Position numbers and translations under genes: made by a program. Below, in pieces: positions 1 to 64,000 of a DNA stretch of 64,000 nucleotides (within the stretch, counting starts at the first letter, position 1; each line of letters begins with the position of its first letter). Source of the stretch: Botrytis cinerea B05.10 (lineage: Eukaryota; Ascomycota; Leotiomycetes; Helotiales; Sclerotiniaceae); contig NC_037314.1 in NCBI RefSeq assembly GCF_000143535.2, positions 1,922,001 to 1,986,000 of the forward strand, read 5' to 3'. The notes under the pieces were generated by a model that was given only the letters and a program-made list of their open reading frames with translations, had not been told where the DNA came from and ran no database searches.

Positions 1-59
1 GATCCATCCGAAACTCCATCGCAAACACATATTCATCCTCTCTTAATCTTTATAAATCA

Positions 60-2382
60 TCATCTCCAATCCGGATATTTCCTCCCATCTACCCCCCTAA
101 CAGGACTCACAATCCTTTCCCTTCTCTCTCGATCTCTCTCTCTGAAACTTCTCCCCTCATATTCATCATCTCTCTCTCTATCTGCTCTCTCCGTTCTAAT
201 CCTTCTTGCAGGGATTTCCTCATGACTACTGTGTCTCGTCTGTAACCTAGGTCGTTCCCTTCTCTTATAATCTCTTTCTCTATCCCGTTCATCTCGATCT
301 CGATCTCTGTCCCTATCCCTCTCTCTGTCTCGATCCCTTTCCCTCTCTCTTTCGCGATCTCTATCCCTCTCACTCCTATTTTCTCGACTACTGTGCCTCC
401 TACTCCCCCTCCCTTCTCCGCTTTCTCTCCCACTTTCTCCACCACTCCCTCCACTCACATGATGAGAATGACTACTCACTCCCTCTCCTCTCATTCCCCC
501 ATTCCTCCACATCTCAGCAATATCCCCTAGATCCCTCCACTTCACACCTCTACTATCACTTCTTCCCTTTTCTCTCTCTCTATCCCTCTCCCTCTCCCTC
601 TCCCTATCTATATCAACCGATCCTCTCCCTGTCTCTCTTTTCCTCCTTCCCGCCAAAAATGGCGCACTCAGTTTCCCATTCAAATCAATATTAGTGGGAT
701 ACTGACCCCGTCTCACTTTTTCCTCAATATCTCTCTGTCTCTCCCTTTCCCTCTCCCTCTCCCTCACATCCGAAACCGGAGACGGCATCGTACTACCCGG
801 TGCCGTAGATGGAAATGCAAACACCCGAGGACTATCAGCTCCAGCACTTCGTGACATATAAGCAGTTTGCGGGTGTCTTGATATCGGCCGTCCACTCGTC
901 GATGATTTTATCGGAATCGTACGAGTTTTGGGAGAAGGATCATCTTCCGAATCCGAAGTCACGCTGGTATCGCTGGACGAATCGGAGCTTTCGGAAACAA
1001 TGGGTGCGTGTCGGGATTGTCGAGGATGACTATGTCTTCGAGGATGAGCGGTGTGCGGCGGATCCGGAACTGGGACATTGTGGTGGGGATCGGCAGAAGG
1101 AGCGGGGTGCGCGTGGAAGGTAGGAGCGTCTTCTGAGACGGGTGAGCTTAAATTGGGAAAACTGCGATGACGTCCGCGGGGTATGCGGGGTGCATATGGC
1201 TCTTCTGGAGCAAGAAATTGACGGACTCGATGAGTGGGTGATCGGTTGAGGGGGGGCCGTTGGGGACGAGATGCCGAGACGTGGGTGTAAGGTATAGGTC
1301 GACTAGGTCGACGGGTAGTAGATTCACGAGTAGCCGATTCGCGAGGAGGCTCACGAGTAGATTCCCGAGTAGATTCTCGAGTTGGTTCTCGAGTTGGTTC
1401 TCGAGTAGATTCCCGAGTCGATTCTCGAGTCGATTCTCGAGTCGATTCCCGAGGTGGCTCACGAGTGGACTCACGAGTAGAAGGCTCGAAATAGCCGCTG
1501 CGGGGATGCGCAGCATTTGCTGGAGTCGGATCTGGGACCCTGGGCGAAGGCCTGACATGAACATATGTTGCTTGTACCTTTGGTCTCGGCGGGAGGTCTG
1601 GCATAGGAACATCCTCTTCTTCATCCGGCGTGGCTCGTTTGCGTAATTTCTCCGCACAAGTCTGATGCCATTCCGCTATTCCCGCATCCGGTACTAGTGG
1701 GAACGCTTCCTTGGGCAAATCAATTGGGAATCGCTCTCCCGTGTCTGGATTTTTGATTTCGAAATCTCGGACCGCGGTTTGCAGGAATGGCACATGTTCC
1801 TCGGGCCCCAACAGTATTTCTATCGATTGCCATCGTACGAATCCTCGCACAGTGAGACACGGTATCGAAGGGGGGGCAAAATCATCTTTCGTCGGGTTTA
1901 AAGTATGTTGACAGCCTATCGAGGCATAAATCCAAGAGATGGATGGATGTTTCGTCTCCACAAAAAGAGCTATGTAAGGCAAACGGAAGCTATTAGCAAG
2001 CAAGCTTCTAAAATCGCGGATAGACAAGGAAGACGACGGGAACCCAAAATTAGACACCCCCTCCTCCTCCTCCAAAATAAAAAAGCAGACTTACAGTCAT
2101 AATTTCCACCAACAGCTTTATAGAAAAGTGCCAACTTCTCGGGCGTTAGAAATTTGTCCTCTTGACTTCCCACATTCTCTATCTGCCACAATGATAAGCA
2201 TAAAACTCCAAGCGTAACTTCGCGGAGGTTTGAACAATCCTTACAATATGATTCGCGACTCCTCTCAATAGCGCATTTAGTACTGGCGTCGGACTCTTAT
2301 TCTCATCAAACAAATATCCATAGAACTCTTTGGCATCCACGTCGGGAGTTTTCTCCTGTGGTTGCGGTTGGGTCTGCGCCAT
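60..2382 (-). CDS. DUF7514-domain protein with long Arg/Glu/Asp/Ser-rich tail
   Basis: Three exons: 2245-2382, 2095-2182 and 60-1969, giving 711 residues. The introns (62 and 125 nt) have GTAAGG and GTAAGT donors and CAG and TAG acceptors, and the phases fit. The N-terminal ~160 residues look like the fungal DUF7514 fold: YLFDENKSPTPVLNALLRG near residues 23-41, then a GCQH segment, IPCLTVRGFVRW and a conserved tail. DUF7514 has no established biochemical role. Residues ~234-294 are a tandem four-residue repeat of the TREP/TRES type. After that the chain is disordered, with Ser/His/Pro-rich and then Arg-Glu/Arg-Asp dipeptide-rich blocks resembling RE/RD regions of nuclear RNA-associated proteins; that link is inference. 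The ATG at 2382 is the first Met in frame; an upstream GTG is not a credible start. Function unknown. Confidence 0.82.
1315..1495 (-). repeat. coding minisatellite, TRES/TREP tetrapeptide array
   Basis: About fifteen imperfect 12-base units inside the DUF7514 gene encode Thr-Arg-Glu-(Ser/Pro) repeats. On the plus strand they appear as runs of cgagt-type units. The copies differ mostly at third positions, so the array is under some protein-level constraint or is moderately old. Confidence 0.8.
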
Positions 2383-3606
2383 GTTCACAAAAGACGATTG
2401 CGATATCTCCGTCCCTCAATTTGCCGAAAATGATCACTCGATAAGATCTCGATATGGTTGCTGTTGTTGTTGGCTATTTTGTTTTGGCATCGCATTCGTT
2501 TTCTCTGGCTGTTGTGTCCGCATCGATAGAGCAGAGCGGATGGCAGAATATATGATGTAGGTACGAATGAAGGTACGGCGGAGGAGACTGTATTCGTGAA
2601 TCAAGCGATTAAACGGTTTGTACAACGAAAGAAGAAGATCTTTTTCTAATCATGAATGAACGATGCTGCGCAAAATTTCATCACCAGTCATAATCCGAAT
2701 GATTGGGCATGAGCTGGCAAATCATCAGGTATCGGTCTCGTAGGCTGATTTTGCCGTGGTATGCGATGAGTGTGGATGACACAAGCGGTGGGATGCTGCT
2801 GATTCTGGGGTACCTAGGTAGACAGTACAAGGGTTGAAGAGGCGTGGTATTTGTTGGTGTGAAAGGTCTTCTTCTTCTTCTTCTTCTTCTTCTTCAACTT
2901 GATCTTGATTGCGGATTAATATACGTGGGATGAATTACTCGATTGTTATTTTAGAATTTTGTTGGTTGGTATGATGATCTATGTATATTGAAGATGGCTG
3001 GTCGACTAGTATCCATCTGACAGGCATAACACCAGTGTGATATACACTGTATCCGTGGAAAAGCCCACCGACAGCAGCCTTGTATTGTGCTACAGAGCCT
3101 ATGAGCCTGTCACATTTAGACGCGTAGTATTCGATATCCCTGGAAATGATGATTGTTAGTGGGGTTGCGCGGGGCTATACACGGCGTCAGAAGACCTGTG
3201 GGTCCCTGAATCATATAGAAGGCGTTTAGAACATTAAGATATGATGCTATGGAACATTTGGAAGAATCATCTGGAGAGATTTGGCTGTCCTGTGGGTCCT
3301 CACGGTGAATCAATGAACGAGAGGCGATATTGTAGAACAGTAAATTATTATTAGTTGTCTATAAGTACCTCCTAGTAAGTACTAGCCACCTACAGAGTAA
3401 TAAATAGGTATGAGGGTATCTTGTACTCGTAAGTGTGCCTTGCAGCAAATTCCCAAATTTCCAAATCAATAACACATATTGGTATCCCAAAACTCCCATT
3501 AAAACCCGTGCACTCCGTACTCAAAAATCAAGTGCTTGCTTTCCCGAACCACTTTACACAAAAAGTAGAAAAACGACGCAATGAAAGCCCCCGAATCCAT
3601 TTCAAA
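2383..3606. other. intergenic, includes (CTT)n microsatellite
   Basis: This holds the promoter side of the DUF7514 gene and the 3' flank of the arrestin-like gene. A pure CTT tract of about nine units lies at 2868-2895. Short open frames are present but none has a recognisable product. Confidence 0.6.
2868..2895. repeat. (CTT)n microsatellite
   Basis: About nine uninterrupted CTT units in intergenic DNA upstream of the DUF7514 gene. Confidence 0.9.
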
Positions 3607-5145
3607 TCAGCACCTTGATGGATCAACTGGCCTGCTTGATACCTCCGTGTGCTCATAGCTTGGAGGCAACTCTGGGCGTGGAACAGTAGAGCTAGAACGC
3701 AAAATACTATTCTCAATCAAGTCGTCTCCTGGCATCTCAATAACTCGTGGTCTGAGATACTCATTCGCATCTGCTAGCTCAGCAGCAGCCTCTTCTGCGG
3801 TGAGAGCGAGCGGCGCAGTTCGGTTGCCTTGAGCTGCAATCTGTATTGGAAGACAAAGTTTGACGGTAGAAGCTGGAATTCCTGCTCCTGGAGTATGAAT
3901 GGACAAGGCAAGATCCAATGAGTAAATTCGAGAGACGATACATGAATGGAATGTGGGGACCCAAGTCTTCGACGAAGGCAGTGAAATTGGGACCAAGATT
4001 TCTGCTGTGTAATAGATCTTGTCTTGTGCCTTGAGCGACATCTGTGAATAATCTGAGTATTCAGACGAACTAGACGATATGGTAGAAGCTCGTCGGGACA
4101 AATCTGGCGGTGGCAAGTGCTTCATCCATGCAACTTGCTCAACGCATCTTGACGACAGAGGAACTGAGGTTTGATAAAATTGCCGGGCAGGGTCAAAGTT
4201 CTTGGCCATGCTCGATTTGGAAGAGAGAAAATTTGCTGGCTTGGTAGCAAAGAAACTTAACGATTTGATCTTAGTAACTAGACTACCAAGACGAGGTGGT
4301 TGCGAGCTGAGATCGTGTGGTTCAAATTGCAGCTTGACAGTTGCCATTGATGTAGCTCCCGAGGAACTTTCAGGAGATGGAAGAATGACTGCTCCAGTTT
4401 GATTGGCTGAAACAGTTATTCTCCCCAACTTTCCAGAGAACACGCCCTTTCTCAGGGGCTTTGTCTTTGACAGTTGGTAATCATTCTTGTCATCGTCTGA
4501 GATACTCATAGGAGGTGCTTCCGCCACCATTGGTATGATTTGAAGTTTCTTGGAGCCCTCAATCAGAGAAGTTTGTTTTGGGGGGAAACCATTGTGTTTG
4601 ATGACTCTGGCATTGATTGAATATTGAATTTTGGTCATCTCTGGGGCTAAATCATCTAGTATGGATGTTTCGCGATCGCCCATGCTAGGAGGCAATTGCA
4701 CATGTGCGGTGTGGACATGGTCAGCATCATGTGTGTGCGAGCAAGCTGTTGGAAGGAGTTGTTGTGGGATGACAAAGTTGAATGGGAAGATGTATGTTTT
4801 GCCAGCTTCAGCAATTCGTGGCTGAGGATATGCAGCTTCTCGAATTGGCATGACGAGTCTTAAAAATCTGTGTACGGCAGTTGTTTTGGATTTTGCACTG
4901 GAGTGGGATATGTTTTCGACAAATGTTCGAGTAACGCCTTCGAGGGTAATCTGGATTTCGTCGAATTCCGCATCATGGGGAGCTGTGATTGAGGCCGTGC
5001 CTGACAGCCCATCAAATGTTGTATAGGTCTTTCCATCGTGATGGTCGTCTAGAAGAATCTCGACATCCGGTCGTTTGGTCGAGTTGATTTTCTTGGCATA
5101 AGTAGCAATCGTCCCCGAGCCGGAGGATACGCTTGAAGCAGACAT
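3607..5145 (-). CDS. arrestin-like domain protein with C-terminal PY motif
   Basis: Single exon of 512 residues from an ATG at 5145. The N-terminal ~200 residues read as an arrestin N-domain: beta-rich, opening with a PDVEILLDDHH strand, then an IQITLEGVTRTF segment and a FPFNFVIP strand typical of fungal alpha-arrestins. A Ser-rich linker around residues 350-370 leads to an arrestin C-like half ending in PELPPSYEH near residue 495. PPSY is a classical PY motif that binds WW domains of Rsp5/NEDD4-type ubiquitin ligases. The likely role, inferred from the family, is as an adaptor directing ubiquitination and endocytosis of plasma-membrane transporters or receptors. Which cargo it serves cannot be told from sequence. 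The spacing to both neighbours is wide. Confidence 0.82.
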   Translation of the reverse strand: MSASSVSSGSGTIATYAKKINSTKRPDVEILLDDHHDGKTYTTFDGLSGTASITAPHDAEFDEIQITLEGVTRTFVENISHSSAKSKTTAVHRFLRLVMPIREAAYPQPRIAEAGKTYIFPFNFVIPQQLLPTACSHTHDADHVHTAHVQLPPSMGDRETSILDDLAPEMTKIQYSINARVIKHNGFPPKQTSLIEGSKKLQIIPMVAEAPPMSISDDDKNDYQLSKTKPLRKGVFSGKLGRITVSANQTGAVILPSPESSSGATSMATVKLQFEPHDLSSQPPRLGSLVTKIKSLSFFATKPANFLSSKSSMAKNFDPARQFYQTSVPLSSRCVEQVAWMKHLPPPDLSRRASTISSSSSEYSDYSQMSLKAQDKIYYTAEILVPISLPSSKTWVPTFHSCIVSRIYSLDLALSIHTPGAGIPASTVKLCLPIQIAAQGNRTAPLALTAEEAAAELADANEYLRPRVIEMPGDDLIENSILRSSSTVPRPELPPSYEHTEVSSRPVDPSRC

Positions 5146-7733
5146 TTTGTCTGAAGGGGCTTGAAAAAGAAGCTGGACAAGATAGAAGAGGGTATGCGGT
5201 ATAGGAGGGGAACGATGTTTATCAGATAAGTACGATTGGATATATGATCATGCGGGGAAATATGTGACCAGAAGCCTCTTATGTAGGTGTCACTTTGATC
5301 AGAAAAGGGAAGTAATCGACAATTGCAGATATGATATATCGGCTGTAGAATGCCGAATCCAAATATATGATTGATGTGAAGCTGTTTTCGTATCTTGATG
5401 AGCACTTTTGGAAATCTGGAAACAGGATGAGATAATGGATTGTCTTTATATATAACAATACCTCCTTGAGTGATGCTGCTTCCATCTTGACTAGCTTCTC
5501 CAGAAAATGGGTGACAAACCTTGAATATGAGTCAAGCTTGTCAGATATGCGCCCTTGATTCATCATATGGATTTTTTTTTCTATTTTCTATTTGATGTCT
5601 CGACTTTCCAACGATTTAGATCCCCCGTCCGTGCTTTGAAGGGGAGGGAAGAGAGCTGCAGGAAATTGAGACTAAATTAGTCCATGTGGTGGTCCACCAA
5701 GTCGTGGACATCAAATGATCCCGAACGATGGACGGACGATAGGATTGGTCAATCAATGCCCGTGCATTGATCCAGTACGCCCTTCACCCTTCACTCCCTA
5801 CACCGAATTGTCGATGCGCCTCCATGTCATTGTCAACAACTGTTGTCATGACTAATCCGCAACGATGCCGTGATCTGTGCTGCTATTCCGCATCCCCTCG
5901 ATTTGTATGGCACATTAGATGAGCACTGTTGGGTATCATGTTGACAATATCCCACGCGAGAGAATCCGACCGTCGTCTCTGGCAAGGCTATCTATCAATT
6001 CTAACTTCGCTGATCAAACAGTGGAATGTTCGTCCAATGCTGGCACTCAGATGCAGCCGGAATATCGACATGCAACTCCGAACCACCACAGGAATAGCCA
6101 TTCCACTCTCCACTCTCCATTCTCCATTCTCCATTCCCAATACATCGCATCACATCGCATCATACGGACCACTCAAACTTTCTCTTCCCTACGCTTTTGC
6201 AATACCTAGCTACCTCACACCTCCCATCCCATCCATATCCCAGGATTCCCACAACCCAACCTTTCCTCCAAAGGTATTTCGATCCCTTTCCCTCCCTCGT
6301 AGCTACCAAGACTCGACTCCTTCATCTCCACCCCAAAAGCCTCTCGTATCCACCCATCCACCCATCTACCCATCCACCCCCCCCCCCCCCAAAGCACGCA
6401 CTAAACGAAATTTTCGCGACCTTAATTCAACATCGCAAATACTTAACGTACACGATCACCTCTGACACATACCTCTCTTACAACTGCTCATAGCGATCAC
6501 ATCCCCAGCCCACGCGTGCAAATTTTCCTCGTCCGCAATTTCTGCAATTGCTTGGGGAGATTTCATCATGGGTATACGAGTGTCACTTTGAGATTCTAGG
6601 CTGGGAACATACGAGTCGGGGCTATCTAGTAGGTATCATGTATCCATAGTGCGATTCCGAGTGATGTCGTGATGAAAGGATTGGCTCTCGAAATTGGGTT
6701 GTGCCATTCTTGTTATTGCGGGTGTCATCTCAATCATCATGGCGTGTATCTGATATGTTTCCCATGTGAAAAAAGTGTTGATCCCCTAGAGTGGAGTACA
6801 GTGTCAATTAATAAATACTCTGCAACCCAGTCTCGCCGTACTTTGCTGTGGTCATCACTTGCTGACTACTACCAAAACCGTACCCCACAAATCTCGTAAC
6901 ATGTCTTCCCCAAGGCGTACACATTCACTAGTGCTTTAGTACTTAATTGAACAATCAAACCCGCAACCAAGCACAACTTTCACGTGCAAGACTCCCGCTC
7001 TACGATGCTCAAAGACCACACACAGGTCTGGTGGTCTAGAAACCAAGCGATATCGGACGCGCGGGGAAGAGTCATCCATCCATCTCTGTTGACATTCACC
7101 CACAAAACCACACCGCATCGCACCGCACCGCACCCCAAACCACACGGTAGGACGGCTCACGGCAAGCCTGAAAGAGAAGAAGAAGAAAATTTATGTTCGA
7201 TCTGGGCCTCTCCTCCCCCAACAGACCCATCTGTATGTAGGTAGGTACCTTGATGGTATGGAATTGGTACTCCGGACAAGTCTCCATCTGTTAAGCGAAC
7301 GCCGCGTCGGTGTTCAAAAGTCGGTGTTGGGACTGGGTGGGCATACAATCGAAACCCTACTATATATTATCCCGGGGGGTTTTTAACTTTTTTCTTGATC
7401 GCTAGCGCTCAGGGTATCCAGGTTGTTATGCTATGCCGGTTAGATCACCGATAGCTTGTTTGGGGTTTTGAGTTTTAGTGTGGTGTGAGTCTTATTATAG
7501 GGCCAGAGTGTGAGAATGTTAGAGTCATATATCAAAAGCAGTACACATAAACAGAGACAGGTACTTTTGCATCACCCGTATGAAATCATTGTGGGACACA
7601 TCTATTTTTCTATTTATTAAACGCCGTTTGGTGTATTCTTTCTATTGATATTGTAGCAAATACTGGTATTATAAGCAAGTATCTTCCATGCCGGTACTTT
7701 CTCCGGGGTGTACTATATGATCTATTACATCGT
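5146..7733. other. 2.6 kb intergenic, promoter of arrestin-like gene and 3' flank of SCM3
   Basis: No supportable gene. Low-complexity pyrimidine-rich tracts occur, including CTCTCCATT repeats near 6100-6140 and a 12-C homopolymer near 6380. Open frames of up to 178 codons at 5919-6493 come from this biased composition (His/Pro/Ser/Thr-rich) and have no recognisable homology. Confidence 0.55.
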
Positions 7734-10556
7734 CTATCCACCCATTCGTTTAGCACTCGATCCACATCGAAAGCAAAAAGCCCTTTGACACGCGAACCCA
7801 TCCTGTCCACATTTTCTGAGTGTTCCTCCAGGCGTTTTCACCATTCCTGGACTGTGGGATGAATCTCTCAATCCCCTTTTTCTCATAAGATCTCTTCGGG
7901 TAGGTGTGGTATAGTCAAGGAGAGGCGTTCTTGGTTTCCTTGATTCGCTGTGAGTGGGTGTGATAATACCCCCTCTCCTCTTGTGTGGGGATACTGTAGA
8001 CGTTCGGTTGCCATTGATCATATTCTGTAGAGCTAAATCTTCCGAGTTGGACGTAGGTGTCTCGATCTCCCGGTTAATGTGACGTGATGGCGTGAGTGGC
8101 GTATTTTCTTTCTCATCCAGGTCAACAAATTTTCGTTTGGGGCGAGGTGTAGGAGATGACTGATGAGGCGACGAAGTACGCGGGACAGGGCCGTTATCAA
8201 CAGAATTTCTCCTCTGTTGTATTCTCGACTGTATCCTTTCATCTACTGCAACACTGGGTGACGACTCAAGTTGCGAAGTTGAGGGAATAACAGCACTACT
8301 GCTGAATTTCCTGTTCCTCTTGTATTTTCTTCGTGAATCCAGGGCTGTTTTTGGAGACGTTTCCGGAAGTTGATCGATATCAAATACATCGATATCGGTC
8401 TCATCAACTCTGTTTGATAAAGCAACTGCAACATCAACATCGACAATCTCAGGCTCAGGCTCAGGCTCAGATTTCATTTCGAGTGTGGGCTTTTTGGAAG
8501 AAGTGATAGGTGAGGACTGTGGCCATTCGGCACTGAGTTCGTCAAATTCATCAAGATCTTTGAGGACGCTCAACCCTTTCTTCGGCGGTACGAAAGTGAC
8601 AGCATTTTTTTCTGAGACTGCTACTAGTTTCTCCTTCCGTTTGATAGTAATCTGAGACTGCTTTTGTTTGTCCTTGCCTGGCAATGAGCAGACAAGTAAA
8701 ATATCATCTCCCTCAAGACCAAGGCTCAACTCATCAACGTCCTCTGACACAAACTTCTTTTTACTTTTCCTTTGAGTAGATTTTGATTTCCTACCAGTTT
8801 TATCTTTTAATTTACTACTACTCAATTTTCTTGCTGTTTTCTTGAGCTTGGCTGTTGAGCCGTTTGAATGTAGCGGCTCCTTCAAATCAAACCCAGTTTC
8901 TTCGTCTGAGAATTCGTAGGCGGGATTAACAGTGACTGGCGTAATTCTCCGAACTCTAGGGCCGATATGTGTAGGAAGTTCCGGCTGATCATCACTCTCT
9001 TCCGAAGATTCCAAATCAGAGCTCCTCAAATTCAAGGCGTCTTCATCCACATCCACCGGTTTCACATCGGTCAAGTCAAATACACTGGCGTCTCTAGCCA
9101 AGTCTTTGTGTAGTCTACGGTCCAGGGATTTGATTGTGGCAACGGCATCTGACCAACTAACTAAAGTCGGTGCCTGCTGTGCAGGCTTTCGAGTTCTGGA
9201 AGATCGTTGGAAGAAAGATATCGGATGCGAACTACGTGATGCAGATGTAATGCTCGATTCTGATTCTTGATCTTTTTTATGGTATGACCCACGAGAACCC
9301 GGTCTAGTTGAGCGTTCCTCAGACCACAAATGGAGATATTTTTTGCGGTACCTCTGTTTCCAAGAAACTTTCGAGTGCCGGTTATTTATAATTGCTAATC
9401 CTTCCCAAATAGAGTCTGTTGCAAATGCGAGACCCTGATCGTGTGCTTCAGCTACCTTTGCGATGAGTATCTTGTCCTCTTCTTCTGTGAATAAATTGTG
9501 TCCTCGTGGTGAGGCAGCATAACTTGAAGTGCTCAATCCATCGGAAAGTAATGTTGTATCACCAAGAGATTTTGGCATGGAAACCGCTTTTGGTTTATGT
9601 GAAGCTCTTGGAACTCTTTTTGCGCCTCGTCCTTTTGGTAAAGCCCATATCGACTCAGAGATATCGGGAGATGGACTACGCTCAGTTTCTGGCTCTGGAA
9701 TAAAATCTCTTAATGCTGGCCGCTTTCTGGGTTCTAGTGAAGGAATTTCAGGTACTCTCCATGCTGGTTCTATATTGGTGTCATCATGACTTTGCTTTTG
9801 TGAAATAATGCTTACAATTTGAGGGGCAACTTCGGGTCCAAATGAACGTAGAATTTCATTATATGAAGGAAAAGAAATGCTGTGTCCTTCAGATTGTATA
9901 TTCTGACGCCGTTCTAAATCGTTTTTAGGGGTAATATTCCGAACGGATTCTGTCTCTGTCGCAGATGCCATGTCAAGAAAAGGATCCTGATTCGACTCAT
10001 CGTAGCCACGTAAAATAATGTCGTCCTCCTCCATATCCTCATCACTTATCTCGGCCACACCATCTTTATCAAATGTTTTGTCGCGTGCGTTATCCTCCCC
10101 TTCCCTATCATCTCTTTCCTCCACATTGCTATATTCGTCGCCCGATGTCTCTGTGACACTCTCTGGTTCAACGGTCAAGGCTCTTAACAGATCACCTCCC
10201 GCCTTTTTACCCCCAGCATCTCGTTCATCTTGCATCTCTTTCAAATGCCCATTATCAACCAATATTTCCCCAGTAAGCAAGTCGATTTCATCTCCAACTC
10301 CATCGAAATCTTTCCCATATTTTTCGAAGATTGATTCGAATGTTGATTTTAGTTTATAGTCGAGTCGCGCTCTCTTTTGTTGAAGCTCTTGATCGGGATC
10401 ATATCCAGGTTCGTAAATTATATCGTTGTTCTCATCGTCGACAATAAAATCATCTTCCTCGGTGTCACTATAATCCTCGGAGTAATCGTCGTTAATTTCG
10501 AGGTCGACAAGATTGGAATCCGCAGGTATCTTCTGCCCTTTTGTTGGAGATTCCAT
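7734..10556 (-). CDS. SCM3: Scm3/HJURP-family CENP-A chaperone with Myb-like and Cys-cluster regions
   Basis: Single exon, 940 residues. The true start is the ATG at 10556; the open frame extends five codons further to a TTG. Residues ~65-108 match the Scm3 core that holds the CENP-A/H4 dimer: a helix with IFEKYGKDF followed by GDEIDLLTGEILVDNGH. An acidic stretch precedes it (residues 20-50). Residues ~350-410 form a Myb/SANT-like unit starting FTEEEDKILIAKV and ending in a WKQRYRKKYLHLW helix. The last ~35 residues hold a cysteine cluster (C-x6-C-x4-CFRC). Filamentous-fungal Scm3 proteins are known to carry such extra DNA-binding modules. Expected role: deposition of CENP-A at centromeres in the nucleus. 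It is divergently arranged with ATG6, sharing a 496-bp promoter region. Confidence 0.88.
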   Translation of the reverse strand: MESPTKGQKIPADSNLVDLEINDDYSEDYSDTEEDDFIVDDENNDIIYEPGYDPDQELQQKRARLDYKLKSTFESIFEKYGKDFDGVGDEIDLLTGEILVDNGHLKEMQDERDAGGKKAGGDLLRALTVEPESVTETSGDEYSNVEERDDREGEDNARDKTFDKDGVAEISDEDMEEDDIILRGYDESNQDPFLDMASATETESVRNITPKNDLERRQNIQSEGHSISFPSYNEILRSFGPEVAPQIVSIISQKQSHDDTNIEPAWRVPEIPSLEPRKRPALRDFIPEPETERSPSPDISESIWALPKGRGAKRVPRASHKPKAVSMPKSLGDTTLLSDGLSTSSYAASPRGHNLFTEEEDKILIAKVAEAHDQGLAFATDSIWEGLAIINNRHSKVSWKQRYRKKYLHLWSEERSTRPGSRGSYHKKDQESESSITSASRSSHPISFFQRSSRTRKPAQQAPTLVSWSDAVATIKSLDRRLHKDLARDASVFDLTDVKPVDVDEDALNLRSSDLESSEESDDQPELPTHIGPRVRRITPVTVNPAYEFSDEETGFDLKEPLHSNGSTAKLKKTARKLSSSKLKDKTGRKSKSTQRKSKKKFVSEDVDELSLGLEGDDILLVCSLPGKDKQKQSQITIKRKEKLVAVSEKNAVTFVPPKKGLSVLKDLDEFDELSAEWPQSSPITSSKKPTLEMKSEPEPEPEIVDVDVAVALSNRVDETDIDVFDIDQLPETSPKTALDSRRKYKRNRKFSSSAVIPSTSQLESSPSVAVDERIQSRIQQRRNSVDNGPVPRTSSPHQSSPTPRPKRKFVDLDEKENTPLTPSRHINREIETPTSNSEDLALQNMINGNRTSTVSPHKRRGGIITPTHSESRKPRTPLLDYTTPTRRDLMRKRGLRDSSHSPGMVKTPGGTLRKCGQDGFACQRAFCFRCGSSAKRMGG

Positions 10557-11052
10557 ATTGATGATTCGCAATCATGTCCGAATTTTGACAATGTTGTAGG
10601 AATCAAAAGAGTGTGTAGTTGTTATATCATTATTTCAGTAGATGAAGAGTAGAAAATGTAATGAACCAAAGTCGCGAGCCGTATTTCATAAAGCCTCGGG
10701 AATACGCGTTGGGTTCGTGTAAATTACCCTTGCACGTGCCTTGACATACTCGTAGTAGGTACATGCATAAAGCTTAAAAGTAGATTGGCGGGGTTGCATA
10801 GACAGGTAACTGAGCAAGGATTATGTAAGCATACATCTAATCTAGCTTTACGCTTTACCGTATGAAATACGTCAAGGTATCAATCGTATCAATACATCTC
10901 AGATCCAACCAAGTGAGTGAATCTACAACGCTTTTTATGCCAGACTTCTCTTAGACCTTTGATGGACCAAAATGCCAGAGATACATTGGTCGATAGATTT
11001 TGACGATTCTCCATAATTCAATGTGAATAGTTGCCAGCCAAACATCCACAAC
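10557..11052. promoter_or_regulatory. divergent promoter between SCM3 and ATG6
   Basis: This 496-bp gap separates the two start codons. It contains an ACGCGT site (10704-10709), which matches the MBF/MluI cell-cycle box, and a palindromic CACGTG E-box (10733-10738). Both lie 150-180 bp from the SCM3 start. That they are functional is inference. Confidence 0.45.
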
Positions 11053-12631
11053 ATGTATTGTCAAAAGTGTCGGACATCATTGAAACTTGATAGCTCTTTG
11101 GAGGATCTGAACCCGGCAGCATTTGATTTGCTAGTTGGTTCGTAATTATTCTCCAGATTATCTTGATATCGTCTCGAGAAGGAACAGAGCTTATTAACAT
11201 TGATTTCTAGGTGCTGCCTCACAAAACCAATCCAAAAACATCCCCCCTTCACGGCCAGCATATCCTCAAGACCGAAAGCAACTATATGATCGTGTCTCGA
11301 AGCATGCCGGTCCACCAACTTTTAAGCGGACAATCTCCGCACCCCGTCGGCATGAATCTAATCTATCAGATACGATGAGAAGTGGCACGAACAATCCAGC
11401 CATGTCTTTTGTCATGCTGACAGAATCACAAGTCGTACCGCCATCAGTTGCCAAATCACCAGATGCTACAACCCCAAATAAATCAAATCAGGATGACTTA
11501 TCTGGTGGCGATGCAGCAGGTGAGGGGGGTAAAGCAATGTCGCGAGAAATGGAGCGGGTATCAAGACTTTTCGAGATTCTTACAGCGAAATCTGATATTG
11601 ATCATCCTATTTGTGTTGAATGTACAGAGATGCTTGTCGATGGATTACAAAAACGATTAGAAGCTGCGACTCGAGAAAGGGATGCGTATGTTGGTTTCTT
11701 GAAGCAGGTCAACGCCGAAGTACCAACAGAGGAGGAGGTGAAGGAAGCCAACGACCTCCTTGCAAAGGTACAAGCAGAAGAAGTCGCGGCAATAGAGGAA
11801 TTAAAGAAAATCGAAGCGGAAACTGCTGCGGTAAACGAAGAAAATGCACAGCTGGAAGAAGAGGCTAGAGCTCTTGATATCGAGGAAGAAAAATTCTGGA
11901 GTGATCGAAATGAGTTTGCAATGAAGCTCTCGGAGTTTCAAAACATACGGGATAGCATCAATCTCCAATATGATCATGATTCACAGCTATTGGATAAACT
12001 ACAAAGAACGAATGTCTATAACGATACATTCTGTATAAGCCACGACGGAAAGTTTGGTACAATAAATGGCCTACGACTCGGACGACTCTCAAGTGTGCCA
12101 GTTGATTGGCCGGAGATTAATGCGGCATGGGGACACGCATTACTCCTTCTAGCTACCGTTGCTGGGCGTCTCAACTTCAAATTTGATGGGTACGAGCTTC
12201 AACCTATGGGTTCTACTTCTCGAATAATACGTTTTGATTATCCCTCGCCGTCTGCAAGTCGCTCCAGCTCACAACGGGTTAATCCACCCAAGCCACCCAA
12301 GAGATCAATTCTTGAACTTCATTCATCTGGTGATATGCCCCTTGGCCTTACATTCATGCATCGTAAATTTGATATAGCTATGGAAGCATTCCTTGAATGT
12401 ATGCGTCAATTAGGCGCATTTGTTGAGCAGGAAACTGCCAGGAACTCTGAAACTGGAAAGGGTCTTAAATTACCATACAAAATCGAAGGGGAGAAGATAG
12501 GTGAAATTAGTATTAAACTGGGAATAGCACAGGATGATGCGTGGAGTAAAGCGTGCAAGTACACTCTCACATGCTGCAAATTCTTGTTAGCTCACGCCAG
12601 TAATGTTAATACTACGAGGAGGAGTATATAA
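11053..12631 (+). CDS. ATG6: Beclin 1/Vps30 autophagy protein Atg6
   Basis: Two exons, 11053-11137 and 11211-12631, giving 501 residues. The 73-nt intron begins GTTCGT, contains a TTAAC-like branch and ends CTAG; it splits codon 29. The protein opens with MYCQKCRTSLKLD, a CxxC (C3, C6), and has a second CxxC in HPICVEC (residues ~163-166), as in fungal Atg6. A long Glu/Lys coiled coil follows (~175-275), then the C-terminal evolutionarily conserved/BARA domain (~285-495) including TINGLRLGRL, a VDWPEINAAWG segment and LGLTFMHRKFD. Family role: core subunit of the Vps34 class III PI3-kinase complexes that drive autophagosome formation and endosomal sorting. The ATG chosen is the first and encodes the conserved N-terminus. 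Confidence 0.95.
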
Positions 12632-13018
12632 TTTATGATCATTGATGCACAGGGGATTTACGGCGCATTGGGTCAAAGAATGGAAACGTGGAAAAGGCGT
12701 TCCTGGCACTTGGACTGGATTTACGGCGTTTAATATGGTCACAATGCTTTCACTACGCACACCTAAAGACAGTTTGAGAAATGCAACATTTATTATTCAT
12801 CGTTTTATATTTCGAAACACCTGCTTGGTTTTCTTCCAATCTATACTTTGCAAGGTATATAAGTCAAACGTTATTTGTCGATTTTGTTGAAAGGAATGTT
12901 CCAATGTAAACCAGTTTTTTTGAGCGTTTTCTTCTTTTCTTGTTTTTTTTTATGGCAAGGTTGCCTTTTCAAACTCTTTTTTAAATCACTTCATCGTACA
13001 TGCGTCGTCTCCAAGTGG
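12632..13018. other. 3' flank of ATG6
   Basis: T-rich 3' region with no gene. A 155-codon plus-strand frame from 12875 is low-complexity, Phe/Leu-rich and overlaps the small minus-strand ORF. It is treated as spurious. Confidence 0.5.
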
Positions 13019-13258
13019 CTACATACTAAGGTCAGACAATGTCTCTGCGCGCACATTGTCTTTCTTCTCAGTTCTTCTCTCCCGAGTCTCGACGCGATCA
13101 TCAACTCTATCGGCATCTTGCTTGCGATCGAAGAACTCCTGGTCCCAAGTGGAACATTCACTAAGAGCCTTTTCTTTGGCGCGATAAACCTTATTGTGTC
13201 TTGGATCCCGAACAACGGACCCGACTTCGTGTCTTTGCAAAAACTTTCTAGATGTCAT
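13019..13258 (-). CDS. small highly charged protein, unrecognised
   Basis: An uninterrupted 79-codon frame from an ATG at 13258 with strongly biased, protein-like content: rich in Arg, Lys, Asp and Glu, no low complexity, and a central WDQEFFDRKQDAD segment. I do not recognise a family. The last codons run into a perfect GTATGT donor-like sequence that overlaps the stop codon, so the real coding region may splice onward and this may be only a first exon. The protein would be soluble and mostly helical. It sits alone between ATG6 and RAD50. It could be a genuine short conserved fungal protein or a chance frame. Confidence 0.4.
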   Translation of the reverse strand: MTSRKFLQRHEVGSVVRDPRHNKVYRAKEKALSECSTWDQEFFDRKQDADRVDDRVETRERRTEKKDNVRAETLSDLSM

Positions 13259-14573
13259 GATGGAAATTTTGTTTGTGGTTATGCTGAAAGGTCGAAATGG
13301 GCTTGGGGGTTACTTGAAAAATCGATGGTTGGAATCTGCTAAAGTGGAATTACGGGCTCTCTGGTGTGAAGGGTGTGAAGGGTGTGAAATTTGGTGGAGG
13401 TTGATGTTTTTATTAGATGAATGAAACTGAGGAAGAATGAAAACGGTATATTTCAGCGCTATCTATATACACGGCGAAACCTATTGTTTCCTACTTGTCT
13501 TCAACCTATTAACGCCTTTCCATTGTCCTTCAGAATAACGATGCAATCATAAGACAGTATCTCCTTCTGAATTTTGCCATCCCAGCAAAGCCCGACCAAT
13601 TTTCGAAAAATCCCTTTGTGCGTGCGAGTGAGAAACTCCACGGATGTCTCATAATTCATTGCCCGACTGTATTAAAATGAGCTGGAGGTAATGATGGATA
13701 GATAGATGAGAATGGAAAGCATAACATATACTCGAAGAATAAATGCTGGGATATTGGTACGTCTAAGATTCAGGAGTATTCAAGGAAGCGATTTCATTAA
13801 ATTCTTTGTTGTCATCATCCCTCCCATCATCATCATCATTATTATTATCGCGAACAATCCTAACCCAAGATATGAAACAAATCATCGCACCCCTACTTCA
13901 TCTACCTAGTTAGTTAGCTAAAGCCCAATCAAGTATTAGTATTGTGTGGTATGAGAGTAGGGTCTTGAGCTACTTCTGTCCGTTGAAATCGTCAAAATTG
14001 CGTGAGAGTCTGTAAGCGAGTCGTCCTCTTTATACTAGGATCCGTAACCAAATGTCCCCTTTTTCCTTCAAATTCGAAGAAAGGCAAAAATAGAGAAATA
14101 GAGAAATAGGAAAATGCAAAATGAATACATCTTATCAAAAATAAATGATCGATTACTTTGCAGTATCAATTTAGAGAAATTACATATAACTATTGAAATC
14201 TTGAAATATTTCAGTCCCACTCGAGTGATTTCAGTCATCTTTGTTGAGCTAACAAGATGACTGTTGACATCTCTCTCTCTTGTATTTGATATTTCAAGAA
14301 CAGATCTGCATGCTTGAAAGACTATTTTTATATGTGTCATCTCATCACTCATTGTCATTAAAAGCGTCTAGGTATCTACACCTCAACTTGGCTAGGTAGC
14401 TAAGCTAACATATATAACAAGTAAGCTATGCAAAAAGCTCACTAACAGGTATATCTTCAGAACTCCGGAAATCATTATCCCGCTCATATAATTACAGATT
14501 TCTCAGTCTTCCCAAATCCTCACAGATATCAAGCTTCTATCCGAACTTTCCCTCCACCTCTCACAAAGTCCAC
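13259..14573. other. intergenic between small ORF and RAD50
   Basis: AT-rich with no supportable gene. A short GGTGTGAA triplication occurs at ~13368-13391 and an ATC/ATT-rich stretch near 13820-13850. Confidence 0.55.
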
Positions 14574-17500
14574 TCAATTCCCCTCCATGACCTGAGCAAT
14601 GGGAATCTTTTCAATCTTACTATTCTGTTCCTGATCCCTACTGACTTGATAGAAATCGTCACAGAAATCAGAACACTGCATAACCTTCAGAAACTCTTCA
14701 TCGTGAGTAATTATGATGAGTTGGAAATTTGCTTGTTGTTGACGGGATTTAATGATGTCATGTAGAGATTGTGCGAGTGCTTTTATGTTGTCTTGGTCTA
14801 GATTGGTGGTAGGTTCATCGAGTGCAATGAGCTATAAATGATGTTAGAATCACATCAATTTAAACAAAGGAGAATAAGAAAAGAAACAAAACTTACACCG
14901 CAATTAATACCGAAACATTCGGCGAGCGCTAAACGAATGATAATACAAGCCAAGACTTTCTGACCAGCACTGCAACGACCACGCATATCCATCTCGACAT
15001 CTTGCTTAACCATCACAACTCGATATTTATAGTTTGTCTTCTTATTGCCAGCCGTGGTTTCGCCCTCATCTTTCTCGGAACGAATCATGATCGTATCAAC
15101 ATCCGTACCCTGGTAAGTAGTCTGCCACAATTCTCCAGCAATTCGATTAATTTCTTCCATCTTCACGCTATGAAATTTCACAATTGCTTTGTCCATAGCT
15201 GTTATCATCTTGCCTAGATCATCAATAGCAGCTTTCGTCGTCTTGACTTTGATCATAGCTGTGCGATACTCTGATCGAGCATTTTTGTAATTCAAGTCCC
15301 AATCCTGTAAATATTGCGCCAAGTTTTGGTCTTTCTCTGAAAGAATGGCTGTTTTTTGTTGATAGAGGCGACGATGTTCGTAGAACGTGGCTTGTATTCT
15401 TTCGGCCTCCTTTGTTAGAGTTTGGAAATTTCCTTCCACATTTTGAGACTCCAAGTCAATAGTTTGTTTCTTATAAACCTCTAACTTAGCCAATTCTTGA
15501 CGGTAGAGGATATTGTCGCTGATATTTGTCTTTAGTCGATCGGAATCACTCTTCTTGGCTCGGAGTGCATTCAAATCGGTAGTAATACCGTTCATTTCTT
15601 CGCCGATACGCTTCTGATCCTGTTGAATGGATTTAATTGCTCGCTCACAAGCAGCAAGATTTTCAGGGCCACCATTGTCAATGTATCCATTGATGCTTTT
15701 CTCGTGTTGCAGGAATTGACGGACAGTGTCTGCCAACTTCTCCTTCTGAGTTCGGACTTCTCTTTCCTTTGTATGACCTTGCTGTTGAATGTCTTCGTAT
15801 TTAGCCTTTGCAGTATCAATTTTGGGTTTCAAAATTTCCAGCTCGGCATCAGCATGGTTCATTGTTTCACGTTGCTGTGTGCTACTCTCGAGAAGCTCAT
15901 CAATCTCCTTTCGCAAAGCTTGTTTCTTTGCCAATCCGTGAATGACATCCCGAAGTCTCTGCGATTTGCGAGAAAGATCACGCTCCACGTCGTTTATCCT
16001 GTCCTTAGCTGCATCTTTCTCGGCTGAAATTTTCGACAATTGTTCTCTGACCTCGCGCATATTTTCGCTACAAGCTGTCTGTCGTTCTTGGATGTCATCA
16101 ACAGTCATGATACTTCCAGCAATGCTTTGCTGGGATGCTAAGCTATCAATCTTTGCCTCGTGGTCCATAATATCACTATAGTACCTAATAATGGACGAGA
16201 TGATATGTGTCAGAGATTCGACATCTCTCTGTCTAGCGTTCTTACGTTCAACAATACTGTCGTGGTGCTCAACTTCTTCAAGCAATCTTTGCTTCTCATC
16301 TTCCGCCTTCTTCATTTCTTGCTCAACATTTGGGATTTCGTCCTTGAGAGATTGATAAATGTCATACTGTGATTGAGCGGCTTTGGCAGTCTTCAATTGT
16401 TCATTGTACATCTCCAGCTCTCCCTGCAATCTTTCTCGGGCATCTTTGTTGAGAAGTTTCTGGATTTTCTTCATGGCGGCTGAACGATGTGCTTCTTCTG
16501 CAAACCCTCTCTCGCAGAGTTTGCACATGTCCTTAGTCTGAATGGTGGTTAAGCATTGGGTGAAGTATTCGATCTTGTGTTTAAAGCCATCGATATTATC
16601 TCGAACTTCATCACGCTCCTCTTCCAGCTGATTCAGTTCCCTAGGATATTCTTCAACACTTACTAATGGTTTCATGTCTTCAATCATTATAGAATTTAGT
16701 ACAGCATTCTCACAAGCCTTTAGTTGCTCCTTCTTAGCTTTAAGATCTTCACGAAGTGCATTGAATCGAAACCCTGCTTCAGAGTGAGATTTCTTCGCAA
16801 CTTCTTGTTCATTTGTTGCGTCTGAAACTTCATCTTTCTCTCTGTCCAATGCACGTTGGAAATCTTTTGCGAGAGTATCAACTTGCCAGTCTGAACCGAG
16901 AATTGAATCGAGCTTTGCGCCGTGCGTCGCTTTCATGGTGTCTAGTTTTCCCTTGGTTTTTTTCAATTCCTCCATAACATAGTCAAGTTGCGCGCGGTCG
17001 TTCGAACGCTTGTTGATCTCAAAAGCCTCTTTCCTCAATGACTTTTCCTCATCTTCAAGCTCACGCAAGCGTCCATTGCTAGTACTGATGCGACTGTCCC
17101 AACCTGCACCGTCAAATTGAGTCCTGAGCTTCTCCAACAGATCTTTAGTCTCATTGTGAGATGCCTCAAGACCGGTTTTATCACCTTCGTCAAATTGGAT
17201 AAAACCCAGTTCTGTTTGCTTAGGACTCACTTTCCTTTCGTTATTGGAAATTGTTTGCTTGGCCGTGACCTTTTCTTGAACACGTATTGCGTGTTGGTTC
17301 TGAAGTTCCGTCAACGTAGTCTGGACGTTTTTCAATTCTTCATTAGTAGCTGTCTTAGCCCGCTCCAATTCACGTTCCTTGTCGCGAGACAGCTTTCTGA
17401 TTCTTTCTATAAATTCATTCACTCGAGATTCGTTGATGTCGTCATCGTAGCCTCGAATGGCATGCTTGGATGCAGCACTCTTGACCAGTTGAATTCGAGA

Positions 17501-18766
17501 TTCCAGCTCTTCTTCATAGGCTTGTTTCAAGGCTTGTTGTCGACCTAAATCTGCTTGCTTTTTTCCCAATTCGGTTGTATTTGCCGATACTTTCTGCTGT
17601 TGATCACGATATTGTTTCTGAAGTTCTTCGTCTTGCTGTTCCATCTCCAGTATACGATCCGCGTATTGATCCAATGTTGATTTAAGCCATTCATCTGATT
17701 CAGAAAGGGGCTTGATTCTTTTTTGAAGAGATTCCAGATTTTCTTCACTGAACTTAACCCGTTCTTTGTTAGTTCTGAGCTTTTGAACTAGCTCCCAAAA
17801 CTCGGCCGCCTGTGCCTGTTTCGCGTCAACCACCTCTCGAACTGCTTCCATGTTGGCTTTGTCTTTCAAAGCCTCTTCGGACAACTGATCTATCTGAGCT
17901 GAAAGTTCTTCACAGCGGCTCTTGGTTTTTTCGCCTTTATCCTTGTTATCCTTAGCAATCGATTCGTCGGCTATCATTCCTTTAATCTGCTGAGCATAAT
18001 CCTTCTTCAAAGACTTGAGACTATCGACAGCCTTGGTGTATTTTGTCGCCTCGAATATATCGTCAAACTTCTTCTTGAGTTGTGAAGGCTCGCTCATCGG
18101 CCATAATGAATCATCTTGGTGACAGAAAATAACATTGTCCAAAACAGCTTCAGAAACGCCCAAGGCTGTTTGCATTATCTTGTCGATTTCACCAACTTTG
18201 TGAGATACGGCAGTCCTCTCGCCACCATTGTTGACCATCAATCCGGCATCTAGGGTCTTCATCTTTCTGGCTGTCTTTGTAACCGTGAGTTGCATACATC
18301 TCGTGATGACCATTCTCGATCCGGTTGTACTTTGAAATGAGAGCTTGACTTGGGCTAGGACTTCCTTTTCGCCGCAGAGCTATGTCTAAGTAAGCATCTT
18401 GTGTAAAAATTCATATCGAAGAACTATGAGCAACATACTTTGGGGTCATGAATAAAAGCCCCTCCAACCTTGCTATTCGGTGGCTGTGCGCCAGTTGTCG
18501 CATACTTTAAACATTCGATGATTGTCTAATTGTAACTTAGCTAAACCCTGAAGGAGAATATCTGCAAACAGATCCGTACAGTTTTTCCTGAACCATTGAG
18601 TCCGACGATGAGTGTGAGAGGGGTATTGAACGAGATATTTTCCCAGCCCTTGTGATCGAAGGATCGCACCCTATAAGAACGAACCCTTATTAATTTAACT
18701 ACCCTAACATATGATCGGCATCAATGAAACTAACCCGCATATTCTCATTTTTTCTATTTTCGACAT
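14574..18766 (-). CDS. RAD50: DNA double-strand break repair ATPase Rad50
   Basis: Five exons: 18735-18766, 18580-18670, 18439-18525, 14897-18379 and 14574-14831, giving 1316 residues, the usual Rad50 length. All four introns are 53-65 nt and the phases close. Exons 1-2 encode the N-terminus with Walker A GLNGSGKT (residues 34-41). The Q-loop region follows with the [20 protein letters not shown] block. Long antiparallel coiled coils flank a zinc hook CKLC at about residue 685. The C-terminal lobe has the ABC signature [13 protein letters not shown], and the last exon starts exactly at Walker [13 protein letters not shown]. Rad50 pairs with Mre11 and Xrs2/Nbs1 to tether and process DNA ends, at telomeres and in meiosis. 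It is divergent from wc-2 across a 2-kb spacer. Confidence 0.97.
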
Positions 18767-20743
18767 CTTTTTGATCTGTGACGGCTGTCAAAGGCTGTTA
18801 AGTTCTGGCGATTAAAGAAGAAAGTTGATGAATGCGAACAGATTATCGATGGGCTAGAAGATTCACGTCAGCACTGCAATTAATGTAAGAGACGGCGGGC
18901 TAAGAAGTGATGAAACATGACTACCTTCTTTCTTGCGCCTGTCTGTGTTGTGTACATATAACTACGTGTGTTGGAATTGGCCGATGATATTTAGTAACAA
19001 TTGAAGAGAGAAATAGATATGACGCTCCGCTGGGCCACTGCCGTGGGGGCTTCTTCGCTTCGCTCCAGATAATAAAATGTTCTACGAAGGTGATGAAATG
19101 ATGGATTGGACGGGAAGGTTGTAGGTGGCAATCAAATTGTAGAAGGAAAAAGGTTGTTGCAAAGGTTGGAGGAGAACGTTGAACGCGCAGTGCGATGGAT
19201 TGGCATGAAAAGAAACGCGTACAAAGAGCACGCAGTCACGTGGTGGATTCTAGGTTAGGCAGCTGTCCCTCATTGCTGGAGTCTACTGGGCTAGGACGGA
19301 GCGGCGCGGACGGGAGTGATTGCTACTGTGCTACTGCGACGGTGCTACTGCTAGCCATAGGGACGGGTGGACCACCACTCTGTTGATCGGCTTAGTCATG
19401 AGGATATTAATAATGCTAGGAGATGGCCCATGGATCAATGGGCCATGGGTCAATGGGTCAATGCATCCTCTCAGGAACTCATTCCCGTCCCCGCCGCCAA
19501 GTTGGTCCCATCACTTGCGCAGCCACCAGAGCAGACAATCGTCATTAGTCATCTCGAGCAGCACAAATCGACTCTAGACTCCCAGAGCCAAGGGAATCGA
19601 TGACGTTGGCGATGTCATCCGATGCCACTCCAAACATTACGATGGACGGAGCTTCAGAGTCGAAGAGTCCGACGGCAGAATGCGCTGCAAGGGAGAGAAA
19701 AAGAAAAAAAAGAAAATGGGACAACGCAAAAGGAAAGAAGGAAAGAAGGAACACCGGTCGCATGTAGAATATATAGATAGGGACGCCACGACAGGCAGGT
19801 GTGTCATGAAGAGGTCGACGGTGTTTTGCTATTGGCATGAACTCGGATGTCTCCCACACCGGCGAGTGCATATATATATACGTCCGTACGTGTGTGCGCA
19901 TCATCTTCAGAGAACAGAACAAAGCAATCATCTTAGCAATGTTTAACCAAGACTGCAGACATCTCTCGACTCGTCCGCGAGCCCTTGTCCTGAGAACTCC
20001 TTTCTTTTGTCTCCTGTCTCCTGTCTCTTGCCTCTTGCCTCTTGCCTCTCCATGTACATTGTATACTGCGTGCTTCCTGACTTCCTGACGATGACCCTGC
20101 GTTTGTTACATCGACATCTGGCATCTCTTCCAGTCCACCCACGCCCAGATCTCTGATGACCTACATATCGGCCATACCAGGTACGAGCCATCTTCATTCA
20201 CACTAGGAGAACGAAAACAAAAACCAAAACATCACATTTGCACAATTGCCATGTTTCTCCATTCCCCATTTTCCCGCCTTATATTTCGTCATTCCAACAG
20301 TACCTAGATACCTTCATAATCCATAAATACTGAGAAAGAGGTAGGGAATAGGAATAGTAACGGTAGCTGATATTCTTTTCAATTCATCCATCATCATTAC
20401 ATTATTAATTCCACTCGATTCCATTCCCCTCGACTCGTCTCGTCTCGTCTCAGCCCAGCTCGATCTGACTTGAGCTTCAAATCTTGGGAGGAAATTTTCT
20501 TCCCCTCTCTAAAATTCAGACCTTCCCGACAAAGCTTCGAGAGCGTAATATCTCAGCACCGCATTTTACATTTGATCGTTCGCGATAAACTTGTACCTGT
20601 CCACCTGCCTACCCACCTGCTTGACACCTTCACATCCTCACTACCTATTTGCCTCGAATCCCAATGCCCACACAGAGACACAGGCAGAGACACATACAGA
20701 TAGATCCTCTTCTTCACGCCCACAGCACAATTAGAGTTCGAAA
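18767..20743. promoter_or_regulatory. divergent promoter region of RAD50 and wc-2
   Basis: A 2.0-kb spacer with no supportable gene. Near the RAD50 side it has an ACGCGT MBF-type site (19215-19220) and a GTCACGTG element (19235-19242). Near the wc-2 side it is pyrimidine-rich with a CTCGT repeat (~20436-20455), probably 5' untranslated leader. Frames between 19195 and 20197 overlap on both strands and are not credible proteins. Confidence 0.45.
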
Positions 20744-22466
20744 ATGTCAGAGGGGGATACATCTATGAATATGAATAATTTGAACCTGGATCCTACCGAT
20801 TTCTTGCAACAGCATCATCATGCAGCCAACCTCGGATCCATAGATCGGGCACTGTCAGCCTCGCAGGTACGAAAACCTTCAATTTTCCCGAAATCTCTTA
20901 GTCCTTTCCAGCCTTCCGTGCATCTTTGATTTTGGGGAAAATTCCTATGACTTCCATTTTTCAGCATGCTAATGATATATAATCCCCTATCTAGGTCGAT
21001 CAAAATTTGCCCGATACATTAATGTCGGAGATTCTACAGGATAATTTAATGATGGACTTTGATGGACTTCCCGATATGAATATGGATCTGAATACTCTTG
21101 GCGACAATGGCAACATGCCGAAATCTTTTACATCACTCAACATGATGTCGCCCGTCGGAAATGAACACAACGATGATGGGAGAAGGGGAGGAACGAATGA
21201 TGGGGATGCCCAGATTGAAGAAATCGGGGCGGGTCCTTTACCTGCAGGCTTTGGCGTCCAGCCACCAAATACGAGTAACAGCTCAGTCAATGATTTCACG
21301 AGACGACGGAATTGGCAACAAAAGGTGGTTGAAGAGATCAAGGACTTTTTACACGTCTTGACCCCTTTTGGAAAGTTTGTTTTTCTTTCGCCTAGTTGTC
21401 AAAGTCTCACTGGATATGCCGCAGAGGAGCTTCAGGGGAAATTTATCGTGGATTACATACATCCAGATGATAGTGCAATGTTTGTGAGGGAGTTCAATGA
21501 ATCCATTGCATCTGGTAATAAACTGCGATTCTATCTTCGATTTCGCAAGAAGGATGAGTCCTACACAATATTCGAGTGTCACGGACATGCCCACTATGCA
21601 TCAAGACCCTCGCCAACAGCAGCTCTCCCAGTTCCAGATCCAGATGTCCCGCCTAGAGAAACAGCGGATTATTGTAGAGGCTTTTTTATGATGGCACGGA
21701 AATATCCAACAAAGAACGCTATTCTACTGGATTCATTTCTGGAACATAAGACTGAGTTTGAGCGAATGTCAAAGAAAATTAGGGATCTCAAGAGAGAAGA
21801 GGAGGAAGAATTCGAAGATAGTGAAAGAACTTGGACGCATCGACAACAATCAGACTCATCTGAGACAATGACCACAGCCATGAGCGCATCCATACCTGCG
21901 GATCCGAACCATCCTGATTTCCTAGCGATGCCTCCTCCAGCAAGACCGGACATGTCATATAGCACGTTGACGAAAGCGAATCTCGAGGATGCTATTTCTA
22001 ATAGACAGCCCGATTCTATAAAAGATAAAATGCAACGATACGAGGGTGTTGATACTGTAGAAATGCTCACCGGGTTACAATATCGAGATGGTGAAAGAAG
22101 TCAAGGGATTAGTACCGGCGCCCGCAGTCCAGCGTTAATTAGAGGCGATGTTGGGATTGCAATACCAATTGATAAAGATGGCCGTCTAGGGGACAAGAAG
22201 AAGAAGATGAAGCTGGCAGATGAATATGTTTGCGCAGATTGTGGTATGTATCATTTCCAACGCCTCCTCAACCTGAAACTCCGAAGAAAAAGCTTACATT
22301 TTGTTCAGGTGTTATGGATTCACCAGAATGGCGCAAAGGCCCCAAGGGTCCCAAGACGCTCTGCAACGCCTGCGGACTTCGCTGGGCAAAGAAAGAAAAG
22401 AAACCACAGGCGGGGTCGGCACCAGCGCCTTCAAATACTCTCACGGGACCTTCCCCAGGCTCTTGA
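20744..22466 (+). CDS. wc-2: White Collar-2 blue-light/circadian GATA factor
   Basis: Three exons: 20744-20866, 20995-22243 and 22309-22466, giving 509 residues. Intron 1 (128 nt) uses the CTAG acceptor at 20994; an earlier CAG would bring a stop. Intron 2 (65 nt) splits the zinc finger just after the first Cys pair (CADC-G). A PAS domain spans residues ~155-275 ([20 protein letters not shown] and IHPDD). The C-terminal GATA-type finger reads [24 protein letters not shown], then LRWAKKEKK. In Neurospora, WC-2 dimerises through PAS with the flavin photoreceptor WC-1 and binds GATC-type light-response elements to drive light and clock genes. No long polyGln is present. The first exon carries a His-rich patch. 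WC-1 is not in this window. Confidence 0.95.
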
Positions 22467-23826
22467 AGACACCGTGCCGACTCTTTTACGAATATGATAT
22501 GATTGATATACAAGGCGTTTCGGTCGAGAGGGTTTATATAATTTCAGCATGGAGTTTGACGGGGATGGTTTTTTAGAGGGTTTATGACCTTAATACCCAC
22601 TTGGCTAGTTTTTAAAGGCCGGCGTTTCTCTTTTTACACTTTGAACTGAAAATATCAGATGGTTTAATTTGCGTGTTGGAATTTCAAGAGGGCTACCTAG
22701 CTATAGTGGATGGATTTAAAACCATGTCTTTGTCAGTTTAATAGTTGATTTTGTGTACGCTATGCTATGAATGAAGTATCTAGTATTCTCTCATGAGGAA
22801 ATAAGAGGTTATTGTTTGATGGTGTTTATTGTATCTTTTTTGTGAGTGCTGGTTTGTGCAGTTGTGATCATGATGTCTGGGGACACCATATATATGTGAG
22901 GGTTGTAGTATAAGTATAGTATATAGTATAGTAAAGGGGGGTAGGCTAATGAAGGATCATTTTCGCCTATCTGGGTCTATTTGTTCTTCTTGGAGTATCT
23001 CTAAATGTGTTGTATTATGGGTATGGGTATGGGTATGGATGGGATGTGTAGATGTAGATGTGAATAAGAATGTTGGTTTTACAGAGCAGATAGAGGTGGA
23101 TGGATGGATATCTGGCCGGTGATGTATTTATTCTTGAGATTAGTTTGGGAGAGGGGATGGGGATGGGGATGGGGGTGAGGATAGAGATGGAGATGGAGAT
23201 GGAGATGGAAAGGGGATGGGGTACCGGTAGATACCTATCTAATCCCTTTAAAACAAGTGTTACAAGTATGATTAAGTTAGTGAATAATGCATAATGCATA
23301 ATGAATACCAGACAGAGTAATAAGAGTACAAGTGTATATTGAGATAGCTCTCAGGATGTGACGAGACGGTATTATATGGATTTCAAAGACGAGAAGGGGT
23401 ATTGAGATTTGCATGCCGGTGTTGTGAATGAGAGAGGTACTCTTAACATAGGTACTTTTAAAGCAAAATGAAATCTTGCATTTCGTATTTCACACTTCAC
23501 ACTTCACACTTCACGGATACATATCCAGATACAGAACCAACGTATTCATACCCGCCCAAGTAACACAATCACCATCTATATCCAGAAACTACAAACAAAA
23601 CATTTCAATCCAAAACACATAAGTTACTCGATAAATCAACTAACTAACTGACCAACTACCGATAGCGAAAAAATCAAAACAACAGAAAAGAAATCCAAAT
23701 CCATCGTATCGTATCGTATCGTTACAAATTCCTCATTCCCTCTCTCGTAGACGCTTCTTCCTTTAACTTAGGATTCTTCTCTGGCGCTTGACGCGTCGCT
23801 CCCGCTGCCGAAGGTATTCCTTAGAC
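22467..23826. other. convergent 3' region with minisatellites
   Basis: Lies between the converging wc-2 and the membrane-protein gene. It has GGGTAT repeats (23017-23037), GGAGAT repeats (23184-23209) and TCGTA repeats (~23703-23723). No gene is seen. Confidence 0.6.
23184..23209. repeat. GGAGAT short tandem repeat
   Basis: About four tandem six-base units, flanked by related GGGGAT motifs from 23150 to 23220. Confidence 0.8.
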
Positions 23827-25996
23827 TCATGTCGCAGCCTTCGACGTTACCCTCTCGCTAACAATCCTAGCTTTGCTTTTCGCCTTTGATGTAATTTTTT
23901 CTCCGGCACTTTCGGTCGCATCTCTCACTTTCTCCGTCACTTGCGCGTATACTCCCGCTGCGCTTTTAGCCTTTGAAGCCGCATCCCCAATGGCATCTTC
24001 CGCCTGCGATTTCCCGGAAGCATATGCATCGTAGCCACCTTTCATACCGTCTTTAGCTTTTGCCGTCAATTTACTATATGTATCACCAGCGAAACCCTCA
24101 GCCTTCGAAGCACCCTTTTCAAAGCCCTCTCTTACAGTATATTGGTAAGCACTAGAAGCCGTTTCCCTTCCCCTCGCCATTGACTCTTTCAAAAACTCCG
24201 TGATCGCAACGACGAAACTTGTAAGCCAAGCTACCAATGCTGCCCCCCCAAACACATACAAGAGAACCGCAAGGGCGCCTAGAGATAACAAGCCCAAAAC
24301 TGCCAAAAGATCTTTAGCTCTTCTATATCTCCTACCCAATTTCTTTTTTTTCTGCGCTACGAATTCAAGAAGCGGTTCGACGGGTCTATCTTTTTCTTTG
24401 TAATAAAATATCGCTCCCGCAGTCGTAACGTCAAATACACTCTGTCCATCCATATCACCACCCGGCTTTGAATTTCCCGCCCAGTATCTCTTCGTAATGG
24501 GCCATATTGCAATTTTCACACTTGCCTGGTGCGTGTAACCGGGAGGTTTATGATCTGCCAATTTCTTCTGCACATCTTGTAAGCGACGAAGAGCACGTAA
24601 GCCGGCATTTGATTCAATGCGTCCAACGCCAGCATTTTTGTAGCCGAGTACATAGCCTTCGGCTCTTGCGCGTTCGGCTTCCAATTCTTCACCATCTCGT
24701 TGCCAGTTGTTTTGAACGATAGTCTTGGATAAGGTCCAGGAGTTTTGGAAAATGGAGGTGTGTTCTTCGGGCTTGTAAGCAGTGCCGGGGATGAGAGAGA
24801 CGGTGTGCATGATGGTTGGCGAGATGCGGATGCAGATGGATAGGTAAGCGGCGCTGGATAGTATGTTGTGGAGGGATTGGTAAAGGGCTGTAGCTTTGGG
24901 GACGACGGTTTCAGGACGAGCAGGAAGAAGCGTGAGGTAGTTAAAGAGAGGCATGAGCAGGAGTAACACTTGGGCGGTCAGATTTGTGCAATCTTTGTGG
25001 AAATTGGGGGTTAGAGATGCTCCGCCCATGAGAGTGCGAATAGATTTGCAGCGAAGTTCCTGACGGCTGTAGCCTACAGAGTAAAAAATGTCAGTTCGTA
25101 TTGTAGTTAAGGTTTTCATCTGTTGATCCTTGGGATATCATACCTTCACTATCGAGAAGTGCACGATCCAAACCATGAAGAAATTCTTCCCCCTCTTTGG
25201 TATTTCCCCATAGAACCGACGCAAAAACCCTGGCCTCTAATATCTTTACAATAATACCGACAATGAGGTATTTTCTTGTACTCGTATCGATCAATATCTC
25301 ATCCCATCCCCCAACTACAGTATCTGGCTCAGCAACAAGTTCCACATATCTGTAGAACTCCTCCGGCATCCTAATAGCCCAGGGTTCGTGAAACTCTGAC
25401 TGTAATTCTTGAAACCCAAAAAATACTGTAGCAAAATTAACTATCGCTATATACAAATTTGCATACTCATCCTTAAACCAGGCATTACTGCGATCTCCTT
25501 GCGGATGTGGAGGATGCTCAAGTTGAAGAGGCATGAAGTGTCTGAAGTCGGCCACGGTAGTAGGTCGTGACTGAGCTCTCCCAAACCATCTTGATACTCT
25601 GGACGGCATTTGATTCTTCGCACTTGGGCTGTCAACTTCGGCCAATGCCTCTTTTGCTACCGGAGGAAGAACCTTAGACTTGTTCACTGCTTGAGATGCT
25701 GCACTTGCAGGAACCATGTCTGTAACTGGATTGCTGGTTAGGTCATTGAGCAGTGTAAGTCCTTTCGATTTATCACCCTCCTCTCGCACCGCCAACAATG
25801 CATCTCGGGCTTTATTTCTCCGTTCTTGGATTAATTTTCGGTTCACTATTTGACTGCCAACTAGTCGCGGTGCATTCCGGAGGGTTGCTCCTGTTGTTTG
25901 AAATAAAACATTTTTGTCGGCCTCGCCAGGAAGTCTGTCCTCGTCGTCCACATCATCAAGATTCTTGAAATTGGTTCGATTTCGTAGGAACGACAT
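23827..25996 (-). CDS. conserved-style fungal membrane protein with LEA-like helical tail
   Basis: Two exons, 25144-25996 and 23827-25073, giving 699 residues. The 70-nt intron starts GTATGA and ends CTGTAG, with phase 1 on both sides. I do not recognise a named family. Residues 1-130 are polar. A middle region (~150-480) has several hydrophobic helices but no clear catalytic motif. Around residues 545-590 two adjacent strongly hydrophobic segments (LLAVLGLLSLGALAVLLYVF and a following VAWL-SFVVAI stretch) form a hairpin-like membrane anchor. The last ~110 residues are Ala/Lys/Gly/Ser-rich amphipathic repeats (SKAxxxAxxxxSKA style) like LEA or apolipoprotein helices, which often coat lipid surfaces. 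A lipid-droplet or organelle-membrane role is only a guess. Confidence 0.75.
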
Positions 25997-26438
25997 AATG
26001 ATGAAGATGATTAGACAATTACAATATGTGTAGCATTTAGGTTGGAATTTCACGATATTGCAAAATCGCAACGACAATCGAGGTTTGTATGTAACAAAAG
26101 AAAAGAGAATGAAGGACAATCATGAAGCGTTCTTCAAAGAAACGAAGAATGCCGGCCATACAAAGGAATTAAAAGCTGGAAGCAATCACCTCTTTTTGTT
26201 CCGAATCGAGTCAAATAGTACAACGGAAAGCACTGCAAGGAGTTAAAAAATTGTAAATTGCTTTAGTTTGAAATGTTTGTGGTCTTGTAATCAAGAGTTC
26301 GGCTCCCTGACGTCTTGCTACCAATCCTTAGTCATAAGATTTGGCCTTGATAGCAAATTCGTTGACGACAAGAATTCTTCTCCCCTAAAAAGTCTATATT
26401 AGCAATCATTCTTGAACACATTAACAAAAGGTATTACC
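25997..26438. other. intergenic, promoter of membrane-protein gene
   Basis: A 442-bp gap between the start of the 699-residue protein gene and the stop of the RidA gene, both on the minus strand. Nothing specific is seen. Confidence 0.5.
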
Positions 26439-26883
26439 TTACTGATGAGCTGTACATTCAATTTCCACGTCGGTCCCGAGTGGCAATTGGTGTACCGCAA
26501 CGCAAGTCCTGACTGGCTTGGGATCCTTATGGAAGAATTCTGCATAGACTTTGTTCATGGCTGCAAAATTCTGCATGTCGGTTAGGAAAACATTGACTTT
26601 GACAACGTTTTCAATACTACTGCCAGCGGCCTCCAGAACCGCCTGAAGGTTCAGCAGTGCTTGTCTCTAGATTTGTTCCTTAATAAGATTGACTTCGAAT
26701 CTGTAGACAGGATTGAAGACATACGGTTCGATCAGCAACACCTCCTTCGACAAGCTTCATTGTAGCGACATCCATCCCAATGCTACCGGAGCAATAAACC
26801 ATTCCTTGACATTTGATGGCTTGGGAGAAGAAGGGCAATGGCGGTGGTGCCTTGTCGGTCGAAACAGCTTCTTTTTGGGGCAT
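26439..26883 (-). CDS. RidA/YjgF/Hmf1-family enamine deaminase
   Basis: Two exons, 26725-26883 and 26439-26666, giving 128 residues, the typical RidA length. The 58-nt intron begins GTATGT and ends TCTAG in phase 0. Conserved family blocks are visible: PPLPFFSQAIK at the start of the fold, GMVYCSGSIG, VEGGVADRT, then NLQAVLEAAGSS, VVKVNVFLTDM with NFAAMNKVYAEFF, and the C-terminal PVRTCVAVHQLPLGTDVEIE. This stretch carries the Arg that anchors the substrate carboxylate in RidA. The family hydrolyses reactive 2-aminoacrylate/imine intermediates. No mitochondrial presequence precedes the fold, so a cytosolic Hmf1-like form fits better than Mmf1. It is divergent from the crotonase gene (868 bp between starts). 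Confidence 0.93.
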
Positions 26884-27751
26884 GGTGTATAATTTATTTC
26901 CTAAGCTTTCAATAATTGGATCAAGTAACTGTAGTTTGGTAGGAATGATGAAGTGTTTGACATTGATGTTGACGTTGATGTTGATGTTATCTTACGAATA
27001 GCCGTTGTTGGAAATAGGAAGGTGGGGGATGATGGGGCAAACACAAAGATGGCGGGGTATAGCTTTCATCGTCGTGGCTTTTCAACCCAATATGATACAT
27101 AGGGATCTTGTAGGCCAACCAGTTACACCTTGGAATTTTTACTCTATTTGAGACAATTAGTTATACTCAAGCCGTATTCGCAAAAGATTTCTCTCTTTCT
27201 AGTTTTTGCACAAGATACTGACAGTTGTGACGTCATAATACTTAAGAAGAGAGCATATAATATGAATATGAGTATGTGCAACACAATTGCTCGGTATGTA
27301 TCTTCAAGAGGATTAATTTGTTGTCTTGAGGATATATCTGTTGGATTGTATATCTCTTGTTGGCACATTTTGAGTCGTCGAACATGAGGCTTTCTCACGT
27401 GCCACGAGCAAGGGCTCCCGGTGACCCCGCACAAGATCCAATTATCCTCGGCATCTCGAGATTCTACATGTCATGTTTGAGTTGGAGGATTATTTTGAAC
27501 GCTTCTTTTACAGCTGTTATGTACTTACTCTAATTGCTCTAGATTCACAATTTTTATCTTCAGCTTGCTTTATACATTGTTGAATTTGGTGATTCAAGGA
27601 GGCGCCGACTACTTCATACTTATTCCAAACTTGGACACAGAAGTACATGCGAACTTCTCATGCCACGGTTCTTCAAAGTTCGATAATAGAAGAAATCAAG
27701 TTCTAAACACATCATTATATCAAATCCTCAAGTAGATTTAGACAACCGAAC
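26884..27751. promoter_or_regulatory. divergent spacer between RidA and crotonase genes
   Basis: An 868-bp spacer with a GTTGATGTT-type short repeat near 26965-26990. No gene is supportable. Confidence 0.35.
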
Positions 27752-29005
27752 ATGACTCCCTCACTTCCAAACTCCTACTCAACCCTTCCTTTCCAACATA
27801 TCTGCGTCTCTCACATACCTGAGTCTTCGCCCACACCCACTCCGACCATTTTGATCACATTATATCGACCAGGAAAACACAATGCTTTCACAGACACTAT
27901 GGCCGAAGATCTTGAAACAGTTTTCAATCTTTTGTCACTTGATCCTAGAGTGAAATGTATTGTCGTGACTGGCCACGGAAAGATGTTTTGTGCTGGAGCG
28001 GATTTGGAAGCCGGATTGTCGTATGAGAATGATACGGCATTGACGCATCGGGACGGTGGTGGGAAGGTGCGTGTTTTGTTTTTTCGCGTCTTGGAGGGGT
28101 GTTCAACTTCTCGCATCCTTTGGTGCAGATTTTGTTGATTAATCCCCTTGTTTAGGTAGCACTAGCTATTCATAGATGTACGAAACCTACGATTGCGGCT
28201 ATCAATGGGTGAGTAATACAACTAAATTCGCCTAATTTGATGTCTTCTGAGCATAACTAACGCTTTCGTAGCTCGGCTGTTGGTGTTGGCATAACCGGTA
28301 AGCATGAAGCCTACCCCCATCGGATACCTAATTCTGATTCCAATCTCATTCTTACACAACAACGCTTTTCTAATCCACCCCAGTGACCCTCCCCACCTCT
28401 ATTCGTATAGTTTCTTCTACAGCTAAAATTGGATTTGTGTTTGCCCGTCGTGGTATCATAATGGAAGCATGTTCCTCCTACTTCCTCCCCCGTCTTATCG
28501 GCCTCTCCCGCGCTATGCACCTCACGACAACTGGCTCAATATACCCATCAACATCCCCTCTTCTCTCGTCTCTCTTCTCCGAGATCTTGCCACACGAACA
28601 AGTTCTTCCACGTGCGTTGGAACTCGCAAATGACATCGCTCAAAATACAAGTGCGGTTTCAACTGCAGTTATGAGAGATCTGATGTGGAAAGGGCCAGGA
28701 ACGGCGGAAGAAACACATCTTTTGGACAGTAAGGTTTTGTTGGAGTTATTCAAAGCGGGGGATAAGAATGAGGGGATTAAGAGTATGTGATTCATTTTCG
28801 TAGATAAAACTTTGGGATCATGCTGATTGGTATGTTAGGCTTTATGGAAAAAAGAAACCCTGACTTCAAGGACAATATGCAAGAGAATGCACCAGGTGTC
28901 TGGCCATGGTGGAAACCGGTTGATACTAAACCTCCGACTACAATTGAAGAATTGACCCAGAAATTGAAGACAACGGAGACGGAACTGGGTAAGCCTAAAC
29001 TTTAA
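27752..29005 (+). CDS. enoyl-CoA hydratase/isomerase (crotonase), probable peroxisomal form
   Basis: Five exons: 27752-28066, 28156-28208, 28272-28297, 28384-28782 and 28839-29005, giving 319 residues. Exon 3 is only 26 nt, but both its splice sites and phases fit. Crotonase hallmarks: ITLYRPGKHNAF, the oxyanion-hole segment GKMFCAGADLEAG (~residues 84-96), INGSAVGVGIT (~120-130) across the tiny exons, then FVFARRGIIMEACSSYFLPRLIG. The closest style is fungal peroxisomal enoyl-CoA hydratases. The chain ends GKPKL, and the terminal PKL fits the relaxed PTS1 pattern [SAPC][KRH][LM]. Expected role: hydration or isomerisation of enoyl-CoA in beta-oxidation. The exact substrate is not readable from sequence. 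Confidence 0.88.
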
Positions 29006-30602
29006 GTTTGCACTATTGGCTTTTGCATAGATGATATATAAGCTTCTCAGGACTGTTTGAACTATGAACACCAACTCCTAGGAGCAAAATGTGCGGGAAA
29101 AAATGAAGACAACGACTAGTTTTGTTGGTATCCAGTGAACCCCCCATGAAAGTGTCCTGTGAGGTGAGATAAAGTGCGGCGAAAGGTGAAGACAAGGGCA
29201 AGGGTGCAACACAGGGTTAGGCAGCTTATCAGTGGGCAGGAGAAAATAGGGAGTCAACGCTTCTGTGACTTAATTATGAATCTCGACATCGATCCAAGTG
29301 TATCTATACAATGGCGTGTTTCAATATACTGAACTCACTGCCCGTGTAGAAAGAAGAATTATGTCAATCTACACGTTAATCGAAATTGTCTTTCTGTTGT
29401 AACTAGAAAGTCGCAGTGAGACAAAGCAAAAACCGAACTCGTTCAAACATATAACAAGTAAATTGCGGCAATCAGGATTTGTTCAACGCCAGCGTAGACT
29501 GCGCAAGCAAACGTTAGATGGTGTTGATGGTGATGACCGACAAATAAGAAGTGACAACGAAAACGAAACGGTCTCGATGACAGGTGACGATGGTTGGCAA
29601 ACGTTGATATTCTGGTATAACACCGGCATATACGTCCGAAATTGACCTGCTTTGATATTGTGAAATATCAGAATGATACAATCCGTATCGGTAGTAGAAG
29701 GACTCGTAACAATGAAATCTTTCCTCCAAAATTCGTACCCAGATATTGCCCCAAATCACATTTCATCATATTCGCAACCACACCGACGGTCAAATATGAT
29801 TGAGTGGAAAGCTAGCTAATCCATAGGAGTAGCCTCTACCGTGCTATCAAACTATGGCACGGGAGGAAAGCCCACGCCTGCTTCACTTTCGCTCTTTTAT
29901 ATGGTGATTCTTGAGAGGAAGTCTGGCAGTGGGGCAGTATGAGAAGGGAGAAACAAGAAAAGTGATTGCGTTGTGGATGGGTTTCGCTTTGACACATAGT
30001 AGCTATTCTAGATAGGCAGGCTTAGAAAAACCGAGCTTACAATATCTAGTTTAAGGAAGGTGGTACTTGGTTAAACAGGAAGTAGCTTGGTTCCACTTGG
30101 AATCTTGACTTACAATACTGCAATTATCATTTACTTCACTTTATACTCTGAATATTTTTTTTTTGGATTATTTATTTTCATTCAAGATGTAGTGGCCTTT
30201 GTGTTTCTCCCCACAGCTATGTTGTCGGTCATTGTTGACATTTAATGGCGCGTCGCATGACCGATCTGAAATCAGACATGAGGGATTTTAAACACCCTTA
30301 CGCCACGAACGCCTGCCGGTTTGTGCCATTTCTCAAATCAAAGATGGACAGCCTCCATAGTCTGAAAGTAGTCGGAAGCGTATCGATCTGCCATGTTTCC
30401 TCTTCTTGGACAGCTAGATCGTCTTATACGTCGACACAGTGGAGCTAGATCTTCGTTATGGGCGAGTCGTTCGAATAAGCCCCTGAACGTATTCATACAA
30501 TGCATACATTGACTAATTTGCATATAGTCTCATGTGCAGGCGGCATTCAGAATTGACCTAAATCGGCATGCACGAAGAGCGTTACCCAGCATTCCTATAC
30601 AC
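29006..30602. other. 1.6 kb convergent intergenic region
   Basis: Lies between the 3' ends of the crotonase and RPC17 genes. Only short, unconserved frames are present. No feature is supported. Confidence 0.5.
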
Positions 30603-31158
30603 TCACGATTGGTCCATCAACGCTTTGTACTGCATCTCCTCATCTTGTTGTCTTTTCTGTTCATCCTTTTTGGCAGCCTCGGTATTGTCTGCCATAGCCT
30701 GCTTCATTTCTTCAGCGTCCTGTGCACCTAGCACATCTTTGACAACATCTATAATCCCCCACTGTTCATTTTCGTCTGGAAATCTCAGCTCCAATTCTTC
30801 AATAATGATATTCAAATTCTCCATTGATGTTGGCCGATGGTTGATAATCATAAGGATTTCGGCTTTGGTCAAGTCATAGGGACGAAGCTGTTCAAGGAGA
30901 TTTCGAATTGTATCTTCATTATATGGACATGGTTTTTGTGCGAGAGGCGATGGTGCTTCCTCGAGGTATTGCATTAACTAAAAAAAGATCAGTTCTAGAT
31001 TTACGACACATGGCGAAGCAAGGTGCTACCTCTTTGATAACATTGTCAAGATTTCCGGGCCTCCTTCCTCCTGTGCGGTGTTTCTTCTGAATGTCCTTCA
31101 AATGAGTGTAAACCTCGAAATTGCTAAGGGTCGCGGATTGGGCTTCTAGAATCTTCAT
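30603..31158 (-). CDS. RPC17: RNA polymerase III subunit RPC9/Rpc17
   Basis: Two exons, 31030-31158 and 30603-30977, giving 167 residues. The 52-nt intron begins GTAGCA and ends in a T-rich TTTTTAG; phase 0. The start is the ATG at 31158, because MKILEAQSATLSNFEVYTHL aligns with the conserved N-terminus (yeast begins MKVLEERNAFLSDYEV); the frame upstream only reaches a TTG. The C-terminal HRDC-like half carries LRPYDLTKAEILMIINHRP followed by an IIEELELRF segment, the signature of the family. With Rpc25 this subunit forms the Pol III stalk that contacts TFIIIB and nascent RNA. A charged Lys/Glu tail (~residues 130-165) extends past yeast-like ends. Divergent from the PRPP synthetase gene. Confidence 0.93.
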
Positions 31159-31849
31159 GGCTGTTTGGATCCCTGGCGTACTAGTGTGTTGCAACTGACA
31201 GCTAGACGTTACCTAGTCCTCCCAAGACGTTACGTTGTATTATGTGGCTCTTCGTAAACGGGCGTTGATTGTTGGATCACAATCGTCAGCCTTGAGGAGA
31301 AATAATTTGCGAGTTGACCATCTCATGCAAAACATTTTAAGCGAGTTCAGCCTCGTGCTGCGGGGTCTCGATGGGGTTTAATTGCTTAACTCTAATAGGC
31401 TAAGCACGTCACCAGATCTGACCAAAGGAATCTTTTTTTTCTTTCCCTCTTGTGGGATTCAAAACTTTTGCTTGTGAGAATAATAACTATTCATATTCAA
31501 TCCATATCAATCCGAATTCTCAACCGGATCTCTTCAAATCAATTGGAAATCAAAACCATCGTCTTGGGAAACAAACAACGCAGCAAAAAGGAAGATATCT
31601 TGTAGCATTTGCTATAGCTGTAGAAGGTTCACCCTCTACCATTTCTTGCCTTGAATTCCTGTGCAATCCAATTCTTTCTTCTCTATTTCAAAGCCCTTAG
31701 ACCGCCCCAGATTTGACGCGGCTACGAAACCCCTCACAAAAAGTTAATCCCGCATCTCAAATTCCAACCTTTCAACAAAAACCTCAATCATCATTACCTT
31801 CATCACCATATCGCAACTACTTCAAACTTCTTGCCATATATCAGAAGAT
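31159..31849. promoter_or_regulatory. divergent promoter of RPC17 and PRPP synthetase
   Basis: A 691-bp spacer. A 10-T tract occurs near 31430-31440. The 5' leader of the PRPP synthetase gene is CA/CT-rich. No other feature. Confidence 0.4.
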
Positions 31850-33238
31850 ATGGTTCGTAATCTGGTTGTTCTCGGAGGAAACTCCCACCCTCAAATAACA
31901 GAGATCATCTGTAATACGCTCGGTGTTCCACCCTGCAACAGAATTCTCAAGAAATTTTCCGTTGGTGAGAGTCGTCTCGAGATCCAAGACTCAGTTCGAG
32001 GCAAGGATGTTTACATCATTCAATCTGGCGGAGGAAAGGCCAATGATCATTTCATAGATCTTTGCATTATGATTTCCGCATGCAAAACTGGATCTGCCAA
32101 GCGTGTCACTGTCGTCCTTCCTTTGTTTCCTTATTCACGACAGCCAGATCTTCCATACAATAAGATTGGCGCACCACTTGCTAAGGGACCCACCGACGTT
32201 AAGGGTAACTTTACTTTCGAAAGTCGACCAGCAACACCGGGTCCGTCCTCCCCACAAACACCAGGCCTTAGCAATGGCACCAATGGTATGGAAAAATTAC
32301 AAAAGAAGCTTGGAAAAGCATCTCTCGAGCAGATTAACACCCAATCTTCAAATGGAATAACACCTAGACGACAAGATACTTCGGATTCCATTGCATCTCT
32401 TACCAATGGACGCTTGGGTGACGGAGCATCAACTCCCGTATCAACTCCACATTTCACCACTCACGATTACGAGAACCCTGGATTTGTCAATGGTCAAAGC
32501 AAAACTCTTTTCCAAGGCAAGCCAGGATACAAACAGTGGGTAGCGCAAGCTGGCACACTCGTCGCAGACCTTTTGACTTGCTCTGGTGCTGATCAGGTAA
32601 TCACTATGGATCTCCACGACCCTCAGTACCAAGGATTCTTTGACATTCCGGTGGATAACCTCTATGGCAAGCCTCTCTTGAAGAGATACATCCAGCAAAA
32701 TATCCCGAACTTTCAGGATGCTATCGTCGTAAGTCCTGATGCTGGTGGAGCAAAGAGAGCAACTGCAATTGCCGATGGACTCAACATGGAGTTTGCATTG
32801 ATTCACAAGGTAAAACTTCCCCCAATTCTACTCCCTGCGCACACTCATATCAATTAGGAACGTCGACCCACCCGAATTACCGATCGCCAAAATGCTACAA
32901 TGATGCTTGTAGGCAATGTCCGTGATAAAGTTGCTATACTCATCGACGATTTGGCCGATACCTCGAACACCATTACAAGAGCTGCCAAGTTGCTTAAGAA
33001 AGAGGGTGCCACTTACGTTTACGCTTTGATAACCCATGGAGTTTTCAGTGGTGATGCTATTGAGCGTATCAATGCATCTGCACTGGACAAAATTATCGTG
33101 ACCAACAGTGTTCCACAAGATGAACATCAACGTCTTTGCCCGAAGTTAGAGGTCTTGGAAGTTGGCCCGGTCTTCGCCGAGGCAATTCGTCGTGTGCACC
33201 ACGGAGAGAGCATTTCTGTGTTGTTTAACTATGATTAG
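31850..33238 (+). CDS. PRS1: ribose-phosphate pyrophosphokinase with non-homologous insertion
   Basis: Two exons, 31850-32809 and 32858-33238, giving 446 residues. The 48-nt intron begins GTAAAA and ends ATTAG, phase 0. PRPP synthetase blocks: N-terminal [12 protein letters not shown], a [10 protein letters not shown] loop, [27 protein letters not shown], the signature [12 protein letters not shown], and the ribose-5-phosphate loop [12 protein letters not shown]. Between YSRQ (~residue 100) and [10 protein letters not shown] (~225) sits a ~110-residue Ser/Thr/Pro/Gly-rich insertion, like the NHR of yeast Prs1. The symbol is given on that basis and is less certain than the activity. It makes PRPP from ATP and ribose-5-phosphate for nucleotide, His and Trp synthesis. 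Confidence 0.93.
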
Positions 33239-34309
33239 ACTGAAGGTTGGCTATTTTCCGTTAGGGGCACTGCATTCAGGAGTTCGGGCATTGGAGGGGA
33301 GTACATCGGTAGAGTACTCGCTTGGCGCATTGCAAACCATGGCTCATATACAATTGCTATACCCGTAAACCGCACTGCGGACTATTCAAATTTTCCATTC
33401 TTGTTCATATGGCATGGAAGAAAACTAGATATATACAAACACTCGATCTTTGGTAGAATTCCATTGAACGTCTTGACGAACCAAGTGCTGGGTTAGGCGT
33501 CTAGAGTTGCATATAAATTAAAAGCATAGAACTGAACATAGAAATGGATAAATGGGAACGTAATCTTAAAGAATATTTGTTGGTTTAAAATAAGTGTGCG
33601 TACTTATGGCTTTTATGTACATGTGATTTTATATTGTCCAATCGGTATAGCACTCACTGATATCAACATGTTGTGCCACCGAGCTATGGAATGATAATCT
33701 GGTGTGCCCATGACTGTTATTTTGAGGTCTCTCTGAATCAGAGACTAAGAAGTTAAATCTTGAAGTAAACGATCGTCGATCTCAGGAATGAAGAAATGAC
33801 ATTTTTACGAGTATTTGGTAATCAACAATCAAATGCATCGTGCTGTGGAGAAGAATGGGAAGAGGTTCCTACATATAATCAACCGACGACGAGATTGAGG
33901 GGGGTACATCGAGAGGGGTTTGGAAGATTGGTGGGTTGGGCACAACACTAGCTAAACCATCTAGCAGGATGTATGTATCTATTTTGTTTCCAAGGAAGTG
34001 ACTCTTAATATCTTACTATATTTCTGCAGCGATGCAAACAAAGTAGCATAGGGCTGCCATTACACAAAGTATTTGAAATACACAAACTACAAGATACCGA
34101 GCATTAAACACCAGGAACAAACTTCTCCCTTCAACACCACACATACACCAAGATGGTGGTGTCAACTCTACCAAGTCTCCGGTTCATAAATTATATACAC
34201 GTTACACATCGCAGTTGGTACTGGAGTGTTACCATAACCTCCAGGAAAGAAATTGCCGTTGACAATACTCCAACTACGTATTCACCTCCAGTATCGGACT
34301 CCCCACTGA
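33239..34309. other. intergenic, 3' flank of PRPP synthetase
   Basis: AT-rich DNA with only short frames. A CATCGGTAGAGTACTCGCTTGG stretch near 33305 slightly resembles half a tRNA but does not fold as one. Confidence 0.45.
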
Positions 34310-35085
34310 TTCCAGATTCTCAAGTACCTGAACACCCAGCTTCACCTTGCTCTTCCGCACCCCTTTCCCCGTCTTCCTAGCGAACTCCAACACCAAATCT
34401 GGACGCTCGCAGCTAAAGAAAGACACCACACACCGCGATATCACTATATGCCATTAACCCTGCGCATTTCTAGTATATGCAAGCATCACTGCAAAAGTAA
34501 TTGAAGATATCATCAATCTTCTGACATTCGGCCGGGAGAAGAAGATAGTCGATTATGAGTGTCTGGCTGTTTCTGCTTTGCTTCATACAAATTCTTTAGC
34601 GCGCAGTATTGCACGCAAGTCGTAAACGAGACGATTTCAGGATGTGCTTAATAGAAAGATTTATATGGGAGTGGAGGATAAGGTTGTGGTTGTATCTAGG
34701 CCTACTTGAGAGATAACGAGGTGGTTGGAGGGCTAGTTCGATCGGTGGAAAGATGGGAGTATCATATTGTCAGTATAAGACGGTATAGATGGGTTAGCTT
34801 CATAGGAGATCTGTTGTGCTGCCTGTAGAGACAATGTGGTTTGAGAGGCTTGGAAGAGTTGTTGCACGGTTGGAGTGCGCGTGCATTATGGGGAAGAAAA
34901 TGATTGTTGAGAGACATTATGGCGACCTTCCTTTACTTTGCGGTTTAATCCTAGACGATATGAGTCCATATTTTTCTGGTAGCAAACTAGTTGTCGGCGA
35001 TTTAAGTGAAGGGGTAATCAAATTTAGCTCTTCGTTTGAAGTAATGACTGAAAGCGGTATACAGTCTTCAAATAATAGCTTTTAG
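34310..35085 (+). pseudogene. decayed 2EXR-family gene
   Basis: Three collinear plus-strand blocks in three different frames together read like one 2EXR-type protein. Block 1 (from 34310) has FPRLPSELQHQIWTLAAKER, which matches the diagnostic LPxELRxxIW opening of the family. Block 2 (~34470-34736) has ALLHTNSLARSIARKS and then RRFQDVLNRKIYMGVEDK, matching the later LLxxNxESRxIAxxxY and IY..xxxD parts. It is broken by in-frame stops at 34623 (where the family usually has Tyr), 34707 and 34734. Block 3 (34816-35085) has LPVETMWFERLGRVVARLE in the third frame. No start codon precedes block 1 without a stop. 2EXR proteins are expanded in leotiomycetes and have unknown function. The frames and stops are visible; the family call rests on short motifs. 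Confidence 0.6.
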
Positions 35086-36218
35086 AGCATCACCGTTGTG
35101 ATTGAATGACAGTCATCAGCAGCATCTTTGTCTTTGTTGCACATCTCAGAATCTATGACTACTAGCCTGTTCACTCTTGGTTTCTGAGCGATCTAGCAGA
35201 CGATGAATGTCACTAGAATCATTGCTTGTATCGCTTATCAGAAGGGCGGAAGCAATGCAACACATTTCAGATATGCAACAAAACAGGAAACTTTGGTCGT
35301 AAGTTTAGGCAAGACTTGAGAGAATCATCTCTGCTTGATACGCTGCTTGATACCCCATGTTACGGGACTTAATTCTCCAACTTATGCCCTCTATGTTAAA
35401 CTTATTATAGTAGACGAGAGTGATTCATTGTTCAAGCTCGGGTCAAGTACAGAAATATTGAGAATCAGAAGAATGCAACTACAAGACGTAGTTCAATTCA
35501 TGGGTTATTGATTGGGTGATTCGTTTGACTCAAGACAGCAGTAAGAAATGCACATCATTCGGAACGAGATACTGTGACCCTACTGCTCTTAAAACAGATC
35601 GGGCTCGCAGTAGAAAGATAACATTAAAAATACGTAACAAACGTTCTAGAGCCGAGGAAACTTCTTGCTGCTCACTTGAGACACAATGTTACGATAGTCA
35701 GCATCCGCCTCCCCTTGACGAGACATACGGATGCCTTCATCGTTCGGCGGTGTTTAATGAATGAGCAAAACGGAAGGCGGAAGCTAGTAAGCTGTAGATA
35801 ATCGTTAGAACAAATCTGAACAAGATAATAAATGTTTGCACGGGGATCATTGCTTTTGAGCTGTGCACTCTACTTCAAAACGCACTCACAATTACTTCTG
35901 AACACCATCAAAATTTCACCGTGGTACTTGTAGGATCAGCACTTCTGTTTACACATCTCGGTCCACCAGTGGGCCACCCTGAAACGCAAGGCTGAGATGC
36001 ACAGACCAAATATACACACGGCGGTTATCTAGCCTTGCCTCATGAAACAAACCACTCCTACTCCTCACATCAGATTCGTCTCATATGCACTCCTCAAAAA
36101 GATGATGCCACTTATATGAATGAACTTCTCCTCCCCTTATATTCCCTTCATCCCATCCATTAAATTCCAAAAAATCATCCCAACTCTCTTCAGAAATTCC
36201 CAGCCAAACTCCCTCAAG
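35086..36218. other. intergenic, promoter of SDR gene
   Basis: No supportable gene. The last ~100 bases are pyrimidine-rich and look like the 5' leader of the SDR gene. Confidence 0.45.
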
Positions 36219-37342
36219 ATGAACCATCGACCACGCCAAGGCGAAGAGCTCCCATGGGCTAAACCCCTCAGCATAGATCTCCTTCACAAAGTGCTCCAAG
36301 TAACTTTCCTGCACCCCTTCGTCGCCTGGATGATCCCCCTTTGTATGCGCGCTCAAGCGATGCCCTGGCATCATCAAGCCATTCAGTATTCCATCGGCTA
36401 TGCTTCTCTCCTCACCATGCTATATTTCCTTTCTATCCTCAATCGTCAAATCGCATACTCTAAAGCCAGAGAAGTAGATTTGTCGGAAGAAGTGATAGTG
36501 ATTACGGGTGGCGCAAGCGGATTAGGATTGTTGATTGCAGAAGTATATGGAATGCGCGGCGCGACGGTTGCGGTGCTAGATGTGAGAGATTTGGAGAGTG
36601 GAGAGGCGAGGGGAGTGAGTTATTATAAGTGTGATGTTGGGAATCGAGAGGAAGTCGCTAGAGTGGCTGTGGAGATTGAACGAGATGTGAGTATTACCCG
36701 TCTGTTTGAAGAATAACAGAAAACTGATATATGGGGAAATAGCTCGGCACCCCTACAATCCTCATCAACAATGCGGCGATTGTAAATGGCAAATCGCTTC
36801 TGGATCTATCTCTCGATGAAATAGAACAGAATTTCAAAGTAAACCTCCTAGGAAGTTTCTACACTCTCAAAGCCTTTCTCCCAGGTCTCGTCCGCGCCGG
36901 TCACGGTACCGTTGTAACCATGTCCAGCGTCCTAGGCCACCTAGGAGCCGCCCAACTCAGTGACTACAGTGCCTCCAAAGCCGGTCTCATTGCTTTGCAC
37001 CATTCTCTAACTGCAGAACTCAAAGCCTATCCCAATATCAAAACGGTATTGGTTGAGCCAGGCCAATTAAGCACGCCGTTATTTTCCGGGACTGTAACGC
37101 CGAATAGTTTCTTCGCGCCGGTTTTGGAACCGGTCGATGTAGCGAGGGAAATTATCGCGACGATCGATAAGGGAAGTAGTGCTGTGTTGGCTATGCCGTT
37201 GTATGCGAGATGGGTTGGATGGATGGGAGTTTTGCCTGTGGGGGTGCAGGTGATTGCTAGGAAACTTAGTGGGATCGATGGGGCGATGAAGACATTTGAG
37301 GGGAGGGGGGAGAGAAGTAAGGAGAAGGAAAGTTTGATTTAG
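36219..37342 (+). CDS. short-chain dehydrogenase/reductase, membrane-associated SDR16C/retSDR-like
   Basis: Two exons, 36219-36686 and 36743-37342, giving 355 residues. The 56-nt intron begins GTGAGT and ends AATAG, phase 0. Classical SDR signatures are present: TGGASGLG cofactor loop, a D in AVLDVRD that favours NAD(H), NNAAI, SSVLGHLG with the catalytic Ser, and YSASK catalytic pair. An N-terminal hydrophobic stretch (SIGYASLLTMLYFLSIL) suggests membrane anchoring, as in 17beta-HSD11/RDH10-like enzymes of lipid droplets or ER. The frame stays open to an ATG at 36120. I chose 36219 because the upstream codons look like untranslated leader, but the longer 388-residue form is possible. Substrate unknown; a lipid or retinoid-like alcohol is typical of the group. 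Confidence 0.87.
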
Positions 37343-38122
37343 GTTAAGGGCTTTGATGCTGGCATCAGATCTGTATGGATTGGGTAGGAGAGACAGAGGT
37401 ATAATACGAATGGATGGGATGGGACGATTTATAATGGCATCTAAAAATCATTACCCTGTGTTATTACTAGGGCTTATGAAATGATCACATACGATCTGAT
37501 GAAATTTTATATCAAATAAAATACACACACACTAGTTATTCCAAATTCCCTAACATCTATCATTGAGACCACTGAGAAGAAATATCCTATACTTAAGATG
37601 ATACGATCATCAATGAGTGGTACAAACGAACCCTCATCCAATTTCCAATCCATCAGATCACATCAAATCACATCACAAAAGCATCCCAGCAAAAGAAGAA
37701 ACAATATTCACGTATATCCCCACCGCTATCACTCTTACTCTCACAAACATATATATATATAATTATAATACTAATCCTAATATATATTTCACCCCCTTTC
37801 AACTCTCAGATCATGCTTATTCCTCGATTCCATTCCTCATTCATCCATTCATCCCTCCCTTCCTTCTTCCTCCCTCCCATTTTCAAACACCACTCAAAAA
37901 TAAATCAACACACAAATCACAAAAAGTGTATACTGCTATCCTTCAACATTCAATACTGTATTTCGATTTCTCTTTCGGTTTCGATTTCTGTCTCTACTCT
38001 TTGTATAGATACAATTCCTCATTCCTTATCAACCCATATTCTACATTATAACTAGTTATATATAAAATAACTAGTCCTTGTAAAGAGAGATGAAAATTAC
38101 TCCAAAACTAGCGCTTTAGTAA

Positions 38123-38148
38123 TAGATAGATAGATAGATAGATAGATT
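38123..38148. repeat. (TAGA)n microsatellite
   Basis: Six uninterrupted TAGA units in an AT-rich stretch. Confidence 0.9.
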
Positions 38149-38370
38149 ATTCATTTATAATCTATCTTATTATTGTTCTTTCAATTTCAGATATATCTCT
38201 CTATATAAATATAGCTTGTTATAAAATTCTATAGCTCATCCCTAAATTCTTTATATATTAAAAAATGAATGAATAGATAGGTAGAAGATATAAAGACTTC
38301 AAGTTCTATATAATCTTCTTTCCTTATATCTATTTACTCATCTATTTATCTATCTACCTATTTATATATA

Positions 38371-38388
38371 TCTCTCTCTCTCTCTCTT
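38371..38388. repeat. (TC)n microsatellite
   Basis: Nine TC dinucleotides following a TA tract. Confidence 0.85.
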
Positions 38389-41300
38389 ATTAATAAGATT
38401 TCTATTCTTTAATTAATCATACTGCTACTAGAGAGACACACTACAATACAAGCGAAATAAAATATACCAAATACACGTATCTAACATTCAGACTCCCTTC
38501 CCTCAGTTGGCCTGCGAAAGATGTAATACTTTTTTTAAAAAGAAAAAAAGGGAAGAAAAAGAGAATCAAATGTGTAGTAGAGATGAGACTATACTATACG
38601 TAAATAGACAGACAAATAAATTAATTTGAGATTCGCTAGCTCGAGCTCGTTATCTTCTCAGAATGTTTTGGATATTATCATATTATCACATTCTACTCTG
38701 CTAACCTTATAATTTATCTATGAGATTTGAAGATCACATTAATCGAGCAAGGAATACATTGTGCTAGAATATAAAATTACCGGAATGGGATAGATGTATA
38801 AGAAGTGCAGCATGATAAAAAAGACCTGAGATGAATGGAAGAAAGAATGAACTCTTTGCTATTTTCTATGCTATTTCTTAATCGTTGTTTACATTATTTC
38901 GTTTGTGATGCAAGCAAGCTAGAGTAGATAGAGATGATAAACGATCTCACGGACATGTTGCGAAGAGGGCGAAAGATTGTGCAAGAGGGAGAGGGCGACA
39001 GAGAAGGGAATTAACTAATTCCATCTGTGGAATTATAGGATGCGATTATCTGTATATCTAGATCTTGTGTATGAACTTGAGACCATAGAGAGGTATACTG
39101 ACATGGAGAATTCGAGAGTATAGCTTTCTAGTAATCAATTACTAGATTTAATATGCTATGCTACATGTACAGATATGTAACTATTATCTCCCCGAAGCGG
39201 TTTTAGGGACATGAGGGAAGAGGGTCAGGCGAGTCAAAACAGAGATGATAAGTCTAACAGGATCTCAAATAGTCTCAAGAATATATTTACTTTGCACAAT
39301 TACGGGACTTTTTTCCCTCGTAACTTGTGGAAATAGTCCTGCGTCCTAATACTGATCAACCACTCAACTCGTAAGCACCGTACGGAGAGATATATTCTGG
39401 AATTAGGAGATGGAAATGGCAAGAACGAGAATGGAAATAGACTGAAAATAGCCGAGGGATAAATTGTTGGATGGAATAATTGCTATCATAATACTCCAGT
39501 CCTATCTACTATCAAATCCTCCATCAGTACATCAGATTCAGGAGTCACTGGACCATCCCACGTATCAAAGACATACGAAGCCCGTCAGTTATATCACAAG
39601 GATATTCCAGTTGCAATGAGCTATCTGTTTAACAAGTGCGAGATCTAACACAACACCATCCCCTGAAAATCGAACTGTTGGCGTCCAATTTGGAAAAGTG
39701 TAATCTTGCAAGTTGTCTTCTCACAAAGTATGAAAACTTTGCATATAGTAGGTTTCCGATTGGACAGGACACGCAAAGGAAGATCTAAACCAACCTTTCC
39801 GAACTAGCATTACCCCTTATACAATTAGCAAATGCATCGCTAGATTTAACAGTGCGAGCCGAACTTTCGGGTTGCAATTGACAAAGCCCAACTGTCAAAT
39901 AGTTGACCAGTCACAGACCATAAACGGGGGAGTTATATGAAAAGAATATTAGAGAACAAAGTTAACAATAGAGTTTCTGACAGTAGTTGGATTGTTTATC
40001 CTATGATATATCATATATTATTAGTATACAGGGGCCAGGAACGTTGGAAGAGAGTGTGCTCTTCAATTTCATGCGAGGATTGCCTTGAATGATTTCTCTC
40101 GGGATCCCTTCTAAGTAATAACAAGAGGCACGTCCCGCTTGCCATTCCGATTACGAAACGTTTGTTGCCGGTAGAAAGGTTTCTACGATCGGATGGTTGA
40201 AAGTTTTGCACGTAAGAAAGAGTGCAGCGTGGTGCGTCGGCGAGGCTGACTCGAAGATGGAAAGGAAAGTGTGTAAAAACTACTTGGAGGAGGAACAAGA
40301 CGTACAAGCAATTCTATGTGCAATACGTATCGTAGGCATATTACGAAGAAACATTGTGTTTCTCCTTCGAAAATAACACATACCCGACTCCTTACAACAA
40401 ACCGGCAGTTCAGATATCAACCACCGTTAATAATATACCAAGAAGCCCAACCTGTCACAGCGGGAACGAGAAGGGAACATCCCGTCAAGTAGGGCAAGCC
40501 AATAATTCGAAACGAGTTCCGATTCGTAAACGCCGAAAAGTGATTAGATTGATTTCGGGATCGAAAGTTGGAAGAGGGATAATGCCGAAGGGAAATGAAT
40601 GGCCACGAGGCACAGAGAAGGCTGGCTATCATTACGACGTAGGGCGGACTTAAGGTATCATTTGTAGTGGTGATGACGGTAGCATTTAACCGGCCACTTC
40701 GGCGATCTAGTGGGTCAGTACCAAGTAGATATCTTGGCTTGTGAAAATCGTATACAGAATTTCCTCCAGGTCCCAAGACCCGTAAGCGCCGAAACTCGAA
40801 TTACATATCTGGTGTTCAAGGTGTTCAATTCTCCAAACAATTTGCTACAGCACAGGAAAATTATAACCTCGTTCAAAGTGCATTTTCCTTTCGTGTAGGA
40901 GGGAGTTATCTAGTAGCTTTGATTGCAACATCCACAAGTAAGTCTTCCGCACGGACGAATAATCCTTTCTCTCTGGTCTGGAAGCTGGGATCTCCCAGTG
41001 TGTGCATCCATGTTAAACCAATACTCGTCCACGAGGGTTGGAAGGGTCAACCTCTGCGTGGAAACTAAAACTAGAAAATAGACTTTTCTCTAAAGTTAAT
41101 GGATGATCCGTGTATAGACTCAAATTTACAGAAGTGGCTGGGTATTTTGCGAAGAGGTTGTATTCTGTAATTCTTGAAAGGGGAATAGTTGCAGTCCGAA
41201 GCGTGTTATATCGGCAGCAGAATCTACTCTGTAGTCTGATGGTGAGTGCCTATCACTTCCACTCATCTCATAATGATGCCATCCAGATCTTCCATTGAAG

Positions 41301-44295
41301 CGGTCCAAGATGAGGCATTTTGATTGTCTTGATCTCGTGGACACGCACTGATGTATATGGCCTCATCTTTGCTCCAATAACGTTGGCTGATCCTACAACC
41401 AGAGGTCGTTGTATGCTGCCCCTCTGCCCCTTTCCAGCTAGGTTGTCTATAGTCATGGCCATCAATCTTTCCTGATGACTTCTCGTTTCCCTCTCACGCT
41501 TTCTACTTGCCGTAGTGTCTGGGAATCTGTGCTTCTTGTCCTTGATAAGGGTCACTCTCATGGGCCACGATCTATGTAGCTAGGTCTAGCCCATGAGCTA
41601 CTTCTCCTACAAGTTAATCTCCAGGCCATCGACATCCATGGATAGTATCGTATACGCGTAGGGGCCAATCGTATAACATGAGCATGGCGGGCTTGATGTG
41701 TCTGTTCAACCATCTTGCCATCTAGCGATCGGGAAAATCCCAGAACCCTTTGCTTTTTGGGCACGAATGATATTTTAGGCTCTTAAGAAGTCACTAAACC
41801 TCTCTCCTGAACAAGGTTGGTATCCGATATGCCGATCTCTATGGAGAGAGAAAATGTAGACCCAGATCTGAGATGGTACGGAGAAACGCGGTGCGGGAAA
41901 CACTGCTCGGCTTCTTCTTCGGCTCCGACCTAACAAGAAGAATAAGCAAGTATCAGGTCTGAGGGTGGCTGACGAGCTAACCAGCAGGACTGTCGTCTGT
42001 CTCTACAGCACGAGAATCTCGTTGATGTGGCAAAACAGAGTTTGTGCGTTTTGGATTGATGTTCATAAGGTTGGAAAAGCAGGAAATATGCATAGAATCC
42101 ATATGATAATGAACAGAAAGGGTCTTGGCTGTTAGATAATCCTCCGGCATAAAAAGCACGAAGCATACGGAAGTAGATACTCTATCAGTGATAGTGTTTT
42201 GGACTTGATATGAACCGGCTTTACGAATTTGGATAATCCGCACTGTCAATCATAACCGTTTTTTCGCAATGTGTCTCTTTTCCACAATCGTTGGTACCGA
42301 TATAAAACCTTGTTATCTTTGCTGGGCATGTCTCTTTAAGCTCCATCCTAATAAAGGTGCTTGGGGCTTGAGCCGACGGGTGAAATCAATTCATCTCGAG
42401 TCGTTGATCGTATTTTACCTTACCAGGCGAAGATTGCAGACACGTAGTAGTTAACAATAGACCAGCTAGGAATTCCCAAGGGCTTTCTCGATGCTCATTT
42501 ATTAGATACCCAGACCTGTTCTGTTGGCAAAGGGTATAATATTGTGAGATTTGAGTGGCCAGTCATATTTATGGCTCCACTATTCTGAAGTTCGTTTCCA
42601 TTGTGCTGGGCTGGCTGTACGGAGTATGTAAGGGAAAAAAGATGCGAAAATCGCTCATCCCAATGAATTCTACAATATATCAACCTCAACAGTACCGAAC
42701 AACGCCTGGAATAGCCCTCAGTTATGATAGATACTTATTACCCGTACTGTACTCGAGTCGTTGGATGGTCTGGTCCCTTTGGTGATTTTTCATGAGTAGC
42801 CGCCTGGATCGGTTGAAAATTGCCCTTTTAGATACTAGGTGACTCGGTGACTAGGTACCGTGATAGAGAGTCAGTGTTAGAATGCGCAATTTCATTTCAC
42901 TTCCAGAAGTTGTCTTTGGCCCAGATCTTTGCCCAAGTTGGATATACTGGCGAAGCAGCTCTGCGTTAAATTGGGATGTGGACCAGGCACATGTTAGATA
43001 GATGCATACGAAGTGCACGATGCTTCGACAAGTGCAGAATCACAAATGACCCCCTCTCTCTCCACACTAATCATATCAATGCGGTAAACTGTCTTCGGCA
43101 TCAAGGTTGCTTTTGATGCTGGAAGTCCTGTTTGAAATTATTTTAAGATAGACTTTTGTATGATCGTCACTTCGACGTCTCAAAGTTGGGGGTGGTTTGT
43201 TATTTCTTGCTGTTTGATCATAGCGCAAAAAACAATAATGAAAATGCCTTCCTTCGTGTCTGGATTGAGTAGGTCGTGAGTAGGCAGCGTGTTCATTGAA
43301 CGGCCAACGCAGCAGGTCTGCGGCGTCAAGTGGCAGGTGTGGTAATGTTAGCTGTGTGATAGGTCATCCGAGGACAAGAGGATGACGGCGGCATGCATTT
43401 GTTAATTGATGACCGAGCTGAGTGACAGAGAATAGAGCTTGAGTACCAAGTTAAGTTCCAACGGCAGTGTGATTTTCATCGGCGAACATCACCCCACCAG
43501 ATCCTATGGAGCACACTGTAAATGGGAGTTGGAATTGCATCCTCCACTTTTGTTTCTAGTTAATTTTCTATTTATTAACCTGTCAACGAAACGGGGGAGG
43601 GCAGGGAGAGAGGGCTTATCTTATTCCACGACTCATATTTGTCATGTTTCCTGTGCGAGGTTATGATTTCATCTCCTGTCATTTGGGATTCCGGTACCAA
43701 GGTCGGACGGAGTTGCTTCTTGCTGTTTGGGACAGACAGGGACGATTGATGATGAAAGCGGTTGGCTCGTTCATGTAAGACGTAAGACAGCAGGTGCTCC
43801 GTACAGGTCGCAGGAGGTTCCAGCCTTCAGCCCACACAGATTTTCGCAGAAGACGTACATCATCGGTCGCCAGGACACTATTATAGTGGCTGTTGGCTAG
43901 CTGTATGCAGGATGAAACTGGAAGCTGGAGGGAGCTGGGAGCTGGAATCGGAAAGGCTGGAGCATTTTACGACAAGGAGATAGATACAACGATACAACAT
44001 GCACACACCCAAACAGTCTTTCTTCTTCCAACACTTGCAAGCGGTCGCATACACGTACTGGCATACAATTGATAGCCGCTACGTATACAGAAGTAGGTGC
44101 TTACTACACGTCTAGTACTCATGTGGTTAATGTTAGCCAGGTACCACATGACGCTTTCCTAGGTCTTTTCCTGGGCAAAGTTAAATCTAAAGTGACGTTT
44201 TGTTTCGGGTTTGGGTTTTTGATTGTTTACTTCTCTGGAAACGGCTTGCTCTTGCAACAATCAAACCTCTCCCAGACAGCAAACATCACTCCCAC

Positions 44296-44355
44296 CATGC
44301 TTCATGCTTCATGCTTCATGCTTCACGCTTCATACCTCATACCTCATACCTCATC
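44296..44355. repeat. CATGCTT/CATACCT seven-base tandem repeat
   Basis: About eight heptamer units: first CATGCTT, then one CACGCTT, then CATACCT copies. The gradient of variants is typical of local slippage. Confidence 0.85.
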
Positions 44356-44734
44356 TCCAGCCTTGCCACTCTTCCAAGCTCCCCCTTGACGACGACCGAG
44401 TCCAGTGACCAGACAGACAGTCATAACACGACGCTCCTACCAACGCTTATTACTGACGAACGCAAGTTTTCCTCGAGGTTCATAAATGCTCCTGAATCAA
44501 TCAACCCCCAGCGCGCGCATTTCCATTTGTTTATCTTTTGTAAATCCCAGTGCAAGGATGTGGTGGTGAGGGAAGCAATGCCATTCGTCGACAGATCTAG
44601 ACTTGACATCTGGTGCATTAGCCCCCGGGACCCCAATCGGGAATAGACTGACTGATAATGATCCGAGCTGGGACTTTTCTCTCATTTCACCTGCGAACCA
44701 CGGATCCTCTCCCCCTTGCCCCCTTGTAAGAAAT

Positions 44735-44780
44735 AAATCAAGTCAAATCAAGTCAAATCAAGTCAAATCAAGTCAAATCA
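44735..44780. repeat. AGTCAAATCA ten-base tandem repeat
   Basis: Four perfect 10-bp units plus partial flanking copies, followed by degenerate AATAAAAT-type copies. Confidence 0.9.
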
Positions 44781-45023
44781 AATAAAATCGAATAAAATAA
44801 AACAAAGAAACAAATATTGCCTGCACCGACAAGCCTCACGCCCCTGCAAACCCAGACGCACATACGGACGGAGGACATACAGGTTCTCGACTGACCAACC
44901 ACAAGTGGCTTACGCTACTCCTCTTTTTGTGAATTTCTCTTACTTGCCATTTCGAGGTGAGAATTCCGGATTCTAAGTGGCTGGCGGAACAATTTGATCA
45001 TGCCCGCCCTGTCCTGTCCCAAT

Positions 45024-45055
45024 GGGTAGGTAGGTAGGTAGGTAGGTAGGTAGGT
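45024..45055. repeat. (GTAG)n microsatellite
   Basis: Eight uninterrupted four-base units about 530 bp upstream of the LTE1 start. Confidence 0.9.
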
Positions 45056-45140
45056 ACATTTACAATTTTACATCTTGCTCTTGCTACTTCTTTCGCACAT
45101 GCTATGCTATGCTGCTGCACACTCACGCCCTCACGCACTC

Positions 45141-45151
45141 ACGCACTCTCG

Positions 45152-45186
<35 letters not shown>

Positions 45187-45205
45187 TTGCTCACACACAC
45201 ACACG
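45141..45205. repeat. CTCTCA/CA/CG tandem repeat tract
   Basis: CTCTCA hexamer repeats pass into CA and then CG dinucleotides. Three overlapping open frames across this tract are artefacts of the repeat. Confidence 0.85.
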
Positions 45206-45587
45206 CGCGCTCTCACTCATTACAGCATTCCCCATTTCTATCTCGCACTTTCCCCCTTCCCGTCCGTTCATTCTGTTCCTTTCCTTTCCTTCCCTCCTCT
45301 TCTCTTCCTTCCTTTGAAAATCCTTGCTTTGGCCAGAAGCAATATCATCAGCCAATACCTCCCAACTTTAACCTGAGAGAGAGTAAACTGATCAGTCCCC
45401 CACCCATCCATCACATTATTGCCAATTGGACGGCCTTTTGGTGATCGAGAGCCTGTCGCAAGCCTCCTTCAACCTTCCCAATTTCATTACCCCAACCTCT
45501 CGAACCCAATATAATTGACTCGCAATGTTTGCTTGATTCATCCTCCATGTGTCGAAAATCAGGAAAAAGACGAAGAAGCTCAGAGCC

Positions 45588-48500
45588 ATGAAGGAGGCGA
45601 AAATCCGGGCAAACAATAAATTAATAATGGAGGTCGAGGCGCAGACCCAAGCCTCCCGTTCACCTGTAGCTCGTTCACCTGAAAGTTTGCGTCAACGTCA
45701 ACGAGATCGATTGTCTCCTAGAGGTCGTTTTGCAACACCTAATAATATATCTACAACTATCACAGAGGTCGAACGACAAAGAAATATTAGCGTACCTTCA
45801 TTGTCGGCCCCGAAACCGAGAACAAGTGGAAAGAGGAGCCCGAACCAACAGGAGAAGCTGATGCAGGAAAGTCCGCGCAATGATAATAATGTTTACCGCC
45901 GGGTCAAGAGAGGGATAGAAGATGAGAAAGGCAGCATTACTCCAGACGGGGGTTCTGCTGGTCGGGAAGGTAGACAATTTACTGTTGCTAAGGTGGGAAA
46001 TGGAGGAAAGATATACTTACGGTAAGACAGGGTGATGCTGGTTAGATGATATAGTGCTCGTTACCACCACAACGAATTCAATATATGACAGTAAACAGTA
46101 CTGACAAACCAACAGCCCGTCAATACGTCCAGCCAACCAACGATATCCCCAGCCATCGTTCGTTTTTCCAACAACACCGCCAGATACTGCCGGACCTGAT
46201 GCTGTCGCGTTTCGTAAAGAGGAGGGTGATTTGAGCCACCGTGAAAGTCTTTGGTCACCATCGAAGTCAGCAGCATCGAGCCTGAACCAGCGAATTCAAG
46301 GTACAATCATACCTCGACGCGGAAGAGCACATTCATACTCGACGGTAGATGACCAATACGCACCCGTTACTGACAAGGACGCCGGCGCTTTCAAGGTTGT
46401 CATCGAGAGACCTGGGACTGCTACTGCCACTCAAAAGCTCGACTTCTTTCAAGGTACTCCTGCCCTCGACGTTAACATTCCTTCATACAAATTGGGAAAA
46501 CCGCGATTCAGCATGCGCGGCACGCCTTTTCTGCGAGGGTCTTCCTACACAACCAATAACGACGATATGCGCTCAAGTGTTTTATCGAGCAGAGAAGCAT
46601 CACAGATGGATCCAGCTTCGCAGTGTCATTCGCGAATTTTTCCACGGCGTCATTCTGATTCATCTCCACAGTCTCGTGCTGTCACCGGCCCACCAAGCCC
46701 TGAGGACCAATCACGCCCAATTCCATCGCCAAGAATTGTTAAGCCATCGAGGACTATTGAACCCGAAATGTTCGATGCTCTCACCTTCAAGCCTGATTGC
46801 GATCATCCATCCATTGTGCGTTATGGTGAGAATGGTGGCATTAGAGCAGCGACGCCAGCTCGTCTTGTTGCAGAAATCACGTCTCCGACTTTCGTCGATT
46901 ATGATCTTCTATCCGACTTTTTTCTAACTTTTCGATCATTCTTGGAGACAACAGATCTTCTACTTATGCTAATCGCAAGACTGCAGTGGGCAGTTTCAAG
47001 GAATGATGAAATTGGTACGGTGGTCAGAGTTCGAACTTTTGTCGCGATTCGCCATTGGGTCCTCAATTACTTCCTGGACGACTATGTCATCGACTACGAA
47101 TTGAGATTGTTATTCTGTGAACGTCTTAACACATTCGCAAAAACGCTTTTGGAGGGTACGATGCACTCTAAGGTACCTTTGAAGATAGTAGAGGAATTGA
47201 AGAAGTGTTGGCGGAGAGTATGTGCGTTATACTGGGATGGGCCTGACTTCGACCCCGATCTTGGGGTTGAGGTTTCGATAGCTGCTGGAGGAGTGGCTGG
47301 TTCTCGAGATCCTACTCTCGACCCGGCCTTTTGGGAAACCCACCCAGAAGGTCCTCCGCGCCTTGATGGGATTATTGAGCCAGACTTCATCGAACACGAT
47401 ACCTCCATGGTTGAAGGGCGAAACTTTTTTGCGGATGTTTCTCGCGCAGGCCATATTGACTCTTTCGCCTATAATCCCACCCCTCCAAATGTGATGGAAG
47501 AAGACGATGATCTTGAACGACCTCTATCTCCTACGAGCATAGTTAGTGAAGATTTTGTATCATGCTCATTTCCTAGTCGAACAAGAGGCGGTGGAACAAT
47601 AAACCCCCTCGGGGCACATCCAGTTCCCGCCAGCTCTATATACGATCCTGCCCCTCCTGTGGCAACCACACCTAAAGCCCTTACTGGTAAACGGGTTCGC
47701 CCTTCACATTCACACAAGCGCAGTGCAAGCTTTTCTGACTCATTGAGAGATCGCCGAGCACAACCAGAACCCGAGCCACCTGTACAGAAGGTTATCTATA
47801 AGAGTACGGAGCTGCTCCTCACTTTACCTTATGCTGGAAGTTTGGTGAGAGGTAATCTCTTTCCCCCTGGACAAGCATTTGTCGACATTGTCGCGCCAAG
47901 CACTCCAGCAGAATTTGGTCGAGAAACCACTTTATTTCCCAGACCACCTCCCAATCATAAGGGCCCTTCGGCGATGTCAGGACCAGGAATGAAGAGACTC
48001 TTAGGCAGCGTACGTCGTGCATTGAGCACTAGAGGGGCACACAGCCCAATTAGCTCTCCGACCCAGGGCAGCTTTCCTAATATGCCTCCTCTCGGAATTC
48101 GAGGGGCAACCGTAAATCGACTTCCTGGTACCGCCGTAGTCCCACAAGCCCAAAGGAACGATTCAATTCGTACACCAATGAGAATTGACCTCCTTGGTGC
48201 TGAAGTTGCAGAAGACTTCAAAAAGGCAGTTCGGGAGGAAGAGGAGGCTCATGAAGCTCGTAAATCACGTACAGTTGAGCAGCCATCGCCACCAACAAGC
48301 CGTCATCGCCAATCCGTCATGCACTACTCGACTATGTGTCCAGATGTTACCTTGGAGAATTCAAGTCCCATAACCTACAGGTCACCCAAGAGCGAAGTTA
48401 CAAATGGAAGCAAGAGCATCTTAATTGTTGACGATACCATGACATTGCCTTTACCTATGATGACCGGCGCACTGGCCGTGAGTCCATCGGTCGGCTCGTT

Positions 48501-50988
48501 CGCTGATACATTCTTACATCCATCACATGGACCTACGCCACCAACAACACCGCCAGGCGTTCTCTTCGCTGGAACTCCAAGAAGATCATCCCACCTATTA
48601 GGACATACCGTGAATCGCAGTTTATCATTAGAAGGCCTTCCCTCCCTGATTGGTGACTCACAACCATCAAGAGAATATGAGCACCCCCTCGGACCCCGAC
48701 CGATTCCTACACATTCAATGAGACTTCACAGTCAAACTTACCGAGTCAGAAAATCCGCATCATTGCGTCGCTATGCGTCCTTCCAAAGTGGTTTCACTCA
48801 ACACCACAGGAGCGAGAGGAGCTTTGATGCTACTACATTCACAGAAGAAGCATCGGTTGCAGAAAGCTTTTCTCGAAATGCACCCATTCCACGGCCACTG
48901 CGGGTACTCAGGAGAAGGCCAGGTGGAGATTTGAGGGCTGTTGGTAATGTCGGAGATCTCAATACTGCTTATATTCGACCAATGTCGACTGGCTCCATCA
49001 CGACATATTCCGATTCTGTCCGAAGCTCATATCTTCTTGGTAGTAGGGATGACGGCCAATACGTCGATGTAGTCAATAGTGATTATGATGGAACTCAAGC
49101 CCATGTAGAGACATTCTCATTAGGAGCACTAGCTGAGATCACGCCCAAAGCTCGTGTTTCTTTTTTCGACACCCACTCATCTCAACCTGTGATGCGTCCG
49201 TCTTTCGAAAAAGAAGCTCAGATGCTTGCCCAAATTCCAGATGATATCGATGACGATGGCGGCGTTGAGTCAGCTCTTCTAAAACTTGAAGGAAAATTTG
49301 AACAGAGGCGTTCCCACACCTCAGGCGGTGAACTATCTGGGAGGTCTGAGAATGAGGGGAACACCAATAGTTTTGGCGGCAGTCCATATAATGTCGGTAC
49401 CCTTACTTTGGCTGGTGGCGAAGAAGAAAAGCGCAGACATAGACAGCGAAAAGTCGTGGACTCGACCGTTTTCAACTTAGCCCCATCTACATATCAGCCT
49501 CAGGAAGCTTCAACGAAGGCGGAACGTAGAACCTTTGCATACCAGCCAACAGGAGTATCAAGAACTTCATCAGTACCAGAGTCAAGTGGTCTCACCGATT
49601 CCTTTTTTGAAGGTTCTTTTCTCGATGGGGCTTTTAGCGAGAATGAAAGCTATCACAGACATACACGTAATTGGTCAGAGCGATCGATTCTCGAAGGCCC
49701 TAATGAAGGGCGTCAAGGATCGGTTGATAATAGTCCGCACTCTTCTCGTCCTAATTCTTTTGATTTCATAACCGAAACAGAAAGCTTGCGGAGGATGCGC
49801 CCTGGTGCAAAAGAACATGTTGGTGAAGGTGGCAATCATTCATTCCTTAATATCGACAGTGATCTTTCATCCGAAATGTCTGTCATCTCAAAGTCCGAAT
49901 ACACTGAAGAGGTATCAAATATGCCTGCTCAAAATTCCCTTTCTTTAGGGCGGGGAGCAGAAGTTAAGGAGATGCCCTACTCATCTCAATTACCACATCA
50001 ACCCCCTTCGCCTCCAATGACCTTGGTACAGGCATTGAACATGTCTCCAAACACCGCGAATATCCCTCAGGTCCATGAATATCAGTTACAACAATCGCAC
50101 CGTTTGCCACCAACGCCAGACATCACTCCAACTAGTGCCCTTGGATTAGGCGGGTTTGGTAGAGACGCCTTGCGACCTAGTGGTACAAGTGAAGCTTCGC
50201 GTAAAACATCTGTTCACCTGCCGTTTATTCTTGCATTTGATTCAAGAGTCCTTGCTCAACAGTTCACTCTCATTGAGAAAGATGCCTTGAATGAGATTGA
50301 TTGGAAGGATCTCATTGAAATGCGCTGGAGGGATGCTGCCACAGATACTCGCTCATGGGTTGACTTCCTGCGCTCTTCGGAACCCCGTGGAGTGGAAGTT
50401 GTCATCGCACGATTCAACATTATGGTCAAGTGGGCCGTATCTGAAATTGTCCTCACAGGCGATCTGGAAGAACGAGTTCGATGCATCATCAAGTATATCC
50501 ACATCGCTGTTAATTGTCGCAAATATCGAAACTTTGCAACAATGACACAGCTCACTGTAGCCTTGACCTCGAAGGATATCTCCCGTCTTACCTCGACGTG
50601 GGCCCACGTTCCAGCATCCGATATACAAACACTTAATGAATTGGAAGAACTTGTAACACCCACAAGTAATTTCCATAACTTGAGAGCCGAGATGGAAGGC
50701 TCCGGTGCAGATCAAGGCTGCATTCCATTTGTCGGAATCTATACTCATGATCTAATCGTCAACTCAGAGCGCCCAAGTCAATTTGCAAGTACACCAACAA
50801 CGGAACCTTTAGTGAACTTTGAGAGGTGTCGATGCGATTCAACGATTATCAAGAATCTACTTAGATTGCTTGAGGCTAGTCAGCTGTATAGATTCCTTCC
50901 AATTGAAGGCATCACCGAAAGGTGTTTGTGGATGGCAGCATTACGAGACGAAGACATTGCAAAATATGGAAGATCGATCCAGAATTGA
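45588..50988 (+). CDS. LTE1: LTE1-type Ras guanine-nucleotide exchange factor
   Basis: Two exons, 45588-46021 and 46116-50988, giving 1768 residues. The 94-nt intron begins GTAAGA and ends ACAG. A RasGEF N-terminal (REM) domain lies at ~residues 345-480, with LVAEITSPTFVDYDLLSDFF and TFVAIRHWVLNYF. About 900 residues of disordered Ser/Pro-rich linker follow. The catalytic RasGEF (CDC25-homology) domain fills the last ~260 residues: FDSRVLAQQFTLIEKDALNEI, a MVKWAVSEIVLTG segment and FNFHNLRAEMEG-like and PFVGIYTHDL blocks. The split REM/long linker/GEF layout matches Lte1 of the mitotic exit network in yeast. In filamentous fungi the role in polarity or mitosis is less settled. The open frame reaches upstream to a Lys/Arg-rich GTG-led stretch at 45549, so an additional 5' exon is possible. 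Confidence 0.88.
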
Positions 50989-52024
50989 TCACTCACATTC
51001 ATCGATGCCTCTATCGCACGCCCGATAGTTTCCATGGAAACAGACGAGCTGATTGGTTGTCCATCCTTTGTCGATCGACCTAATCTACGAAACTTTCGAT
51101 GAAGTTTCGAATTCATCAAAAGATGGATAAAACAACAAATTCTTTGTAATAACAAATTCAAATTTTGGGACCTTTTGTTTAAAATTTTGTAATGTGTGTT
51201 TCAGCACCGTATTCGAACTTCATACCTCTCATTTTGAGACAGCTTTGAAGGATTCTTTTCATGTATTTTCTCTTTTTATTGGTCCCAAGTTCCACAAGCC
51301 CAGCATAGCCTGCGCGTCACCACGACGGCTTAACATATAATATTTCCTTATTGCTATTGTAGTCTGGCTTCGGACTCTTTCTACGACCATGACTGTCATG
51401 ATTTGTTTTTCATTGGTTCGCTGTATTATTCTTTTTCTCCTCGCCTACCTCCATGGAGTGCTAGGCTTTTGAGCGACTTTGTGGTGTTAGGTAGATAGAT
51501 GGATGGATAGACGGGTGTACAGGTGTATGGAGACGGGGATTTTGCTCCAAAGGTTTCAGAAGGGCGCTGCTACAGATGGGCGGGATTGGGATGTAAATGT
51601 ATGAGAGAGAAATACTTTATCGAAACCCGAGGAGTGAGGAGCATTATCTCTTGTATCGTAATGGCGGATCGACTTGACCTCGGGTGGAATAGATGGGATG
51701 GATGGATGGATGTAAAAAAAATGAGCGAATCGTATACCCCTTTGTGTGTTGCTTATCTGCTTGTGGGATGGTCAGTTGACTGGTAGTGGTAGAGTAGCTT
51801 GAGTTGCTAGATGAGATACCAATGAATGAAAGAAGAAAGATTTCAATTCAGCCATGCAATTTTCATGTGAACTTATCTATCATCGTCGAATCTTTTGAGT
51901 GATATACAATCTATGCATCTTAACTTGTTAGGCAGTGCAATTTTTGAATACAAAATTAACTATAGCTGAATTGAAACCGGACACAAAATTCTACACGTGC
52001 TTAAATTTCCTCTCACATCTAGCT
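50989..52024. other. convergent 3' region between LTE1 and Rho-like gene
   Basis: Contains a TGGATGGATAGA-type short repeat near 51494-51510 and a GGATGGAT repeat near 51695. No gene. Confidence 0.5.
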
Positions 52025-53020
52025 TTACATAATTGAGCATCCCCCGTCGCTTAGCCCACCATCACCATCTGAACCCGCTTTTCCTCCCCCAGCAGCTAGA
52101 ACGGCGGTGCGGCTGATATCCTCCCATACTTCTGCTACTAACTCGCCGGTCATGGATGAACATCTGAGGAGATGTGGGTCAGTGGTTTGTTGGAGATGGG
52201 TGAAATATGCTACGTTTCTGCTTCGGGTTGGGTTTGTAGGAGGGGAAGAGGGAAGAGGGAAGAGGGAAGAGGGAAATCACGGATAGAAATAAAACCCACT
52301 CCATGTATCGATCGCATCTCAATTCCTGCGCAATGCGATGGCCTTCTTGCGGATAGATAATCCCGTTGGGATCTTTTTCGGATCGGAGATCGCGCTTGAG
52401 AGCGAGGAGGAGGATGGGGAGCTCGTATTGAAAGGCAGTTTGGAGTTCTTTGGCCCACTGTTTGGGGGGTTAGTTTTGTTTCTTTGGTTTCTTTGGTGTG
52501 GTTGTGGTTCTTTCTGTTTGTCTCAAGTGTTGTTTTGTGTTTGATAATTGATTGGTGTGTATCTATCTTTCACATGATTTTTCTCGTTTGCATCGTCATG
52601 GGAATTTGATGCTACGCATGAGGGAATTGAATATACATACAAGTCTCTGTAGATTGATCAAACTTAGCCGATTTGAAACGGCATAACAGAGTACAACAAC
52701 ATTGGGTTTCAATGTTTTCCAATCGACAGGCGAAGAGGTGTCGTAGAAATTTAGGCGGTAAGGGGTGTTGGAGAAGCGGATGCCGAAGGTGAATGGCTGG
52801 TGGGAATCGAGGAGGAGGTGGGTTTGTTTTGAGGTGGCGGAGGGGGAGAGATTGGAGGGGGGTTGGCTGGAAGGGAAGATAAGTTCGGGTCTTTGGGGTA
52901 GATAGGGGGATGGGGGGATAGGGGAACTTACGATAAGAAGGTTGATTTACCTACTTCGGAATCGCCCAGGAGTAGAACTGTGGTTTCTATAGGAGGGGGT
53001 CCTAGTTGGGTATCATTCAT
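52025..53020 (-). CDS. atypical Rho/Ras-like small GTPase with CaaX tail
   Basis: Four exons: 52932-53020, 52641-52890, 52300-52457 and 52025-52163, giving 211 residues. All three introns have GT/AG ends and the phases close; no single exon makes a long open frame. G1 is GDSEVGKST (residues ~19-27). The G3 segment reads FYDTSSP, which lacks the Gly-Gln of the usual DxxGQ. G4 is ALKRDLR, keeping the K-x-D pair. G5 lies in RYMECSSMTGEL, and the surrounding PQEGHRIAQEL is Rho-like. The chain ends in CSIM, a prenylation CaaX box with Met favouring farnesylation. A ~20-residue polar insertion replaces the usual switch I. The missing G3 Gln/Gly suggests weak or no GTP hydrolysis. Divergent from DEG1 with 352 bp between starts. 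Confidence 0.83.
52243..52275. repeat. GGGAAGA purine tandem repeat
   Basis: About five seven-base GGGAAGA units inside the last intron (52164-52299) of the Rho-like gene. Confidence 0.85.
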
Positions 53021-53372
53021 GGTTGATTCTATGAATGGGTAGTTTCATATTTACATGAACAATGAGTGTGACTTGGAGTAGTCGTTGTGGAGTTAATAGG
53101 AGTGCAGAGGGGTAAGGCTGCGATAAGCGATAAGGAATTTACCCCTGCTGCATCTAAGAGCTTATTGGCTCGAAGATTCATGAGTCAATAAAAAATCGGA
53201 CAAACGATATCATCGAAGAAATTCTCATGATTTGATTTCATGAATGTTCGTCCGGAAACCCTGGAGAAGAGAAGTGCTTTTGATACCACAAAAGCATTTG
53301 CGGGCTTTCTACACGAAATATAGTTGGATTCCAGAAGGAGAGAGAAGTGCAAGAGAGAGAAGATCGAAGAAG
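53021..53372. promoter_or_regulatory. divergent promoter of Rho-like GTPase and DEG1
   Basis: A 352-bp spacer between two start codons. The part from 53244 is also an open frame continuous with DEG1. Confidence 0.4.
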
Positions 53373-55153
53373 ATGGGAGGAAATACGGATTATAGCGATT
53401 GGTCGCATGAGAATTTGATTAAGAGGGTTACTCAATTAGAGAAGGAGCTTAAAAGCAATACCAAAAGGTACTGAATAGCCTTCTCCCAATCCCCAGAAAT
53501 CACTATTGATCAAACCCCAGCGCAATCCCTCTCCCCAAACGAAATCTCCAGAAACCCCGCCGCGAACGCGACTTCGACCCCTCCAAATACAACACTCGAC
53601 TCATAGCTCTCAAACTTGCGTATTTGGGAAAACGCTACAATGGATTCGAACATCATGCACACCCAACACCTTTAACTACCATTGAAGAAGAATTGTGGCA
53701 GGCGTTGAATAAGGCTCGTCTTATATTTCCTCAGGGGGTCAATCCTCTGGCGCCGGGAGAAGTCAATTGGGAGGGGTGCGAATATTCGAAATGTGGAAGG
53801 ACTGATAAGGGTGTTAGTGCTTTTGGCCAAGTTATTGGGATTAGAGTGAGGAGTAATCGACCATTGCCTAAATCGAAAGTGAAGCCCACACAAGAAGAAT
53901 TTGTAGAGGGAGAAGCTGGTGCAGAGGAGGATATTTATAACACGTATCCGAGGGAAAACGGTATCGAAGTCACATCTGCGCCGCTATCTCCATCCGCAGG
54001 CGTCCCAGGACCACAAGGTTCCGATAGTGGAACGTTCAGGTTGTCGGATCCAGATATTCAGGAGAGTCTCGATTTTGATCATATTACTGATGAGATACCG
54101 TATCCACAAGTTCTCAATCGTCTTCTGCCACCCGATATTCGTATACTGGCATGGTGTCCGTCACCACCTATCGATTTTTCTGCACGCTTCTCCTGCCGTG
54201 AACGTCGCTATCGATATTTCTTTACTCAGCCTGCGTTTTCTCCTATTCCTTCTCAGTTGGAACATGGTACATCGGCTAGTAAGATGAAAGATGGCTGGTT
54301 GGATATCGATGCCATGAGAGAAGCGGCAAGGTTGTATGAGGGGTTGCATGATTTTAGGAACTTCTGCAAAGTGGATCCGGGAAAACAAATCACCAATTTT
54401 GAAAGGAGGATCTTTTATGCAAATATCGAGGAGGTGGATGATTACACAAGTTCGCTGGCTTATGTGAATGGTGGTTCATTCCTTGATGAATCAGTTCGTT
54501 CCAAAGCGGATGGTGAGATTAAGGCTCCTAAAATCTATACATTCGACCTCCATGGATCAGCATTTCTTTGGCATCAAGTACGTCACATGGTTGCGATCTT
54601 ATTTCTGGTAGGACAGGGTCTAGAGAAACCTTCTGTGGTAACTGAATTATTGGATGTGGAAAAGAATCCAGGAAGACCCACTTATGAAATGGCTACCGAT
54701 ACTCCTCTTGTTCTCTGGGACTGTATCTTTCCTCACGAAGACGACGAGTCTCGAACCGACGCTTTGGATTGGCATTACATAGGCGACTCGCCCGGGTTCT
54801 CTGAGGGTAAATTCGGACAAGCTGGTCTGATGGATGATTTATGGAAAGTTTGGAGAGAACGTAAGATTGACTCGATTCTCGCGGGTGAATTGATGGGGAT
54901 TGTTAGTCGTCAAGGAGTAGATGCGAGTGAGTTAAGCGGCGGGAAAGGGGGAAAGGGAAGGAGTCAAAAGGTTTTTGATGGCAGCGATAGTCCGAGATTT
55001 GCGGGGAAGTATACAAAGGTTATGGATAAGACGAGGATGGAAACGGTGGAGGTGGTTAATGAGAGGTATGTGATTAGGAAGGGGTTGGTGGCTAAGGATC
55101 AGAAAAAGGGGTTTAAGAGGATGGAGAAGGGAGGAGAAGAAAAGAAAGACTGA
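53373..55153 (+). CDS. DEG1: tRNA pseudouridine(38/39) synthase, Deg1/Pus3
   Basis: Two exons, 53373-53467 and 53521-55153, giving 575 residues. The 53-nt intron begins GTACTG and ends CCCAG and splits a Ser codon. Exon 1 gives a short coiled coil (ENLIKRVTQLEKELKS). The catalytic domain opens RLIALKLAYLGKRYNGF and has the TruA-family motif GCEYSKCGRTDKGVSAFGQ with the catalytic Asp. FSARFSCRERRYRYFF, LHDFRNFCKVDP and FLWHQVRHMVAILFLVGQGLE follow, as in Pus3. The Lys-rich C-terminus is fungal-specific. The enzyme converts U38/U39 in the tRNA anticodon stem to pseudouridine. An in-frame ATG at 53244 would add 43 Arg-rich residues; the shorter form is preferred because homologues begin with this SDWSHE-like segment. 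Confidence 0.93.
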
Positions 55154-55649
55154 GATTTGGGGGTATAGATAAGACGGAAAGAGGAAGTAGATGGTATACA
55201 TATCAATCTAGATATACCAATCTCAACACAACTAGATTCCCAATTATAGACCTATTTGAACTCTTGAATTTCGTAAGGTCTGCTATCGAAATTTCTCGGT
55301 AAACCTTACTTATAGTTGCTTTTGAGAGGTTTACGGAGAACCTTTTTCTAACCTATATTTGGAGAGTTTGCTATAGAGAAGAAATAAAACGAAGATTGTT
55401 TATGAAATGTCGTACAATCTAAGCACGTGGGGCGTTAGCCCCAACCGTAATATTTACCGAGCGCGTAGATGATATCATTCAAAACAGGAACATTACTTTT
55501 AGGCCACATCAAAGGGTGGGGATCAGTCAATGCCATCGAATATTTCGCTAGAGAATGCAATTATACGAATGCATAAGTTATGTAGTTTCCTTGAATATTC
55601 TTCCGTGTATTCCTGATTCCGCTTCAGATTTCTATGAGAAGAAATCCCA
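55154..55649. other. convergent 3' region between DEG1 and P450
   Basis: A 496-bp gap without a gene. It marks the boundary between housekeeping genes and the minus-strand secondary-metabolism block. Confidence 0.5.
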
Positions 55650-57548
55650 TCATTCTCTCGCCTTCACAGTAACCATCAAATCCGGTTTTTCCCACAATAT
55701 GAACACTTTCTGCTCGTTCCAATTGCGACTCTCCTCACACAAATTGATATCGAAGTGCCACAGGATCCGCGCGAGAATGGCTCGCATCTCTGCCATTGCG
55801 AGATGCTAGTTGATAGTTAGTCATTACTAATGTCAAATATATGGACACGGATGCACTCCACGTACCTGTCCTAAGCAATTTCTAGGTCCAACGGAGAATG
55901 GTTGTACTACACCGCGCTTGTCCGACGCAAAACGCGAATTGGAAATATTGTCATCCAGCCATCTTTCGGGTAAAAATCGATCTGGAAGTGCGAAATTGGC
56001 TGCAGAGTGGTAGGCACTCCATTGGTGTACACCGACTGATACCTAAACATCTAGTCAGCTTTTGTCTAGTTATACAAGCGCAGATTTACTCACATCTTCA
56101 GGGATAAAGTAATCGTTAATGATGACGCCGCCAGGTTGAGTTCTTCGAGGTAGTACTCCTGGAACTGGCGGGTAGATACGAAAGGCTTCTTGTAGACAGG
56201 CATTTAGATATCGCAGATTAGCGAGCTTTACAAATGTCATATCGGCTGACTCTGCAAACGCTGTACGAATTTCTTGGACGAGAATTGTCATACAAGAAGG
56301 ATTTTTGAGGAGATGAAAGAGAGCACCACTAAGTAGCGTAGCTGTAGTTTCGCTCCCTGCTATAATGAGCGTGCCAGTAGTTTTCATGATCTCAGCTCTC
56401 GTCATCCCTTTCTCGTCGTTATGACGAAGAATATAACTGTTTCGCAGGAATTAGTACTCTTGATATCATTTGAGCGTACGGAGCTACGAACCTCATAAAA
56501 TCGCGTCTGTCAGTAACGGTATCTAGTCGACGAGCTGTCTTATCTTGCGTATATTGTATGTGTCTCTGTCTCGCCTTCTGAAGTCCAGGAAACAGCGCTA
56601 GCATAGCCAAAATCGGCATTCCAACCAGCGGGTACGCACGCATGACGCGGAAGAGGCGTGCAAACTTGAGACCCTTGAAGATATTGGCAATCCAAGAATT
56701 GTATTCTTGGGTACGAAGGGCATCGAAAGATTCGGCAAAACATAGGTCGCCGATCAAATCGAATGTTGTGAAGTTGAAGAATCGGACAATGTTCACTTTG
56801 CCGTTTGAGGGACTGTCGATTTGCTCGTAGAGCTTCTGGATGAGAAGGTCAAAGTACACATTCATTAGAGGCTCTTGCTCACGAAGAGAAGCTTCTGAGA
56901 AGGCATGGCTTAGCGCTCGTCTGATCCGAGTGTGGTCTACATCGTTGGATGCTGTTTTAATCAGTGTAAATCCTCCGTTTGAGCATGATATGAGGTATCA
57001 ACTTACAGATGATATCTGCGACTCCGTCATTTCCGGAGAAATATATCTCTTTATCTTTTGGGATTGGCTTTTTCCCATGGCGTTGGCCATAGATCTCTAG
57101 ATAGAAGAGTAAGGACTAGTGCTCACTCAAAACGTTTGTTAGACCATACCTTGCCAAGCTTCGGAGTTGTTGAAAGACACTGTTGCAGGAGATATTCGAA
57201 CAGTGTTTCCGTAAAGATCATGCAGTTTCTTCACGTTTGCCGCCCCATCACCGGTCCAAATCTCTGTGAGTCCAATTTGGTTAGCAAGGCTATTGAAGGG
57301 TTTGGATAGTCTATAATGTAATTGATAATGAGAGACGTTCACTTGCCCCAGTAGGTTGGAAAGTAAAAGGCACCACGTAATCTAGGTCCAGGGATTTTGG
57401 CAAGAGGATGAAATGTGATGTTGTATAGACCGATAATTAAACAAGAAATTGCATACTTGGAAATAATTAGCCTAGTATATCAATGCCAGGGTTGACTTAC
57501 AAGTAAACAAAAGAATAGCAGGACATTGGAAAATTCTAAAAGAGCCAT
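55650..57548 (-). CDS. cytochrome P450 monooxygenase, CYP65-like
   Basis: Eight exons: 57501-57548, 57343-57455, 57150-57310, 57007-57096, 56492-56951, 56094-56436, 55866-56042 and 55650-55805, giving 515 residues. Every intron has GT/AG ends and consistent phase. The N-terminal ~25 residues form a membrane anchor, followed by the FHPLAKIPGPRLRG hinge. The I-helix oxygen-binding motif is AGSETT (~315-320), ExxR is EAFR (~372-375), and the haem loop is FSVGPRNCLG with the axial Cys at ~461. WTGDGAANVKKLHDLYG and DHTRIRRALSHAFSEASLR are typical of fungal CYP65/isotrichodermin C-15 hydroxylase-type enzymes. It is ER-bound and needs CPR. As first of five collinear minus-strand genes ending in PaxB/PaxC homologues, it may oxidise the cluster product. 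That is inference; it is not a PaxP/PaxQ-type P450. Confidence 0.92.
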
Positions 57549-58145
57549 CGTTATGAGACTGATTTGAGATTATTGGAAGTTTGCTTGGGGAATGAAAAGT
57601 GTAAGATTACTTTGGGTAAAAGCTACAAACAAACTTATAGTAATTTGATGTTTCACCACACTTTGCCTTAATACGGCGCAGTCATGCAGGTGCAAGGTGC
57701 AAGCAGGAAAGCGGCCTAATAGGACCCGACGCCCTTGGGCACACTAAATCTCACAATAGAATGTGTAATAATAATAAATATCTTATAATTAGAGTTAATA
57801 GATTGGTGTGTTGGCAGCACTTCTATATTTGAGGTTACATTCAATATGTTAAAATTTATCGCCTTCAAATTGCGCTTTCAATTTTCACTCACCCTTCATA
57901 GACCAAACCGGAAATTCAGAATCAGAAATAGTCCACAAAAGACTTATTAATTTATCGCTACCGTTTATTGACCACGTGTATAACACTATATAACAACTAT
58001 CTACTAATGTTTGAATAGAGACCGATGGAAAAGAACATAGTAAGATTCACGTAATATAGAACATATATTCACTTGGTATCAACACCCAGTGTACGGATAA
58101 GATGTATTGACACTGCTCGTAGTCATCTACTTCTCGTAAAGCAAA
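57549..58145. other. intergenic, P450 promoter
   Basis: A 597-bp AT-rich spacer. No gene. Confidence 0.5.
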
Positions 58146-59519
58146 TCAAACAAGCTCCCCTCCATCACCATGGTTATTTTTCTTGATGTTGGGTTTCACA
58201 TGATTCTCTGTCTTTCGCCCGGCACTTTGGAGCGAAACTTCCTGGAGGGGCAGGGTCATATCGTCAAGGCTCGCCACTTTGAAATGGCCCTTGGATGAAT
58301 GGGAGTTGCCATATGATTCGGTTCTATTGGTGCGTGACAGAAGAGCTCGTATACGGCTGTATGAACCGCGTGTTTTCTCTCTCAAAAGTTTATGTAAAGG
58401 TAGGAGCGCTGGCAAACTTGCGGCTATTAGTCCGATATTCTGTTCAAGTCTGCGAAGTTGATTAGCATGCTTCGACAAGCTTGTGCAGCGGCTAGACTTA
58501 CACTGTCCATATCTGTAGGACTAGCAGTGACCCTGATCATTGCATTAGTCGCCTAGGTGTATTTTCTCGGCCTTGTGAATGACTTACATGTTGTGTCGAG
58601 AAAACTTGTTACAGACGCATATAAGTACAGGCGAGCGATAGAACAGGCCGTTGTACTAAACATCCTAAGCTTCACGTACAAGTGGGTAGAGCGATTGAGA
58701 TAACTTACAACAAGCCCATGGCTACAAGGCCACAAATGGCTATTTTCTGTCGCACACTAATTTGAATATTCCACAAGACAATTATTGGGAGCATTGTACA
58801 CGTAAAATCAGTTACGATAGAGAAGACTGTGGTTCGTTAGCCATTCGCTCTGCGCCTACAGATGATTAGTGTGAATAAATACCTCCTTGTAAATACGACT
58901 GTACTTCCAGAACCTTGTGTGGCCAGCATTTTCCTTGAATAGTGTAGTAGTTCCACCCTGCTTCGAAAGGTGTACATCTGGCAGCCACGACAATGAACCC
59001 CATGAGGTTTATCGCGATTAGAGCACCTATCATCGCCCACATGAATCTAATCAAGCTTTTGCTGTTTGTTATTCGGACGATCATAAAGCAAATTGAGACC
59101 TTGGTAAAGGTCGTTGCAATGATGAAAGGAAGTTGTGCCAGGGTACTCCATTTAGACGCATTGATTTCTCCTTGTATTCCGAGGTAGTATGAATGTCTAC
59201 CGCCACCACTATGTATATAGTTGAGATTGAAAGCGTTGCAGATAGTGGCAGCGATCTTCCATGTAAGGATTAGTTTTAATGCATTTTGTAAGATGAATGA
59301 AAGATATAAGAAGGGATGGAGGAGACATACAGTAGCGGCAATGATCGAATAATCATCCCATCCCATTGAGCGAACCACGAATAGTCGCACACTCAGGCGA
59401 AGACAAAGAATCACAACGACAATAGTGAACGTAGTAACGATAACAATAAGCATCCTAGTGCCATGATTCTGGTCCCCATCAGCCGGGGGTGAGCTCTTCG
59501 CACTTGGATAGCTACTCAT
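58146..59519 (-). CDS. seven-helix fungal rhodopsin-domain (Pth11-like) integral membrane protein
   Basis: Six exons: 59331-59519, 58883-59255, 58709-58826, 58588-58655, 58502-58532 and 58146-58449, giving 360 residues. All five introns are GT/AG and phase-consistent; the fifth exon is only 31 nt. Seven hydrophobic helices are visible, beginning with MLIVIVTTFTIVVVILCLRL. The GWDDYSIIAA motif after helix 1, GGGRH in the following loop, and the CTPFEAGWN and GKCWPH segments are hallmarks of the large fungal rhodopsin-domain family (PF20684), often annotated as Pth11-like or as SAT4-type cluster proteins. The C-terminal ~95 residues are a polar cytoplasmic tail. Such genes are common inside fungal secondary-metabolite clusters, where a transport or sensing role is suspected but unproven. 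Confidence 0.88.
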
Positions 59520-60439
59520 TGCTGTTGGCCTAGTCGACGAGGATAATGAATGGAAGGAAACTCAGCAAACGCGATTGTAAAGTGTAGAGATTATTTCTTA
59601 GATCGAAACGAAATATTGAACTCTCTACAACACTTGGAATCTCGGGGTCTATGACTTGTAACTATGAGCTCGCCTTTTATATTGACATCCAAAAGTCCAT
59701 AAATAATTTTTGAGGGGTTCCATTTCACAACCACACTTCTAGCACAGACTTTCTCCATGGAAACGTCTGCTGTTAGGATTTCATGCACCTGTATGGCGAG
59801 TGAGATGTCTGGGTGCGGTAGCAATCCTCAAACCCATCACGACGGCGTACAATTGTCTGCCCTCGCATACGTGATCAAGAATTCATGAAGGATTTTCAGA
59901 TTCTCTCATTGGGTAGCAGATTATTGAGCCTCCGGCTTGCACACCGACGCTTGTATTTATAACTCGTATAGATTTGCAGGGTGGGTGGACAATAACATGC
60001 AGGAAACTGTTCGAGCATAAGGCTTATTGAATTTCAAGAGCTGTGCCATTGTTTTCATCAGCACATTGGTCCGTATGGTGGTGTCTGGTGTGTATCGAAT
60101 TTTTGGAAATGTTTGCCTAGGTAGGTTGCATTGTAGTCACATACTGCTGAAGACATTGAACATTTGTGGGAGTAATGCAACCCCCTCTTAATTGATAAGC
60201 ACTAACTACACGGTTTTCTTATAACTACACCAGGAGTCTTTCCGCTTTTTCCGAGACACAACACTACCACACCAATCACTTCATCCCACCAGTCAGCAAA
60301 TGATTTCATAGCGCCGCGACCAATCAAAATAAAGACACCCACGGAGCACACCAACAACAATCGACATGCAAAGAAGTATAGCCTTGCCATGAAGAATTTT
60401 GCTATAGGGCACAAGGGGCGCAGTGGTTGCACTCTACCA
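59520..60439. other. 920 bp intergenic
   Basis: No gene is supportable. A 76-codon minus frame at 60202-60432 includes a hydrophobic stretch and could in principle be an alternative 3' exon of the next gene, but no splice of acceptable length was found. Confidence 0.45.
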
Positions 60440-61186
60440 TTACATGATCCACAACATGAAAATGCTTGCCACAGAACATGTGGAAATCTGCAACCATGAA
60501 GATTGGGCTTGGATTAGGGTCGCAGAGCCAGTGTATGGCGTCAGAGAGCCACTCATAGTCGGGACCGGGCCTTCTGAAACTGGTCGAGTACCTAGCCAAG
60601 ATGTAGCATTATGGTGAGTCGCCACAGTAGTAATTGCTGCGGACGTTGTGATGACCGGGTACGTGGTTGGGGTTTGCGCTGCGAAAGAGTTGAGTGGTCC
60701 TAGGTTTTGAATTCCTAGTCCTGATGCCTTGGATGCTAGCTGCTGAATCTCCTCGCGCTCAATGGAGTAGTAAGATTCAATGGCGCTCTGTTTGTCTGCG
60801 GCGAGTGTCGTCAACCACTTTGGGAAATCGCTTCCCTGTCCAATATTTTCGATGAACGAAAGATACGCATCTGGACTTGCAGTTATGACAGAGACGACAG
60901 TTGCAGGAATGGCCGATGCAAGTAAGGCTAGAGCCGATGGTTCAGGGTTGAAGATTACGGAATCGAGTGAGATGAACGATTCCAGGGAAGATAAAGCGGC
61001 TGGACCGGTTGCCGTGATGCTGCCTTCAGAAGCCCTAGCATAAATGTCAGTAAGCTGCTCTACCGCATGTCAAATCAAGTGAAGAACATACAAGGAAGAT
61101 AATACCGATAGCGGAATTGCATTTTGTGCTGCAACAATGCCTAGCATGACATGGAAAATGTAGGATTTTGGGGCAACGGAATGCAT
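60440..61186 (-). CDS. unrecognised secreted, possibly GPI-anchored protein
   Basis: Two exons, 61092-61186 and 60440-61034, giving 229 residues. The 57-nt intron begins GTATGT and ends GCTAG and splits a Leu codon. The N-terminus reads as a signal peptide with likely cleavage after GIVAAQ (~residue 21). The mature part is Ala/Ser/Thr-rich with few charges, includes DFPKWLTTLAADKQSA, then a Thr/Ser/Pro-rich stretch (~150-200) with an N-glycosylation sequon (HNAT). A short hydrophobic end (VASIFMLWIM) may be a GPI signal or simply the C-terminus. No cysteine framework or enzyme motif is seen. It resembles small fungal cell-wall or secreted proteins in composition only. It lies between the membrane protein and the terpene cyclase gene, with the same orientation. 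Confidence 0.7.
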
Positions 61187-61535
61187 AATGTAGTCTTTGA
61201 TGATGATTATCGATTGTTCGCGGACTTGAAAGTAGCAGTAGAGTCGGGTCCTTCTTATAATTTACTTGAATCTACCTGCTGCTGTTTCTTACTGTTCTAT
61301 GCAAGTCACTTCACAGGGTTACATTTTTTGAAATACATGACTTTTTCGTCTTACATCATTTCAATTAGACAACATTCTGATTCATTATGGATTGAATTTG
61401 ATGACGAATAGAGTTTATAACTGCACTTCTCGTTTCACCACCCTTTCTACCATTCTTACTGTACTACCTACAATATGTCGAATTTGCTCTCTTCTCATTT
61501 CCATGTATCTTCCATATCTCTGCAACTTGTAGATC
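61187..61535. other. intergenic, 3' flank of terpene cyclase gene
   Basis: A 349-bp spacer without a gene. Confidence 0.5.
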
Positions 61536-62331
61536 TTACTGTTTCTTTGGGTGCAGAGAATTGCGACTTTCTAACTTCGCTATGTACCAAAATATGAATG
61601 GATACGCCAACTCGGCAGTCTCTGGTGCTATGAACAAAAATCTTGCAAGAGGAGTGTACACGTAACCGTAGTTGGCTGGGTAGTTATACGCACGCCAGTG
61701 GAAAACCGCAGTTGCACATAGTGTACCCAAAAAACGGCACCACCTTGAAATTTATCGTTAGTATTATGAGAACATTGCAAGCAAGAAACATTTGTGGAGA
61801 TACGTACCATATAGCAATGGAATGTCCTCTGGTACTTTCTCTTGACACGAGCTGCGCAATCGCACTCCAACTAACGATGACCTGGCACGTATACCCACTC
61901 CAGAAGCTTGCTTGTGTGAAGTCTGTGAAGAGCTCTGCGAATGTCCACTGTGCGCCCAGCATCATGAGGCTTCCTACCAGAACTATCATGCCCAAGTTCT
62001 TCTGCACAATTGGAGCATGTCTCCATTCCCGAGGCCCAAACTTAATAGTCGCATTGACTAGGAGCAGGTCGATCAGGAAGTATGGAAGGAACGTAATGAA
62101 TTCGGCCATTCCAGGTGGATGAATAATGCCATATATCAACTCCCAAGCTATGTTTGCACAAAGGGACAATATCGGCATGCCGTACGACTGATCTTTAGAA
62201 GATCGGCGTATGTATAGAACATACGCTACCATCCACAAAACGCCAGAGCCTATCGTAAGACCATCTTGAATCCATAGATATGTTTCCGATGGTTGATTAG
62301 ACGCATCAATGTCAGTGAGTGGAAGATGCAT
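61536..62331 (-). CDS. paxB: PaxB/AtmB-type integral membrane terpene cyclase
   Basis: Two exons, 61808-62331 and 61536-61743, giving 243 residues, the usual PaxB length. The 64-nt intron starts GTACGT, holds a perfect ACTAAC branch site and ends TTCAAG. Without this splice the reading frame shifts before the conserved tail. The start is the ATG at 62331; the open frame upstream only reaches a TTG. About seven transmembrane helices are present. Family landmarks are the YGMPILSLCANIAWELIYG block with its acidic residue, the GAQWTFAE region and the C-terminal YPFIFWYIAK. The Pyr4/PaxB family cyclises epoxidised prenyl chains at the membrane by protonation. Next to a PaxC homologue it most likely closes the rings of an indole-diterpene. 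A meroterpenoid cyclase is the main alternative. Confidence 0.9.
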
Positions 62332-62775
62332 GTTTGTGGAAAATATAAAGACCAAAACAATAGTTAGATTTATTTAAGTAGCCAGTGTTAATTCCAGTTG
62401 CGATGCTATTGATTGCATATGGATCAAAAGCAGGGAAATTCCGATTGTTCAAGAAAGAGGGACAGTTTGTGAGTTACTTTGTTAGACATGTCTACAAGTA
62501 GATTGGGGAGAAGAATGAATCTTCGGTTGCTCGCATGAGACCATGTACTGGGCCATATTACCACATCATGCTATGTACTCAAAGGGGTGCTGATTATTGG
62601 CGGTTACATATAGACTTCACAATTTTGGTAGCAGTGCATATCGTATCTCAAGGGTTCTCTTTAGGTGTAAAATATTACTTTCAAAAAAATTATCTCACTT
62701 CTTATGTGATCAATACTCTAGATGATAATCAAAAGCTAACTCAATGCATTCAGAAGCATCGCAAAAGTTTGAATG
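62332..62775. promoter_or_regulatory. promoter of terpene cyclase gene, 3' flank of paxC-like gene
   Basis: A 444-bp spacer. The plus-strand 94-codon frame here is not credible. Confidence 0.4.
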
Positions 62776-63901
62776 CTACACAAAAATCCTCTTCGCGAAC
62801 CCAAAATAGCCGGTTTTAGATTTGCCGACTTTCTCAGCTACAGGGACAGATTGGGAAACTAGCATCCCTTCCTTGCGGCCCCATACCGAAGCAAAGATTG
62901 AATTGTTTTCCCTCAATATTGCTAACTCACCGAGGCACAAGCCTCGAACCTCATCTTCCTGTAGTATCATGGCCGCATTGTGTACATGTTCCTTGAATTC
63001 TCCCCCCTGGCGTGCCGACAATGCCTTTTCAACTGCAGTTTTGATTCGTGGTGATGAATAGAGGGCAACTAAAATTGGGAAAGAGTACTCCCCATTGGCT
63101 AAATCTTCAGCCAAGGCTCCTTTAGCCGCAACCACGTCGGAAGAGAACACGTTTTTGCAATCGTTTTGCAGTTGACAGTACCATCTACGTGGAATTGTTA
63201 GCCGGTACTAGCATCATTAAAGATTCCGACTGACCCAAAATCACTCATCAGTTGATCCTTCTCGTGACTTCCTGTGGCAAGTTGTCCAATGAGGCGGAAC
63301 AAAGCTCCAGTCTTGAGAGAGGCACACTCTCGATACCTGGTCAAGGCTGCAGCTCTGTCTAGCCCCTTATCGAATCCATCCCTGCGCCAGACAAGAGATT
63401 CATCCTGCCCTATTTTAATTGTAAGCTGCGAGGCTCGCTTACAGAGTGGATTTCGCTTGGAAGCCAACCTTTGTGTATCTGGGTCAGATTGTCTAAGATT
63501 GCAGGAATTGCTGATGGCTTTGCAGATCTGCATTTCTCAATGACTTCGAATATTCGCAAGTAAGCTCGGTTGATTGTTTCTGCGGTACCATAAATTCTGT
63601 GAGCGGCTATGCGGCCCTTTCTGAGATGACTGTTATCCGCAACATCATCCACGAGTATTGCACCGAAATGGATGGCATCCATGATTTCGAGAATGAGTTG
63701 GTACCACTTCGGGTCATTATTTTCAAGGCCAGGATCGAGTATTTGGAGAATCTTGGTAAAGTGGCCAGGACCGTATACATCGAGAATGTACTCATATGGA
63801 CACAATATTCCATTAGGTACAGCCTCGTTCGAAATCGATCTAAGATCTGGTGAACTGCTAGTTGACCACCATTGTGGCTGTTTCATCCAGTCAAAAAACA
63901 T
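62776..63901 (-). CDS. paxC: PaxC-type indole-diterpene prenyltransferase (GGPPS-like fold)
   Basis: Three exons: 63469-63901, 63235-63409 and 62776-63184, giving 338 residues. The introns (59 and 50 nt) begin GTTGGC and GTCAGT and end ATAG and GTAG; phases close. The all-helical trans-prenyltransferase fold is shown by the first Asp-rich motif VDDVAD (~84-89) and LRKGRIAAHRIYG. The segments MDAIHFGAILVDD, ETINRAYLRIFEV, IHKGQDESLVWRRDG, WYCQLQNDCKN and WGRKE differ from true GGPP synthases (LIDDIEDSS, GQGLDIYWRD, FQIRDD) and match the PaxC/AtmC/LtmC group. The second Asp-rich motif is degenerate (QNDCKN), also as in that group. Family reaction: transfer of geranylgeranyl to indole-3-glycerol phosphate. 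An in-frame TAG lies upstream, so the start is the ATG at 63901 or 63886 unless an exon lies outside the window. Confidence 0.88.
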
Positions 63902-64000
63902 CTTGCATGTAGAACTTATCAAAAGGTTTCGCAAGAATACAGAAGCAATTATGGACTAAGATGCCTCCACATAATATATCATTTTAATCATGTTAAGAAC
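63902..64000. promoter_or_regulatory. paxC-like upstream region, cut by window edge
   Basis: Only 99 bases of the 5' flank are present. A gene on either side cannot be assessed. Confidence 0.4.

Follow-up and report, generated by a model that had tools for sequence, protein, structure and literature searches.

The window analysed here, a stretch of 64,000 nucleotides from the genome of the grey-mould fungus Botrytis cinerea B05.10 (contig C5, positions 1922001-1986000; assembly of 42.6 Mb in 18 contigs), carries close to its right-hand edge two genes that lie 444 bp apart on the minus strand. The first, Bcpax1 (Bcin05g05670; 62776..63901), encodes a PaxC-type prenyltransferase of 338 amino acids. 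Its spliced model comprises three exons (63901-63469, 63409-63235, and 63184-62776, with the start ATG at 63901) separated by introns of 59 and 50 bp, and its coding frame was open throughout. Full-length, 100% identity of the translated model to the database protein 'Bcpax1 [Botrytis cinerea B05.10]' confirmed the splice sites. A Pfam scan matched the polyprenyl-synthetase domain (PF00348), and the protein carries the stretches VDDVAD, GQDESLVWRRDG, and WYCQLQNDCKN. In the alignment, the first Asp-rich motif read DDVAD, a regular DDxxD, and the second read NDCKN, which conforms to the NDxxN pattern of PaxC; this pattern is said to distinguish PaxC from GGPP synthases (PMC3760044; this and the other sources cited below were available in part). 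A predicted structure (pLDDT 84.5) led, in a fold search, to GGPP-synthase-type prenyltransferases.

The second gene (61536..62331) encodes a transmembrane terpene cyclase of 243 amino acids. Its two exons (62331-61808 and 61743-61536) have open frames, the open reading frame that holds exon 1 matched the Pyr4-TMTC family (PF25129; E 9.9e-60), and the WExxY motif reads WELIY, in agreement with WExx(Y/F). These gene models, together with the identity of Bcpax1, bore out a preliminary description of this DNA, which had recognized a three-exon prenyltransferase with the above motifs and, at the same spacing and on the same strand, a 243-residue membrane cyclase of the Pyr4/PaxB type. Since two full-length members of conserved families adjoin on one strand, the two genes are no product of chance open frames. 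Among the 17 cyclase relatives listed, none was named PaxB or AtmB and two had automatically been named 'paspaline synthase'. The Lophiotrema cyclase (66% identical) was predicted to be all-helical (pLDDT 89.8). A fold search of this model against the PDB gave nothing at E ≤ 0.001, and KDEL-receptor chains scored best (5.7e-3). When a cyclase relative was compared with PDB sequences, nothing matched up to E 1, and an NCBIfam scan of four proteins yielded none above cut-off. A second Pyr4-type cyclase gene occurs elsewhere in the genome (C2:635387-636152; L021, L023), where the best frame match crosses three stops, maybe reflecting an intron or damage; no obvious polyketide synthase was seen near it in a listing of open reading frames of C2:618001-648000.

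On extension of the contig beyond position 64000, where the preliminary description had expected a GGPP synthase and a PaxM-type epoxidase, neither was found. Instead, a five-exon gene for an FMO-type flavin monooxygenase of 557 amino acids (PF00743) lies there on the plus strand (64339-66248 in numbering extended past the window; L006:2339-4248). All of its exons (64339-64384, 64446-65158, 65224-65583, 65634-65940, and 66001-66248) are beyond the window edge, its frame is open, and its model was 100% identical to a database protein of 557 amino acids (P0125). By its Pfam family, the flavoenzyme adjoining Bcpax1 is thus an FMO and not a PaxM-type enzyme. Its start lies 437 bp from that of Bcpax1, and the intergenic region (63902-64338, of which 63902..64000 falls within the window) would serve as a promoter common to Bcpax1 and the divergent FMO gene. 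A short-chain dehydrogenase gene adjoins the FMO gene (66432-67530 in extended numbering; L006:4432-5530; minus strand), before an AAA ATPase gene, and may encode a tailoring enzyme or be a bystander.

Further into the window, a cytochrome P450 of approximately 502 amino acids is encoded on the minus strand (55650..57548; PF00067, E 6.9e-71). Its model, in which the N-terminal exons are approximate, was open throughout; it is a candidate tailoring enzyme, position being the one feature that would assign it to the cluster. Between the P450 and the cyclase (58146-61183) sit two further minus-strand genes, one for an integral membrane protein with a fungal rhodopsin domain (58146..59520; PF20684 on the 58866-59561 frame), and one for a small protein rich in Ser, Thr, and Ala and hydrophobic at its ends (60440..61183) that appeared GPI-anchor-like by eye and whose main frame gave no Pfam match. 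A tRNA pseudouridine synthase gene (53510..55153, plus strand; PF01416) forms the left, housekeeping border of the locus. According to Pfam, the neighbours on this side are the tRNA pseudouridine synthase, a RasGEF, a short-chain dehydrogenase, and a ribose-phosphate pyrophosphokinase; those on the right are the short-chain dehydrogenase and AAA ATPase, followed by an SPB4-type helicase, PIG-H, a Nop-domain protein, a V-ATPase subunit, and ribosomal protein S15.

A genome-wide search for polyprenyl synthetases, in which all five candidates were scored, yielded four genes: one each on contigs C15, C2, and C14 (the last with two exons), and Bcpax1. Bcpax1 was the sole polyprenyl synthetase on contig C5, and no dedicated GGPP synthase was found in the cluster by this search. 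Because it grouped with the GGPP-synthase halves of Aspergillus proteins in a quick tree, the gene on contig C14 was taken as the one GGPP-synthase-type gene of the genome, unlinked to the locus. The same number of polyprenyl-synthetase genes (Bcerg20, Bccoq1, Bcin14g01170, and Bcpax1) is given in PMC11173184, and these were matched to the four loci by chromosome number. For FAD_binding_3, the family of PaxM, 19 of 87 candidates were scored and at least 20 matches were obtained; among those listed, the only one on contig C5 lay approximately 880 kb from the locus. With this share of candidates scored, an unlinked PaxM-type epoxidase may be encoded elsewhere in the genome.

The neighbourhood from approximately 31 to 97 kb (extended numbering; 66 kb) contained 103 open reading frames of at least 100 amino acids in six frames, of which 37, picked by size and place (10 + 8 + 9 + 10), were scanned against Pfam. 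Among these 37, the scans recognized no FAD_binding_3 domain, no polyprenyl synthetase besides Bcpax1, and neither a polyketide synthase nor any other gene that would make an acceptor. A regular-expression search of all 103 for FAD-enzyme motifs gave no match, but as it overlooked even the FMO, in which an intron interrupts the motif, it carries no weight. On the frames scanned, no GGPP synthase and no recognized PaxM-type gene accompany Bcpax1 in this neighbourhood, which counts against the paxilline-type core of the preliminary description, a reading that had been tied to an epoxidase and a GGPP synthase within approximately 30 kb.

Phylogenetic analysis of the prenyltransferase drew on 107 database matches, 68 of which had at least 250 residues. 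The quick tree contained 65 rows; a careful tree of 54 rows was built without the FPP synthase (whose branch in the quick tree was extremely long), the fungus's own GGPP-synthase exon, fragments, and eight further rows. Both trees split PaxC-like enzymes from GGPP synthases. By motif and tree position, Bcpax1 is therefore a PaxC-type prenyltransferase outside the ordinary GGPP synthases, as had been proposed. Within the PaxC-like group, Bcpax1 fell outside the clade of named indole-diterpene enzymes. The quick tree supported the Bcpax1 clade at 93 and its PaxC-like counterpart at 91, both values unstarred, the latter clade including the row named AtmC (P0033), which is absent from the careful tree. 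In the careful tree, the Bcpax1 clade comprised 13 rows, among them the Mycoleptodiscus enzyme (99/98), and its sister clade comprised 38 rows, including NodC, TerC, and AceC (98/99). Since P0014 (Geopyxis) was unplaced in the careful tree, the 14 rows labelled as Bcpax1 type (A) needed two changes and stood together on one side of a branch in only 30% of the bootstrap trees. The closest relative of Bcpax1 was the enzyme of Oidiodendron (98/97), likewise a leotiomycete; this placement fits vertical descent with losses. In a separate observation, 12 Aspergillus relatives (P0015-P0021, P0023-P0025, P0027, and P0033) were long proteins of 552-589 amino acids, and the sequences of P0020, P0027, and P0033 resembled PaxC in the front half and GGPP synthase in the back half; these long proteins may be real fusions or merged models of adjoining genes.

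Residues around the substrate pocket were compared in 67 rows, after 39 matches shorter than 250 residues and P0107 were left out. Three positions separated 22 rows of the Bcpax1 type (16 by tree, P0014, and five fragments by motif) from 45 of the other type (44 by tree, one by motif), with counts that are partly circular for the six motif-placed rows: Ala (22/22) vs. Leu (45/45) four residues before DDxxD, Ile/Val (22/22) vs. Ala/Ser (45/45) in the middle of TxN, and His (22/22) vs. Leu/Ile (45/45) two residues before GQ. These positions are close to the part of GGPP synthases that determines chain length. Chain length is not readable from this pocket, because bulk shifts from helix to helix and the changes are opposite in direction; the small residues (G/A) that precede DDVAD would even admit a C20 chain. 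The idea that the Ala-to-Ile change (TAN vs. TIN) sits a single turn of helix above the floor that limits the chain, and so shortens the pocket, was dropped, since alignment to human GGPP synthase gave another register, in which that enzyme itself has Ile at this place, and the differences between the clades run in opposite directions.

The prenyltransferase, cyclase, and FMO recur together in other fungi. Among the 7995 candidates to which scoring was limited, 24 FMO relatives were listed. Sixteen of them were 41-100% identical over the part that matched, and those that followed were 25-29% identical. Twelve fungi with a Bcpax1-type enzyme were named (10 placed by tree, Bimuria by motif, and Geopyxis by motif but unplaced). 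In the matches listed, the FMO was seen in eight of these (Botrytis, Lindgomyces, Lophiotrema, Lentithecium, Amniculicola, Mycoleptodiscus, Bimuria, and Agyrium) and not in the other four (Alectoria, Elaphomyces, Oidiodendron, and Geopyxis). Prenyltransferase and FMO lay on longest contigs of equal size in all seven fungi that could be compared, and the cyclase likewise in five of the seven; for Agyrium no cyclase match was listed, and the B. cinerea cyclase entered this comparison as a different gene model of 298 residues on another contig. The equal contig sizes point, as indirect evidence, to linkage of prenyltransferase and FMO. In Lophiotrema, the FMO and cyclase tags are two apart (652707 and 652709). 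Four fungi had an FMO relative and no listed prenyltransferase (B. aclada, Geoglossum, Trichoglossum, and Melanomma), and three had the cyclase alone (Trematosphaeria, Viridothelium, and Rutstroemia). The B. aclada FMO relative (P0126; 385 amino acids, 89% identity across 69% of the query), listed without a prenyltransferase relative, is possibly a remnant of the module.

The preliminary description had regarded the cluster as little described, in what looked like a leotiomycete, and its product as unknown. The host is indeed one, B. cinerea, and the observation itself was confirmed, but the gene was already known: PAX1 was termed orthologous to PaxC of Penicillium paxilli in 2011 (PMC3158057), an orthology repeated in PMC11173184. 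The product is given as 'unknown indole-diterpene' in PMC9920419, in keeping with the description, and no compound from the locus was found in the available parts of the literature, including the three papers matched by locus tag, all of them cited in this paragraph. Among the Botrytis species compared in PMC6417074, Bcpax1 occurred only in B. cinerea; a row 'indole-diterpene, polyprenyl synthetase' in PMC10971195, which in the part available does not name the gene, reads intact for B05.10 and '2 trunc + 1 del' for B. fabae. Both bcpax1 and BCIN_05g05660 were markedly upregulated in a bcaba1234 strain, showed no significant change in a bcaba3 strain, and were both labelled GGPPS (PMC12804166); to judge from the gene numbers, the latter is probably the cyclase of this locus.

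We consider it moderately probable that prenyltransferase, cyclase, and FMO form the core of a pathway to an indole terpenoid made without PaxM-type epoxidation, with a C15 chain more likely than C20. In such a pathway, Bcpax1 would join a polyprenyl diphosphate, most likely FPP (C15) from primary metabolism, to indole-3-glycerol phosphate, yielding a 3-prenylindole. The cyclase would protonate the terminal alkene directly, since no PaxM-type epoxidase accompanies it, and so form drimane-like rings on the indole. The FMO would then oxidize the product, probably at its indole part, and further tailoring may fall to the nearby P450. Indole as acceptor is suggested by membership of the PaxC family, which is defined by transfer of GGPP to indole-3-glycerol phosphate. 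According to PMC11109268, indole sesquiterpenoids as well as diterpenoids require PaxC-like transferases, and 131 Pyr4-type clusters contain a PaxC-like gene. A farnesyl substrate and direct protonation would fit a locus without linked GGPP synthase and PaxM epoxidase. Besides gene content, relatives in Mycoleptodiscus argue for C15 over C20, because the same three enzymes occur in the genus of the mycoleptodiscins, which are indole-sesquiterpenoids, a connection made by genus.

A true indole-diterpene pathway, in which GGPP would come from the unlinked GGPP synthase and the epoxide from an unlinked FAD_binding_3 enzyme or the linked FMO, is unlikely, though it has several observations on its side. 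Membership of Bcpax1 in the PaxC family agrees with it, as do the label in the literature (PMC3158057, PMC9920419), the G/A before DDVAD that would admit C20, and the FAD_binding_3 matches elsewhere in the genome. Of the preliminary indole-diterpene assignment, the PaxC-type prenyltransferase and the Pyr4/PaxB-type cyclase stood, and the expected equivalents of paxG and paxM did not. A dedicated GGPP synthase is missing from the locus, though paxG, paxC, paxM, and paxB are reported to be necessary and sufficient for paspaline in P. paxilli (PMC3760044), and the recurring partner, in relatives that include the Mycoleptodiscus set, is an FMO rather than PaxM. Use of a non-indole aromatic acceptor, leading to a non-indole meroterpenoid, is quite improbable; conserved positions do differ from the indole-diterpene type, such as the His before GQ, but Bcpax1 retains the NDxxN mark of PaxC (PMC3760044) and no acceptor-making gene was recognized on the 37 nearby frames. 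That the locus is a relic of a formerly larger cluster, now without product, would suit its patchiness in Botrytis (PMC6417074, PMC10971195) but is most improbable, given that the frames of Bcpax1, cyclase, FMO, and P450 are all open and transcripts rise in the bcaba1234 strain (PMC12804166).

If the epoxide-free indole-terpenoid core is the correct reading, Bcpax1 may have been misfiled since 2011. It is conceivable, if somewhat short of probable, that it represents a scattered and largely unstudied class of prenyltransferase, membrane cyclase, and FMO sets that make indole-sesquiterpenoids without an epoxide, with a dedicated FMO branch acting on the cyclized indole. Bcpax1 is among the uncharacterized key genes of secondary metabolism in a major crop pathogen. 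The label that it bears in catalogues steers searches toward paxilline-like C28 compounds. If the product were a C23 indole-sesquiterpenoid, LC-MS would have to look for other masses, and any reconstruction of the pathway should include the FMO. The Bcpax1 clade may also show how PaxC-type enzymes set chain length.

Among known systems, the paxilline core resembles the Botrytis locus in gene structure, with paxC encoding 317 amino acids in three exons and paxB 243 amino acids in two (PMC3760044 Table 1). The Botrytis counterparts, likewise neighbours, encode 338 amino acids in three exons and 243 amino acids in two, but no equivalent of paxG or paxM was found and an FMO gene adjoins instead. 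GGPP synthases (human 2q80 and yeast 2dh4) share with Bcpax1 a sequence match, the fold, and the first Asp-rich motif, but have DDxxD/N as second motif where Bcpax1 has NDCKN, and Bcpax1 lies outside their branch. NodC, TerC, and AtmC, which belong to the nodulisporic acid, terpendole, and aflatrem pathways, form with Bcpax1 a superclade apart from GGPP synthases and share NDCKN and 43-46% identity with it; they differ in belonging to the sister clade and in their pocket-region residues.

Mycoleptodiscins were obtained from Mycoleptodiscus sp. F0194 (PMC8746379). A chemoenzymatic synthesis of mycoleptodiscin A used the drimane albicanol as starting material (PMC12282579), and a title among the references of PMC12787746 places this compound beside 'simplified indolosesquiterpenoids'. 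No gene cluster for mycoleptodiscin or fungal farnesylindole biosynthesis was assigned among the literature matches listed, and no paper tying the DH-2022a deposit to mycoleptodiscins was found, so that the link is one of genus. Mycoleptodiscus sp. DH-2022a has all three proteins, a prenyl transferase (P0013, 55%), a terpene cyclase (P0112, 62%), and a flavin-binding monooxygenase (P0130, 48%), and in the careful tree its prenyltransferase, too, belonged to the Bcpax1 clade.
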